49,527 bases of DNA from a virus. The notes beneath the pieces are model-generated. The model did not search any database. It was not told the DNA's origin and saw nothing but the letters and a program-made list of their open reading frames with translations. Position numbers and translations under genes: made by a program. This document shows positions 1-49,527 of the stretch, one piece after another (the first letter of the stretch is position 1; every line of letters begins with the position of its first letter). The stretch lies in IMG/VR virus record IMGVR_UViG_3300013010_002302, positions 1-49,527 of that record. One strand, given 5' to 3'.

Positions 1-462
1 CACTCAGCAGGTGAAAATATTTATAATCAAGGCCCTACAGCATCTATGCCATACAAAGACGAAACATTAACTACACAATTCTTAGCAGACGGAACAACTG
101 CAATGTATACTCTTGATTTTACAGCTAATAATGTAAATGAATTTGAAGTATTTGTAGCAGGAAAGCGTTTGCGTAAAGATGCAATTAGTAGTTATGTACA
201 ACCTATCAAAAACGGTGACGAAATACAAGTAATTGCACCAGATAGTCCAGAAGGCGATGTAACATTGCCAGCAGAATTTAGTGTAGACACTGTAGACGAT
301 ATTACTACATTAACATTAACAGAAACACCAACTGAGAACGTTAAGGTTACAGTTGTTAGACGCCAAGGAATACGGTGGTCGGAACCAGGAATACCATTAG
401 GTGAAACAGAAAATGACATTAGTAGATTCTTACGGGCAGCAACAGTTGACCTGCCGCGATAA
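1..462 (+). CDS. Phage structural protein, 3' part (5' end outside window)
   Basis: The frame is open from base 1, so the gene starts upstream. The first in-frame Met codon is at 46, but the 15 codons before it (HSAGENIYNQGPTAS) read as normal protein, so 46 is probably internal. About 153 residues are visible and end in LPR. The sequence is polar and beta-strand-like, with no signal peptide or membrane segment. It sits directly before a run of virion genes in the same orientation, which is the main reason for calling it structural. I do not recognise a specific family. Confidence 0.6.
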   Translation, partial: HSAGENIYNQGPTASMPYKDETLTTQFLADGTTAMYTLDFTANNVNEFEVFVAGKRLRKDAISSYVQPIKNGDEIQVIAPDSPEGDVTLPAEFSVDTVDDITTLTLTETPTENVKVTVVRRQGIRWSEPGIPLGETENDISRFLRAATVDLPR

Positions 463-465
463 ATA
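458..465 (+). promoter_or_regulatory. Candidate T4-type late promoter (GATAAATA)
   Basis: GATAAATA differs from the T4 late -10 element TATAAATA at one base. It overlaps the stop codon of the preceding gene and lies 27 bases before the start at 493. Related motifs precede the genes at 5144 and 6685, which supports a shared late signal. This is motif reading only. Confidence 0.4.
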
Positions 466-492
466 CATGAGCAGGATGATAGGTATAAAACT

Positions 493-1107
493 ATGACAGA
501 CAAATTAAATGAACAAAGCGGTGTGCTGCTACAAGGACACATTAAAATACACAATCCAGAAACTGGAGAAGTGATAGTAGATAAACGTAATGCTATTCAT
601 TACGAAAACATGAGTATTAGTCTTGCAGAAAGTTTAGGCAATGCAGGTACTGGATGGATTTATCAAATGGGGTTTGGCAACGGCGGCACTAGTGTTGACC
701 CAACAGGTATTATTACATACCTAACTCCAAACAGCACAGGCACAAATGCTAGTTTGTACAACGAAACATTTACTAAAGTAGTAGATGATCGTAGTGTAAA
801 CAATCTTGATCCTGCCCGTAATAAGATTGAAACACGCCATGTAAGCGGTACAAACTATACAGATATATTAGTTACTTGCTTGCTAGACTACGGTGAGCCT
901 AACGGCCAAGATGCATTTGACACAGCTTCTAGTGCAGATAGTTTGTATGTTTTTGATGAATTAGGTTTAAAAGCCTACAATGCAACTGGCACAGGTAGAT
1001 TATTAACGCACGTTGTATTTCATCCAGTACAGAAAAGTCTTAATAGACTAATTCAAATTGACTATACTGTTAGAGTGCAAAGTTTAACTGGCTTTAACGA
1101 GGGATAA
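493..1107 (+). CDS. Putative virion structural protein, 204 aa
   Basis: Soluble protein rich in Asn, Thr, Gly and Asp, with a beta-rich look and no transmembrane segment or enzyme motif. The N-terminal part (HIKIHNPETGEVIVDKRNAI, residues 16-35) resembles the domain that opens small baseplate or tail accessory proteins of marine T4-like phages, but I cannot name the family with certainty. The ATG at 493 has a modest AGG about 9 bases upstream. The next fibre-like gene begins 4 bases after its stop, so the two are probably co-translated. The structural assignment comes mainly from context. Confidence 0.6.
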   Translation: MTDKLNEQSGVLLQGHIKIHNPETGEVIVDKRNAIHYENMSISLAESLGNAGTGWIYQMGFGNGGTSVDPTGIITYLTPNSTGTNASLYNETFTKVVDDRSVNNLDPARNKIETRHVSGTNYTDILVTCLLDYGEPNGQDAFDTASSADSLYVFDELGLKAYNATGTGRLLTHVVFHPVQKSLNRLIQIDYTVRVQSLTGFNEG

Positions 1108-1111
1108 TTAT

Positions 1112-3217
1112 ATGTCATATACAATACAATATACTGATAGTGCTGAAAAGGATCCTATCGTAGTTGAAGACCAAACAATTAATACTGATACTAGTATTAA
1201 ACTGCCAGGCAAAAATAGTCTAGGGTACGGTGCTGCAATAGGTGAAAATTTATTACACTTACTAGAAAATTTTGCAAGCCCGACAGAACCATCAACTCCT
1301 ATTGAAGGACAATTATGGTACAATAACAATACAGAACAATTACTAATTTATGATGGTACAGTTTGGGTATCAGCAAGTGGTCTTAAAAAGAGTACTACTG
1401 AACCTGATGCTTCAGAAGCACTAACAGGCGATTTATGGGCAGATACTGATAATCAGCAGTTATACTTATATACTGGATCTAGTTGGATTTTAGTTGGTCC
1501 GAGCTTTAGTAGTGGGTTAACTACTGGAGCACAGCCTAATACTATTACTGGCCAAGATAATGCAGAATATACAGTAATTGAAGTTCAAGTCAATGCTAAT
1601 ATTGTTGCTATTGTTGCGTTTAACACATTTACGCCTAAAGCTACAATACCAGGGTTTTCAGGAACTCAAATACGACCAGGTATTAACTTAGCTAATAGAG
1701 ATACTGACGGCGACGGCATTAACGATGTTAAGTTTTATGGCATTGCAGAAAAGTCAGAAAGTCTTATTGTTAATAATTTAGCGGTTCCTGCAGCTAATTT
1801 TTTAAGAGGAAATGCTGAATCAACAACTACTTTTCCTTTAAATATTCAAAACAATACGGGTATTGCATACGGCATTAATGGTGAACTTAATATTGGTATT
1901 GAAGGAACAGCAGGAGTTATACAACATAACATTGAAGGTTCTAATATCGACTTTAGAGTCAGAAATGTCGGAAACAGTAAAACAGTATTACGAGTAGATT
2001 CGAGTTTACGAGTAGGTATTAACAACGAAGCTCCAGACGAGGCGCTAGATGTTACAGGTAATACTAAAATTAGTGGAATCATTACTACTAACGACACAAC
2101 ACAGAGTAGTACTATTAGTAACGGAGCATTAATTGTAAAAGGCGGAGTAGGAATTGCTAAAACTCTTAATGTAGGCGATTCAGTTAATGTACAAAAAAGT
2201 ATAACATTAGGCAACAACGACTTAGTAGTTGACACTGCTGCTAGTGATTTAATTATGCCAGATCTTAACAATACTAGAAACATTGGTAGTTCTACTAAAA
2301 AATGGCGCAAAATACATGCAACTACATTTTTAGGAAATTTAGAAGGCCAAGTTAGTGGCAATGTAAGTGGCAAATCGGGCAGTTCAGACAAATTAACAAG
2401 TTCGACAACTTTTAGATATCAAGGCGATGTAGAAACTGTTGAAGCTGCATTTGACGGTCAAACCGGCGGCGGACTAAAAACATTTTCGCTAACACTAAAA
2501 AATACTATTATTAGTGCTAAAGAACAAGTGTCTAACAGTTTGTCAAATGACGAATTCTTAATGGATAGAACTAGCGGCACTAACACCGGCTTAAAGCGTA
2601 TATCAAGGTCAACTTTATTTAATAGTATTATAGGCCTAACACCGATTGGTAGTGTTATGCCATATGCAGGACTTACAGAACCAACAGGATGGAAATTTTG
2701 TAATGGTCAAGAATTAAGTACAGGTGTATATAACCAATTATTTGAATTAATTAATTTTAACTACGGCCCAACACCATCTATTGGATTTTTTAACATTCCA
2801 GATCTTAGAGGCAGATTTCCATTAGGTAATTTATTAATGGGAGGCACGACACCACCTGTTGACGATCCAGATACAAGAAATCGAGGTTCGAATAGTAGTG
2901 TAATAGGTGCCGTTGACGGTACTGATGCTACTACTATTGGCGTAGAGAACCTGCCAGAACACCAGCATGATATGAAAGCGGAAGCAGGACAGCAGTTTTA
3001 TTCCCACAGAGAAGTAGACGGCAGAGGCATTCTTCCACCTGGCGTACAAGGATCTTCTTTGCAAACAGGTGCAGACGATTTGGCACAACGTTTACCAAAT
3101 AGTGGAGATGTTCTTATACCCCCAGGAAGTACTTTTAGTGAAGTTGGAGCACCAATTGACATTATGAATCCATTCCAAACTATTAATTATATTATCTACA
3201 CAGGAGTTGTTTCATGA
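1112..3217 (+). CDS. Tail-fibre-like protein with C-terminal phage tail collar domain
   Basis: A 701-residue protein. Residues about 1-130 form a module also found in the next two genes, with the cores YGAAIGENLLHLLENFA, GQLWYNN and IYDGTVW. The middle is a long Thr/Asn/Gly-rich beta region typical of fibre shafts, including ALDVTGNTKISG. Residues about 511-580 match the phage tail collar domain: GSVMPYAG, PTGWKFCNGQ, FNIPDLRGRFPLG. A downstream EHQHD (about 616-620) is a further collar-type metal-binding hint. Such proteins form short or long tail fibres or baseplate-attached collars that contact the host surface. The stop overlaps the next start (ATGA, 3214-3217). Confidence 0.85.
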   Translation: MSYTIQYTDSAEKDPIVVEDQTINTDTSIKLPGKNSLGYGAAIGENLLHLLENFASPTEPSTPIEGQLWYNNNTEQLLIYDGTVWVSASGLKKSTTEPDASEALTGDLWADTDNQQLYLYTGSSWILVGPSFSSGLTTGAQPNTITGQDNAEYTVIEVQVNANIVAIVAFNTFTPKATIPGFSGTQIRPGINLANRDTDGDGINDVKFYGIAEKSESLIVNNLAVPAANFLRGNAESTTTFPLNIQNNTGIAYGINGELNIGIEGTAGVIQHNIEGSNIDFRVRNVGNSKTVLRVDSSLRVGINNEAPDEALDVTGNTKISGIITTNDTTQSSTISNGALIVKGGVGIAKTLNVGDSVNVQKSITLGNNDLVVDTAASDLIMPDLNNTRNIGSSTKKWRKIHATTFLGNLEGQVSGNVSGKSGSSDKLTSSTTFRYQGDVETVEAAFDGQTGGGLKTFSLTLKNTIISAKEQVSNSLSNDEFLMDRTSGTNTGLKRISRSTLFNSIIGLTPIGSVMPYAGLTEPTGWKFCNGQELSTGVYNQLFELINFNYGPTPSIGFFNIPDLRGRFPLGNLLMGGTTPPVDDPDTRNRGSNSSVIGAVDGTDATTIGVENLPEHQHDMKAEAGQQFYSHREVDGRGILPPGVQGSSLQTGADDLAQRLPNSGDVLIPPGSTFSEVGAPIDIMNPFQTINYIIYTGVVS

Positions 3218-5106
3218 GTTATAAAATAAACAAAACTAACGGCGATTTACTAGTAGAACTTGCAGATGGTGTAATTGACATTGTATCTACAGACATTACA
3301 CTAGTAGGCCGTAATTATAAAGGATTTGGCGAAGCATTTAATGAAAACTTTGTTAAAATAATTGAAAATTTTGCATCAACAAGTGCTCCTACTAATCCAT
3401 TAGAAGGCCAATTATGGTACGATACTAGTGAAAATAGGTTAAACATATATGACGGAACTAGTTTTAGAACTGCCGGATCACCGACAGTTAGTAGCAATCA
3501 ACCTACAAACTTAGTATCTGGAGATTTATGGATCGATAATGCCGAAAATAAATTGTACTTTTGGGACGGTACTGATTTAGTATTAGTTGGCCCTGAATAT
3601 AATTCTACACAAGGTAAGACAAATACCGAAGCAGTTACAATGGTTGATACTTCTAATCAAACTCGTACTGTGTTGGCGTTATATATTGGCGGAGTATTAG
3701 CAGGAATATTTAGTAGTTCTAAATTTACTCCAAAAATAGACTCTAATATATTACCGTATGCAGCAGGTCGAGCTATTGAAATAGGGTTTAATCCAACAGT
3801 TGTTGCAGACTTTAAATTCCAAGGAACTGCACTAAACGCAGAAAACTTAGTTGATAGTCAAGGAAATTCATATTTACCATCAGCATTTGTTGCAACAAAC
3901 GAGCGTGATTTAAATAATGTAGTAGTAGATCAGCAAATGGAAGGTGCCTTGTTTGTTAAAGGAAACAACGGACTCACTGTAGGGTTCGGCGACTCTCAAT
4001 ATGCTTCATTTAAAACAGTAGACAGCGGCGTCACTACAGCAATAGAATTAAAACAATTAAATTACGACTTTGCTATTAGAGTACCGCAAGGAAACAACTT
4101 TATTGAAGCATTTACATTAGACACCAGTACTAGCAGAATCGGCATCTACCAAGATACTCCGACAGTGGCATTAGATGTTACTGGTGCTGGCAAGTTTACT
4201 GGAGATTTAACTGTAGGTGGAAATTTAACTATTGAGGGAACTACAACAACAGTTAATACTGCAACAATGACAATAGATGATCCTAATATCGAATTAGGAT
4301 CAACTGCATCACCAACTGATACTACAGCAAATCAAGGCGGCATTACACTAAAAGGGACAACTGATAAGACAATTAAATGGGTACAATCAACAGGAAACTG
4401 GACGTTAAATCAAAACACTGATTTAACTGCTGGCAAAGAATACAGAATTGAAAATTTACAAATACTTTCTAAAACGACACTAGGTAGTACTGTTACAACT
4501 GCTGCCGGATTAACTAGTATTGGAACTTTAGCAAATTTATCTGTATCAGGAACTGCAACTGTTGGAAGTATTTCGTCTAATATTGCATTAGCTATTACTT
4601 CCACTGGCGATATTACAATTAACAACCAAAAAATTACAGGAGTTGCTAATCCCACAGTAGATTCGGATGTAGCAACTAAAGCATATGTTGATACTTCAAC
4701 ACTGACTCAGCCTATTGCAATGTCTTTAGATATTACAGGACTTTCTAGTCCAAACCCTGCCGGCACTGGTTCGGGCCCAACTACTGATGTTAAAGCTATT
4801 TTAGAAAGTATTAGCCCTGCAACTAGTATAAGAAACGGTACAGTTGCTAAAATACATTGCACAAGTTATGCAGCAGCAACAGTTAGTGGTATTGCAGTTA
4901 CAGTTACAACAGACAGTACAGGCGTTTTACAAAAATCTACAGTTCTTGTTGACAAAGTTACTACAGAAGCTCAGTCAGTTATACAAGACATTGTAGCAGC
5001 AAATACTGCCTCTGGTCCGCTTACACTAACGCCTGACAGATATACAATGACATTTACTATAACCGGATCAGTCTGGACATTTACAAGCACAACTAATTAT
5101 CCGTAA
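3214..5106 (+). CDS. Tail-fibre-like protein, paralogue of the preceding gene
   Basis: 630 residues. The N-terminal module (FGEAFNENFVKIIENFA, GQLWYDT, NIYDGTSF) is homologous to the genes at 1112 and 5144. From about residue 319 (ALDVTGAGKFTGDLTVGGNL) it has the fibre-shaft repeat style of marine myoviruses. NQKITGVANP and ATKAYVDTS near residues 475-495 match a motif common just before fibre tips. The C-terminal 130 residues carry neither the collar domain nor the cleavage-like domain of the neighbours, so the tips of the three proteins differ. It overlaps the upstream stop by four bases. Confidence 0.82.
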   Translation: MSYKINKTNGDLLVELADGVIDIVSTDITLVGRNYKGFGEAFNENFVKIIENFASTSAPTNPLEGQLWYDTSENRLNIYDGTSFRTAGSPTVSSNQPTNLVSGDLWIDNAENKLYFWDGTDLVLVGPEYNSTQGKTNTEAVTMVDTSNQTRTVLALYIGGVLAGIFSSSKFTPKIDSNILPYAAGRAIEIGFNPTVVADFKFQGTALNAENLVDSQGNSYLPSAFVATNERDLNNVVVDQQMEGALFVKGNNGLTVGFGDSQYASFKTVDSGVTTAIELKQLNYDFAIRVPQGNNFIEAFTLDTSTSRIGIYQDTPTVALDVTGAGKFTGDLTVGGNLTIEGTTTTVNTATMTIDDPNIELGSTASPTDTTANQGGITLKGTTDKTIKWVQSTGNWTLNQNTDLTAGKEYRIENLQILSKTTLGSTVTTAAGLTSIGTLANLSVSGTATVGSISSNIALAITSTGDITINNQKITGVANPTVDSDVATKAYVDTSTLTQPIAMSLDITGLSSPNPAGTGSGPTTDVKAILESISPATSIRNGTVAKIHCTSYAAATVSGIAVTVTTDSTGVLQKSTVLVDKVTTEAQSVIQDIVAANTASGPLTLTPDRYTMTFTITGSVWTFTSTTNYP

Positions 5107-5112
5107 GATGTG

Positions 5113-5140
5113 CTAAATACTAACAATGAGGGATTAAATA
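5113..5140 (+). promoter_or_regulatory. Candidate late-promoter motifs CTAAATA and TTAAATA
   Basis: The 37-base gap between two fibre genes holds CTAAATA (5113-5119) and TTAAATA (5134-5140), close to T4-type late -10 elements. The first is better placed, 25 bases before the ATG at 5144. A GAGGG (5128-5132) could act as ribosome-binding site. No -35-like element is seen, as expected for phage late promoters. Confidence 0.35.
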
Positions 5141-5143
5141 AAC

Positions 5144-6655
5144 ATGGCGTATACAATAAACAATTACAACACAAACCAGTTAACTATTGTACAAGATGGT
5201 ACGTTAGACCAAACAACTGATATTAAGCTAGTCGGCAAGAACTATGCAGGGTATGGCGAAGTGCAGAATGAAAATTTTGTATTTTTGCTAGAAAACTTTG
5301 CTGGGGCCAATCAACCACCTAGAGCAATTACAGGGCAAGTTTGGTTTGACACTGCAAATAGTAAATTAAAATTTAATGACGGTACTAAATGGCGCACAAC
5401 AGGTGGCGCAGAAATTAGTGCAACTGCTCCTGCAGGATTAGCAACTGGCGACTTTTGGTGGGATACTACTAACGAACAGTTATATTCTTATAACGGCGCT
5501 GATTTTGTACTTATTGGTCCTCAAGACGCTGGTTCGGGTATCACACAGATGCAAAGTAGAACAGTCCGTGATACTCTTTCAGCAAGCAAAAGTATAATTG
5601 CAGCTACAGTTAATGATGACGTGATGTTTATTATTAGTACTGAAGAATTTACAATTGATACCACCGATGCTGAAAATGCCATAGCAGGGTTTGATATTGT
5701 ACGCAAGGGCATAACCCTTAAAGATACAAAATCAACAAACCCCATAGACGGCGTTACCACAGGCACAACACGATACTACGGCACTGCAACAAACTCTGAC
5801 AGACTTGGCGGCGAACTAGCATCAAACTATATTACTTCAGCTGTAGGTGTTCCGACTGTATTTACTGAACTTGTTAACTTCCAAACTGATGCAGGTATTG
5901 CTATTGGTGCAGGACTAGATTTAAAACTATTTATTGAAGACGACAACCAAGGTGTTATACAAAATGCACAAGGTGACGAAATTCGTTTTAGAACAAAACA
6001 GACAGGCGGCACAAACAAAAACGTTATTACTTTAGAGCCAGGATTGGTTAAACCAGGACTTAATTTAGCTGGCACCGATAATGAGTCTGTAAAACTTGGC
6101 GATACTTCTAACGTATTCGCACAAGTTCATGCTACAAACATATATGGAATTTCAGAAAAAGCAAGTGCTCTTATAGTAGGCGGTTCAGCAAGAGTAGGCG
6201 CAGTTGATAGTATTGGCACAGGAACAGGTAATAGTGTTGCTGTAAGAGATGGCGTAGGTAACTTAAACGCAGTATTATTCCAAGGAACTGCAACTAGCGC
6301 ACGCTATGCTGACCTTGCAGAAAAATACACAACAGCAGAAGAACTAGCACCAGGAACAGCAGTGGCAGTTGGCGGCGAAGCAGAGGTTTGTCCAGCAAGT
6401 GCAAGTAATCATTGTATTGGTGTTGTTTCAACAGATCCGGCATACATGATGAACAGTGATAGTGATGGTCAATACATTGGTCTTAAAGGACGGTTACCTG
6501 TAAGAGTTAAAGGTGCAGTTAAAAAAGGTAATGCAGTCTATGCAATGGCCGATGGTGTATGTACAACTATTTCAACAACTGCATTAGTTGGTATTGCACT
6601 TGAATCAAGTGATGATACAAATGAAAAACTTATAGAGTGTGTGTTAAAAGTATAA
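5144..6655 (+). CDS. Tail-fibre-like protein with cleavage-domain-like C-terminus
   Basis: 503 residues. It opens with the shared module (YGEVQNENFVFLLENFAG, GQVWFDT, KFNDGTKW). The C-terminal 115 residues (from about 389, ADLAEKYTTAEELAPGTAVAV) resemble the intramolecular-chaperone autocleavage domain (Peptidase_G2 type) at the end of some phage fibre and spike proteins: a hydrophobic GTAVAVGGEAEV strand, IGVVSTDPAYMMN, and PVRVKGAVKKGNAV. The domain assignment is from remembered sequence style and is moderate. If right, the end of the polypeptide may be removed during trimer folding. Confidence 0.8.
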   Translation: MAYTINNYNTNQLTIVQDGTLDQTTDIKLVGKNYAGYGEVQNENFVFLLENFAGANQPPRAITGQVWFDTANSKLKFNDGTKWRTTGGAEISATAPAGLATGDFWWDTTNEQLYSYNGADFVLIGPQDAGSGITQMQSRTVRDTLSASKSIIAATVNDDVMFIISTEEFTIDTTDAENAIAGFDIVRKGITLKDTKSTNPIDGVTTGTTRYYGTATNSDRLGGELASNYITSAVGVPTVFTELVNFQTDAGIAIGAGLDLKLFIEDDNQGVIQNAQGDEIRFRTKQTGGTNKNVITLEPGLVKPGLNLAGTDNESVKLGDTSNVFAQVHATNIYGISEKASALIVGGSARVGAVDSIGTGTGNSVAVRDGVGNLNAVLFQGTATSARYADLAEKYTTAEELAPGTAVAVGGEAEVCPASASNHCIGVVSTDPAYMMNSDSDGQYIGLKGRLPVRVKGAVKKGNAVYAMADGVCTTISTTALVGIALESSDDTNEKLIECVLKV

Positions 6656-6658
6656 ATA
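6651..6658 (+). promoter_or_regulatory. Candidate T4-type late promoter, exact TATAAATA
   Basis: An exact TATAAATA overlaps the stop codon of the fibre gene and lies 27 bases before the start at 6685. It is the best late-promoter match among the structural genes. Confidence 0.5.
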
Positions 6659-6684
6659 TACATAGTTAATAAAGAGGATATAGC

Positions 6685-7596
6685 ATGCCAGTCACCATAG
6701 GCCAAACAATAGGCGAAGCAGAATATACTACTATCCGCAGTGGAATAGTACTAGTGATGGGAACACCAGGCGGCACCGGAGCAGGAGCATCTGGTTATAA
6801 CCAATCAATTGCATCTTCGGCAGTTAGTCCTGGGGATAAAATCACAGCCACAGCGTGGAACACATTAAAAACTGATATTGATAAAGCATACACACACCAA
6901 GTTGGATCAGCACCGAGTCCTGCATTAGCAACTGTTAATACTGATAGCGGAATTACAAAAACAATACACGATGCACTTGAAACTGCGACTAATTTTATTA
7001 AAGATGCAGGAAATAGATTTACAATAGGCAGCGGGCAATCTACAACAGTTTCGGCTAGCAGTAAAACTAAAACTAATTGGAACGGGACACAAATACATGA
7101 TATAACGTTTACTTGGGCAAGTGCAAATGCAGTAAAGGCATTCTTTAATGCAGGCGGAAAGCTAGTATTATCGTCAACTTTGTCATATACAGGCAGTGAA
7201 GCAAAAACACTAGATTGGCAATCAACGGTCGCGGGCCCAGGCGTTGTTACTATGAATCATGTTAGTGTTAGTAAAACAGGAGCATCTGGTACTGTTATTA
7301 ATGATGGGTACTATGATCTTGATACCACTGCTCGTTACCTAGTATCAAAGACAGGTACTAATCCGTACTCAGAAAACGATTATCAAATTGAAGCTAGGTC
7401 GATCACAAACGGTGTAAGAATTCGTCTAATTTATAGAGATGATGACACAGGCGATCAAACAGGCCTTGGCCCGCCAGAAGACGAAAATGTACAAGGTACA
7501 CTAACTAGTGCGCTAAGTTATATTCGACCAACCGGTTCAAACGTACAGACTGATGCCCCTACAATTGCATTTGGTGCTACAAATACATTCACATAA
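6685..7596 (+). CDS. Putative virion structural protein, 303 aa
   Basis: A soluble, glycine- and threonine-rich protein without enzyme motifs. It begins MPVTIGQTIGEAEYTTIRSG and has a beta-rich centre (HDITFTWASANAVKAFFNAG, KLVLSSTLSYTG). This is the style of conserved structural proteins found beside fibre genes in marine T4-like phages; I do not know a specific role. The ATG at 6685 has AAAGAGG (6671-6677) at good spacing. It is the last gene of the structural block. After it, both promoter type and gene content change. Confidence 0.65.
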   Translation: MPVTIGQTIGEAEYTTIRSGIVLVMGTPGGTGAGASGYNQSIASSAVSPGDKITATAWNTLKTDIDKAYTHQVGSAPSPALATVNTDSGITKTIHDALETATNFIKDAGNRFTIGSGQSTTVSASSKTKTNWNGTQIHDITFTWASANAVKAFFNAGGKLVLSSTLSYTGSEAKTLDWQSTVAGPGVVTMNHVSVSKTGASGTVINDGYYDLDTTARYLVSKTGTNPYSENDYQIEARSITNGVRIRLIYRDDDTGDQTGLGPPEDENVQGTLTSALSYIRPTGSNVQTDAPTIAFGATNTFT

Positions 7597-7599
7597 CAC

Positions 7600-7628
7600 T
7601 TGACACATTGAAGAATTGAGTATATACT
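7600..7628 (+). promoter_or_regulatory. Strong sigma70-type promoter, TTGACA-N17-TATACT
   Basis: The -35 TTGACA is at 7600-7605 and the -10 TATACT at 7623-7628, with 17 bases between. The first base transcribed would be near 7635, giving a leader of about 20 bases before the ATG at 7655. It stands in the only sizeable gap between the virion genes and the accessory genes. This implies that the accessory chain is read by unmodified host RNA polymerase, unlike the late genes upstream. Confidence 0.8.
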
Positions 7629-7642
7629 TATAACAAGTATAT
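7622..7642. promoter_or_regulatory. Palindrome over the promoter start site
   Basis: ATATACTT (7622-7629) and AAGTATAT (7635-7642) are perfect inverted arms around ATAAC. The palindrome covers the -10 box and probable transcription start, a position suited to an operator. The 10-mer TATACTTATA inside it recurs at 33131-33140 in the divergent intergenic region. Confidence 0.4.
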
Positions 7643-7654
7643 GAGGATTTATCT

Positions 7655-8002
7655 ATGGACGAACGATTACAAAAAGCATTAGAGTTTTCTAATTTTTTAG
7701 AAACACAAAATAATCAAAAACGCATATTTTTAGCACAGTACAAGGAAAACCTTGTACACTACACTCGCGGACACAAGTTTACAGTTACGCAAGAATTAAT
7801 TAATTTTGTACATACATTGTCAAACATGCACCCAGATGGTGCTATAGTATTAGATGATAACGATACTCCATTTGCTATCACTGATATTGATGAATTTGCA
7901 AAAGAAATAATAGGCGTATATGTATTTGCTTCGCGTAAGTATGCTATTGATTATGAATCAATTAAACACCATAGATCAGTACAAGGATTAATAGATCTAT
8001 GA
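7655..8002 (+). CDS. Conserved hypothetical phage protein, 115 aa
   Basis: A small soluble protein, helical at both ends. It begins MDERLQKALEFSNFLETQN and has a central VLDDNDTPFAITDIDEFA stretch and a C-terminal helix ending SVQGLIDL. I recall similar small proteins beside fibre genes in marine myoviruses but know no function. The ribosome-binding site is GAGG (7643-7646). It is the first gene after the strong promoter and overlaps the next gene by ATGA (7999-8002). Confidence 0.65.
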   Translation: MDERLQKALEFSNFLETQNNQKRIFLAQYKENLVHYTRGHKFTVTQELINFVHTLSNMHPDGAIVLDDNDTPFAITDIDEFAKEIIGVYVFASRKYAIDYESIKHHRSVQGLIDL

Positions 8003-8850
8003 ACAGTGGGGACCGTGGAGTTTTACTTTTTGCATTTAATAACAATCATATTGATTATGCAAAACAAGCTATCTATTGTGCAAAACGCATAAAAACACAC
8101 CTTAATTTACCAGTACAACTTGTTACAGATTCAGTTGAATATATTGAATCAGAATATCCGTTTTATAAAAATTATATTGATGTAGTAACTTACCAACCGT
8201 CACCGCAAGGTTCTATAAAAACATTTAATGATGGATTATATAGTTCTAAACGATTAGAATGGAAAAATTGCGCCCGGATTGATGCGTATAACATAAGTAT
8301 ATTTGAAAACACATTAGTAATTGATACAGATTTATTATTATTTAATGATAAATTATTATCTTGTTTTGATACTACTGAAGACTTTATGATTGCTAAACAC
8401 CATGAACTTGTTAATATTAATGGAATAAACTTCGATAGAGTAAGTGATAAAACTATTCCAATGTATTGGGCAACTATACTTTACTTTACAAAAAGTGATA
8501 CTGCTAAGACTGTGTTTGATTTAGTTGCACATATCAAAGAAAACTATAATTATTACCGAACAGCTTATAATATAGTTGAAACTAAGTTTAGGAACGACTT
8601 TGCATTTAGTATTGCAGTACATATGATGAGCGGATTTGAATCTAGTACAGAATGGCCCAAGCAATTAAACAGTGATATGTGGGTGTCAACAGACAGAGAT
8701 GTATTGATAGACATTGACGATACTACAGTTAAACTTCTTGCACATAAGTCTTGGGATTATTTGCCTGTAAAACTTACAGATGCAACAGTTCATGTTATGA
8801 ATAAATTCAGTTTAAATTCTTTTATAGACAAGGAGTTTGAAAATGAGTAA
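7999..8850 (+). CDS. Glycosyltransferase-like protein (GT-A fold, DTD motif)
   Basis: 283 residues. The N-terminus (VLLFAFNNNHIDYAKQAI) followed by VQLVTDS and VVTYQ is the layout of small nucleotide-sugar-dependent transferases related to GT8. The metal/nucleotide motif is D109-T-D111 in LVIDTDLLLF. It has no signal peptide or membrane helix, so it acts in the cytoplasm. The next gene has the same architecture. The likely role is transfer of a sugar to a glycan, protein or DNA base; the acceptor is unknown. Confidence 0.65.
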   Translation: MNSGDRGVLLFAFNNNHIDYAKQAIYCAKRIKTHLNLPVQLVTDSVEYIESEYPFYKNYIDVVTYQPSPQGSIKTFNDGLYSSKRLEWKNCARIDAYNISIFENTLVIDTDLLLFNDKLLSCFDTTEDFMIAKHHELVNINGINFDRVSDKTIPMYWATILYFTKSDTAKTVFDLVAHIKENYNYYRTAYNIVETKFRNDFAFSIAVHMMSGFESSTEWPKQLNSDMWVSTDRDVLIDIDDTTVKLLAHKSWDYLPVKLTDATVHVMNKFSLNSFIDKEFENE

Positions 8851-9661
8851 TGGTATTTGTGTAGTAGCACAAAATAACTCAACAACAAACTATGTTAAAC
8901 AAGCATATGCATTAGCGTTAAGTATACTTGCAAAATCTCCTAACACAAATATAAGTTTAATTACTAATGATATAGTGCCGTCAATGTATAAAGATGTATT
9001 TGATAAAGTAATTCCTATACCATGGAGTGATATCGCATACGATGATTGGAAGATTGAAAATCGATATAAAGTTTACTATGTGACGCCGTATATTAATACT
9101 ATTGTGTTTGATGTAGATATGTTAGTGTTAGACGATATTAACCCGATATGGAGTAATTTACACAATTTGTCCTTTACTACAAATATTAAAACATATCGTA
9201 ATGAACCTGTTACTACTAGGTATTACCGTAAAGCATTTGATGCAAATAATTTGCCAGAAGTTTATGTAGGCATGTATCAATTTAGTAAAGGCAACGAAGC
9301 ACATAACTTTTTTAAGTTGCTTGATGTTATAATGCAAAACTGGGAAGTATTTTATAAAAAATATGCTCCTAAATCTATGCAAAACTGGAATAGTGTAGAT
9401 CTGAGCGCAGCAATAGCATTAAAATTATTAGACTCGCATACTACTACATTAAATAGTAATAGTATGCTATCTTTTACGCATATGAAGCCTCAAGCACAGC
9501 ACCTTGCCCATATTCCTAGCAAATGGACAGATATATTATCTGTAGACTTTGGCAATGACAATATCTATATTAACGGGTATAAACAGTCGGGTGTACTACA
9601 TTATGTTGAAGATGAATTTTTAACTTCTGACATGCTTACCTGGTTAGAGGAACGAGTATAA
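8843..9661 (+). CDS. Glycosyltransferase-like protein (DVD motif), paralogue of upstream gene
   Basis: 272 residues from the ATG at 8843, chosen because AAGGAG (8830-8835) sits 7 bases before it; a TTG six bases upstream is less likely. The order is ICVVAQNNSTTNYVKQAYAL, then SLITND, then FDVDMLVLDD with D90-V-D92 as the metal-binding pair, as in the preceding protein. The two probably arose by duplication. It overlaps the upstream stop by 8 bases and its own stop overlaps the next start (TAATG). Confidence 0.65.
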   Translation: MSNGICVVAQNNSTTNYVKQAYALALSILAKSPNTNISLITNDIVPSMYKDVFDKVIPIPWSDIAYDDWKIENRYKVYYVTPYINTIVFDVDMLVLDDINPIWSNLHNLSFTTNIKTYRNEPVTTRYYRKAFDANNLPEVYVGMYQFSKGNEAHNFFKLLDVIMQNWEVFYKKYAPKSMQNWNSVDLSAAIALKLLDSHTTTLNSNSMLSFTHMKPQAQHLAHIPSKWTDILSVDFGNDNIYINGYKQSGVLHYVEDEFLTSDMLTWLEERV

Positions 9662-10218
9662 TGTTTTACTTATATTATGATAATGTAGGAAATGTTGCAT
9701 GTGTTACTAATATAATAGATGACTCATTTGGCCCTAATTATATTGATATTAATCTCCAAACGTATGAAGATTTTTCAAATAGCACTAAGCAACTATCTGA
9801 TTATATTGTACTTAAAAGTTCAAAAGTCATAGGCAAGATGCTTCTCCTGTCCCGTGATCTTCACGATCTTGATGGAACAGTACAAGCTTCGGGAATGATT
9901 AGTAAACAGCAAGAGATATCAACTAACTCAGTTGTCTTAACACAAGATACAACTAACGGCACTTGGACAGCTACAAGTACAATGGATGATATAAATTGTG
10001 CTTTATTTGCACAAGGTTATGACCATATCAAAGAATATTATGTAGTTGATAATACAAACAGATTTATATTGTTAGATACGTTTCAAGTTAATTTAAAAAC
10101 TTTAGCGGCATGTAACACCGTTGCAATAAAAGATTATGATAAAGATATATGCAAATCGCAAGTTAGCCTTTTATGCAGATCTCATCATGTAAAACATATA
10201 CATATAGTACAGGAGTAA
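9661..10218 (+). CDS. Hypothetical protein, 185 aa
   Basis: No family recognised. The protein begins MFYLYYDNVGNVACVTNI and has a lysine/serine-rich middle, a polar TTNGTWTATSTMDD segment and a C-terminal DKDICKSQVSLLCRSHH. Five cysteines are scattered without a metal-cluster spacing. No signal peptide or transmembrane helix is seen. Its position between glycosyltransferase-like genes, with one-base overlap upstream and a 3-base gap downstream, suggests an accessory role in the same pathway, which is inference only. Confidence 0.55.
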   Translation: MFYLYYDNVGNVACVTNIIDDSFGPNYIDINLQTYEDFSNSTKQLSDYIVLKSSKVIGKMLLLSRDLHDLDGTVQASGMISKQQEISTNSVVLTQDTTNGTWTATSTMDDINCALFAQGYDHIKEYYVVDNTNRFILLDTFQVNLKTLAACNTVAIKDYDKDICKSQVSLLCRSHHVKHIHIVQE

Positions 10219-10221
10219 TAA

Positions 10222-11133
10222 ATGAAAATTATTGACTATGATATCATCTATTTAAGTTACGATGAACCAAACGCAGAAAAAAACTATGCAGACTTACTTA
10301 CTAAAGCACCTTGGGCAAAGCGTGTACACGGTGTAGAAGGTTCAGATGCAGCACATAAAGCTTGTGCAAGGCTAAGTGAAACAGATCGATTTATTACTGT
10401 TGACGGTGACAATATTGTACGACCTGGCTTTTTAGAACAAGTATTAGATATTCCACAGGGCAGTAATTTAGAATCTAGTGTTATTAGTTGGTGCGGCAAA
10501 AACGAAATTAATGGATTAATGTACGGCAACGGTGGCATCAAATGTTGGCCTAAAGAATATGTGTTGCAGATGAAAACACACGAAAATGCAGATCCAGAGA
10601 ATGTAGCAGCCCAAGTAGACTTTTGCTGGGACTTAAAGTATATTCAACAAAATAGTTGTTACTCAGATGTTCATAATAATGCTACTCCGCAGCAAGCTTG
10701 GCGAGCAGGTTTTCGTGAAGGTGTCAAAATGGCACTTGATAGCGGAGCAAAACCTACTAAAGAACAGTTATTAAAAGGTCATTGGAAAAACTTACACAGA
10801 CTTTGGATTTGGTTAATGATAGGTGCAGACGTAGAAAACGGCAACTGGGCTATATTAGGAGCAAGAGCGGGCCTATATATGACAATGTGTACAAAATGGG
10901 ACTTTGTTCAAGTTAGAGACTTTGAATATCTAAACAACTTATGGACCACTTCCTTTGCAGACATTGAAGACATTGAATACGAAACAGGTATGTATGGCAT
11001 TAAACTTATTAATGAGTTAGACACACCAATTGCAGAAACACCATTTGGTGCTCAACAAAGTAAATTCTTTAAAACAGTATATCAAAATCCTAGTAGAAAT
11101 TCTAGCCAACAGTTTGTAATTGATCCTGAATGA
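10222..11133 (+). CDS. Glycosyltransferase-like protein (DGD motif)
   Basis: 303 residues. YDIIYLSYDEPNAEKNYADL at the N-terminus, then RVHGVEGSDAAHKACA, then the acidic metal-binding motif V-D61-G-D63-N, and NGGIKCWPKEYV further on. The same plan is seen in the gene at 14766 (YDIVFISYQESSADANYAAL, VDADAH, GGIKLFPRLH), so the two are homologues of a phage family different from the pair at 7999/8843. AGGAG (10211-10215) gives a clear start at 10222. It has no membrane segment. The acceptor is unknown. Confidence 0.6.
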   Translation: MKIIDYDIIYLSYDEPNAEKNYADLLTKAPWAKRVHGVEGSDAAHKACARLSETDRFITVDGDNIVRPGFLEQVLDIPQGSNLESSVISWCGKNEINGLMYGNGGIKCWPKEYVLQMKTHENADPENVAAQVDFCWDLKYIQQNSCYSDVHNNATPQQAWRAGFREGVKMALDSGAKPTKEQLLKGHWKNLHRLWIWLMIGADVENGNWAILGARAGLYMTMCTKWDFVQVRDFEYLNNLWTTSFADIEDIEYETGMYGIKLINELDTPIAETPFGAQQSKFFKTVYQNPSRNSSQQFVIDPE

Positions 11134-11146
11134 ATAATTTAAATAA

Positions 11147-12520
11147 ATGAGTAATGAACAAAGTATAAAGTTACTAGAAGAAAAACGAACTGCAATTAAT
11201 AAGGTTAGTTGCAGCTTCTGCACAGCTAAATGGTTGCAAACTACACTATTATTACAAAATGGTTACAATCATAGTTGTCATCATCCTGCTCCTCATAAAA
11301 TACCTCTTGAAGAAATCGAAGCAGATCCATCAGCATTACACAATAGTAAATTTAAAAAAGAACAACGTGCTAAAATGCTCAAAGGTGAACGACCAAGTGA
11401 ATGTGATTATTGTTGGAATATCGAAGATCTAGACACAGCATATTTTAGCGACAGGCATTATAAAACTGCTGATCATTGGGCATGGGATAGATTTGATGAG
11501 ATAGCAAAGTCTGATCCTAATGTAAACGTGTATCCGAGTTATTTAGAAGTTAGTTTTTCAAATGCGTGTAATTTTGCATGCGCATATTGTTCACCTGAAA
11601 TTAGTAGCAAGTGGATGGAAGATATCAAAAAGAATGGTGAGTATCCGACTAAACACGGATCACATAATCTCGATTATCTAAAGTCTAATGGAAAAATGCC
11701 TTATAAAAATAACGAACATAATCCTTATGTAGAAGCATTTTGGAAATGGTTTCCTAATGCATTACCTCATTTAAAGGTATTACGGATAACAGGCGGCGAA
11801 CCTACTATGAGTAAAGACACCTGGAAATTATTAGACTTTATTGATAATAATCCTCAGCCTAATCTTGACATTGCAATTAATACAAATTTATGTGTCCCAG
11901 ACAAATTAATCAACCAACTTATTACTAGTGTTAACAAAATAAAAGATAAAGTTAAAAAAATTGAAATCTACACTAGTTTAGAAAGTACTAGCAGTCAGTC
12001 AGAATATGTACGAGACGGGTTAGACTATACACAGTGGATAGACAATATGCATAAAGTTTTGTCAACTACTGATGTTAATGTAGCAATTATGACAACTATT
12101 AACATCTTAAGTTTGCCAAGTTTTAATAGTTTTATAGAATTAGTAATGGAGTTTCGTATAAAGTACAATAACGGTTTTGAACATAATAGAATACCATTAA
12201 GCGTTAATTATTTACGCTGGCCTCCACATCTTCAATGTACACTATTAGATAACGATGTGCGAACTAAATATGCAGATCAAATAGAAGCTCTATGTATAGG
12301 TTGGTTAAAGTATTATTCAACTGACAAGTATGCTAGATTATACCTAGAAGAATGGGATCAGATACAACGTTTTTGTAATTACTTACGAACAACACCTCCG
12401 GCATTAGTACACCGGACTAGTTTTGTAAGATATATACAAGCATACGACAAACGAAGAAATAAAAAATTTACTACTACATTTCCGAAATATGCACATTTAT
12501 TAAAGGACTGGAATGCCTGA
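11147..12520 (+). CDS. Radical SAM protein with N-terminal cysteine (twitch-like) module
   Basis: 457 residues. The N-terminal module has F-C25, S-C44-HHP and C86-DY-C89, positioned to hold an auxiliary iron-sulfur cluster as in twitch-type enzymes. The radical SAM signature is C141-NFA-C145-AY-C148 and the SAM-binding GGEP is at 216-219. The C-terminal third is helical, with the motif YDKRRNKKFTTTFPK. Radical SAM enzymes cleave S-adenosylmethionine to start radical chemistry; twitch and SPASM relatives often modify peptides or small carbon-skeleton substrates. There is no clear ribosome-binding site. The gene is a tandem paralogue of the next one, sharing the HHP motif in place of the usual CC. 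Confidence 0.85.
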   Translation: MSNEQSIKLLEEKRTAINKVSCSFCTAKWLQTTLLLQNGYNHSCHHPAPHKIPLEEIEADPSALHNSKFKKEQRAKMLKGERPSECDYCWNIEDLDTAYFSDRHYKTADHWAWDRFDEIAKSDPNVNVYPSYLEVSFSNACNFACAYCSPEISSKWMEDIKKNGEYPTKHGSHNLDYLKSNGKMPYKNNEHNPYVEAFWKWFPNALPHLKVLRITGGEPTMSKDTWKLLDFIDNNPQPNLDIAINTNLCVPDKLINQLITSVNKIKDKVKKIEIYTSLESTSSQSEYVRDGLDYTQWIDNMHKVLSTTDVNVAIMTTINILSLPSFNSFIELVMEFRIKYNNGFEHNRIPLSVNYLRWPPHLQCTLLDNDVRTKYADQIEALCIGWLKYYSTDKYARLYLEEWDQIQRFCNYLRTTPPALVHRTSFVRYIQAYDKRRNKKFTTTFPKYAHLLKDWNA

Positions 12521-13955
12521 TTATAAAATGAAAGACGAAACTTTGCAGCAATACCGCAACAGAGTTTTAGATTCAAAAAGTAAAAGTTTTTGCGGAGCAA
12601 AGTGGTATAATGCTACTACTTGGTTAGGAAGTGGAACAACGACTAGTTGTCATCACCCTCCTGCACATAAGATTCCTTTAAAAGAAATTAAAGACGATTA
12701 TACTGCTATTCACAATACTAAGCACAAGAAAGAAATGCGTCGCCAGATGCAAACTGGTGAACGTCCTGCAGAGTGCGAATATTGTTGGAAAATGGAAGAC
12801 ATGAATACAGATGCTGTTAGTGATCGAACTTTTAAAAGCGTCATTTATTCTGACAAAGAATTGCAACGAGCATACGATTTAGATCACCATTCTAATGTTA
12901 ATTTAAAAACGTTTGAAATTGCATTTGATAGAACATGCAACTTAGCATGTAGTTATTGTAATGCAAGTTTTAGTACAACATGGGCTAAAGATATTAAGAA
13001 AAATGGTGAATACACTAATTTAGTAAGTGACGGTGCTGGAGCATTCCAACAAAATGGTGATTGGACTCAGCCTTATAACAACGATGAAGACAATCCGTAT
13101 ATTCAAGCGTTCTGGAAATGGTGGAACAACGGCTTGTCAGATAGCTTAGAAGAGCTACGGATAACAGGCGGTGAACCTTTGATGAGCGCAAATACTTGGA
13201 AATTATTTGATTGGTTTAATGCACAAGAAAGTAACATGCGTTTTGCAATTAATAGTAATCTTATTGCAAAGTCTGAAATTATTAACAAACTAATTGACAA
13301 AAGTAAAAATATAAAAAACTTTGAATTATATACTAGCTGCGAAGCAACTGACGCACAAGCAGAGTATATTCGAGACGGACTAGACTATAATCAATGGAAG
13401 CATAATCTTACTAGAATATTAACAGAAACAACTGCAAGTGTTAACATAATGATGACAATTAATAGTTTATGTTTATTTACTATTACAGATTTTTTAGATG
13501 AAATTGCAGAATTAAAAAAACTTTCAAAAAATAATCGTCTTAAAGTAAGTTTAAATTTATTACGATTTCCTAGTTTTCAAAGTCCGCTAGCATTGCCTAC
13601 TCACATCAAATCTCATTTACATACACAAATTAGTAATTGGTATGCTACACAAACTATATGGGATGAGTACGAGAGTGCAAGTATTGAACGCTTAATTGAT
13701 TATCTTGTTACAGTAGATGCTCCACACCGTAGAACAAGTAATCCAGTTACACTATGGCGTGACTTTAAAACATTTTATGCACAATATGATGTTCGTAGAA
13801 ATAAAAACATAAATGTGTTTCCTAAGATACTAACAGATTGGGTAGAAAGTATTCCAGATACTGATGCAAGTATTACAGAACTTGCAGAAAAAGAAGGATG
13901 GGTATTAACTCCTGATCCTAAAAATATTGACAAAGAACTAGCGACATATGAATAA
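12513..13955 (+). CDS. Radical SAM protein with N-terminal cysteine module, tandem paralogue
   Basis: 480 residues. It has the same plan as the gene before it: SFCGAKW, TSCHHPP and AECEYCW at the N-terminus, C142-NLA-C146-SY-C149, GGEP at 219-222, and a C-terminal YDVRRNKNINVFPK. Block-by-block similarity indicates duplication followed by divergence. The start ATG at 12513 has AAGGA (12503-12507) upstream and overlaps the preceding stop by 8 bases. The extra C-terminal tail (after VFPKILTDWV) is acidic and absent from the paralogue. Confidence 0.85.
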   Translation: MPDYKMKDETLQQYRNRVLDSKSKSFCGAKWYNATTWLGSGTTTSCHHPPAHKIPLKEIKDDYTAIHNTKHKKEMRRQMQTGERPAECEYCWKMEDMNTDAVSDRTFKSVIYSDKELQRAYDLDHHSNVNLKTFEIAFDRTCNLACSYCNASFSTTWAKDIKKNGEYTNLVSDGAGAFQQNGDWTQPYNNDEDNPYIQAFWKWWNNGLSDSLEELRITGGEPLMSANTWKLFDWFNAQESNMRFAINSNLIAKSEIINKLIDKSKNIKNFELYTSCEATDAQAEYIRDGLDYNQWKHNLTRILTETTASVNIMMTINSLCLFTITDFLDEIAELKKLSKNNRLKVSLNLLRFPSFQSPLALPTHIKSHLHTQISNWYATQTIWDEYESASIERLIDYLVTVDAPHRRTSNPVTLWRDFKTFYAQYDVRRNKNINVFPKILTDWVESIPDTDASITELAEKEGWVLTPDPKNIDKELATYE

Positions 13956-14754
13956 ATATTCTCAAATACAATCATCAAAAATAAAAATAGATCAGTTATA
14001 TAAACATAATCACCACATTCACCATTCAAGTATGCTGTTAAACCGTGTAGGCGAATCATACTCAACACCGCACCTTTATAATGAGCCAGAGATTGATTAT
14101 AAAAAAGATCCGTGGGAGTATCATATTAACAAACACGGGTTTCGTGGCGGTGAATGGACATTTGAAAAGTCCCCTGCATTTTTTGGATGTAGTTGTACTT
14201 TTGGCATTGGTGTTAACACTCCAGCTTCTGAATTACTTGCAAAAAGATTAAATATACCAAATATTCCTAATCTAGGTATGCCAGGGTCTTCAATAGCAAA
14301 TATAATAAAGGTATTTACTTCCTTTATTAGACTTTATCCTGTTAGTGATGCATTCATAATACTTCCGCCTCCTGGCAGGGTATTTCTTCCAGAGTATGAT
14401 ACACATTCTGAGAGATGGCACTATGATACTGTCCTTGTAAATCATTACGGGACAATAAATAAAAAACGGCATAAACAGATATTTAGTGTGTTTACAGAAG
14501 ACGTTTCGGCGTGTTATGCTACAGATTATATTGATTGGGCGAATGTAGTAGCAAAGCAGTATGGAACAACTATACACTGGATGTCTTGGGATGAGCATAC
14601 TTTTAACGACTATTTACTTAATGTTACTGACAATCCAACTTTATGGAATCTGCCCAAGCCACCGGCTAGAGACAGAGCACATCCTGGTGTTGCTGCCCAT
14701 AATTGGCTTGCAAATGCGTGCTATAAATTAATTGACAATAGCAGTAATAGGTAG
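13948..14754 (+). CDS. SGNH/GDSL hydrolase-like protein
   Basis: 268 residues. FFGCS-CTFG carries the candidate nucleophile Ser82; NLGMPGSS supplies the Gly/Asn oxyanion blocks; D242-RA-H245-PG with VAAHNWLA is the C-terminal Asp/His pair. These are the four SGNH blocks in order. An N-terminal extension of about 75 residues (HGFRGGEWTF at its end) precedes the catalytic core, as in the protein at 35176. Such enzymes remove or transfer acyl groups, for example on glycans. It overlaps the radical SAM gene before it by 8 bases. Confidence 0.72.
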   Translation: MNKYSQIQSSKIKIDQLYKHNHHIHHSSMLLNRVGESYSTPHLYNEPEIDYKKDPWEYHINKHGFRGGEWTFEKSPAFFGCSCTFGIGVNTPASELLAKRLNIPNIPNLGMPGSSIANIIKVFTSFIRLYPVSDAFIILPPPGRVFLPEYDTHSERWHYDTVLVNHYGTINKKRHKQIFSVFTEDVSACYATDYIDWANVVAKQYGTTIHWMSWDEHTFNDYLLNVTDNPTLWNLPKPPARDRAHPGVAAHNWLANACYKLIDNSSNR

Positions 14755-14760
14755 TATAAT
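14732..14760 (+). promoter_or_regulatory. Perfect-consensus sigma70-type promoter, TTGACA-N17-TATAAT
   Basis: TTGACA (14732-14737) and TATAAT (14755-14760) are separated by exactly 17 bases. The -35 box lies inside the 3' end of the SGNH gene. Transcription should start about 14766-14767, at the A of the next start codon (ATG 14766), so the mRNA would have essentially no leader. Confidence 0.8.
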
Positions 14761-14765
14761 AAGTT

Positions 14766-15446
14766 ATGTATGATATTGTATTCATAAGTTACCAAGAATC
14801 TAGTGCAGATGCTAATTACGCTGCACTAAAAGAACGCTTTCCTATTGCTACCCGTGTGCATGGAGTTAAAGGAATACATCAAGCACACATTCAAGCAGCC
14901 AAACAAGCATTTACTCCTATGATATGGATAGTTGATGCAGATGCACATATTGCAGATGACTTTGACTTTAGTTATATTCCTAACCGCAACAATAGAGATG
15001 CAGTACATGTATGGCGTAGTTGTAACCCTATTAATGATTTAGAATATGGATACGGCGGAATAAAATTATTTCCAAGACTGCATACTATTAATATGGACAC
15101 ATCTATGCCAGACATGACTACAAGTATTAGCGACAAATTTGTTGCTGTAAAAAAAGTGTCAAACATCACAGCGTTTAACACAGGAGAATTTGAAACTTGG
15201 AAAAGTGCATTTAGAGAATGTTGTAAGTTAAGTTCAAAAGTAATTGGCAGACAAAAAGACGATGAAACTAACAAACGACTACACACCTGGTGCACAGTAG
15301 GCGCCGACAGAGCTTACGGAACTTATGCTATTGCAGGCGCAAAAGCCGGTGCTGCATACGGAACTCGTAACCAAGGCAACATAGATGCACTTAAAATGAT
15401 CAACAACTTTGAATGGTTAAAGGAAAAATTTGATGAAAACATATGA
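14766..15446 (+). CDS. Glycosyltransferase-like protein (DAD motif), probably leaderless
   Basis: 226 residues, a shorter homologue of the protein at 10222: YDIVFISYQESSADANYAAL, RVHGVKGIHQAH, acidic motif V-D57-A-D59, YGGIKLFPRLH. Alignment of the first residues with that homologue supports the ATG at 14766, even though there is no ribosome-binding site and the -10 box ends six bases upstream. It contains TWCTVGADRAYGTYAIAGAK, parallel to the LMIGADVENGNWAILGARAG of the homologue. The acceptor is unknown. Confidence 0.6.
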   Translation: MYDIVFISYQESSADANYAALKERFPIATRVHGVKGIHQAHIQAAKQAFTPMIWIVDADAHIADDFDFSYIPNRNNRDAVHVWRSCNPINDLEYGYGGIKLFPRLHTINMDTSMPDMTTSISDKFVAVKKVSNITAFNTGEFETWKSAFRECCKLSSKVIGRQKDDETNKRLHTWCTVGADRAYGTYAIAGAKAGAAYGTRNQGNIDALKMINNFEWLKEKFDENI

Positions 15447-16644
15447 ACTACTTGATAGATTTGAACTGCTATATCCAACTAAAACAAAGTTAGCAGATTT
15501 GCGTAGAATTTATATTGATCAAGACTTAACAAGTATTTTTAGACTAATGCCAGATGAATACGAAGAATTGCGTAAAGCAGTAGTTGAACAAAACCTACAC
15601 AGTATTTTTAGGTTAACTAATGGCGATGAAGAATTGCGTAAAGCAGTATTAGAACAAAACCTACACAGTATTTTTAGATTAGTCGATGGCGAAGTTAATG
15701 GAGAACTTGAAGAATTGCGTAAAGCAGTATTAGAACAGAACTTACATAGTATTTTTAGACTATTGCCGGATGAACATGAAGAATTGCGTAAAGCAGTATT
15801 AGAACAGAACTTACATAGTATTTTTAGACTATTGCCGGATGAACATGAAGAATTGCGTAAAGCAATAGTTGAACAAAACCTACACAGTATTTTTAGATTA
15901 GTTGATGACGAAGATTTGCGAAAACTTGTATTAGAAGATAATATTTGGAAACTTTGGCCTATACTTGACCGCTATGTTGACACACAGTTTGTTGCAGCAT
16001 TTAAAAACTTCTTCGTCAATGAAACTAAAATTTGGGACGATTGTTTTAGTCGAGGACAAATAAAAAGTAAATTATGGATTATCAAAGAGCTTACAAAATT
16101 AAATTTAGATTTAGGTACAGTTTTCTTGTGTGCAGGATGGTATGCTACCCTTGCTACTATGCTATTTGAAAGCAAAATTAAAGTTAGTAAGATCCGTAGT
16201 TTTGATAACGATCCATCTTGCGCTAAAATTGCTGAAGTATTTAATAAACCTTGGGTTGAAGATGCTTGGCGTTTCAAGGCAAGTACAGTTGACATTATGG
16301 ATTTTGAGTGGACAGATGTTCCTGCACCAAGTGACGGAACACTGGGAAATTTCTATTATATGACATCTGGGACAGACAAGCCTATACAAATGAAAGACAA
16401 CCCTGACACTATTATAAACACAAGTTGCGAACACATTGCTAATTTTGATGAATGGTATAATAATATACCCGACGGCAAACTAGTTATTTTACAAAGCAAT
16501 GATTATTTTGAAATAGAAGAACATGTGAACTGTCATAAAAGCATTTCTCAGTTTAGTAAAAGCACACCGATGAATGAAACACTTTTTGAAGGCGAGCTTT
16601 TTTTACCAGATTATACGAGGTTTATGAAAATTGGATATAAGTAA
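15433..16644 (+). CDS. SAM-methyltransferase-like protein with seven N-terminal tandem repeats
   Basis: 403 residues from the ATG at 15433, chosen for AAAGGA (15419-15424); a TTG three bases earlier is less likely. Residues about 22-178 are seven copies of a unit of about 23 residues whose core is ELRKAVLEQNLHSIFRL, helical by appearance. Residues about 225-403 look like a Rossmann-type methyltransferase: VFLCAGW (230-236) at the motif I position, SFDNDP (256-261) as the acidic motif II, then INTSCEH and VILQSND. Classic GxGxG is missing, so activity is uncertain. It overlaps the upstream stop by 14 bases and the downstream gene starts inside its 3' end. Confidence 0.6.
   Translation: MKTYELLDRFELLYPTKTKLADLRRIYIDQDLTSIFRLMPDEYEELRKAVVEQNLHSIFRLTNGDEELRKAVLEQNLHSIFRLVDGEVNGELEELRKAVLEQNLHSIFRLLPDEHEELRKAVLEQNLHSIFRLLPDEHEELRKAIVEQNLHSIFRLVDDEDLRKLVLEDNIWKLWPILDRYVDTQFVAAFKNFFVNETKIWDDCFSRGQIKSKLWIIKELTKLNLDLGTVFLCAGWYATLATMLFESKIKVSKIRSFDNDPSCAKIAEVFNKPWVEDAWRFKASTVDIMDFEWTDVPAPSDGTLGNFYYMTSGTDKPIQMKDNPDTIINTSCEHIANFDEWYNNIPDGKLVILQSNDYFEIEEHVNCHKSISQFSKSTPMNETLFEGELFLPDYTRFMKIGYK
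15496..15966 (+). repeat. Coding tandem repeats, seven units of about 69 bases
   Basis: Seven in-frame units encode the D/ELRKxVxEQNLHSIFRL repeat. Most units are 66-81 bases with variable linkers (LPDEHE, TNGDE, VDGEVNGELE). The first (DLRRIYIDQDLTSIFRL) and last (DLRKLVLEDNIWKLWPIL) are the most divergent, as expected if the array grew from the middle. Confidence 0.9.
15709..15846 (+). repeat. Perfect 69-base tandem duplication inside the repeat array
   Basis: 15709-15777 and 15778-15846 are identical at every base, and the match continues 18 bases into the next unit. Other units differ at synonymous and non-synonymous sites. Exact identity points to a very recent duplication by slippage or recombination, so copy number may vary between related phages. 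Confidence 0.92.
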
Positions 16645-16855
16645 TTTTACAATTCGGCAACTACAAACCGAAAGTGCTAGAGCACTTGCTACAATACAAG
16701 CTACTAACAATAATATACATCAGTTTAATAAACAAGCACATCATAATAGCCATAAATGGTATGCTGCTGTAATTGAATGGTATATAGAACAGTACGGTGA
16801 CTTGCCTAGCAAAGCAGGACCTGGTAAGGATATAAAGTTGGTAGTTAATGACTAA
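16631..16855 (+). CDS. Small hypothetical helical protein, 74 aa, TTG start
   Basis: The frame has no internal Met and must begin at the TTG at 16631, which has GAGG (16617-16620) 10 bases upstream. The protein is mostly helical: residues 7-60 are rich in Gln, Asn, His and Ala, with a WYAAVIEWYIEQYGDLP stretch. It overlaps the gene before it by 14 bases and the gene after it by 8, which argues that it is translated. Unknown function; a small partner protein of the flanking enzymes is possible. Confidence 0.5.
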   Translation: MDISNFTIRQLQTESARALATIQATNNNIHQFNKQAHHNSHKWYAAVIEWYIEQYGDLPSKAGPGKDIKLVVND

Positions 16856-17561
16856 AACAATTTTTGTAGTAGGATGTAGTTATAGCCATCATGACATTTA
16901 TGTTAGGCCTAAACAAACCTGGCCAAGTCTATTACAAGATGATTTAAAATGTAAAATAATAAATTGTAGTGTACCTGGAAATAGTAATTTAAGCTATTTT
17001 TATAGGTTAAAGGAACTTGAATATCAATTTGGAAAACCAGATAAAGTTATTGTACAGCTTACAAGTCCTCACAGAGTATTTTTGCATCGAAAAAATGTTC
17101 CTATATGTGATATAACTAAACGCAAAGGTAAAGATTACTATTACGATATTCACAAAGAAGGCTTTCGAGATGCAGGAATATCAATAACACCTGGCAGCAT
17201 AACTCGACAATCATTTATTAAGGGTGTAAACAAACAATATAATATCAAACGAAGAGAACTAGTAACGCTTTTTCGCTCTTTTACTTCTGATGATACTGCA
17301 CACTGGCTCAGTTTAAAAGAAATGATATTAATTGATTCGTATTTTAAAGATGTGATTTTCTTTTCTTGGAACATGGAGTATGGTTACATTACTACTGACA
17401 AGCCTTGGGCAAACGAATGTCATATTAATTATATAGGATCTATTAAAGATATGATTTCTGCTGAAGAATTTAATAACTATTCGCATATCCCGGAGCATGA
17501 TGATCATTTTAATGTAGATGGTCACTATGCAGTAAAAGAATTGATAAAACTGTATGTATAG
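16848..17561 (+). CDS. SGNH hydrolase-like protein
   Basis: 237 residues. VGCS-YSHH with Ser11 near the N-terminus, NCSVPGNSN as the second block, VIVQLTSPHR as the strand before the third, and D218-D-H220-FNVDGHYAV as the C-terminal acid/His block. It has no N-terminal extension. The core looks most like the proteins at 24167 and 26284 (short type). It overlaps the radical SAM gene that follows by 8 bases. The enzymatic call is by motif only; the Asp spacing (DDH rather than DxxH) is atypical. Confidence 0.65.
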   Translation: MTKTIFVVGCSYSHHDIYVRPKQTWPSLLQDDLKCKIINCSVPGNSNLSYFYRLKELEYQFGKPDKVIVQLTSPHRVFLHRKNVPICDITKRKGKDYYYDIHKEGFRDAGISITPGSITRQSFIKGVNKQYNIKRRELVTLFRSFTSDDTAHWLSLKEMILIDSYFKDVIFFSWNMEYGYITTDKPWANECHINYIGSIKDMISAEEFNNYSHIPEHDDHFNVDGHYAVKELIKLYV

Positions 17562-18621
17562 ATATAATGATATAAGAGCAATACATCTTGAAGTAACACA
17601 AAACTGTCAAGCTAGTTGTCCTATGTGTGATCGAAATATGAATGGCAAAGGTATTAATCCACATATTAATTTAGACGAACTTAGTTTAGGAGATTGTAAA
17701 AAGATATTCCTTCCGGAGTTTATTGCACAGTTAGATACAATGTTTATGTGCGGTAACTTAGGCGATCCTATTGTTGCTAAAGACACATTAGAAATATTCA
17801 AATACTTTAGAGAGCATAACCCTAAAATGTGGTTAAGCATGAATACCAATGCAGGAGCAAAAAATGTTGAATGGTGGAGAGAGTTGGCCCACGTCTTTGG
17901 AAGAATGGGTGCTGTTATTTTTAGTGTCGACGGTCTTCGTGATACGAATCATCTTTATAGACAAGGAGTAAATTGGGATAATGTAGAGCGTAACATGCGA
18001 GCATTTATTAATGCTGGAGGCAGAGCACGATGGGACTTTTTAATCTTTGAACACAATCAACATCAAGTAGACGAAGCAGAGGCACTTGCAACTAAATGGG
18101 GCTGTGAAAAGTTTATGAAGAAAAAAACAGGACGGTTTATTACTGGTAAAGGCGAGAAAAAACAATCACACCAGGCAGTTGATAAAAAAGGTAATAATTC
18201 CGCAGAAATTAAAAAACCTAAAAAAGAATATACTAACAAAGCACTTTCGAAGCAAGATGTAATACTTAATAAGTACGGAAGTATGGATACATATTATGAT
18301 GCTGCACCTATTATTTGTAAAGTAAAGAAAGATAATAGCTTATTCATAACAGCAGAAGGACTAGCGTTGCCTTGTTGCTGGACTGCTGGTCGTATGTATA
18401 AATGGTGGCATAAAGATCCTAAGGTAGAACAAATATGGGACTTTATACCTGATATAAGCGCCTTACAAGCCCGTAACGGCCTAGAGGCAGTGTTTGACAC
18501 AGGCATCTTTGATAGCATACAAGCAAGCTGGAATAAGCCCAGTTGCAGCGACGGCAAACTAAAGGTATGTGCTATGAAGTGCGGTGCCGAGTTTGATCCC
18601 TTTGCAGAGCAGTTTAAATGA
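17554..18621 (+). CDS. Radical SAM protein with C-terminal SPASM-like module
   Basis: 355 residues. C18-QAS-C22-PM-C25 then DRNMNG; instead of GGEP it has C66-GNLGDP (66-72); FSVDGLRDTNHLYRQGVNW follows. The auxiliary module has I-C255-K, LP-C274-C275-W, C331, C339 and C343, enough ligands for one or two extra clusters. A lysine-rich insertion (about 205-235, KKEYTNK) interrupts the region before the module and is not seen in the relatives at 18618 and 42085. SPASM enzymes commonly modify peptides, but sugar- and amine-directed ones exist. It overlaps the next gene by ATGA. Confidence 0.85.
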   Translation: MYRYNDIRAIHLEVTQNCQASCPMCDRNMNGKGINPHINLDELSLGDCKKIFLPEFIAQLDTMFMCGNLGDPIVAKDTLEIFKYFREHNPKMWLSMNTNAGAKNVEWWRELAHVFGRMGAVIFSVDGLRDTNHLYRQGVNWDNVERNMRAFINAGGRARWDFLIFEHNQHQVDEAEALATKWGCEKFMKKKTGRFITGKGEKKQSHQAVDKKGNNSAEIKKPKKEYTNKALSKQDVILNKYGSMDTYYDAAPIICKVKKDNSLFITAEGLALPCCWTAGRMYKWWHKDPKVEQIWDFIPDISALQARNGLEAVFDTGIFDSIQASWNKPSCSDGKLKVCAMKCGAEFDPFAEQFK

Positions 18622-19640
18622 ATCAATATGACATTAATACTGTAAAGGTATTAGAAATAGAACTTACTACATTCTGTAATGCTAATTGCGGAGCGTGTGA
18701 CCGTAATATAAACGGCGGCCCTGTAAATTTAAAAATGCCGTTACATCATATGTCCTTTGATACTTGGAAACAAATTGTACAGGATAAAAATTTATCTAAT
18801 ATCATTACCTTGTCATTTGATGGCAACTTTGGTGATGTAAGTATGCATCCAAATATTATTGAATTCTTAGAATATCTTAGTAATATAAAAGATGACTTGT
18901 TTATTAAAGTATCATCAAACGGCGGAGCAAGGAATGCTTCTTTTTGGAAACAATTAGCAACTACGTTACAAAAATTTAGAAGTCACGAAATGCAATTTGC
19001 AATCGACGGACTTGAAGACACTAACCACATATACAGGCGCAATGTAAACTGGAATACCCTTATAGAAAATGTTACAGCATTTAATACCGCCGGCGGTATA
19101 TCTACCTGGCGCACAATTATATTTGATCATAACAAGCATCAAATTATAGAAATGTCTCAACTAGCTAAAGAATTAAACTTTTTTAGATTTAAAACTTACA
19201 GAAATAGAGCGACACCTATTGTAGTAGATAGATATAAAAATTTGCCAAGCGGTGTAATTACATCACCAACTACAGAAGAGTTTGAACAAAATTATAAATT
19301 TATGGATCAATTCAAAGATATTAAAATGTCACATAAATCTCCAAATACATTTATTAAATTTATAGATTATTCTTGCCCTTTTGCTGAAGAACAGACTATA
19401 GTTATAGACCCTAATGGCCAAACCTGGCCATGTTGTTTTATACAGGGTAATGTAGTTACAAGCCACAAAGAATTTCCATATAACAAGTGGAATATAAATA
19501 ATTTGAATAAACATTCTTTAACAGAGATTTTAGAACAGTTTAGAAAACATCTTTATCCGGCATGGAAAACAGGCTCTTATAATATTTGTAATAAGTGTTT
19601 GCATAAAACAAATAAGCCAACACAATACACAGCACAATGA
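18618..19640 (+). CDS. Radical SAM protein with SPASM-like module, tandem copy 1
   Basis: 340 residues. C20-NAN-C24-GA-C27-DRNING, then DGNFGDV (68-74) where other families have GGEP, and FAIDGLEDTNHIYRRNVNW. Auxiliary cysteines: C253 (SCPFAEE), C272-C273 (WPCCF) and C324/C327 (CNKC). The next gene has the same length and the same motif positions to within a few residues, indicating tandem duplication. ATGA overlap with both neighbours makes translation coupled. Confidence 0.86.
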   Translation: MNQYDINTVKVLEIELTTFCNANCGACDRNINGGPVNLKMPLHHMSFDTWKQIVQDKNLSNIITLSFDGNFGDVSMHPNIIEFLEYLSNIKDDLFIKVSSNGGARNASFWKQLATTLQKFRSHEMQFAIDGLEDTNHIYRRNVNWNTLIENVTAFNTAGGISTWRTIIFDHNKHQIIEMSQLAKELNFFRFKTYRNRATPIVVDRYKNLPSGVITSPTTEEFEQNYKFMDQFKDIKMSHKSPNTFIKFIDYSCPFAEEQTIVIDPNGQTWPCCFIQGNVVTSHKEFPYNKWNINNLNKHSLTEILEQFRKHLYPAWKTGSYNICNKCLHKTNKPTQYTAQ

Positions 19641-20659
19641 ATCTATATAAATTTGAAACAATTAAAAAACTCGAAATTGATTGCACTAGTTATTGCAATG
19701 CTTTCTGCGGTGCCTGCGATAGAAATATTGATGGCGGTGAGAACCATCCTAATTTAAAACTTAATCATATAAGCATAGATGATTGGCGTAGTTTTGTTAC
19801 AGTAGATAACTTACAAAATATACAAGAGATTATTTTTAATGGCAACTTTGGTGACTTTAGTATGCATCCTCATTTTATTGATATGATGGAAATACTTGCC
19901 GAAGTAAAAACTGATGTATATCTTAACTTGAATACTAACGGAGGCGCCCGTAATACAAAGTTTTGGAATGATCTTGCAGTCGTATTACAAAAGTTTGACA
20001 AGCATGATATTAAATGGGGCATTGATGGCTTAGAAGAAACCCATGATTTATATCGCCGTGGTATTAATTGGGACAAGCGTATAGCTAATCTATGTGCTTT
20101 TAATGATGCAGGCGGGAACAGTATATGGAAATGTATTGTATTTGATTATAATAAAGCTGATATTGATACTATAAGTGAGTTTGCTAAATCATCTGGATGT
20201 CTAGCCTTTCAAACTAATCGTAATCGATCAGACGTCGACATGAAAGCATATAAAGACTTCCCTGCACAGAAGTTGTCAGGGCCTGATACAACCACTTTTA
20301 CAACTCAATATGCTAGACGTGATACCTTCCGTTCCCATGTAGCAACTCCGTCTACACTTGCTGTTAACGCTGCTGGTAGTTTTAGTTGTCCTTACGCTGA
20401 AGAAGGAATGTTACAAATTGATCCTTGGGGAAATATTTGGCCATGTTGTTATATAAGCGGCAGGCAGTTAGACAATCGCACAAATTTTAATTATAAAAAA
20501 TATAAAAATAATCATATCCGTAATGCTAATTTAAAAGTTATTACACAACAGTTTGTAGATGATTTATATCCAGCATGGCAACGTGAAAGTATTGATATAT
20601 GCAATAAATGCGGCGGCAAAGAAAAGCCTGCCCCAATTTATAATACGGTGATAAAATGA
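19637..20659 (+). CDS. Radical SAM protein with SPASM-like module, tandem copy 2
   Basis: 340 residues, paralogue of the preceding gene: C20-NAF-C24-GA-C27-DRNIDG, NGNFGDF, WGIDGLEETHDLYRRGINW. Auxiliary ligands C251 (SCPYAEE), C270-C271 (WPCCY) and C322/C325 (CNKC). The conserved Asp of DGNFGD in copy 1 is Asn here, while three other family members in this window have Cys. Start by ATGA overlap. Confidence 0.86.
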   Translation: MNLYKFETIKKLEIDCTSYCNAFCGACDRNIDGGENHPNLKLNHISIDDWRSFVTVDNLQNIQEIIFNGNFGDFSMHPHFIDMMEILAEVKTDVYLNLNTNGGARNTKFWNDLAVVLQKFDKHDIKWGIDGLEETHDLYRRGINWDKRIANLCAFNDAGGNSIWKCIVFDYNKADIDTISEFAKSSGCLAFQTNRNRSDVDMKAYKDFPAQKLSGPDTTTFTTQYARRDTFRSHVATPSTLAVNAAGSFSCPYAEEGMLQIDPWGNIWPCCYISGRQLDNRTNFNYKKYKNNHIRNANLKVITQQFVDDLYPAWQRESIDICNKCGGKEKPAPIYNTVIK

Positions 20660-21783
20660 ATAAGTTTTGTACACTAACAGATAACGGTTTTAATATTGAT
20701 ACAACAGGCCGTGTAGGTCATTGTTGTATACAAAAGCGTGACCTTGTAGTTGACTGGAACACAATTGACGATATGAATGATTGGTATAAAAATAATACAT
20801 GGCTCAATTCAGTCAAACGTGATCTTAATCAAGGAATTGAAAATACTGCCTGTGAAAGCTGTTGGCATAACGAACGCAATAATAAAGAAAGTAAACGGCA
20901 CAGGGTTAACCAACAATACGGTAACACTAATCAAAGTATTCGACATTTAGATTTAAGACTTAGTAACAAATGCAATTTACAATGCAAAATGTGTAGCGGC
21001 GGCTTCTCAGACCAAATTGTCAATCTTGCACATGAATTAAAAGCAAACGGAGTAGACAACGATTTGCTACGTAGTATACCAAGCACAAAAAATATTGATG
21101 TTGGCAAGTTGCTTAATCTTGTTTTAGAATTGCCGGACTTGCAAACACTTAGATTTGCAGGCGGAGAGCCTTTTATCATGCCCGAAGTTGAAGAATTTTT
21201 ATATAAGCTAGTAGAACAAGGCAAGACTGATTTAGAGATTGAGTTTATAACCAACTGTACGAGTGCTAAAACACGCATACTAGCAGCGTTAGAAAAGTTT
21301 AAGCATGTAGAGCTAATGTGTAGTATTGACGCCGTAGGCGCCGCTTTAGAGTATCAACGATACCCTGCACGTTGGGAAACTATTGAGCGTAACTTTATAC
21401 GAATGTACAATAGTAAATGTACAGTAGGTCTTACTCCTGCTATTAGTATGCTTACATATCATAATATGACAGAGTTTTTTGCTTGGACAAACAAGTTTCC
21501 AAAAGCACGAGTGAGTTATAACGAAGTTGATTACCCTAGTTTCTTAGATTTTAGACTTATTCCACTTGATGCTAGACAAGAATTCTATAATAATTTTTCT
21601 AAAGTAATGTTTGGTGATGTAAACAATAATTGGAGAACATTTCAAACAAAAACTATGTATGAACATAGACAAATAAGTACTAAGGAACAACAGAAGTTAC
21701 AACATTACAGTAACGATATATGGGATTATAAGTGTAATGTTAAATTTTTAGATGCATATCCATGGGCAGAATCATTATTATGA
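20656..21783 (+). CDS. Radical SAM protein with N-terminal twitch-like module
   Basis: 375 residues. N-terminal ligands C5, C23-C24 and C66-ES-C69; core C106-NLQ-C110-KM-C113; GGEP 169-172; FITNCTS and MCSIDAVG as later SAM-barrel strands. It ends KFLDAYPWAESLL, without a C-terminal cluster module. The N-terminal ligand pattern C..CC..CxxC recurs in the proteins at 22767, 26933, 29035 and 31195. The start overlaps the previous stop by four bases, and the next start overlaps its stop in the same way (21780). Confidence 0.86.
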   Translation: MNKFCTLTDNGFNIDTTGRVGHCCIQKRDLVVDWNTIDDMNDWYKNNTWLNSVKRDLNQGIENTACESCWHNERNNKESKRHRVNQQYGNTNQSIRHLDLRLSNKCNLQCKMCSGGFSDQIVNLAHELKANGVDNDLLRSIPSTKNIDVGKLLNLVLELPDLQTLRFAGGEPFIMPEVEEFLYKLVEQGKTDLEIEFITNCTSAKTRILAALEKFKHVELMCSIDAVGAALEYQRYPARWETIERNFIRMYNSKCTVGLTPAISMLTYHNMTEFFAWTNKFPKARVSYNEVDYPSFLDFRLIPLDARQEFYNNFSKVMFGDVNNNWRTFQTKTMYEHRQISTKEQQKLQHYSNDIWDYKCNVKFLDAYPWAESLL

Positions 21784-22736
21784 CAAATTTATATAAAATA
21801 AAAACACGCAATAATATATTAGTAGTTGATTGGATACTTAGCAATGTATGTAATTTCAAATGCACATACTGTACACCAGATAGTAATGGCGGCGACTTGT
21901 ACTGGCCGGACATTGAGCAATGCGAAACTATAATAAAAAGAATTACCGAGCAAAGTACACACGATCATAGAATATACACAATACTTGGAGGAGAGCCTAC
22001 AGTATGGAAACACTTTACACGACTCAGTGAAATAATTAAAGAGGTCGATCCTAACAGTGTTGTAAACATTTTAACTAACGGTAGCAGAACAATTAAGTGG
22101 TGGAATAGGACTAAGACTTACTTGGACAAAGTAAGCATAAGTTATCATCACCAAGAAGCAGATGTTAATCATACAATTGAAGTTGTAAACAATATACAAC
22201 ATGATTGCCAAACTAACATTCAAATGTTGATGGATATAAATGCATGGGATAAGTGTGTAGGTATATTTGAAAAACTACGGGACAATACTGTTGTTCCTAT
22301 ACAAATTAAAAAACTACAAGTTGAATTTGGGCAACGAGATTGGATGTTATATAGTGATGAGCAACGACAATGGATGATAGAGGCTCACAAAACTACTGCT
22401 AATCGTCCTAGTACAAAACGCAACAAGACTAGTTTAGGAATCAACTGCTACTATGACGACGGTACAGTAACACAAGAAAACAATCACGACTTAATTCAAG
22501 CAGGTAACAATCGTTTTGAAGGGTGGGCATGTAACATTGGACAAGACTTGGTAGTTATCAAAGCTAACGGAGATGTTGTTCCTGCTAATGCATGCAATAA
22601 CAAAGTAATAATGGGCAATATAAAAACATCACCAGAAACTGTTAACTTATTAACTGAACCTATTATTTGTGCATATAAAGAATGTACATGCGGCAGCGAT
22701 ATAGAAATTGATAAACAAATTCAAGTCACGAATTAA
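21780..22736 (+). CDS. Radical SAM protein with five-Cys C-terminal auxiliary module
   Basis: 318 residues from the ATG at 21780, chosen for its ATGA overlap; an upstream in-frame ATG at 21762 would add six residues. Core C24-NFK-C28-TY-C31, GGEP 70-73, ISYHHQEAD. The C-terminal module has C251 (GWACN), C272, C297, C302 and C304 (CTCGSD). The same five-cysteine spacing appears at the N-terminus of the protein at 45412, and four of the five at the C-terminus of the protein at 38278. Substrate unknown. Confidence 0.85.
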   Translation: MTNLYKIKTRNNILVVDWILSNVCNFKCTYCTPDSNGGDLYWPDIEQCETIIKRITEQSTHDHRIYTILGGEPTVWKHFTRLSEIIKEVDPNSVVNILTNGSRTIKWWNRTKTYLDKVSISYHHQEADVNHTIEVVNNIQHDCQTNIQMLMDINAWDKCVGIFEKLRDNTVVPIQIKKLQVEFGQRDWMLYSDEQRQWMIEAHKTTANRPSTKRNKTSLGINCYYDDGTVTQENNHDLIQAGNNRFEGWACNIGQDLVVIKANGDVVPANACNNKVIMGNIKTSPETVNLLTEPIICAYKECTCGSDIEIDKQIQVTN

Positions 22737-22766
22737 AAAACAAAAACCACTAGGAATAAGTACAGT

Positions 22767-24170
22767 ATGACAGAAAATAAATATCCCTCAGACACATTTT
22801 GCTTACTACCTTGGGTACATCTAAGCACACGGCCAGATGGCAGTATGCGAGTATGCTGTACAGCAAACGCTAGTAGTGTAGGTGCTACTAACGATAAAGA
22901 ACACGGCGGCCAAGTTGGTATTCTTAAAACTGACGACGGCAAACCAAATAATTTAAATGTAAGTGATTTTGAAACTGCTTGGAACAGCAACTATATGAAA
23001 AATGTTCGCAAGCAGATGTTAGCTGGCGAAAAGCCACCTAGTTGTTTAAAATGCTTCAAAGAAGAAGCTGCAGGACATAATTCAAAACGTATGTGGGAAA
23101 CTGCATATTGGAGTGAGAGAGTTGATTTAGAAAAAATCCTACAAGACACAAATGAAGATGGAAGTGTTCCGCCTAACTTAGCATACATTGATTTGCGTTT
23201 TGGCACCAAGTGTCAACTTGCCTGTGTTATGTGTAGTCCACATGATAGTAGTGGATGGATTAAAGATTATAAAGCAATCTTTCCTGAAGTTAAGAACGAA
23301 TCACTCAAAGAGATCATGCAATGGGATAACAAAGGCAGTTCTAATGGTAGTAGTTACAACTGGCATAAGCAGAATCCAACTTTTTGGAAACAGTTTTATG
23401 AGCAGATGCCCAGTATGCAACAAATTTACTTTGCTGGCGGCGAAAGTCTTATCATTGAAGAGCATTACGAAATACTTGAACACGCAATTAAAATGGGGTA
23501 TGCAAAAGACTTAGAACTACGTTACAACTCGAACGGAGTTGAATGGCGCGACGATTTATTTGACTTGTGGAAAGAATTTAAAATAGTACGGTTTCATTAC
23601 AGCATAGACAGTATTAAAGAAATGAATGACTATATTCGTTACCCTAGTACTTGGTCACGACAAGAAGAAGTATTTCATATTTTAGATAATGAAACTAGTG
23701 ACAATGTTGAAATAACTGTTGCTTGTGCAGTTCAAGCACTTAATATATATTATATTCCAGACTTTATTAAATGGAAAGTTCAACAAAAATTTCGTAAAAT
23801 AAATATGTGGCCCTTTGGCGCCGGCATGATAAACTATCATTTTGTATACTGGCCTGCCCATTTAAATGTAAAAGCATTGCCTGCTTGGTTTAAAGCAGAA
23901 TGCCGTCGTAAGTATGAAGAATTTTATCCTTGGATAGAAGAGAACTGGGAATTATGTATTCCATCTTGGCACAAAGACAAAGTTGATTATGACAAATGGC
24001 GCAATAGTCCGTACGGAATGAAACGATTAGATGGTATGTTAAGCTTTATGGAAAGTGAAGACTGGAGTCAACGCTTGCCTGAGATGAAAGAGTTTTTAGA
24101 GTTGTGTGACAAGCAGCGTGGAATATCTTTTGCTGAAACATTTCCTGAAATGAAAGATATATTCAAATGA
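22767..24170 (+). CDS. Radical SAM protein with N-terminal twitch-like module (GGES variant)
   Basis: 467 residues. N-terminal ligands F-C12-LLPW, V-C30-C31 and C93-LK-C96; core C149-QLA-C153-VM-C156; the SAM-binding motif is GGES (224-227). The segment between them is longer than in its relatives. A Trp-rich C-terminal region (LNVKALPAWFKAECRRKYEE) ends in GISFAETFPEMK. AGGA (22752-22755) is the likely ribosome-binding site. It starts after a 30-base gap and overlaps the SGNH gene that follows by ATGA. Confidence 0.85.
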   Translation: MTENKYPSDTFCLLPWVHLSTRPDGSMRVCCTANASSVGATNDKEHGGQVGILKTDDGKPNNLNVSDFETAWNSNYMKNVRKQMLAGEKPPSCLKCFKEEAAGHNSKRMWETAYWSERVDLEKILQDTNEDGSVPPNLAYIDLRFGTKCQLACVMCSPHDSSGWIKDYKAIFPEVKNESLKEIMQWDNKGSSNGSSYNWHKQNPTFWKQFYEQMPSMQQIYFAGGESLIIEEHYEILEHAIKMGYAKDLELRYNSNGVEWRDDLFDLWKEFKIVRFHYSIDSIKEMNDYIRYPSTWSRQEEVFHILDNETSDNVEITVACAVQALNIYYIPDFIKWKVQQKFRKINMWPFGAGMINYHFVYWPAHLNVKALPAWFKAECRRKYEEFYPWIEENWELCIPSWHKDKVDYDKWRNSPYGMKRLDGMLSFMESEDWSQRLPEMKEFLELCDKQRGISFAETFPEMKDIFK

Positions 24171-24820
24171 AAATAGCAACTTTTGGGTGCAGTTGGACTC
24201 ATGGGTTAAAGCAATTAAATAACTTTTATTCCTGGCCTTATGCACTACATAAGTTACGACCAGATTGGAAAATTGATAATTATGCTGTTGGCGGCTCCAA
24301 TCTACAGTTCCAAACTTTTTTATTAGATGATGTATTAAGGCATAATACATACGACAAGATAATATTTCAAATTACATCGCCGGGTCGTCTTACATACTTT
24401 GAAGAAGATTATGATTTTACTAAACATTTAACTGAATTTGAACCTAATTATAAAAGATTTGATATTGAAGATGGATTTTTTAGGAAAGTAGTTACAATTA
24501 CTCCTGGACATATGAAGTTACCAAAAACAGATAGCTTTTGGAACTTACTAGGAAAATATGATTTTGCAAAAAGTTATTATACAGCAGTAAATAAAAGTAT
24601 TTTTAGAACAGAATATAAAGCATTAGTTTATTATTTAAAAGATAAAGTTGACTTAATGTTTATGCATAACGAAGATGTTTTAAAATTAGATATTTGTCCT
24701 GTTGTGGTAGAAGAAGCAAAAAAAGAAAATGTAATAGATTCCTTTATTGCTGATAACGGCGAACATTTTAACATAGAAGGCTGTGATTGGCAAGCTAAGT
24801 GGTTGATAAATAAATTATAA
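24167..24820 (+). CDS. SGNH hydrolase-like protein, short type
   Basis: 217 residues. MKIATFGCS-WTHG with Ser9; NYAVGGSN as the Gly/Asn block; IIFQITSPGRLTYFE; and a C-terminal D196-NGE-H200-FNIEG. It is closely similar to the protein at 26284 (FGCSWTHG, ISRPERLTYWE), so the two are paralogues separated by one B12-type radical SAM gene. No signal peptide; cytoplasmic. It is translated by overlap from the radical SAM gene before it. Confidence 0.7.
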   Translation: MKIATFGCSWTHGLKQLNNFYSWPYALHKLRPDWKIDNYAVGGSNLQFQTFLLDDVLRHNTYDKIIFQITSPGRLTYFEEDYDFTKHLTEFEPNYKRFDIEDGFFRKVVTITPGHMKLPKTDSFWNLLGKYDFAKSYYTAVNKSIFRTEYKALVYYLKDKVDLMFMHNEDVLKLDICPVVVEEAKKENVIDSFIADNGEHFNIEGCDWQAKWLINKL

Positions 24821-24835
24821 AAGGAATTTGTAACA

Positions 24836-26287
24836 ATGATTGATATGCTGCTTTGTATTATACCTAAAATTAACCCAGACGCACCTACAGTCGGGCCAGC
24901 TGTGCTTAAAGCTACTTTGCAAAAAGCAGGCTATAGTTGCACAGTTCTTGATTTAAATATTGATATGTTTAGAGAGTTTGAAAAACACGGCGACAAAGAA
25001 TACTTTTTTGAAAATGATCGTGTGTTTAAGCAAGACATTGATGATAATGACTTTTTTAGAAACGATCTTTTGCTAAAATACGAGTATGTCATTGATAGAT
25101 GGATGGAAGAATTTAAAAATATTAATCCTAAGTATATTGGCATGAGTATGCTTAGTAGTTATAGTAGAGCAATTGCAACAACACTATGCCTTAGATTACG
25201 GCAAGAGATGCCCGATACTAAAATTGTATGGGGTGGCGCAGAAGTCACAGGCCGTACAAAAAGGTATCTCGACAAAGGCATGATTGATTACTATGTTTGG
25301 GGCGACGGCGAACAAGCAATCTTAGATCTAATGGCTGGCAACTTTACTGCACCTGGCATTAATGGTAGTAGTACTCAATTATTCAGTCTTGACGATGTAG
25401 AAATACCTAATTATGACGATATTAATTGGAGTCGATATTATAAATTAAAATTTCATAAACCTGTATATGTAACTGGTAGTAGAGGATGTGTCAAGCGTTG
25501 TACGTTTTGTAACGTATACGAAATATGGCCAAAGTATACATACCGTTCAGGAGAAAGTATTGCAAAAGAAATATTTGCTGTGCGTGAAAAATATGATAGA
25601 GAAACATTTCGATTTACTGATAGTCTTATTAACGGTAGCATGAAAGCATTTAAGACACTGTTAGAAGGGTTAAGTGAATATCGTACAGAACATAACGATA
25701 ATTTTAAATGGGTAAGTCAGTGGATTATCCGTAGCAAGAAACAATTTCCCGAAGATTGGTATCGTATGATGAAAGAAGCAGGGTGCGAAGAAGTTGAAAT
25801 CGGCATGGAAAGCTTTGTACAAAAAATTCGTTATGATATGAAAAAAAAGTTTACTGACGAAGATATGTGGTTTTGTTTAGAAATGCTACAAAAATACAAA
25901 ATACCAAGCACACTTATGATGATTATAGGATGGCCTACTGAAACTGAAGAAGATCATGAGGAAACCCTAGACACAGTAAGAAAAATATATGATCTTGGAT
26001 GGGCATCTAGTAAAGCCGAAGATGGCAAAACTCCTTTAATTTGGTTTAGTTTTGCCAACACACTTATGTTAGATGACACACAGCCAGTATGGCAAGAAAT
26101 AAAAGACGATTTAGATTATTACAACGACGAAATTGATTGGAGTTATAAAGGAAATGACTTAGCAACCCGTAATAGACGATTTAAAGAAGTAAATGATCTA
26201 ATTACAGAACTTACTGGACAAAGTAAGTCTTGGATGTTACAGAAAAAAGAAGCAGACATGAAAACTAGAATGCTAGATGCATCATGA
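24836..26287 (+). CDS. B12-binding-type radical SAM protein
   Basis: 483 residues. The N-terminal half has the fold signals of a cobalamin-binding Rossmann domain (IIPKINPDAPTVGPAVLKAT, YIGMSMLSSYSRA, IVWGGAEVTGR, YYVWGDGEQAI) but lacks the DxHxxG base-off motif. The core is GSRGC218-VKR-C222-TF-C225; FTDSLING, VEIGMESF and MIIGWPTETEEDHEET are family hallmarks. Members methylate or rearrange unactivated carbons. The protein at 40114 is a paralogue. AAGGA (24821-24825) precedes the ATG. Confidence 0.85.
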   Translation: MIDMLLCIIPKINPDAPTVGPAVLKATLQKAGYSCTVLDLNIDMFREFEKHGDKEYFFENDRVFKQDIDDNDFFRNDLLLKYEYVIDRWMEEFKNINPKYIGMSMLSSYSRAIATTLCLRLRQEMPDTKIVWGGAEVTGRTKRYLDKGMIDYYVWGDGEQAILDLMAGNFTAPGINGSSTQLFSLDDVEIPNYDDINWSRYYKLKFHKPVYVTGSRGCVKRCTFCNVYEIWPKYTYRSGESIAKEIFAVREKYDRETFRFTDSLINGSMKAFKTLLEGLSEYRTEHNDNFKWVSQWIIRSKKQFPEDWYRMMKEAGCEEVEIGMESFVQKIRYDMKKKFTDEDMWFCLEMLQKYKIPSTLMMIIGWPTETEEDHEETLDTVRKIYDLGWASSKAEDGKTPLIWFSFANTLMLDDTQPVWQEIKDDLDYYNDEIDWSYKGNDLATRNRRFKEVNDLITELTGQSKSWMLQKKEADMKTRMLDAS

Positions 26288-26946
26288 AGATAGCAATTTT
26301 TGGTTGTAGTTGGACACACGGTGTTGGACAAATAGAAAAATATATTAATTGGCCGTATTTCTTCGCCCAAAAATATCCTAATGCAGAAATAACTAATTAT
26401 GCAATTGCAGCAAGTAGTGTATCTTTTCAAATTCATCAGATGAATATAGTTAAGAAAACAACTCCTGCAGATTTATATATTTTTCAAATATCAAGACCAG
26501 AAAGATTAACCTATTGGGAGCCTAAAACAGATTTTTTTAATTACTTAGAACCTGCTGCGCCTAATTTAAAACAATATTACCATGGAATCTTTCAATCTGT
26601 CCAATGCTTAACACCGCCTCTTGCCACACAAAAGCCTAATATGAATAATAAACAAAAAAGTATAGATTTTGCAAAGCAGTATTATAGTAATACAAATGTT
26701 GAAACTATGGATTTAGAATGGGAATTATCGCTTAATTATATTAAACATAATACTGATTTTTGTTTTTTACAGACAGAAGGTGCAGATAGAAACATAACAG
26801 ATATACCTTGTGTAGAAGATATACTTACTAGAGAAAAATGTAGAGAATGGTGGGAAGCAGGAACTCACTTTGGCCGAACAGGGTTGCAATGGGTAGCAAA
26901 TTATGTTGATGAAAATGTAAAAGAGATAATAAATGCCAAAATGTAA
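26284..26946 (+). CDS. SGNH hydrolase-like protein, short type, weak catalytic triad
   Basis: 220 residues. MKIAIFGCS-WTHG with Ser9; NYAIAASS replaces the usual glycine-rich second block; IFQISRPERLTYWE; the C-terminal His block is GT-H195-FGRTG, with no Asp three residues before it. The acid may be supplied elsewhere, or the protein may have lost hydrolase activity. Paralogue of 24167. It starts by ATGA overlap with the B12-type gene, and the next radical SAM gene starts 14 bases before its end. Confidence 0.62.
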   Translation: MKIAIFGCSWTHGVGQIEKYINWPYFFAQKYPNAEITNYAIAASSVSFQIHQMNIVKKTTPADLYIFQISRPERLTYWEPKTDFFNYLEPAAPNLKQYYHGIFQSVQCLTPPLATQKPNMNNKQKSIDFAKQYYSNTNVETMDLEWELSLNYIKHNTDFCFLQTEGADRNITDIPCVEDILTREKCREWWEAGTHFGRTGLQWVANYVDENVKEIINAKM

Positions 26947-28030
26947 TGCCTTTAACAACCATATGTGTATAACTGTGGCAGGCAGCTGGCGCCCTTGTTG
27001 CCGCTTCAACAATTTTCCACATGTTGATATAACAAAAACTAGTTTTACAGATTATAAACAAAGTGATTTCTATCAAGGAGTTGTCAACAACATGGCCACT
27101 GGATGGGACGAAGGGTGTAAAAAGTGCATGAAAGAAGAAGATCGCGGCCACACTAGTTTACGCCAGGTCCTTAACAAGGAGTTTTCTGGCACAAAAGATT
27201 TAGAATACATCGAACTTAGTTTAAGTAATAAATGCAACTTAGCATGTAAAATGTGCGCCCCTACATATAGTACATTGTGGAATAAATTAGTAGAAAAAAA
27301 TTCAAATCTTAAACAGTTCCATCATACTGTTGTGCAACCTGAGATTGATGTACCTAGTATATTTGCTGATGTTAACTTACATAAATTAAAGAAAATTAAA
27401 TACCTTGGCGGCGAACCATTTATTACACCTGAAACCAAGCAGCTATTTGAATATTTGGAATATCATAATGTAATTGAACATATTGAATTAGAATGTAATA
27501 CTAACTGTACATTGTTTCCAGAAAAGTGGTTACCTACATTAGAGAAGTTTAAAAAAGTAACAATAGAACTTAGCATTGACGGTATAGGTATTGTAAACGA
27601 TTATGTGAGACACGGCAAAACATGGAATACAATTGATAAGGTTACTAAGCAATGGGCAGCATATGCTGCTAATACAAATATTAACCTAGCTATATACAGC
27701 ACAGTACAAGCGTATAATTTACATGATATGAAAAATGTTAAACAATATGCTAAGAGTCTAGGATTTGATCATTATAGTAGCTTGCTGGTTGTACCTGAGT
27801 TTCTGAGTGTGCATGTATTACCTGAAGAATATTTAGAGCAAATAAAAGATGACTACAACCAAAAATATTATGCAAGTATTGAACAGAACCAAATGTTTGA
27901 CAAGTTTATAGATTTTTCTTTAAATATAGATAAGGTAACTGGATTACATTTAAAAGAGGCACTTCCTGCCCTACACAAGTTTGTAGTAAATAAAGAAATT
28001 TTAAGAAAGGTTAAAGATAATGAAACATGA
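26933..28030 (+). CDS. Radical SAM protein with N-terminal twitch-like module
   Basis: 365 residues. Ligands C12, C22-C23 and C62-KK-C65 (plus an extra C4) before the core C101-NLA-C105-KM-C108; GGEP 159-162; CNTNCTLFPEKW and ELSIDGIG follow. There is no C-terminal cluster module; the end is LHKFVVNKEILRKVK. Most similar in layout to the protein at 20656. AAGAGA (26921-26926) lies before the ATG. Overlaps both neighbours. Confidence 0.85.
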   Translation: MPKCNAFNNHMCITVAGSWRPCCRFNNFPHVDITKTSFTDYKQSDFYQGVVNNMATGWDEGCKKCMKEEDRGHTSLRQVLNKEFSGTKDLEYIELSLSNKCNLACKMCAPTYSTLWNKLVEKNSNLKQFHHTVVQPEIDVPSIFADVNLHKLKKIKYLGGEPFITPETKQLFEYLEYHNVIEHIELECNTNCTLFPEKWLPTLEKFKKVTIELSIDGIGIVNDYVRHGKTWNTIDKVTKQWAAYAANTNINLAIYSTVQAYNLHDMKNVKQYAKSLGFDHYSSLLVVPEFLSVHVLPEEYLEQIKDDYNQKYYASIEQNQMFDKFIDFSLNIDKVTGLHLKEALPALHKFVVNKEILRKVKDNET

Positions 28031-28907
28031 TGAACCAGGATTTTATCTATTACCGATGGATCACCCAATCGCAATTGAAAATGTAAGGAGACATAGCAGC
28101 GAATCTAAATGCTTAGACAACATATTTTCAAAAGAAGAACTCGACTGGGTATGGAAAAATGCCTTCACAGACGACAGTGTTCCAAGATTAAATAAAAACG
28201 GAACAGTAATTATTGATACAGACATGACCAAAGTCTACGATAGATACAAAGATAAAATATTAGAATGTGTAGGAGAAGTTGCTGCTGATACATGTGCCAT
28301 CGGCGGAAATTATTTTATAACACCTCAGCAATACGGATTGCATATGGATGCAATGCGTGAAAAAGGCTACAGAGGAATGTTAGAAAGTGTTCCTTTAAAT
28401 GACAAACAGCGTGTATTCACAACTTGGAAAAACTTTATACTACCATTGTGGATGGGCGTTAACGATGACGAGTTTGACGGAGGACAGATTGTTTTCTTTG
28501 AACAGCGTGATATTGGTTGGGCCAAGGTTTATAATGGTGGCAATCAAACCCCTGGTATTGCAAGCATTTATGAAATAGTCACAGACTATACTGACATACA
28601 ATTTTATGACAGAAACGGCGCCGAGATTCCGAGAGAGAACAACGCAATACCGTTTGATAAAGAGTTTCATAAACGTTATCTAAATACTCCTTATCGGAGA
28701 GTGCAGGGGTTAAGTGCAGAGAATGTGTTTGATTGGACCCCAGGCTCACCGATGGTCTTTGATGCTGTACAGTTACATGCTACAAACGAAGGTTCTAAAG
28801 ATAAAAACAAAAAAATGTGGAATAGTAAAATGGGACTTCTTATGATGTTCTATAAAGAACTAGACGAGGATCTAAAAGAGGAATGGCTGCGTGAGCAACA
28901 TCTATGA
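28020..28907 (+). CDS. 2-oxoglutarate/Fe(II) oxygenase-like protein
   Basis: 295 residues. A candidate metal triad is H108-M-D110 (YGLHMDAM) and H253 (VQLHATN), with strand FDGGQIVFFEQ between and PGSPMVFDA just before the distal His, as in prolyl-hydroxylase-like folds. The distance between HxD and the second His is long, and the 2-oxoglutarate-binding basic residue would be K270, further away than usual, so the call is moderate. AGAAAGG (28004-28010) is the ribosome-binding site. It overlaps the radical SAM gene by 11 bases. Confidence 0.55.
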   Translation: MKHDEPGFYLLPMDHPIAIENVRRHSSESKCLDNIFSKEELDWVWKNAFTDDSVPRLNKNGTVIIDTDMTKVYDRYKDKILECVGEVAADTCAIGGNYFITPQQYGLHMDAMREKGYRGMLESVPLNDKQRVFTTWKNFILPLWMGVNDDEFDGGQIVFFEQRDIGWAKVYNGGNQTPGIASIYEIVTDYTDIQFYDRNGAEIPRENNAIPFDKEFHKRYLNTPYRRVQGLSAENVFDWTPGSPMVFDAVQLHATNEGSKDKNKKMWNSKMGLLMMFYKELDEDLKEEWLREQHL

Positions 28908-29034
28908 TTTAGAAAAAATTTTATATGAAAGAAATCCTGAATTTAAACTTATAATGACTGAATGTGAAGATGCAGTCGTCGAAAGAGAAATTGCAGGGAT
29001 ACCACAAAATTATTTAGTTACGGTAGGAAAATAA
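28891..29034 (+). CDS. Small hypothetical protein, 47 aa, GTG start
   Basis: GTG at 28891 with AGAGGA (28877-28882) eight bases upstream; stop at 29032-29034, directly before the ATG of the next gene at 29035. It begins SNIYDLEKILYERNPEFKL and continues with an acidic ECEDAVVEREIAG. It fills the only gap of its size in the accessory region, overlaps the previous gene by 17 bases and has a good ribosome-binding site, so it is probably real. No family recognised; one cysteine, no leader/core boundary that would mark a peptide precursor. Confidence 0.6.
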   Translation: MSNIYDLEKILYERNPEFKLIMTECEDAVVEREIAGIPQNYLVTVGK

Positions 29035-30180
29035 ATGACTAGTTGTAGCGAACCATATAAGCAGATACATTTTGACAGTAAAGGAAACTTAGGACCTTGT
29101 TGCCAGTATGTAGGCGACCGTCTAGATACAGAAAATTTTGAAGATTATCTTAATAGTGATTGGTTAGCAGAATTAAAACAAAAATTGGATTCAGGTGAAA
29201 GAGTAAGCGGATGTGATTTTTGTTGGAAACAAGAAGACAAGGGCGCAAAAAGCATGCGTCAAAAACGTAATGCTTATTACGAAGGCAAGCCTGATAAGGG
29301 TGTAGAACACATTATGATTACATTTGGCAATCAGTGCAACACTGCTTGTCGTATCTGTAATGTTAGCCGAAGCAGCTTAATTGAAAAACAATATAAAGCA
29401 ATGACTAACAGTGTAAATGATCCAAATTTATATAAATTAATGACTAAAAAACATGATTGGACTAAAACAAAGACCTGGTATAGAAATATTGTCAATGATA
29501 TTGTTGACAGATCTGACACTATTCGTAAGTTAGAAATATCAGGAGGCGAGCCATTTATTAATGTACATTTTGATAGAATGATTGATGCATTAATAGCAAG
29601 CGGTAAAGACCTTCCCGGACTTAATATTACTACTAATGGCAGTTTCACAGAAAAACAAATACAGAAATTAGAGGCATTTGACCACTTGCACATTAATTAC
29701 AGTATCGACGGCAGTGGTAAAGAATTTTACGAATATTTGCGTTGGCCACTAAAATGGAATGACACATTAGAAAAAATTGATATACTAAAAAAATATCCGT
29801 GGATAACTTGCGAGTTTGCTATTGTGCCACATAATTTAAACATACTTAACTTAGCTGATAGTATTGAATTTTTTAAGGAGTATACAGAATTCCAAGATAG
29901 ATTCAAAGTTGGGTTTAGTTGGCTCAACGGAGCACCTTGGTACAAGTTAGATAATACTCCTATTGATGTAAGACAGCAAGCAGCAACCCGTATAAAAGAA
30001 ATTGATTTGACTAAGTATTCAGATGAAGAGCAAGAGCAAATAATAGAGTTGTATACTATGATCGAAAATGCTGATTCTCCTTCACATATAAAAATGCTAA
30101 CATCTCATGTAGAAATGACTGATACATATAGAAAATGTAACACTTGGAATATAATAGGGTGGGATATAAGGAATATATAA
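29035..30180 (+). CDS. Radical SAM protein with N-terminal twitch-like module
   Basis: 381 residues. C4, C22-C23 and C60-DF-C63; core C101-NTA-C105-RI-C108; GGEP 170-173; NITTNGSF and INYSIDGSG. It ends with a CNTWNIIGWDIRNI tail instead of a cluster module. TAGGA (29024-29028) precedes the ATG. The stop TAA overlaps the next ATG by one base. Confidence 0.86.
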   Translation: MTSCSEPYKQIHFDSKGNLGPCCQYVGDRLDTENFEDYLNSDWLAELKQKLDSGERVSGCDFCWKQEDKGAKSMRQKRNAYYEGKPDKGVEHIMITFGNQCNTACRICNVSRSSLIEKQYKAMTNSVNDPNLYKLMTKKHDWTKTKTWYRNIVNDIVDRSDTIRKLEISGGEPFINVHFDRMIDALIASGKDLPGLNITTNGSFTEKQIQKLEAFDHLHINYSIDGSGKEFYEYLRWPLKWNDTLEKIDILKKYPWITCEFAIVPHNLNILNLADSIEFFKEYTEFQDRFKVGFSWLNGAPWYKLDNTPIDVRQQAATRIKEIDLTKYSDEEQEQIIELYTMIENADSPSHIKMLTSHVEMTDTYRKCNTWNIIGWDIRNI

Positions 30181-31202
30181 TGGACTGGCATGCAGTTACA
30201 ATTTTGCGAAAAAATATAAAAAAACTATCAAAAAGTACTAAAAATAGTGTTCAGGAAAAATTTCCTGACCGTACTACTGAATTTAAAAAGTGCATAAGAG
30301 ATATGAGTTATATCTTACAGGCAATTTCAACATGTATTCAATCGAATGATACTACTGCAATTGATCATGTAATAAAAATGTTTTACTTAGGAGGCACTTT
30401 AAGATTAAAATATATACATGCAGAATTATATGCATATGACATACTAAAAGATAAAATTTATGATCTGTTTGATACTAACAATATTTCAAACGAAAGTAAA
30501 GACATTGTTTGTAATTGTATCGAGTTACTAAAATATCATATCGAAAATGGATACGACGAATCAGTAACCCAATGGGATAATAGACGAAACTATAAAGTAT
30601 ACGACAATAATTTTGTTATACCAACTAGCTTCCAAAGTAAAGCAGAAACGATACTACAGAATTGCCCACTACAAAATTGCGGACATAACCAATTTGCAAT
30701 ACTAAAGTTGTTGCCTAGTGACCTAGAAATAAAAGAATTTTTATTTAAGAACTTTTTTTTAAATAATAAAACGAATTTTCACGAAGCAGCAATTGTAACT
30801 TGTCCAATAATTTATCTAGCAATGCCTTGTCCTGAAGATACTACACTTATGTTAGATAAAAATTTATATCAATGGGAGAGTAAACTCACAGCAATCGGTA
30901 TTCATGGTGGTGCATTGTTAAATGAAACATTAAACGCAGGATATGATTTTAGTTATATTGGGTGTAGAACAGAAAAATTGAAAAAAAGTGTTACATCACT
31001 GTGGATTGAAATCTGTAAAAATAGATGGAATTTCTCTACAAGTTCGGATAACAGTTGGCCAGTAGTTGCTATGTGTATTGGAAAAGGAATAAGAGACAGC
31101 GAAAGTGAACAGAAATATACATGCTTAAATGGAGAAACATTTCCCTATCTATCGACTCCGCATAAAACAGACCTAATAAAGAAAAATATTATATATGAGT
31201 AA
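30180..31202 (+). CDS. Two-domain protein: helical N-terminus, nitroreductase-like C-terminus
   Basis: 340 residues from the ATG at 30180, chosen for AAGGA (30168-30172) and TAATG overlap; a TTG 36 bases earlier has no such support. Residues about 1-140 are helical and polar. The C-terminal half resembles a flavin nitroreductase: TAIGIHGGALLNETLNAGYD and VVAMCIGKGIRD parallel AIGMNMWNTICTVEEMGL and LFLCIGKGITV of the nitroreductase at 35904. The N-terminal Arg/Ser flavin loop is not seen, so FMN binding is uncertain. It sits between two radical SAM genes and may act as a redox partner. Confidence 0.5.
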   Translation: MDWHAVTILRKNIKKLSKSTKNSVQEKFPDRTTEFKKCIRDMSYILQAISTCIQSNDTTAIDHVIKMFYLGGTLRLKYIHAELYAYDILKDKIYDLFDTNNISNESKDIVCNCIELLKYHIENGYDESVTQWDNRRNYKVYDNNFVIPTSFQSKAETILQNCPLQNCGHNQFAILKLLPSDLEIKEFLFKNFFLNNKTNFHEAAIVTCPIIYLAMPCPEDTTLMLDKNLYQWESKLTAIGIHGGALLNETLNAGYDFSYIGCRTEKLKKSVTSLWIEICKNRWNFSTSSDNSWPVVAMCIGKGIRDSESEQKYTCLNGETFPYLSTPHKTDLIKKNIIYE

Positions 31203-32316
31203 GCCATTTTGTTATGCAGCCTGGACAACTGTACAATACCAAGGTACACAAGGAATAACACCTTGCTGTGAATGGAAAGGCCCAGCCTTTACAGGAAGTA
31301 TAAAAGAATATGCAGATAGTGAATACTTATCTATTATTAAAACTGCTATGAAGACTAATGACACAGATATAATTTCAAAAAACTGTGTTGAGTGTATCGA
31401 AACCGAAGCCCTTGGTGATAACTCAACTCGTGGCTATATTAATAAGTATGTTGAAAGCGGTAGATACACTGTAGGACAATTAGGCAAGTTAGATTATCGC
31501 CCAGATAATCTATGTAACTTAAAATGTCGAATGTGCGGACCCGGAAGTTCTAGTTTAATTGAAGAAGAATATCTTCAGCCAAAAGTGCAACAAAAAGCAA
31601 CTAAGTTATATTTTAATACTAAAATTAACGGCCCTCTTCAAATAAGAGATACGGAGGATATACTAGATTTTGATTTATCTAATTTAAAAGAGATTGCTAT
31701 ATTAGGTGGCGAACCGACTATAAACAAAAAAGTTTTTCCTATACTAGATTATTTAATTGATGCAGAGAAGACTGAAGAAGTAAAATTAAATTATACTACA
31801 AATTGCACTAGTATAAATAAACCGTGGATGAGTAGAGCAGAAAAGTTCAGCCATATACATGTTAATTTAAGTATTGATGCTGCTGGCAAGGCATATGAAT
31901 ATATAAGAACCGGTGCTGAATGGCATAAGATAGAAAAAAATATTCCTAAGATAATCGATATAGCAGAAGATTATAAAATACAAATGGTAGTACAGACAAC
32001 TAGTTTTGCAATTATCGAAGACTGGATAGAATATTTCCTACAATTTCCTACAGAAACTATTAACATGACTCCAATGTATGGTGTAGCAGGAAAACTAGAT
32101 TGTATTCCAGATCATATTAAAGCAGATAAAATTAAATATCTAGAAAAATTAAACCACCCTACGGCTGATATGGCAATAAACCATTTTAAAAGATATCCTT
32201 ATAATCCTGATCAAGCTAGGATGTTTAAAAAACGTACTATGTTTTTAGATAACATTCGAGGTACTAGCATTTATGACCTCGATCCTATTTTTGAAGACAT
32301 CTTAATAAAGGTCTAA
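31195..32316 (+). CDS. Radical SAM protein with N-terminal twitch-like module
   Basis: 373 residues. F-C6, C24-C25 and C64-VE-C67; core C107-NLK-C111-RM-C114; GGEP 171-174; NYTTNCTS and VNLSIDAAG. Closest in style to the proteins at 20656 and 29035. It ends the long plus-strand chain that began at 7655; its last 32 bases overlap the 3' end of the convergent gene at 32285. Start overlaps the preceding stop by 8 bases. Confidence 0.86.
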   Translation: MSKPFCYAAWTTVQYQGTQGITPCCEWKGPAFTGSIKEYADSEYLSIIKTAMKTNDTDIISKNCVECIETEALGDNSTRGYINKYVESGRYTVGQLGKLDYRPDNLCNLKCRMCGPGSSSLIEEEYLQPKVQQKATKLYFNTKINGPLQIRDTEDILDFDLSNLKEIAILGGEPTINKKVFPILDYLIDAEKTEEVKLNYTTNCTSINKPWMSRAEKFSHIHVNLSIDAAGKAYEYIRTGAEWHKIEKNIPKIIDIAEDYKIQMVVQTTSFAIIEDWIEYFLQFPTETINMTPMYGVAGKLDCIPDHIKADKIKYLEKLNHPTADMAINHFKRYPYNPDQARMFKKRTMFLDNIRGTSIYDLDPIFEDILIKV

Positions 32317-33127
32317 CACCAACCGGTCTACCGTCTTTACTAGCAAGATGTATCGCTTTAGTAGGCTGTAAATTAAAATCTGTACAAACTTTAGCATAAT
32401 CTTTTTCGTACTTGGTCCAAAAGTATTCCGGCCCAAGTTCTTCCATAAACTTAATACCCATACTAACAGTTGCTTGACTATTCATGTTAAAGTCATTCAT
32501 TATAGTTACTGCGCCTTCAGGAGTGTTACGAGCAAAGCGTAGTCCAATACGATTGCCGCCCATTCCTCCTTTACTTAAACTAATACCTATAGTTTGTATA
32601 GCAGGGTGATCAAAGTTAAATTCTATGTCTCTTATACAACTAATCCATGCTCCATCAATGTGTACTGGTATGTTAAGCTCAATGCAACGATCTAGTATTT
32701 GGGTCATGTCAGGATGTTCGTTACCATAGAACGGAAACGGCATTGCTATAAGTAATTCTTTATTAGGGTCAAGAGTGTCTACTGTAGTATATTCAATATC
32801 ATTATTTAAACGCCAGTGATACTTATAATCATCTTTGAATGTTTGCAGTGTGCCGCAGCGTTGATATAAATCATCTATGTATTGTGTACAACCGTTTATA
32901 ATGTCGAGCCGAGTAAATGCTTCTAGCCCACTAAATGTACTGTACTTGTGATTGTTTAACCATTGTACAAATGCATCTTTAAACTGTTGATCTAAGTCTG
33001 GCGTATGTACAGGATTGTGTTGATAAAAATTATCGTAAAATTTGTTTATGTCACTACTATACATAGGCTGCGGTCTATCTTTTTGTAGCCATTCTTTGGT
33101 ATATTCTCTATTAACATTGTCTCTCAT
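32285..33127 (-). CDS. PLP-dependent aminotransferase-like protein (fold type I)
   Basis: 280 residues on the minus strand. The cofactor motifs are VHID158-GAW (Asp to the pyridine nitrogen) and GISLSK186-GGMGGNRIGLRFAR (Schiff-base Lys). It is shorter than the usual 350-430 residues and lacks an evident C-terminal small domain, as in some minimal or decarboxylase-like members. It could supply an amino sugar or amine for the same pathway. It is the only PLP enzyme in the window, transcribed from the divergent region at 33128-33183 and convergent with the gene at 31195. Confidence 0.6.
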   Translation of the reverse strand: MRDNVNREYTKEWLQKDRPQPMYSSDINKFYDNFYQHNPVHTPDLDQQFKDAFVQWLNNHKYSTFSGLEAFTRLDIINGCTQYIDDLYQRCGTLQTFKDDYKYHWRLNNDIEYTTVDTLDPNKELLIAMPFPFYGNEHPDMTQILDRCIELNIPVHIDGAWISCIRDIEFNFDHPAIQTIGISLSKGGMGGNRIGLRFARNTPEGAVTIMNDFNMNSQATVSMGIKFMEELGPEYFWTKYEKDYAKVCTDFNLQPTKAIHLASKDGRPVGVRPLLRCLQK

Positions 33128-33183
33128 ATCTATACTTATACCTTATATATACAGATAAGTATTATTGTGAACAGGAGAAATGC
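33128..33183. promoter_or_regulatory. Divergent intergenic control region with inverted repeat
   Basis: 56 bases between start codons pointing apart. ATACTTAT (33132-33139) and ATAAGTAT (33155-33162) are perfect inverted arms with a 15-base loop. TATACTTATA (33131-33140) also occurs at 7623-7632 over the first accessory promoter. On the minus strand TTCACA, 18 bases, then TATAAG forms a plausible promoter. The plus side has AGGAG (33173-33177) before the ATG at 33184. Confidence 0.5.
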
Positions 33184-33996
33184 ATGAGTAAATATGATAA
33201 GGTATTTTGGGAACCGAAAAAATACATTTCAGAAGCTTATACCAAAAACTTTGACGAACCAGTATTTGGATTAGCTGTAAAACTTTCCGGAGGTGCAGAT
33301 AGCAGTATTATATACTATACTTTGTGTAAAGAAATGCAAGAACTTGGCATTGATGTGCCGTTATATGTTGTAACGTTAGATGTAGAAACTAAAGATTGGT
33401 ATAGTCACTATGCTAAAAAAGTTATAGACTACACAGCAGAAAAAACAGGTATACGACCAAAAGAACATTTAATAAATTATCTGTCACTTCCGTGGACAAT
33501 TCCAGATTATGAAGCAGCCCAAGAAATAAATTTGGCAAAGTTAATAAACGCTAAAACAGTAAATGTTTACTATGGCGGATTAACACAAAATCCATCTCCG
33601 CGCAATATGGCAAAAGCTTGGAATAACGAAGGAATGAAGATGGAATCATATTGGGAAGCGTTTAATTTATGCAGAGAAAGTTCAGATCCAGACAGGAATA
33701 ATAATTCAACAAAACAAACAATAGGGTATGGTGCATCACCAGCTCAACAAAATTGTAATGAACCGTTTTTAGGTGTTTTACCGTTTGTACAAAAAGATAA
33801 ACGAGATGGTACTGCTGCATTATATCAGAGAATGGGTGTTACAGATGAACTATTGCCGTTAACTTATAGTTGTGAAAATGAAAAACAAGAAGAAAAAATA
33901 AAATTAGACGTAGTTAACGGCTATCAAGAATATAGTCATTGCGGGAAATGTTGGTTTTGTTTAGAAAGATCATATGCGTTTGGCCGCCTTGTATGA
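33184..33996 (+). CDS. QueC-like PP-loop ATPase 1
   Basis: 270 residues. The PP-loop is SGGADS (35-40). The C-terminal zinc-type site is C230, then H-C253-GK-C256-WF-C259 followed by LERSYAFG, the same order as in 7-cyano-7-deazaguanine synthase. QueC adenylates a carboxylate and converts it to a nitrile through an amide. No QueD or QueE is visible nearby, so the substrate may be another carboxylate. The stop overlaps the start of a radical SAM gene by ATGA, as for the second copy at 39393. Confidence 0.7.
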   Translation: MSKYDKVFWEPKKYISEAYTKNFDEPVFGLAVKLSGGADSSIIYYTLCKEMQELGIDVPLYVVTLDVETKDWYSHYAKKVIDYTAEKTGIRPKEHLINYLSLPWTIPDYEAAQEINLAKLINAKTVNVYYGGLTQNPSPRNMAKAWNNEGMKMESYWEAFNLCRESSDPDRNNNSTKQTIGYGASPAQQNCNEPFLGVLPFVQKDKRDGTAALYQRMGVTDELLPLTYSCENEKQEEKIKLDVVNGYQEYSHCGKCWFCLERSYAFGRLV

Positions 33997-35189
33997 AACC
34001 CTGTATACTTCCTTGGATTAACTTTAGTACTAATACTTTTGGCAGGCCACGTACTTGTGGCTATGCTGACCAGGCTACAGTGAAAGGCGCAGGAGTTAAA
34101 TTAAAAGGTACTAGCATAGAAGCTGAATGGAACAATGACTACTTTAAATCTATACGCAAAGACTTTTTAAAAGGTGAATGGCCTGAAAATTGCAAACGCT
34201 GTAAGTATGTTGAAGAACTTAGTGGCAGCAGCAAACGCTTAGAAGAAAATGAATATCACTACGACACTAATGCACATCTTATAGAACAAACAGCCACTGA
34301 CGGTAGTGTGCCTTATTATCCTAGCAATATAGATATTCGTGTCGGTACTATTTGTAATTTGAAGTGCATTCATTGCGGTACTGGTGCTAGTAGTAAATGG
34401 AATGAAGACAAAGCTATGTTAGACAAGTATCCTAACACAGAGTTTTATAATATTGATAATAAATGGATCGAACAAGACAGTTTTATCTGGGACAATATTA
34501 AAGAAAATTTGCAACACACAAAACGCTTCAACTTCTTGGGCGGAGAACCTTTTGCTAATAAACAACACAACAAGTTTATTAAAGAAATAGCATTTACTGA
34601 TACTGCTAAGGACATTACACTTACATATGTAAGTAACGGCACATTACTTACAGATAAAATATTTGATCAACTTATAAGTTTTAAAGAAGTTGTTATTCGA
34701 TTAAGTTTAGATGCTATACAAGAGCCAGGAGAATATTTTAGATTTCCTATTAAATGGGATAGTTTTGTTAAAAAGTTAGAACTTATGGAGAAATACGCTA
34801 AGAACAACAAGCACTTAGATATAGGCGTACAATGGACTTGTAGTAACGTTAGTATGTTTTATCTAGTAGATACTTTTGATTATATGCGTAAACACTTTCC
34901 AAATATTAAATTTATATTTGCTAATCATGTTGAATGGCCTGTACACATGAGCGCACAAGTGTTGCCATATGAAACTAAACAAATTGTAGAAGAACGCATT
35001 AATAATTATGACTTTGGAGAATATTCCGACAAAGTGCCTTTTTATGTTAATCATATGTTAGAAAAAGACTTATGGAAAACTGAAGGTAAAACTTTTATGA
35101 ATTACTTAAATGACCTTGATGCAGCTCGTAATGTAAGTTGGCAACACAGTTTTAAAGAAATGGAATTAGAAAAGTATGAAACTACTTGA
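33993..35189 (+). CDS. Radical SAM protein with N-terminal twitch-like module
   Basis: 398 residues from the ATG at 33993 (ATGA overlap; PCILPWINF then aligns with FCLLPWVHL of the protein at 22767). A longer frame from a TTG at 33939 would run antiparallel to this alignment and is unlikely. Ligands C4, C22 (CG rather than CC) and C67-KR-C70; core C121-NLK-C125-IH-C128; GGEP 183-186. The C-terminus resembles the protein at 22767 (HMSAQVLPYETK versus LNVKALPAWFK). It is translated from a QueC-like gene and into an SGNH gene. Confidence 0.85.
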   Translation: MKPCILPWINFSTNTFGRPRTCGYADQATVKGAGVKLKGTSIEAEWNNDYFKSIRKDFLKGEWPENCKRCKYVEELSGSSKRLEENEYHYDTNAHLIEQTATDGSVPYYPSNIDIRVGTICNLKCIHCGTGASSKWNEDKAMLDKYPNTEFYNIDNKWIEQDSFIWDNIKENLQHTKRFNFLGGEPFANKQHNKFIKEIAFTDTAKDITLTYVSNGTLLTDKIFDQLISFKEVVIRLSLDAIQEPGEYFRFPIKWDSFVKKLELMEKYAKNNKHLDIGVQWTCSNVSMFYLVDTFDYMRKHFPNIKFIFANHVEWPVHMSAQVLPYETKQIVEERINNYDFGEYSDKVPFYVNHMLEKDLWKTEGKTFMNYLNDLDAARNVSWQHSFKEMELEKYETT

Positions 35190-35901
35190 CACACGATTTC
35201 ATAGATCAGGATATCCAAAAACTGTTAACTACACCGAAAACGATATGCCTGACAGATGGCCAGCAACATGGACACGTCGAGGCGCCTATGATACAGATTT
35301 TTATATTGAGCAAACGCATAGGCAATTTACATATACACTAAATAGTCAAGGTTATAGAGAACAAGAATGGATTGACATAGACTGGAATAATAGTTATATA
35401 TTTTTAGGTTGCAGTCATACATACGGAGTAGGAGTTGCAATTGATGAAACAATTCCAAAACTTATGCAAGACCGACTAAGCACATACTGTGTAAACTTAG
35501 GCATTCCGGGCGGCAATAACTATTTTAGTATGGTCAATAGTGCTAAATTAATTAATGCAGGAATAACTCCCAAAGGCGTATTCTATCAACATACCTATTC
35601 TGCTCGATGGTTTACTTTTAAAGATGATACTTTAAATATAGTTAATGCTAATGATAAAGGATACGAACATTATTTTAAAGACGCTCAGTATGTTGATTTT
35701 TTAGACAGCAGTATTACTGAAACACTATATAGTCAATGGAAAGATATATGTCCTGTAATTGAATTTAATATAGATAATATTATTCCTGACTCAAACAATA
35801 ATAAATATATAGCACGATGCGGGTCGCATTATAATCATGTGTATCATGAAAAGGTAGTCGAAACACTTTATAATAAATATAATCAACAAGTAGAGGAATA
35901 A
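35176..35901 (+). CDS. SGNH hydrolase-like protein with N-terminal extension
   Basis: 241 residues. YIFLGCS-HTYGVGV with Ser80, NLGIPGGNN, and a C-terminal GS-H218-YNHVYHEKVV. About 70 residues before the core (NSQGYREQEWIDID) match the layout of the protein at 13948, so these are the long type. The usual Asp three before the His is replaced by Cys215, so the acid is unclear. It begins 14 bases inside the radical SAM gene before it. Confidence 0.68.
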   Translation: MKLLDTRFHRSGYPKTVNYTENDMPDRWPATWTRRGAYDTDFYIEQTHRQFTYTLNSQGYREQEWIDIDWNNSYIFLGCSHTYGVGVAIDETIPKLMQDRLSTYCVNLGIPGGNNYFSMVNSAKLINAGITPKGVFYQHTYSARWFTFKDDTLNIVNANDKGYEHYFKDAQYVDFLDSSITETLYSQWKDICPVIEFNIDNIIPDSNNNKYIARCGSHYNHVYHEKVVETLYNKYNQQVEE

Positions 35902-35903
35902 CA

Positions 35904-36590
35904 ATGTCTATGCATGAATCAACTCAAACTCTCTTACAGAATTTAACAATTAATAGATCAAGTTATAGTAAATTTTCTAAAGAAGAAGTTGATACTACGA
36001 CAATTCAAAAGATACTCGATGCTGCTAACGGCATTACGCCAAGCTTAGGAAACAATTTTCATTATAGAGTTGATCAGTTACCACAAGACGTAAAAGATGC
36101 AATGTATCCATACATGCATAGCGCCTATGCTAATTGTACTCAAGAAACTCAAGATGCATTTGAAAAAGACTGGCTTGCAAAAAGTATAGACGAATGGTAT
36201 AAAGAAGGTATATGTTTTAATCATCAATTTGCAGCACCAGTTGTATTGGCTTATAGTATTCCTGTTCGTATAGACGGGTCATTTAAACCGTGGCAACACC
36301 ATGAATTTAAAACTGGCAAAGATGCTATTTTTATTGCAATTGGAATGAATATGTGGAACACAATTTGTACAGTAGAGGAAATGGGATTAAATAGTTGCTG
36401 TTTAAAAGCATATAACCCTAAGGCACTTGAACAAATTAATGTAGAAACATCTGAAGAATTGCCAGAAGGGTGGAAGTACGAGCCATTTCTTTTCTTATGT
36501 ATCGGAAAAGGTATAACAGTTAAAGGCGATCACAGAGAACACAAACCGAACGGAATTGTTAATTCTTTAAATTTTGCAGTAAAGCAGTAG
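35904..36590 (+). CDS. Nitroreductase-family flavoprotein
   Basis: 228 residues, a normal length for the family. NRSSY at 17-21 is the N-terminal FMN-phosphate loop; GITPSLGNNFHYRV is the next conserved strand/loop; AIGMNMWNTICTVEEMGLNSCCL is the long helix and Gly-rich turn; FLFLCIGKG closes the fold. Members reduce nitro groups, quinones, enones or iodotyrosine-like bonds with NAD(P)H. AGAGGA (35892-35897) precedes the ATG. Its 3' end overlaps the minus-strand SGNH gene by 32 bases. Confidence 0.72.
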   Translation: MSMHESTQTLLQNLTINRSSYSKFSKEEVDTTTIQKILDAANGITPSLGNNFHYRVDQLPQDVKDAMYPYMHSAYANCTQETQDAFEKDWLAKSIDEWYKEGICFNHQFAAPVVLAYSIPVRIDGSFKPWQHHEFKTGKDAIFIAIGMNMWNTICTVEEMGLNSCCLKAYNPKALEQINVETSEELPEGWKYEPFLFLCIGKGITVKGDHREHKPNGIVNSLNFAVKQ

Positions 36591-37158
36591 CAAACTCTTT
36601 ATGCGCTAACACTCCTGGATGACTCTTATCGTTAGCCTGCGGATATTTGTTTTTATAATCATTAAGGCGGATATTTAATATTTCTGTTTTATTCCAGGTA
36701 GGCGCAACAGTAGGATCTATTTGTAAATGATAACGCTTTTTCCCATACAATAAGCTATCAATATGATTGATACGCATATACAAATCATTTAACATGTCAT
36801 AGTCACTATGTAAGTGCTTAAAAAATGCCTTGTCTCTAGCAGTATTGCCTTTGTGATCAACTATAATACCGTTATCGTTAGTTTCGTAATAATGATATCT
36901 ATCTAAATAACTCCAGTGCATAAAAACAATATCACTAGGTTTTAAATCAAAGTTTATAATAGTATGCCAAATTGCTTTGTTACTATATCCACCTTTGCCT
37001 AAATTTATACACTCTAATCCTAATTTGTCAGCTAGTAATTGCGGCCAGGCGTACTTACTAGGTTGAGGAAATATACTGCATTTATTTTTAAAGTCCCATA
37101 CATCGTCAAGGGCAGTGCCTCTTGTAAAGCTACATCCAAAAGCTATAAGTCTACTCAT
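36559..37158 (-). CDS. SGNH hydrolase-like protein (minus strand)
   Basis: 199 residues. LIAFGCS-FTRG with Ser9, INLGKGGYSN, IVFMHWSYLDRY, and D177-KS-H180-PGVLAH. All four SGNH blocks are present, with a standard DxxH, so this copy looks catalytically intact. It is the sixth SGNH gene in the window and the only one not next to a radical SAM gene. Its start overlaps the stop of the sulfotransferase-like gene upstream on the same strand by 8 bases. Confidence 0.72.
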   Translation of the reverse strand: MSRLIAFGCSFTRGTALDDVWDFKNKCSIFPQPSKYAWPQLLADKLGLECINLGKGGYSNKAIWHTIINFDLKPSDIVFMHWSYLDRYHYYETNDNGIIVDHKGNTARDKAFFKHLHSDYDMLNDLYMRINHIDSLLYGKKRYHLQIDPTVAPTWNKTEILNIRLNDYKNKYPQANDKSHPGVLAHKEFATALLQNLKN

Positions 37159-37675
37159 CTAGTAGTCCTATGTTATACTGCCATTCTAAAAACTGTAATT
37201 TTAATTTATTATAATCAACAATTGTGTCTTTGAATGTATACGGGCTTGACATTTTTTGTGTTAGTGCTAGATTAGTATTCCACTCTCCTATAGCAGTAAG
37301 AACATTAATGTTTTCAAGCATATCTTCGTAATATATTGTCACAACTTTATGCCATTGAAATTGTTTACTTTGCATGTCAAAAGTGTCATACCAATTTTTA
37401 GCATATCCTGCACTATCGATTAGGGATTCAATATCTGTTTCTACTTTTATGTTTCGAGAAGTATACGGGCCATATTCTTTTGTGTAACTTGTTATAACTC
37501 TGCTACAAGCCATATTCCACCAATTACGCCTTTTATTGTTAATAAATATCCAGTTAGAAGGGTCATTTGGTATCCATAGTTCTTGACAATGCTTACAATC
37601 TATGTTATTATTACGTAAGTAAGATGTTATAATATGACTGCCTGTTCGTCCCGGAGTTTTTATTATGTATTTCAT
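37151..37675 (-). CDS. Sulfotransferase-like P-loop protein (minus strand)
   Basis: 174 residues. The N-terminal KTPGRTGSHIITSYL (6-20) is the phosphosulfate-binding loop pattern of sulfotransferases after a short strand. The region VTIYYEDMLENI fits the strand and acidic loop near the C-terminus of small members. It is short for the family (usual 250 or more), so it may be a minimal or degenerate form, or another P-loop kinase-like enzyme. It is the first gene of a two-gene minus-strand unit. Confidence 0.5.
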   Translation of the reverse strand: MKYIIKTPGRTGSHIITSYLRNNNIDCKHCQELWIPNDPSNWIFINNKRRNWWNMACSRVITSYTKEYGPYTSRNIKVETDIESLIDSAGYAKNWYDTFDMQSKQFQWHKVVTIYYEDMLENINVLTAIGEWNTNLALTQKMSSPYTFKDTIVDYNKLKLQFLEWQYNIGLLDE

Positions 37676-37679
37676 ACAA

Positions 37680-37687
37680 TATTTATA
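37680..37687 (-). promoter_or_regulatory. Candidate late promoter on the minus strand, TATAAATA
   Basis: The plus-strand bases TATTTATA read TATAAATA on the minus strand, an exact T4-type late element, four bases before the ATG that ends at 37675. A transcript would start at or inside the start codon, so this is either a leaderless start or a chance match in AT-rich DNA. Confidence 0.25.
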
Positions 37688-37696
37688 AAGGTTACA

Positions 37697-37719
37697 ATGA
37701 CTGAATATTTAAAATGGAG
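37697..37719 (+). repeat. Copy A of a 23-base direct repeat (duplicated gene start)
   Basis: These bases match 38278-38300, the start of a radical SAM gene, at 22 of 23 positions. Both begin with ATGACTGAA and read MTExLKW. Copy A opens a 17-codon frame (37697-37750) ending in TAA, preceded by AAAGG (37687-37691). It looks like a displaced gene start left behind when the intervening SDR-like gene was placed between the copies. Confidence 0.75.
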
Positions 37720-37730
37720 ATTTTTTAAAA

Positions 37731-38285
37731 TTGATTATAACAGGAAATAAAGATACTGGCCTAGCAGGAGAATTGTTTACAATATATCCTAGCGCAGTAT
37801 TTTGTAGCAGGAGTACTGATTTTGAATTAACAAAGATTCAAGATCAAGAAAGAGTTGCAGAACTTTGTTTAGACCACGATATTATTATAAATTGTTCAGC
37901 ACTTTGGAGATTTGAACAAACTAACTTACTAGACGCGATTTACAAAAAGTGTGTTAAGCATAATCATAGTCCTCATATAATTTGTATTGGTAGTACAACT
38001 GATCGTGTTAAGAACGGCAAACCTTGGCGATATAATGCAGAAAAGAAAGCATTACGAGACTATTCAAATACACTTTCTTTAGGCGGAGTATGGGATCAGT
38101 ATCCTAAAATTAGTTATGTTAGCTTTGGCACATTATCAAACAATCAAGAAAAACATCCTAACCGAAAATGTTTAAACATAAACGAAGCCGCTGAGTATAT
38201 AAAATGGGTAATTGACCAGCCGACATATGTTAATATAAATGAAATAAGTATAGATCCTATGCAAGATGAGAAATGGTATGACTGA
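37731..38285 (+). CDS. SDR-like (NAD(P)-dependent) protein, TTG start
   Basis: 184 residues. The frame opens only at 37713 and has no ATG before residue 1; TTG at 37731 starts MIITGNKDTGLAGEL, a shortened nucleotide-binding loop. IIINCSA stands at the NNAG position, IGSTTD supplies the catalytic Ser, and Y101-NAE-K105 is the YxxxK pair; VSFGT follows. It is short for the family (about 250), with the C-terminal substrate region reduced. GGAG (37716-37719) could serve the TTG start. It may act on a sugar or keto intermediate. Confidence 0.55.
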   Translation: MIITGNKDTGLAGELFTIYPSAVFCSRSTDFELTKIQDQERVAELCLDHDIIINCSALWRFEQTNLLDAIYKKCVKHNHSPHIICIGSTTDRVKNGKPWRYNAEKKALRDYSNTLSLGGVWDQYPKISYVSFGTLSNNQEKHPNRKCLNINEAAEYIKWVIDQPTYVNINEISIDPMQDEKWYD

Positions 38286-38300
38286 AGATTTAAAATGGAG
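38278..38300 (+). repeat. Copy B of the 23-base direct repeat
   Basis: Start of the radical SAM gene, matching 37697-37719 with a single T/G difference at the tenth base. The distance between copies is 581 bases and holds exactly one gene. Confidence 0.75.
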
Positions 38301-39393
38301 TAATTATGATTTTTCAAAGATACCCTTCGACGATATCGTTAGTGTTGGTCAGCGTACTTTGTTGTACCGTGACTTATTTACTATTAGCTGGTTACTTGGC
38401 CGCTTCTGTAACTACAAATGCTCCTACTGTTGGCCTTATGCCCGCAGTGATCGTAAAGACCACCGTCCTACCGAACTATGTTTAAAAACAATAGATGAAA
38501 TAAAAAGACAAGCTCGCGGAAACGGATTTAACAGTTTCCATTTTAGTTTAAGTGGTGGTGAGCCTACCTTTCATCCAGGCTACCTTGACATACTAAAACA
38601 TCTTGCTGATGATGTAGGTAGCACTAATTATACTAGTGTACACATGACAACAAACATGTCTCGCAATATGAAGTGGCACGAAGAATATGTCGAAGCAGTT
38701 AAACCATTCCACCGGGCAAGTATTACAGCAAGTTTGCATACAGAACATGTAAACAGTATTGAGAAAATGCAAGACTTTGCAGACAAATTAATCTTCTGTC
38801 AAGAACACGATGTACAAGTTACAATTAATATGGTAATGGTACCAGACTGGTTTGAAAGAGATTGGGAGAACGCATTGTTCTTTCATAATCAAGGTATAAA
38901 TGTAACGCTAAAACCGCAAAGCGACCCTACAGCAAGTCGGGTAGTAGATGGGTATAAACCAGAAGACTTAAAAAAGTTATACAATGGCATGCCACAAATG
39001 GCGTATACCGAAGTTAAGCGTAAATGGAATAATCGTCCAAAACAAAACTTTGATTTACCTCCGAACACACATGGATCAAACGACAAAAGTGTTCCTTGGC
39101 ACATGGCAGTAGAATTAGAAGATTCGAAAGGCGATAAGTATTATATAGACCAAGCAGAACGGTTTAATGCCTTTAATTTTAATAACTTTGAAGGATGGAA
39201 TTGTAACGCAGGATATAGTGGCATTATTATACGAGAGCCTGACGGTTCAGTAAAACGAAGTTATTCTTGTCACGATGTGCCTCTTGGCAATATCGAAACA
39301 GGGTTTCAGTTGTTTAAAGCACCTAAGACTTGTATAACTAAAAGCTGCGTAAGTAGTGCCGACTCAAAGATTCCAAAGAGGAAAATTACTTAA
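38278..39393 (+). CDS. Radical SAM protein with C-terminal auxiliary module (four Cys)
   Basis: 371 residues from the ATG at 38278; this start is supported by the duplicated copy at 37697, and an in-frame ATG at 38266 would add four residues. Core C44-NYK-C48-SY-C51; SGGEP with GGEP at 93-96; ITASLHTEH. C-terminal module C309 (GWNCN), C331 (SYSCHD), C352 and C357, parallel to the protein at 21780 except that its fifth cysteine is Ser here. AAGAGG near the 3' end precedes the next gene. Confidence 0.84.
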   Translation: MTEDLKWSNYDFSKIPFDDIVSVGQRTLLYRDLFTISWLLGRFCNYKCSYCWPYARSDRKDHRPTELCLKTIDEIKRQARGNGFNSFHFSLSGGEPTFHPGYLDILKHLADDVGSTNYTSVHMTTNMSRNMKWHEEYVEAVKPFHRASITASLHTEHVNSIEKMQDFADKLIFCQEHDVQVTINMVMVPDWFERDWENALFFHNQGINVTLKPQSDPTASRVVDGYKPEDLKKLYNGMPQMAYTEVKRKWNNRPKQNFDLPPNTHGSNDKSVPWHMAVELEDSKGDKYYIDQAERFNAFNFNNFEGWNCNAGYSGIIIREPDGSVKRSYSCHDVPLGNIETGFQLFKAPKTCITKSCVSSADSKIPKRKIT

Positions 39394-40094
39394 TGCTTTA
39401 TCATAACAAAGATAAAACTATGTCAGTTGATATTGATATACCAGATACTTATAATAGTGTTTGTGTCAATATGAGCGGCGGCGCTGACAGTGCAATTTTA
39501 TTTTTTATGATTGCAAAGTATATAAAAGAGTATAAACCTAATATTAGATTATCTGTTGCAACCTTAAATGAAGCTAACAAAAACTACTATATGGGTAAAA
39601 ATACTAGAGACATTATAGACTTCGTAATTAAAGAATTAGATTTTAAAAACTTTGATACTCACTACATTTATTATGCAGAGAAGCAATCACGAGAAGTAAT
39701 AGATAATTTTATAGCTAAAATGATTTCTAGTAATATAATTGATCTATTTATAGGAGGCACTTCAATGCCTCCTCTGTGTGAAGGACCAGCACTAGCAGAA
39801 GTAGAAGGTAAAGAAGTAGATATTAAAGAACATTCAAATGCACAAATAACGCATGATGAAAGAGATTCTCTGCCCATATGGAATTCGAAAAAAACTATGT
39901 ATAAGCCTTTTGTAAGAATTGACAAAAGTTTTATTGCAGATATGTATTACTTACACAACTTACAAGACACAATGTTTCCTAAAACTAAAAGTTGTACAAC
40001 TTTAGCAACTAATCATATGTTTGTAGGAGACTTCGACCATTGCGGGAAATGTTGGTGGTGCCTTGAACGAAAATGGGCATTTGGAAAACTATAA
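39393..40094 (+). CDS. QueC-like PP-loop ATPase 2
   Basis: 233 residues. SGGADS at 28-33; zinc-type ligands C201, C217, C220 and C223 in HCGKCWWCLERKWAFG, nearly the same C-terminal block as the copy at 33184 (HCGKCWFCLERSYAFG). The middle sequences differ strongly, so the two are old paralogues or separate acquisitions and may act on different carboxylates. TAATG overlap with the gene before it. The last codons (FGKL, stop) are duplicated just downstream. Confidence 0.7.
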   Translation: MLYHNKDKTMSVDIDIPDTYNSVCVNMSGGADSAILFFMIAKYIKEYKPNIRLSVATLNEANKNYYMGKNTRDIIDFVIKELDFKNFDTHYIYYAEKQSREVIDNFIAKMISSNIIDLFIGGTSMPPLCEGPALAEVEGKEVDIKEHSNAQITHDERDSLPIWNSKKTMYKPFVRIDKSFIADMYYLHNLQDTMFPKTKSCTTLATNHMFVGDFDHCGKCWWCLERKWAFGKL

Positions 40095-40116
40095 TGAATT
40101 TTGGAAAACTATAATG
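40080..40116 (+). repeat. Tandem duplication of a stop/start junction, 17-base match, 20-base period
   Basis: TTTGGAAAACTATAATG occurs at 40080-40096 and again at 40100-40116. Each copy holds the end of the QueC-like frame (stop TAA) overlapping an ATG. The first ATG (40094) opens a six-codon frame, MNFGKL then stop; the second (40114) is the start of the B12-type radical SAM gene. Confidence 0.85.
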
Positions 40117-41616
40117 GATATAGCCTTAGTAGCAATACCTAGATTAAACATTGATGCACCTCCGATGGGTATAGCATCTATTAAAGGCAGTGTTGTGGCA
40201 GGCGGATATACTGCAAAATGTTTTGATACAAATATTAACTTATACCATTCAGTGGGATTTGACACTTGGTTGGAATTAGATAATTATTTTCAAACTGATT
40301 TGCGATATACCGGAACAAGTCTAGACGGCGCCGGCAGCAGAGAAATAAATTTTATTAACATTGTACAAAAGCGTAAAAAAGAACTACAATGTTATAATGA
40401 ATATAGCAACTTTTTAGAAACAGAAATTAAAAAAATCTTAGAACATAAACCTGAATGGATCGGAATAAGTGTATTCAGTGTTAATAGTGTTATTAGTACA
40501 GTTAATTTTCTTGCACTATTAAAAGAGATAAACCCTGATCAAAAAGTTATTGCAGGCGGCATGGGACTAAGTAGTTTTGGTCTCGGCGGAAATAGCAACT
40601 TTGGCGAATTCCTTGTTAACGAAAATTTAATTACTACATATATTAGCGGCGAAGGTGAATTGGCAATCATTGATCTATTAAAAGACGGCAAGGAGTCTAA
40701 ACTTACTCCGCAAATAAATGATCTTAATAGTTTAGCATTTCCAATGTACGATGACTTTGATTTAAGTTTATATCCCGGAAAAGAAAATATGGTTTACATT
40801 ACAGGTAGTAGAGGCTGTGTAAGAGCTTGTACATTCTGTGATATTAATAGTTTATGGAAAAAATTTAGATATCGATCAGGCGATAATATTGCTGCTGAAA
40901 TATTAGACGGATATAAAAAATATAATACTACAGATTTTTACTTTACTGATAGTTTAATTAATGGTAATATGAAAGAATTTGTAAAACTATTAGATACTAT
41001 AATTGATTACAAAGAGCAAGGATTATTACCTGATGAATTAATGTTCGGCGGACAATTTATAGCAAGGCCTAGAGCTAGATTTCCAGAAGAGTACTATGCA
41101 AAGATGCAAGCAGCTGGCGTTTATAATATTAGTGTAGGAATGGAGTCGGGTAGTGATCGAGTGTTAGCTGACATGCGCAAAGGAACTACTAGAGACGACC
41201 ACGACTATATGATGCAAATGTTGCAAAAGTATGGCATACGAATTAACTTGCTTATGTTAATAGGATATCCGACTGAAACAGAAGAAGACTTTCAAGCTAC
41301 ACTTGATATGATAAAAGACTACAAGCGTTATAGTGATAGTGGAATAATTTGGGGAATTGTGTTAGGAAAAACTATGGTAGTTCTACCTAATACTCCTATT
41401 GCCGACAACGCCGATCATTGGAGTATAGCATATGACAATACAGGCAATTGGTTTAGCAAAACAAATGATACATTAACATACCATGAAAGAGTTAAAAGAC
41501 GTATGCGAGCAGGTAGACTTTGTGAAGAATTAGGATATGTTATTAAGAGCCAAATTGTTACTGTTAATAGTTTGCATGAAATAGTTACGCAGGGTGGTTA
41601 TGATTCGATTTCCTAA
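40114..41616 (+). CDS. B12-binding-type radical SAM protein, paralogue of 24836
   Basis: 500 residues from the ATG at 40114, which makes MDIALVAIPRLNIDAPPMG align with the start of its paralogue; a TTG at 40063 gives an unsupported extension. Cobalamin-domain signals: WIGISVFSVNSV, VIAGGMGLSSFG, TYISGEGELAI; again no DxHxxG. Core GSRGC235-VRA-C239-TF-C242, then FTDSLING, ISVGMESGSD, LMLIGYPTETEEDFQAT. More typical of the family than the copy at 24836 in the GMESGSD motif. Confidence 0.86.
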   Translation: MDIALVAIPRLNIDAPPMGIASIKGSVVAGGYTAKCFDTNINLYHSVGFDTWLELDNYFQTDLRYTGTSLDGAGSREINFINIVQKRKKELQCYNEYSNFLETEIKKILEHKPEWIGISVFSVNSVISTVNFLALLKEINPDQKVIAGGMGLSSFGLGGNSNFGEFLVNENLITTYISGEGELAIIDLLKDGKESKLTPQINDLNSLAFPMYDDFDLSLYPGKENMVYITGSRGCVRACTFCDINSLWKKFRYRSGDNIAAEILDGYKKYNTTDFYFTDSLINGNMKEFVKLLDTIIDYKEQGLLPDELMFGGQFIARPRARFPEEYYAKMQAAGVYNISVGMESGSDRVLADMRKGTTRDDHDYMMQMLQKYGIRINLLMLIGYPTETEEDFQATLDMIKDYKRYSDSGIIWGIVLGKTMVVLPNTPIADNADHWSIAYDNTGNWFSKTNDTLTYHERVKRRMRAGRLCEELGYVIKSQIVTVNSLHEIVTQGGYDSIS

Positions 41617-42085
41617 ACCTTATAAAATAGAAGAATTGCAAAATACTCTTCCTAAGAAACTTTCGCATATAAAAGAAGATGCTAAAGTTAAATTTATTAA
41701 AGAAGTAATGTTTCTTTATAGATTATCTGATGATTTTGGATATATTAATTTTGAACAAAGTACATATGATGGCATAGATGTTAAGATTGTTTATACTCCG
41801 TTACCGATTAAGATAGAACTTAAACGACTAATACATGATGTAATGGAGAAATGGTTTTTTAGTAATTTAGAAAAAAATGAAAATGTATATTTTTATAGGT
41901 TTATAAATTTATTTAGATCTGAATTAACGCAAGAAGAATGGAAAGATGTTGATTTCCATTTAAGAACAACTAATGAATTAGTACTTGGCGAAAATTATAA
42001 ACAATACGCTGACTATAGAAAAAAACTAGATGAAATTGACATTTTGCTACAGGATGAAAACTTTAGTGCAAAGGAAAATTATTAA
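41600..42085 (+). CDS. Hypothetical protein, 161 aa
   Basis: Not recognised. The ATG at 41600 is preferred to a GTG at 41594 because AGGG (41591-41594) sits five bases before it. The protein is charged and helical, with a run LFRSELTQEEWKDVDFHLR and a C-terminal acidic helix. No cysteine cluster, signal peptide or membrane segment. It overlaps the B12-type gene by 17 bases and the next radical SAM gene by one, so it is part of the same translational chain and could be a partner protein. Confidence 0.55.
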   Translation: MIRFPKPYKIEELQNTLPKKLSHIKEDAKVKFIKEVMFLYRLSDDFGYINFEQSTYDGIDVKIVYTPLPIKIELKRLIHDVMEKWFFSNLEKNENVYFYRFINLFRSELTQEEWKDVDFHLRTTNELVLGENYKQYADYRKKLDEIDILLQDENFSAKENY

Positions 42086-43131
42086 TGTATGATTACGAAT
42101 CACTATATGGCATTCATTTAGAATTTACTAGTAGATGTAATTTATTGTGTCCGCAATGTGCAAGAGTTAAAGATGGCGCAGTTAATCCAGACCTTCCGTT
42201 AGAAAACATGTCACTAGACACAGTTCAAAAGATTTTCGACGAAATGGGTAATAAAATACAATATGTTCATCTATGTGGCAACTATGGAGACTTTGTTGCA
42301 TATCCACATGCACTTGAAGCAATAGATATTATAACACAAAGCGGTGTAGATTTTATTAAAATTTATACAAATGGCAGTGCAAGGACTAAAGAGTTTTGGA
42401 TAGAACTTGCAGACAAATTATCTAATGATCGAGGACAAATAGTTTTTAGTATTGATGGGCTTGATGATACAAATCATTTATATAGAGTTAACAGCAATTT
42501 TCAAAAAATTATGCATAATGCAAAAGCATTTATTGATGCAGGCGGCACAGCAATATGGGAGTGGTTGCCTTTTGAACACAACGAACACCAAGTTGAAGAC
42601 GCCGCAAAAATGGCGCAACGATTGGGCTTTAGTGAATTTATACTTAAAAAGAATCCTAGATTTAATCCTATTAACAACGGTGAGCATTACACATTAAAGC
42701 CTAGTACCAAGTATGTACACAAAGGAGTTGAACGACAGGAGAGACAGATATTAGGAGAGACACAGCAGTTAACACCTACATTGTTTCCTATATCTTGTAA
42801 GTATAACGCTCGCAAACTAATTTTTATAGATTTCCAAGGATATCTATTACCTTGTTGCTGGCACGGTAATAGATTTAATCCTGATAGTAAATCAGGAACT
42901 AATGAGTTTCAAAAAATTATGGAAGGATATGATCCTAAGATTTTTAATGTTAATTACTATTCAATTGAACAGATTTTAAATAATGAATGGTATAAAAAAG
43001 ATATAGACTATACAATTAAAATTTTAAATACTTGTCGTAAACATTGTACATTAGGAAACAAAATGTCTAATAAGGATAATCGAATACAACATATCTTTAA
43101 AGATACTATAGATTTAGAGCCCTGGGAATAA
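42085..43131 (+). CDS. Radical SAM protein with C-terminal SPASM-like module
   Basis: 348 residues. C18-NLL-C22-PQ-C25-ARVKDG; C64-GNYGDF in place of GGEP; FSIDGLDDTNHLYRVNSNF. Auxiliary ligands I-S-C238-K, LP-C257-C258-W, C317 and C321. Closest to the protein at 17554, including a shared FEHNxHQV motif. AAAGGA (42070-42075) precedes the ATG. Confidence 0.86.
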   Translation: MYDYESLYGIHLEFTSRCNLLCPQCARVKDGAVNPDLPLENMSLDTVQKIFDEMGNKIQYVHLCGNYGDFVAYPHALEAIDIITQSGVDFIKIYTNGSARTKEFWIELADKLSNDRGQIVFSIDGLDDTNHLYRVNSNFQKIMHNAKAFIDAGGTAIWEWLPFEHNEHQVEDAAKMAQRLGFSEFILKKNPRFNPINNGEHYTLKPSTKYVHKGVERQERQILGETQQLTPTLFPISCKYNARKLIFIDFQGYLLPCCWHGNRFNPDSKSGTNEFQKIMEGYDPKIFNVNYYSIEQILNNEWYKKDIDYTIKILNTCRKHCTLGNKMSNKDNRIQHIFKDTIDLEPWE

Positions 43132-43135
43132 CAGT

Positions 43136-43675
43136 ATGGTATTACCTATTGAAAAATTAGATTATTATGTAGATCATAAAGAATTACAAGAAACAGTTAT
43201 TGAGTTTTTATATAGATATCATTGGGACAAAAGCAATCAGCTGTGCCTTTTAAATACTCCAGATGTTTCTCCTGGCGATCCGTATCAAGGAATTGGTCAT
43301 GTTAACGAGCCTAGTTATCCTGCATTTGGATACAAAGAAGGCGATTTTAGTGTTTTCCATCCAGACTACGAAGATACAATATTAGGAAAGTTGTACAAAG
43401 AATTTCCATTGCCGGTTTGTAGAATGAGAATATTACGGGTGCCTGCAAAACGCTGCTACACAATGCATGTAGATGGTGATACACATAGATATCATTTTGC
43501 TGTTATTAGCAATGATGCTGCTTTTTTTGTGTTCCAAAACCAAAAAAGCATACAATCTATCCCATGTGACGGTCATGCATATAAAGTACATGTAAAAGAA
43601 CCACATACATTTGTTAATACAAATTCTGACTTTGATAGAATACATTTAGTTTTAGATGCTGCACCCAAAGAATAA
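43136..43675 (+). CDS. Aspartyl/asparaginyl-hydroxylase-like 2-oxoglutarate oxygenase
   Basis: 179 residues. H111-V-D113 and H157 make the Fe(II) facial triad and R168, eleven residues after the distal His, the 2-oxoglutarate salt bridge; R118-Y-H120 and RIHLVLD are further hallmarks of the Asp/Asn beta-hydroxylase family. This is a much cleaner match than the oxygenase at 28020. Members hydroxylate Asp, Asn, Pro or Arg in peptides or free amino acids. It lies four bases after a SPASM-type radical SAM gene. Confidence 0.72.
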   Translation: MVLPIEKLDYYVDHKELQETVIEFLYRYHWDKSNQLCLLNTPDVSPGDPYQGIGHVNEPSYPAFGYKEGDFSVFHPDYEDTILGKLYKEFPLPVCRMRILRVPAKRCYTMHVDGDTHRYHFAVISNDAAFFVFQNQKSIQSIPCDGHAYKVHVKEPHTFVNTNSDFDRIHLVLDAAPKE

Positions 43676-44411
43676 TTTAGCTATATTAGGATTAAGCAGA
43701 AGCGGAACTACGGTTGTTGCACAGTCGTTAGTTGAAACACTTTCGAATAATTACGACTATGTAAATTCTAAATATCAAGGAGAGATAAGCAATGTATTTA
43801 GAGATTACTTTTTTATTGGCGAAAACAAAAAAGTAAAAGACTATGTTGACGGCGCATATATTAAAACATTTGATATTATAGATGACTATTTACAAGGATC
43901 TAGATTATACCAAAATATCAAAATGGATCCTAAACAGTGCAGAAAAGAAATGTCTAATAGGATGGATCTTTTAAACCAAATGATAGACAGCAAATTTAAA
44001 TCTATTATTAAGGTACATCCTTATGCTATTTGGAAAAACTATCAACAACCATATGTAATAGAAACATTATCTAAATTAAACTATATATATGTAAGAAGAG
44101 AAAATAAGTTAGAGCATTTTTTAAGTTTTGTTATCGCTAGAGAAAGTGGAATATATCACACTAATAATCCATTTGAAGAATTTCCAGAAAACATTAAAGT
44201 TACAACTGAACATATGGAGTTATTTCAAAATTATCTAGTTGCCGAAAAATGGTTTTTAAAATTTGCAAACATAGTAGAAACAGTTGTTTATGAAGATTTA
44301 GGTGAGATCAATAAAGAAGGATTTGTAAAAAAATTACCATATACAAAACCAAAAATAGAGTATATAATTAACAAATACGAAGTGCAGGAATATATAAAAT
44401 GTTTAAAGTAA
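43656..44411 (+). CDS. Sulfotransferase-like P-loop protein
   Basis: 251 residues. GLSRSGTT (12-19) followed by VVAQSLVETL is the 5'-phosphosulfate loop and helix; YVRRENKLEHFLSFVIARES fits the 3'-phosphate-binding Arg/Ser segment of family members. Normal length for a small sulfotransferase. PAPS-dependent transfer to a hydroxyl of a sugar or Tyr is the usual reaction; the acceptor here is unknown. It overlaps its upstream neighbour by 20 bases and the downstream radical SAM gene by 13. Confidence 0.65.
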   Translation: MLHPKNNLAILGLSRSGTTVVAQSLVETLSNNYDYVNSKYQGEISNVFRDYFFIGENKKVKDYVDGAYIKTFDIIDDYLQGSRLYQNIKMDPKQCRKEMSNRMDLLNQMIDSKFKSIIKVHPYAIWKNYQQPYVIETLSKLNYIYVRRENKLEHFLSFVIARESGIYHTNNPFEEFPENIKVTTEHMELFQNYLVAEKWFLKFANIVETVVYEDLGEINKEGFVKKLPYTKPKIEYIINKYEVQEYIKCLK

Positions 44412-45412
44412 GAGAAGTTCATTACGACATTACAAACATGTGCAATGCAGCTTGTCCGCAATGTGTGAGGACAAATCCTCTTACAGGTAAAATGCATGAG
44501 TATATAAAGAAGTCTGAACTATCGTTAGAAGACTTTCAACAAATATCATCCCCGCAATTTTTAAAACAATTAGAATATATTTACTTTTGTGGAAATTACG
44601 GAGATCCATTAGTAGCAACCGACTTGCTAGCTATACTAGATTATGTATGGGATTGTAATCCTAAGCTTAGTGTTAAGGTACATAGTAATTGTAGTTTACG
44701 AGATCACGGATGGTGGAAGAAATTTGCTCAGCTTACTAGTGATAAAAAGTTTACTTTAGTTGCAAGTGTTGACGGTGCAAGTCAATCTACACAAGAATTA
44801 TATAGAGTAAATACAAACTTTGAACGCATTATAAATAATCTTAAAACTTTTATCAGTTATGATGGTAAAGTTGAATGGAGATTTATAGTGTTTAAACATA
44901 ACGAGCATGAAGTCGAATTAGCTGAAGATATTAGTAAACAAATAGGTTGTATTAATTTTCGTAGTTATAGTAGTAATAGACAGTTTCCAAATGGCAAATT
45001 TAAGTATAATTTTAACGGAGAAACTAAGTATCTTGAAAAACCTTCATACGAAGTTGATAGTAAATTTAATGATAGAAAAACTATAGAATTTGAGCAACTA
45101 GAATCTTCAACTGCAAAGATAGATTGTATAGCAAATAAAACTCGTAGTATCTTTATTGACTTTGAAGGCAATGTCTTGCCCTGTTGTCATTATGGCATTA
45201 GGCTTTATACAAATAGACGTAATACCAAAGATGTAAATAATGATACAGTTGTGCAAGAGACTATAGATAAATTCGGTAATGATAAATTTAATGCATTAGA
45301 TTTAGGATTAGAAACTGCCTTGGCTAACTGCGGAAAGTTTTTAGATAGTTTAGTACCTTATTGGAACAAAGGTGATCCCTTAGTATGCAAAATGATATGT
45401 GGTAAAAAATAA
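44399..45412 (+). CDS. Radical SAM protein with C-terminal SPASM-like module
   Basis: 337 residues. C15-NAA-C19-PQ-C22-VRTNPL; C64-GNYGDP; ASVDGASQSTQELYRVNTNF. The C-terminal module shows DCIANK, LPCCHYG and final Cys residues (LANCGKF, CKMICGKK). It has FKHNEHEVE where relatives have FEHNxHQV. The SPASM region contains a charged insertion absent from the tandem pair at 18618/19637. The stop overlaps the next ATG by one base. Confidence 0.85.
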   Translation: MFKVREVHYDITNMCNAACPQCVRTNPLTGKMHEYIKKSELSLEDFQQISSPQFLKQLEYIYFCGNYGDPLVATDLLAILDYVWDCNPKLSVKVHSNCSLRDHGWWKKFAQLTSDKKFTLVASVDGASQSTQELYRVNTNFERIINNLKTFISYDGKVEWRFIVFKHNEHEVELAEDISKQIGCINFRSYSSNRQFPNGKFKYNFNGETKYLEKPSYEVDSKFNDRKTIEFEQLESSTAKIDCIANKTRSIFIDFEGNVLPCCHYGIRLYTNRRNTKDVNNDTVVQETIDKFGNDKFNALDLGLETALANCGKFLDSLVPYWNKGDPLVCKMICGKK

Positions 45413-46416
45413 TGTGGATAATATTAACAGATCAAGGTATTAGACAAATACTGTTGGCTGACTTAAAGTTTTATACTAGCGTTAAAGGATGGGCATGTAA
45501 TACTAGTAACTATGTTTATAATTTAATTATGAATGATGAATCGTTTGTTAGCAATACTATATGTAGAGCAATTGACGATTATCCTATTATTGATATTAAA
45601 ACAACTCCTAAATTTAATAGAGAATACGCAGTTTGTCCTAAAGAAAATTGCTACTGTGGAATGGATATCGGTATTCCAAAAGGTAAAACTATAGACTATA
45701 TTATCGAACTAAAAAAACAATTTAATAGTATTGACAATGTAAAAACTATCCCTTGGTATGACAACGAAACTATTCTAGCGTTTGGCCTAAGCGATTTTAT
45801 TACTAATCGAATGGCACATGTTGATTGGTTCTTAGGAAAGCGTTGTAATTTTGATTGTGTATATTGCTCTCCCAGCATACATGATAATGTAAGTGCATAT
45901 CCTACACTAGAAAAATTAATTGATTATTACAACTATCTAACTGATACTATATCATCAAACGAAAAGAACCAAAAAACTATAAGTTATATCTTCGGCGGTG
46001 GAGAACCTACTCTTATACCCGAGTATTTAAATTTTTTAGAACACATTAAAAATGATAATAAGTTTAATAGTGAGATAAGAACACTAACTAATTTAACCGG
46101 AAGTCCCGAAAAGTTATATCGATTAAATCAATTAAGTGATGTAACTTTTAGTGTTCATCTTGCATACATGACAGATAAGTTTATAAGCAAGGTAGATAAA
46201 TTCTTAGCAAAGCGAGATAATACATCTAAATCTCTAACTGTAAAGTTTATGTATGACAAACTACATAGTGATAAAATTGATAAGATAATACAAGTATTAC
46301 GCAATCATACTAATCTAACTTATAGTGTAACACCTCTGCATGATAAATCTGATAAGAAATTATATCAATATACAGATGCTGATAAAGAATACTTTAAGTT
46401 ACGAGGTAAATTATAG
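45412..46416 (+). CDS. Radical SAM protein with N-terminal (permuted) auxiliary module
   Basis: 334 residues. Residues 1-90 carry C29 (GWACN), C51, C75, C80 and C82 (CYCGMD), matching in order and spacing the C-terminal module of the protein at 21780. The core follows: C145-NFD-C149-VY-C152, GGGEP 195-199, FSVHLAYM. The protein stops at LYQYTDADKEYFKLRGKL, the point at which relatives continue into their auxiliary module. It is a circularly permuted arrangement. It has no upstream start to suggest a frameshift or fusion remnant. Confidence 0.84.
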   Translation: MWIILTDQGIRQILLADLKFYTSVKGWACNTSNYVYNLIMNDESFVSNTICRAIDDYPIIDIKTTPKFNREYAVCPKENCYCGMDIGIPKGKTIDYIIELKKQFNSIDNVKTIPWYDNETILAFGLSDFITNRMAHVDWFLGKRCNFDCVYCSPSIHDNVSAYPTLEKLIDYYNYLTDTISSNEKNQKTISYIFGGGEPTLIPEYLNFLEHIKNDNKFNSEIRTLTNLTGSPEKLYRLNQLSDVTFSVHLAYMTDKFISKVDKFLAKRDNTSKSLTVKFMYDKLHSDKIDKIIQVLRNHTNLTYSVTPLHDKSDKKLYQYTDADKEYFKLRGKL

Positions 46417-46460
46417 TCTAGCCATAATTAACAAAAATAGTCAAAATCCTAGATAACTAA

Positions 46461-46466
46461 TATTAT
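46461..46466 (+). promoter_or_regulatory. Weak -10-like box before the transporter genes
   Basis: The 51-base gap 46417-46467 contains TATTAT (46461-46466) with TAGTCA 17 bases upstream (46438-46443; four of six bases match the -35 consensus). It lies too close to the ATG at 46468 for a normal leader, and no ribosome-binding site is visible. Otherwise I see nothing in this gap, including no terminator hairpin. Confidence 0.2.
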
Positions 46467-46467
46467 T

Positions 46468-47901
46468 ATGGCATCATTACTAGCACTTTTAGCAGGAACA
46501 TTTTACGGATTAATAATTGGCATCCTGCCAGGTGCAGGGGCAACTACGGGGTTAATATTTGTATTTTCTTTCATTACTTTATTTCCAGATCCTTATCTAG
46601 CAGTTATATTTGTTATGGCAGTTGTAGCTGCAAGCACAACAGGCGACACATACACAGGTGTACTATTGGGCATACCTGGGGCAAACTCAGCCGCGGCAAC
46701 AATGATAGATGGATTTCCTTTAGCACTACAGGGTAAAGCAACATATGCAATTAGTGCCGCAGTTACTACAAGCACACTAAACGGATTGTTATGGGGGTCA
46801 CTTACATTCTTTTTTCTTCCTTACTATACACAATTAATAATGATATTTGGAGTGCCTGAACTATGGGCATTTACAATGTTAGCAATGGTATGTGTAACTT
46901 TTGTAACAAATAAGTTTTGGTTTAGAAGTATGATTGCGTTATGCATTGGATTAGGTGTGGGCCTAATAGGAGTTGATCCTAGTACAAATGCTGACAGGTG
47001 GACAGGTGGTTGGGAATATTTAGGTGACGGTGTACAATTAATGCCGTTAGTTGCTGGATTGTTTGCTATACCTGAATTACTTGACGGACTTAAACAACGT
47101 GCTAACACTGCAATGCCCGAATTAGCAAACAGTGTGCAAACTAAGCAAGGCATACTTGCTGTATGGAACAACAAGTGGGACGCATTGCGTGGAGGATTCA
47201 TTGGTGCGTTCATTGGCTTATTACCAGGACTAGGAGGAGCAGTTGCAGATTGGATGGCATATAGTTCGACAGTTGCAAGTCATCCTAAAGATACATTTGG
47301 TAATGGAAATATCAAAGGTGTTATAGGACCTGAAGGTGCTAACAATGCACAGAAAGCAACTAGTATGATTCCTACAGTATTATTTGGAATACCAGGAGCA
47401 AGTTTTGCGGCTATTGTAATAGGCTTATTTGCTTACTTAGACTTTGAATTAGGTACCTTAGAACTAGCACAGGACACTAAATTCTTTGATAGTATGTTAT
47501 ATGGCTTTATGTGTGCAACCGTGCTTGTGGGCGCTATATGCTTGCTGACAACGCCAATTATAGCACGAATAGCGCAAATACCCTACAAGTATTACTTTCC
47601 AGTGTTGTTAGGCTTTATAGTGCTTGCATGTGTACAGTACACAGGCGGTTGGGAAGATTACTTTATGCTTGCTGTATGCAGTGTAGTTGGGCTACTAGCA
47701 AAGCGTTACAAATTTAGTAGACCTGCTCTGCTATTTGCTTTTATTTTATTTGACAGAATAGAAGCATTAACAGTACAGATGTTAGGACTTTATACAGTTG
47801 AAAAACTGTTAGATCGCAATATATTCTTAGTACTAGTTGTTATAACGGTTATAACATTAGTATGGGGATTAACTAATAAAAGGAAAATAGATTATGCGTA
47901 A
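46468..47901 (+). CDS. tctA: TctA, large membrane subunit of tripartite tricarboxylate transporter
   Basis: 477 residues with about ten to twelve hydrophobic segments. Family motifs: YGLIIGILPGAGATTGL at the first helix pair, TTGDTYTGVLLGIPGANSAA, TMIDGFPLALQGKA, and the second-half repeat FIGLLPGLGGAVADWMAY and LFGIPGASFAA. Length is close to the usual 500. TctA is the inner-membrane channel that imports tri- or dicarboxylates with a periplasmic TctC and a small TctB. Here TctC follows but no TctB-like gene is present. It has no clear ribosome-binding site. Such a transporter is unusual phage cargo. Confidence 0.88.
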   Translation: MASLLALLAGTFYGLIIGILPGAGATTGLIFVFSFITLFPDPYLAVIFVMAVVAASTTGDTYTGVLLGIPGANSAAATMIDGFPLALQGKATYAISAAVTTSTLNGLLWGSLTFFFLPYYTQLIMIFGVPELWAFTMLAMVCVTFVTNKFWFRSMIALCIGLGVGLIGVDPSTNADRWTGGWEYLGDGVQLMPLVAGLFAIPELLDGLKQRANTAMPELANSVQTKQGILAVWNNKWDALRGGFIGAFIGLLPGLGGAVADWMAYSSTVASHPKDTFGNGNIKGVIGPEGANNAQKATSMIPTVLFGIPGASFAAIVIGLFAYLDFELGTLELAQDTKFFDSMLYGFMCATVLVGAICLLTTPIIARIAQIPYKYYFPVLLGFIVLACVQYTGGWEDYFMLAVCSVVGLLAKRYKFSRPALLFAFILFDRIEALTVQMLGLYTVEKLLDRNIFLVLVVITVITLVWGLTNKRKIDYA

Positions 47902-48937
47902 ATTATTACTAGGACTTACATTTGCGATGGTTGCGAGTGTAGCACAAGCAGATTATACAATGGTAGTACCACAGAAGCCAGGCGGCGGCACAAGCGTTTG
48001 GGCAGAAATTGTTGCTAAGGAATTAGAAAAATATCTAGGTGAAGATATTAACATTAAGCACATTCCAGGTGCAAGAGATATTCCGGGATTTAATGCATGG
48101 CACAATGAGATGCGAGATGACGATAAAGTTATTATGGTATCACATGGCGGCAATGGAGTTTCTTTTTTACAAGAAAATGTTGACTACGATTACCGTCAAT
48201 ACGAAAGTGTCGGACTTATGAATCTAAACATTATTGCAGGCAAGCGTGTTGGTGCTGATATGAGCCATCCAAGTTTTGCCGCAGGTAGTGGACAAACTCC
48301 AGAAGCATATGCATTTACAATGTTAATCTGTGGTCCACAAGATACAGTAAAATCATACATTGGTTGTTTCAAAAAAAATGTTACATGGGTTAAAGGTATG
48401 AGCGGAAGTGAAAGACGTCTTGCATTTAAGCGTGGCGAACTTAACGGTACTAGAGAAAATCCAGCCGCATATAAGAAACATGTAGAATCTGATACAAATG
48501 CAGAAGTATGGTTTCATCACGGTATTCTACAAGCAGACGGTTCACATGCAGACGATCCAAACTATCCAGGCTTTCAGTTTGAAGAACTATATAAAGCAAA
48601 ATGGGGTGCATATCCAAGTGGTGAATTCTATGATGCATATAAACTTGTTAAGAGTTTTAGAGATGGCATGCAAAAAGCACTATGGGTAAACAAAGGCAAT
48701 CCAAATGCAAAAGCATTACAAACTGCACTAACTAAAATGTCAACTAATGCAGACAGCCGTGCAATTATTGAAAAGAAAGTTGGACAATACGATTGGAAAA
48801 TTGGTGCTGAAGGCAATGCACACAGAGATACATTAATGACTTTAGTTACTGTTGATGCACTAGAAGATCTTGTACTATTTAATACAGAAGCACTTGGCCT
48901 TAAGAGTGTATTTAAAATTGAACTAGGCCTTAAATGA
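47894..48937 (+). CDS. tctC: TctC-like periplasmic solute-binding protein
   Basis: 347 residues. The first 20 residues are a Sec signal peptide ending VAQA before DYTMVVPQ. The binding-protein signature is KPGGGTSVWAEIVAKELEKY, then IKHIPGARDIPGFN, then SHGGNGVSF, as in the Bug/TctC family. Two Cys in CGPQDTVKSYIGCF may form a periplasmic disulfide. It captures the carboxylate and delivers it to TctA. Translation is coupled by an 8-base overlap to tctA; AAAAGGAAAA in the tctA 3' end is a good ribosome-binding site. Gene order is the reverse of the common tctC-tctB-tctA. Confidence 0.82.
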   Translation: MRKLLLGLTFAMVASVAQADYTMVVPQKPGGGTSVWAEIVAKELEKYLGEDINIKHIPGARDIPGFNAWHNEMRDDDKVIMVSHGGNGVSFLQENVDYDYRQYESVGLMNLNIIAGKRVGADMSHPSFAAGSGQTPEAYAFTMLICGPQDTVKSYIGCFKKNVTWVKGMSGSERRLAFKRGELNGTRENPAAYKKHVESDTNAEVWFHHGILQADGSHADDPNYPGFQFEELYKAKWGAYPSGEFYDAYKLVKSFRDGMQKALWVNKGNPNAKALQTALTKMSTNADSRAIIEKKVGQYDWKIGAEGNAHRDTLMTLVTVDALEDLVLFNTEALGLKSVFKIELGLK

Positions 48938-49512
48938 ACTATATCTTAATGACAGGCGCTCCCGGATCAAGATGGTCCGGGATTGCTCGTTCGATATACT
49001 GGAGTACTGATGTAGATCATACTGATTATACTCAAGAAAGAACTTATTCACTTAATGGCCCCGGGCATACAGGTGCTTATTGGGATCCCGGAATGGAGTT
49101 TGCAACAGATGACTGGGATGGCCCATTTAGTGGTAACGGTGTAAGGATAGTAAAGTCTCACACATTTGCTCATCAACTAGAAGAATTAAAAAATACTAAA
49201 TTTCCTATTGTATTAGTATATCGAAATGATTATGAATGTATGAAATGGTGGCTAGAAGCCGGCGGCTTTAATATCACTTATCCTGACTATACGCCTTATT
49301 ACAAAAATAATACAACTATGTTTAAACAAATACAAGATCAAAATAAAGATATTATGAAGTTTATTTGGAATAATAGTAAACAAGTAATACAAGTAAGTAA
49401 TACCTATGAATTAGCTAATTCTCTTAATATTAGTCATAATGGCATTAAAGAAGATTATAATTACAAAGAAAAGGACACTGTAGTTTATGTCTATCAACCA
49501 AAAATTAGTTAA
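48934..49512 (+). CDS. P-loop, sulfotransferase-like protein, 192 aa
   Basis: The N-terminal strand and loop YILMTGAPGSRWSG (3-16) resembles a phosphosulfate-binding loop. IVKSHTFAHQL and IVLVYRNDYECMKWW fit later strands and the Arg/Ser segment. Also conserved-looking: SLNGPGHTGAYWDPGMEF. I recall similar small proteins in marine phages but no assigned function. ATGA overlap with tctC places it in the same transcript. Confidence 0.45.
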   Translation: MNYILMTGAPGSRWSGIARSIYWSTDVDHTDYTQERTYSLNGPGHTGAYWDPGMEFATDDWDGPFSGNGVRIVKSHTFAHQLEELKNTKFPIVLVYRNDYECMKWWLEAGGFNITYPDYTPYYKNNTTMFKQIQDQNKDIMKFIWNNSKQVIQVSNTYELANSLNISHNGIKEDYNYKEKDTVVYVYQPKIS

Positions 49513-49527
49513 TGCTTATTTTGCAAA
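49512..49527 (+). CDS. Start of next gene, cut by the window end
   Basis: An ATG at 49512 overlaps the preceding stop (TAATG), as at many junctions in this window. Only five codons (MLILQ) are visible, so nothing can be said about function. Confidence 0.45.

Follow-up and report, generated by a model that had tools for sequence, protein, structure and literature searches.

The gene at 45412 of the window (the whole stretch of 49,527 nucleotides of viral DNA analyzed here) encodes a protein, P0001, that is probably a circularly permuted member of a large family of radical SAM/twitch-type enzymes of marine phages. Its extra Fe-S domain stands at the front of the protein and that of its relatives at the tail, so that P0001 resembles a common phage enzyme that was naturally cut and rejoined. 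In the relatives, the chain runs from the barrel through a variable linker and a short beta hairpin to the module and a tail; in P0001, it runs from the hairpin through the module and a tail helix to a new linker and the barrel, and the new termini correspond to the variable linker that joins the barrel to the hairpin in the relatives. We use the term circular permutation for this architecture; the trees described below do not prove descent from one ancestral gene over descent from two paralogs.

In the SPASM/twitch enzymes of known structure the twitch domain is C-terminal (PMC9012708, PMC6231123), and reviews treat SPASM and twitch domains as C-terminal extensions (PMC9012708). It is this general description of the radical SAM auxiliary-cluster module that gives a permutation its weight: if true, a natural permutation would mean that the module behaves autonomously, with docking that is independent of chain connectivity and of the order of synthesis. 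No report of such a permutation in a radical SAM protein with a SPASM domain was found in the open-licence literature, an absence that is no proof, and the broader open-licence literature on permutation returned only lipoate ligases and unrelated topics.

Module and barrel of P0001

The features of P0001 and of the radical SAM genes compared with it are collected in Table 1.

Table 1. Positions in the window of P0001, its parts, and related radical SAM genes.
Feature	Position	Strand	Evidence or remarks
Canonical paralog P0002, barrel then module	21780..22736	+	translation, BLASTP, AF2
P0002 module, residues 247-312	about 22518-22715	+	BLASTP
Second canonical paralog	38266..39393	+	module about 39178-39384; relatives search, canonical-module profile
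Upstream radical SAM gene	44399..45412	+	own intact C-terminal SPASM-like region; Pfam SPASM 0.0023 at 245-279
Permuted radical SAM gene, P0001, 334 aa	45412..46416	+	translation, ORF lists, full-length orthologs L001, L002, L003
P0001 residues 1-21, beta hairpin and helix	45412..45474	+	AF2 model
P0001 residues 26-90, twitch-like auxiliary-cluster module GWAC...C...CPKENCYCGMDIGIPK	45487..45681	+	canonical-module HMM, hhalign
P0001 module ligand candidates	C29 (45496), C51 (45562), C75 (45634), C80 (45649), C82 (45655)	+	sequence
P0001 residues 94-106, helix following module	45691..45729	+	AF2, pLDDT above 90
P0001 residues 107-131, new module-barrel junction	45730..45804	+	between two homologous segments
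P0001 residues 132-334, radical SAM barrel	45805..46413	+	Pfam, AF2, hhalign
P0001 barrel motifs CNFDCVYC and GGGEP	codons 45844-45867 and 45994-46008	+	sequence

P0001 has the defining features of the radical SAM superfamily: the CxxxCxxC motif (C145-C149-C152) lies in a barrel with a complete (beta/alpha)6 pattern in the AlphaFold2 (AF2) model, and Pfam Radical_SAM (PF04055) matches above its cut-off (6.1e-10). The last barrel helix (residues 322-330, AF2) lies just ahead of the position of the relatives' linker. The sequence-only reading held that the core ends where relatives start their module, and this agrees with the chain found here: P0001 stops at the variable linker, and no second module was found after the barrel in the DNA between the stop codon and the next gene at 46468. 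The module is not C-terminal to the barrel, since it occupies residues 22-97 and the barrel residues 132-334. Pfam SPASM (PF13186) gave no match in P0001, and P0002 reached 17.1 bits against it, below the cut-off of 21.5.

Ahead of the module, the AF2 model places strands at residues 2-6 and 9-12 and a helix at 15-21 (pLDDT 84-94). Their counterparts in P0002 are two strands (221-225, 230-233) and a helix (235-240) of the AF2 model, and in canonical relatives these elements lie between barrel and module. The helix that follows the module resembles, by eye only, the C-terminal tail of the proteins of loci L118 and L096. The start of P0002 at 21780, an internal ATG within the ORF listed at 21762, is plausible.

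In the sequence TAATG, the stop codon of the radical SAM gene upstream overlaps the start codon of P0001. This neighbor, which is conserved in two other contigs that carry the permuted form (L001 and L002), was considered as the donor of the P0001 module and rejected because it has kept a C-terminal SPASM-like region of its own.

The cysteine pattern noticed earlier in the two proteins is reproduced exactly by translation: C29, C51, C75, C80, and C82 of P0001 are spaced by 22, 24, 5, and 2 residues, and C251, C272, C297, C302, and C304 of P0002 by 21, 25, 5, and 2. Both modules also share the start GWACN and the end CxCGxD (CYCGMD and CTCGSD, respectively). The position of C82 is not universal, as the family of the paralog at 38266 has CVSSAD there, and the conserved set is thus C29, C51, C75, and C80. 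In twitch sites such as that of SkfB, one cysteine lies ahead of a beta hairpin, one behind it, and the rest near the following helix (PMC6231123). P0001 fits this layout (C29, strand 35-39, C51, C75, and C80/C82 near helix 83-87), which it has in common with the single-cluster twitch enzymes MoaA, BtrN, anSME, EpeE, and SkfB, where two or three cysteines stand near the helix.

Sequence homology and predicted structure

P0001 shares its barrel subfamily (VDW..GKRCNFDC) with canonical marine-phage radical SAM/twitch-like proteins (the 38266, P0002, and CCG-motif families; phrog_13987). Their module, GW.C ... C ... CxxxxC ... D.xxPK, is that of P0001 and is often found in the same phage genome, but it is C-terminal in the canonical family and N-terminal in P0001. 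In 107 of the 107 canonical proteins collected the module is C-terminal. For the 38266 paralog, whose family is abundant in marine phage contigs, the best 80 of 594 relatives were kept.

BLASTP of P0001 against P0002 returned exactly two significant matches, in swapped order: the barrel (residues 132-328 on 11-199 of P0002, 3e-10) and the module (residues 25-90 on 247-312, 3e-5). A point against the permutation is the weak identity of the module to individual canonical modules (31% to that of P0002 over 70 positions). A profile of 102 canonical C-terminal modules, drawn from IMG/VR loci related to P0001, P0002, and the 38266 paralog and built without permuted members, scored 37.0 bits on P0001 residues 1-110 (33-37 bits with the canonical-module HMM). 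Against 2007 ORFs, this profile recovered the permuted N-termini of the window, L001, and L002 at an E of about 1e-9, and the divergent N-terminus of L003 at 0.01. By hhalign, residues 9-97 of P0001 align with 97% probability (E 7.5e-11) to the canonical C-terminal module, and residues 132-329 with 99.9% probability (E 1.3e-34) to the canonical barrel, the two matches being opposite ends of the same canonical profile. The proposal that one domain is fused at opposite ends of the barrel is thereby supported.

Two short canonical proteins of about 320 residues, from L190 and L192, each match both P0001 segments in swapped order in phmmer searches (barrel 2.1e-9 and module 1.4e-7 for L190; barrel 1.1e-11 and module 2.4e-6 for L192). 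Both halves of P0001 therefore find the same relatives, swapped, and neither half is duplicated, as expected of a circular permutant. The hairpin ahead of the module and a DIGIPK motif are also common to P0001 and the canonical proteins. Rotating P0001 did not raise its best single-domain score against the full-length canonical HMM, because the variable linker splits the match. As judged from these alignments, residues 22-97 of P0001 share homology with the twitch-like module at the C-terminus of the phage radical SAM family, and its twitch-like cysteine layout corresponds to theirs by descent.

Between barrel and module, the canonical proteins of the family of L118, L061, L114, and L098 have an additional conserved motif, GRPCCG..CL, possibly with a further metal site.

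The AF2 models of P0001 (pLDDT 82.4, pTM 0.82) and P0002 (pLDDT 85.2, pTM 0.84) are of similar quality, with lower values in the center of the P0001 module (residues 41-70, pLDDT 51-62). The alignment used for P0001 (A4) contained 47 module fragments and 47 barrel fragments from relatives, all correctly aligned, as separate entries, and coevolution therefore gives no support for docking. Alignment of secondary-structure elements between the P0001 and P0002 models scored 39.6 in native order and 53-55 when P0001 was rotated at residues 81-120. Once rotated, the two models share the same order of elements.

In order-dependent Foldseek searches of the PDB, P0002 aligned over about 300 columns of MoaA, EpeE, and anSME. 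P0001 typically matched with its barrel alone, over about 220 columns, to the barrel of viperin-like, anSME, and TigE structures. Against the viral library, P0001 likewise gave mainly barrel-length matches of low rmsd, and a few longer ones with rmsd values of 9-14 A. Barrel-only matches are what a permutation predicts, as far as these models go, and they do not in themselves show docking.

Origin and alternative explanations

The sequence of P0001 contains the motifs of both a twitch-type site and a cluster that cleaves SAM. On these motifs, P0001 is likely an ordinary SAM-cleaving enzyme with a single auxiliary cluster. If its parts dock as in the relatives, the CxxxCxxC cluster would cleave SAM to give the 5'-deoxyadenosyl radical, and a single auxiliary Fe-S cluster, with C29, C51, C75, and C80 as ligands and C82 as a further or substitute one, would bind substrate or pass electrons.

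The simplest history would begin with the duplication of a canonical gene in a phage rich in radical SAM genes. The two copies would have been joined in frame and then trimmed to leave the module of the first copy and the barrel of the second. We think it reasonably probable that P0001 is a natural permutant that was born in a phage by this route, has kept the geometry between barrel and auxiliary cluster, and has its auxiliary domain synthesized first.

In two phages, pairs of different canonical radical SAM/twitch-like genes, L195:365-1261 with L195:1204-2313 and L196:393-1298 with L196:1238-2104, stand head to tail and overlap at their ends, an arrangement that could give rise to a permuted gene.

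An identical architecture would result from a different history, a chimeric fusion in which the C-terminal module of one radical SAM paralog was joined ahead of the module-less barrel of another. Both parts of P0001 fall inside the canonical family, and their best-supported neighbors differ: the barrel groups with F047+F004 in the core tree (96/96), and the module with FCCG/S184, of the CCG-motif clade, in the module tree (96/92). The long runs of radical SAM paralogs in these phages could, moreover, recombine. However, AU tests on the alternative placements of core and module (p 0.33 and 0.22) did not reject a shared placement of either part, and for the core data in the smaller data set this placement is cost-free. 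P0001 also retains the hairpin ahead of its module, and its break points are those expected from a permutation. We consider such a chimera rather unlikely, though a serious competitor to the duplication of a single gene.

N-terminal placement of a twitch/SPASM-type module is already known from NCBIfam NF033640 (N_Twi_rSAM), in which a module of the auxiliary-cluster type precedes the barrel, as in P0001. This family, with many members in the window (six of the proteins tested score above its 170-bit cut-off), is also the best NCBIfam match of P0001, which could be read as a divergent member without a recent permutation. We find this very improbable: the match covers the barrel only (residues 132-243) at 44.3 bits against the cut-off of 170, the N_Twi N-terminal profiles score -0.4 and -1.0 bits on the P0001 module against 37.0 for the canonical profile, and hhalign of the module to the N_Twi N-terminal region gives a probability of 0.4%. 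The two N-terminal modules are unrelated at the profile level. Because its match is confined to the barrel and its module is not matched by the N_Twi profiles, P0001 is a separate case with a different module.

The methylthiotransferases MiaB and RimO and the lipoyl synthase LipA are radical SAM enzymes in which an auxiliary cluster domain or ligands lie toward the N-terminus. To our knowledge, their folds and motifs are unlike the twitch module, and none of them is a permuted form of a C-terminal version.

Fixed cysteine spacing can make short segments look similar by chance, but a chance likeness between unrelated cysteine-rich regions is scarcely credible here, since the profile score of 37.0 bits was reached by none of 3000 shuffles of residues 1-110 with all cysteines fixed (maximum 22.3) and by none of 3000 with G26, W27, G83, and D85 fixed as well (maximum 33.9), and the flanking hairpin and DIGIPK motif are shared too. 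Together with the profile-profile alignment, this places the homology of the modules beyond mere cysteine spacing. The window is a metagenomic virus contig, in which fragments might have been joined or a start wrongly called; such an artefact is extremely improbable, as the same frame and order recur in three further, separate contigs at identities as low as 54%, and the overlap with the upstream gene is also present in L001 and L002.

Distribution and genomic setting

Four virus contigs of IMG/VR were found to carry the permuted form: the window, L001 (99%), L002 (80%), and L003 (54%). The order of module and barrel is the same in all of them, and the form is thus conserved over at least 46% sequence divergence, with the five module cysteines and the barrel motif invariant among the orthologs. 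Between the window and L002, whose synonymous sites are close to saturation, dN/dS is about 0.06 for the whole gene and 0.13 for the module, which indicates that the gene is under purifying selection. A profile of the permuted form, run against 36 contigs, gave full-length matches only in contigs already known to carry it. In contigs of cellular genomes only general barrel relatives were matched, and a tblastn search of the INPHARED phages with the permuted protein gave no match. There are two canonical paralogs in the window and two beside the permuted gene in the L002 contig, and the coexistence of the two forms implies that the permuted gene is an addition and not a replacement.

The gene lies in a region where a set of tail-fiber genes precedes a large number of modification genes, many of them radical SAM genes; one 35-kb block (11147-46416) contains about 18 of the latter. 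Two of them resemble B12-binding types, at 24836 (confirmed by Pfam) and at 40063 (by sequence resemblance). The block is similar to the pelagimyophage host recognition cluster, in which glycosyltransferases are accompanied by radical SAM cassettes (PMC7029224). Dense arrays of this kind in marine phages may be places where new enzyme architectures originate. From the setting, we would guess that P0001 helps to make or modify a surface group, a small molecule, or another compound in the course of infection.

The permuted gene is directly followed, at 46468-48937, by a TctA gene (tripartite tricarboxylate transporter, Pfam 1.5e-93) and by a gene for what may be a TctC-like binding protein, the latter without a Pfam match. 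In the 99%-identical region of L001, a gene resembling the major tropism determinant stands in place of these TctA/TctC-like genes and adjoins the permuted gene on the other strand.

Next to radical SAM genes, at 33184-33996 and 39393-40094, lie two weak QueC-like ATP-pyrophosphatase relatives that possibly belong to a modification pathway. The protein encoded at 15430-16644 has about seven copies of a 22-23-residue repeat (ELRKAVLEQNLHSIFRL) ahead of a methyltransferase-like region, without a Pfam match; its homolog has fewer repeats in L002 and none in L003.
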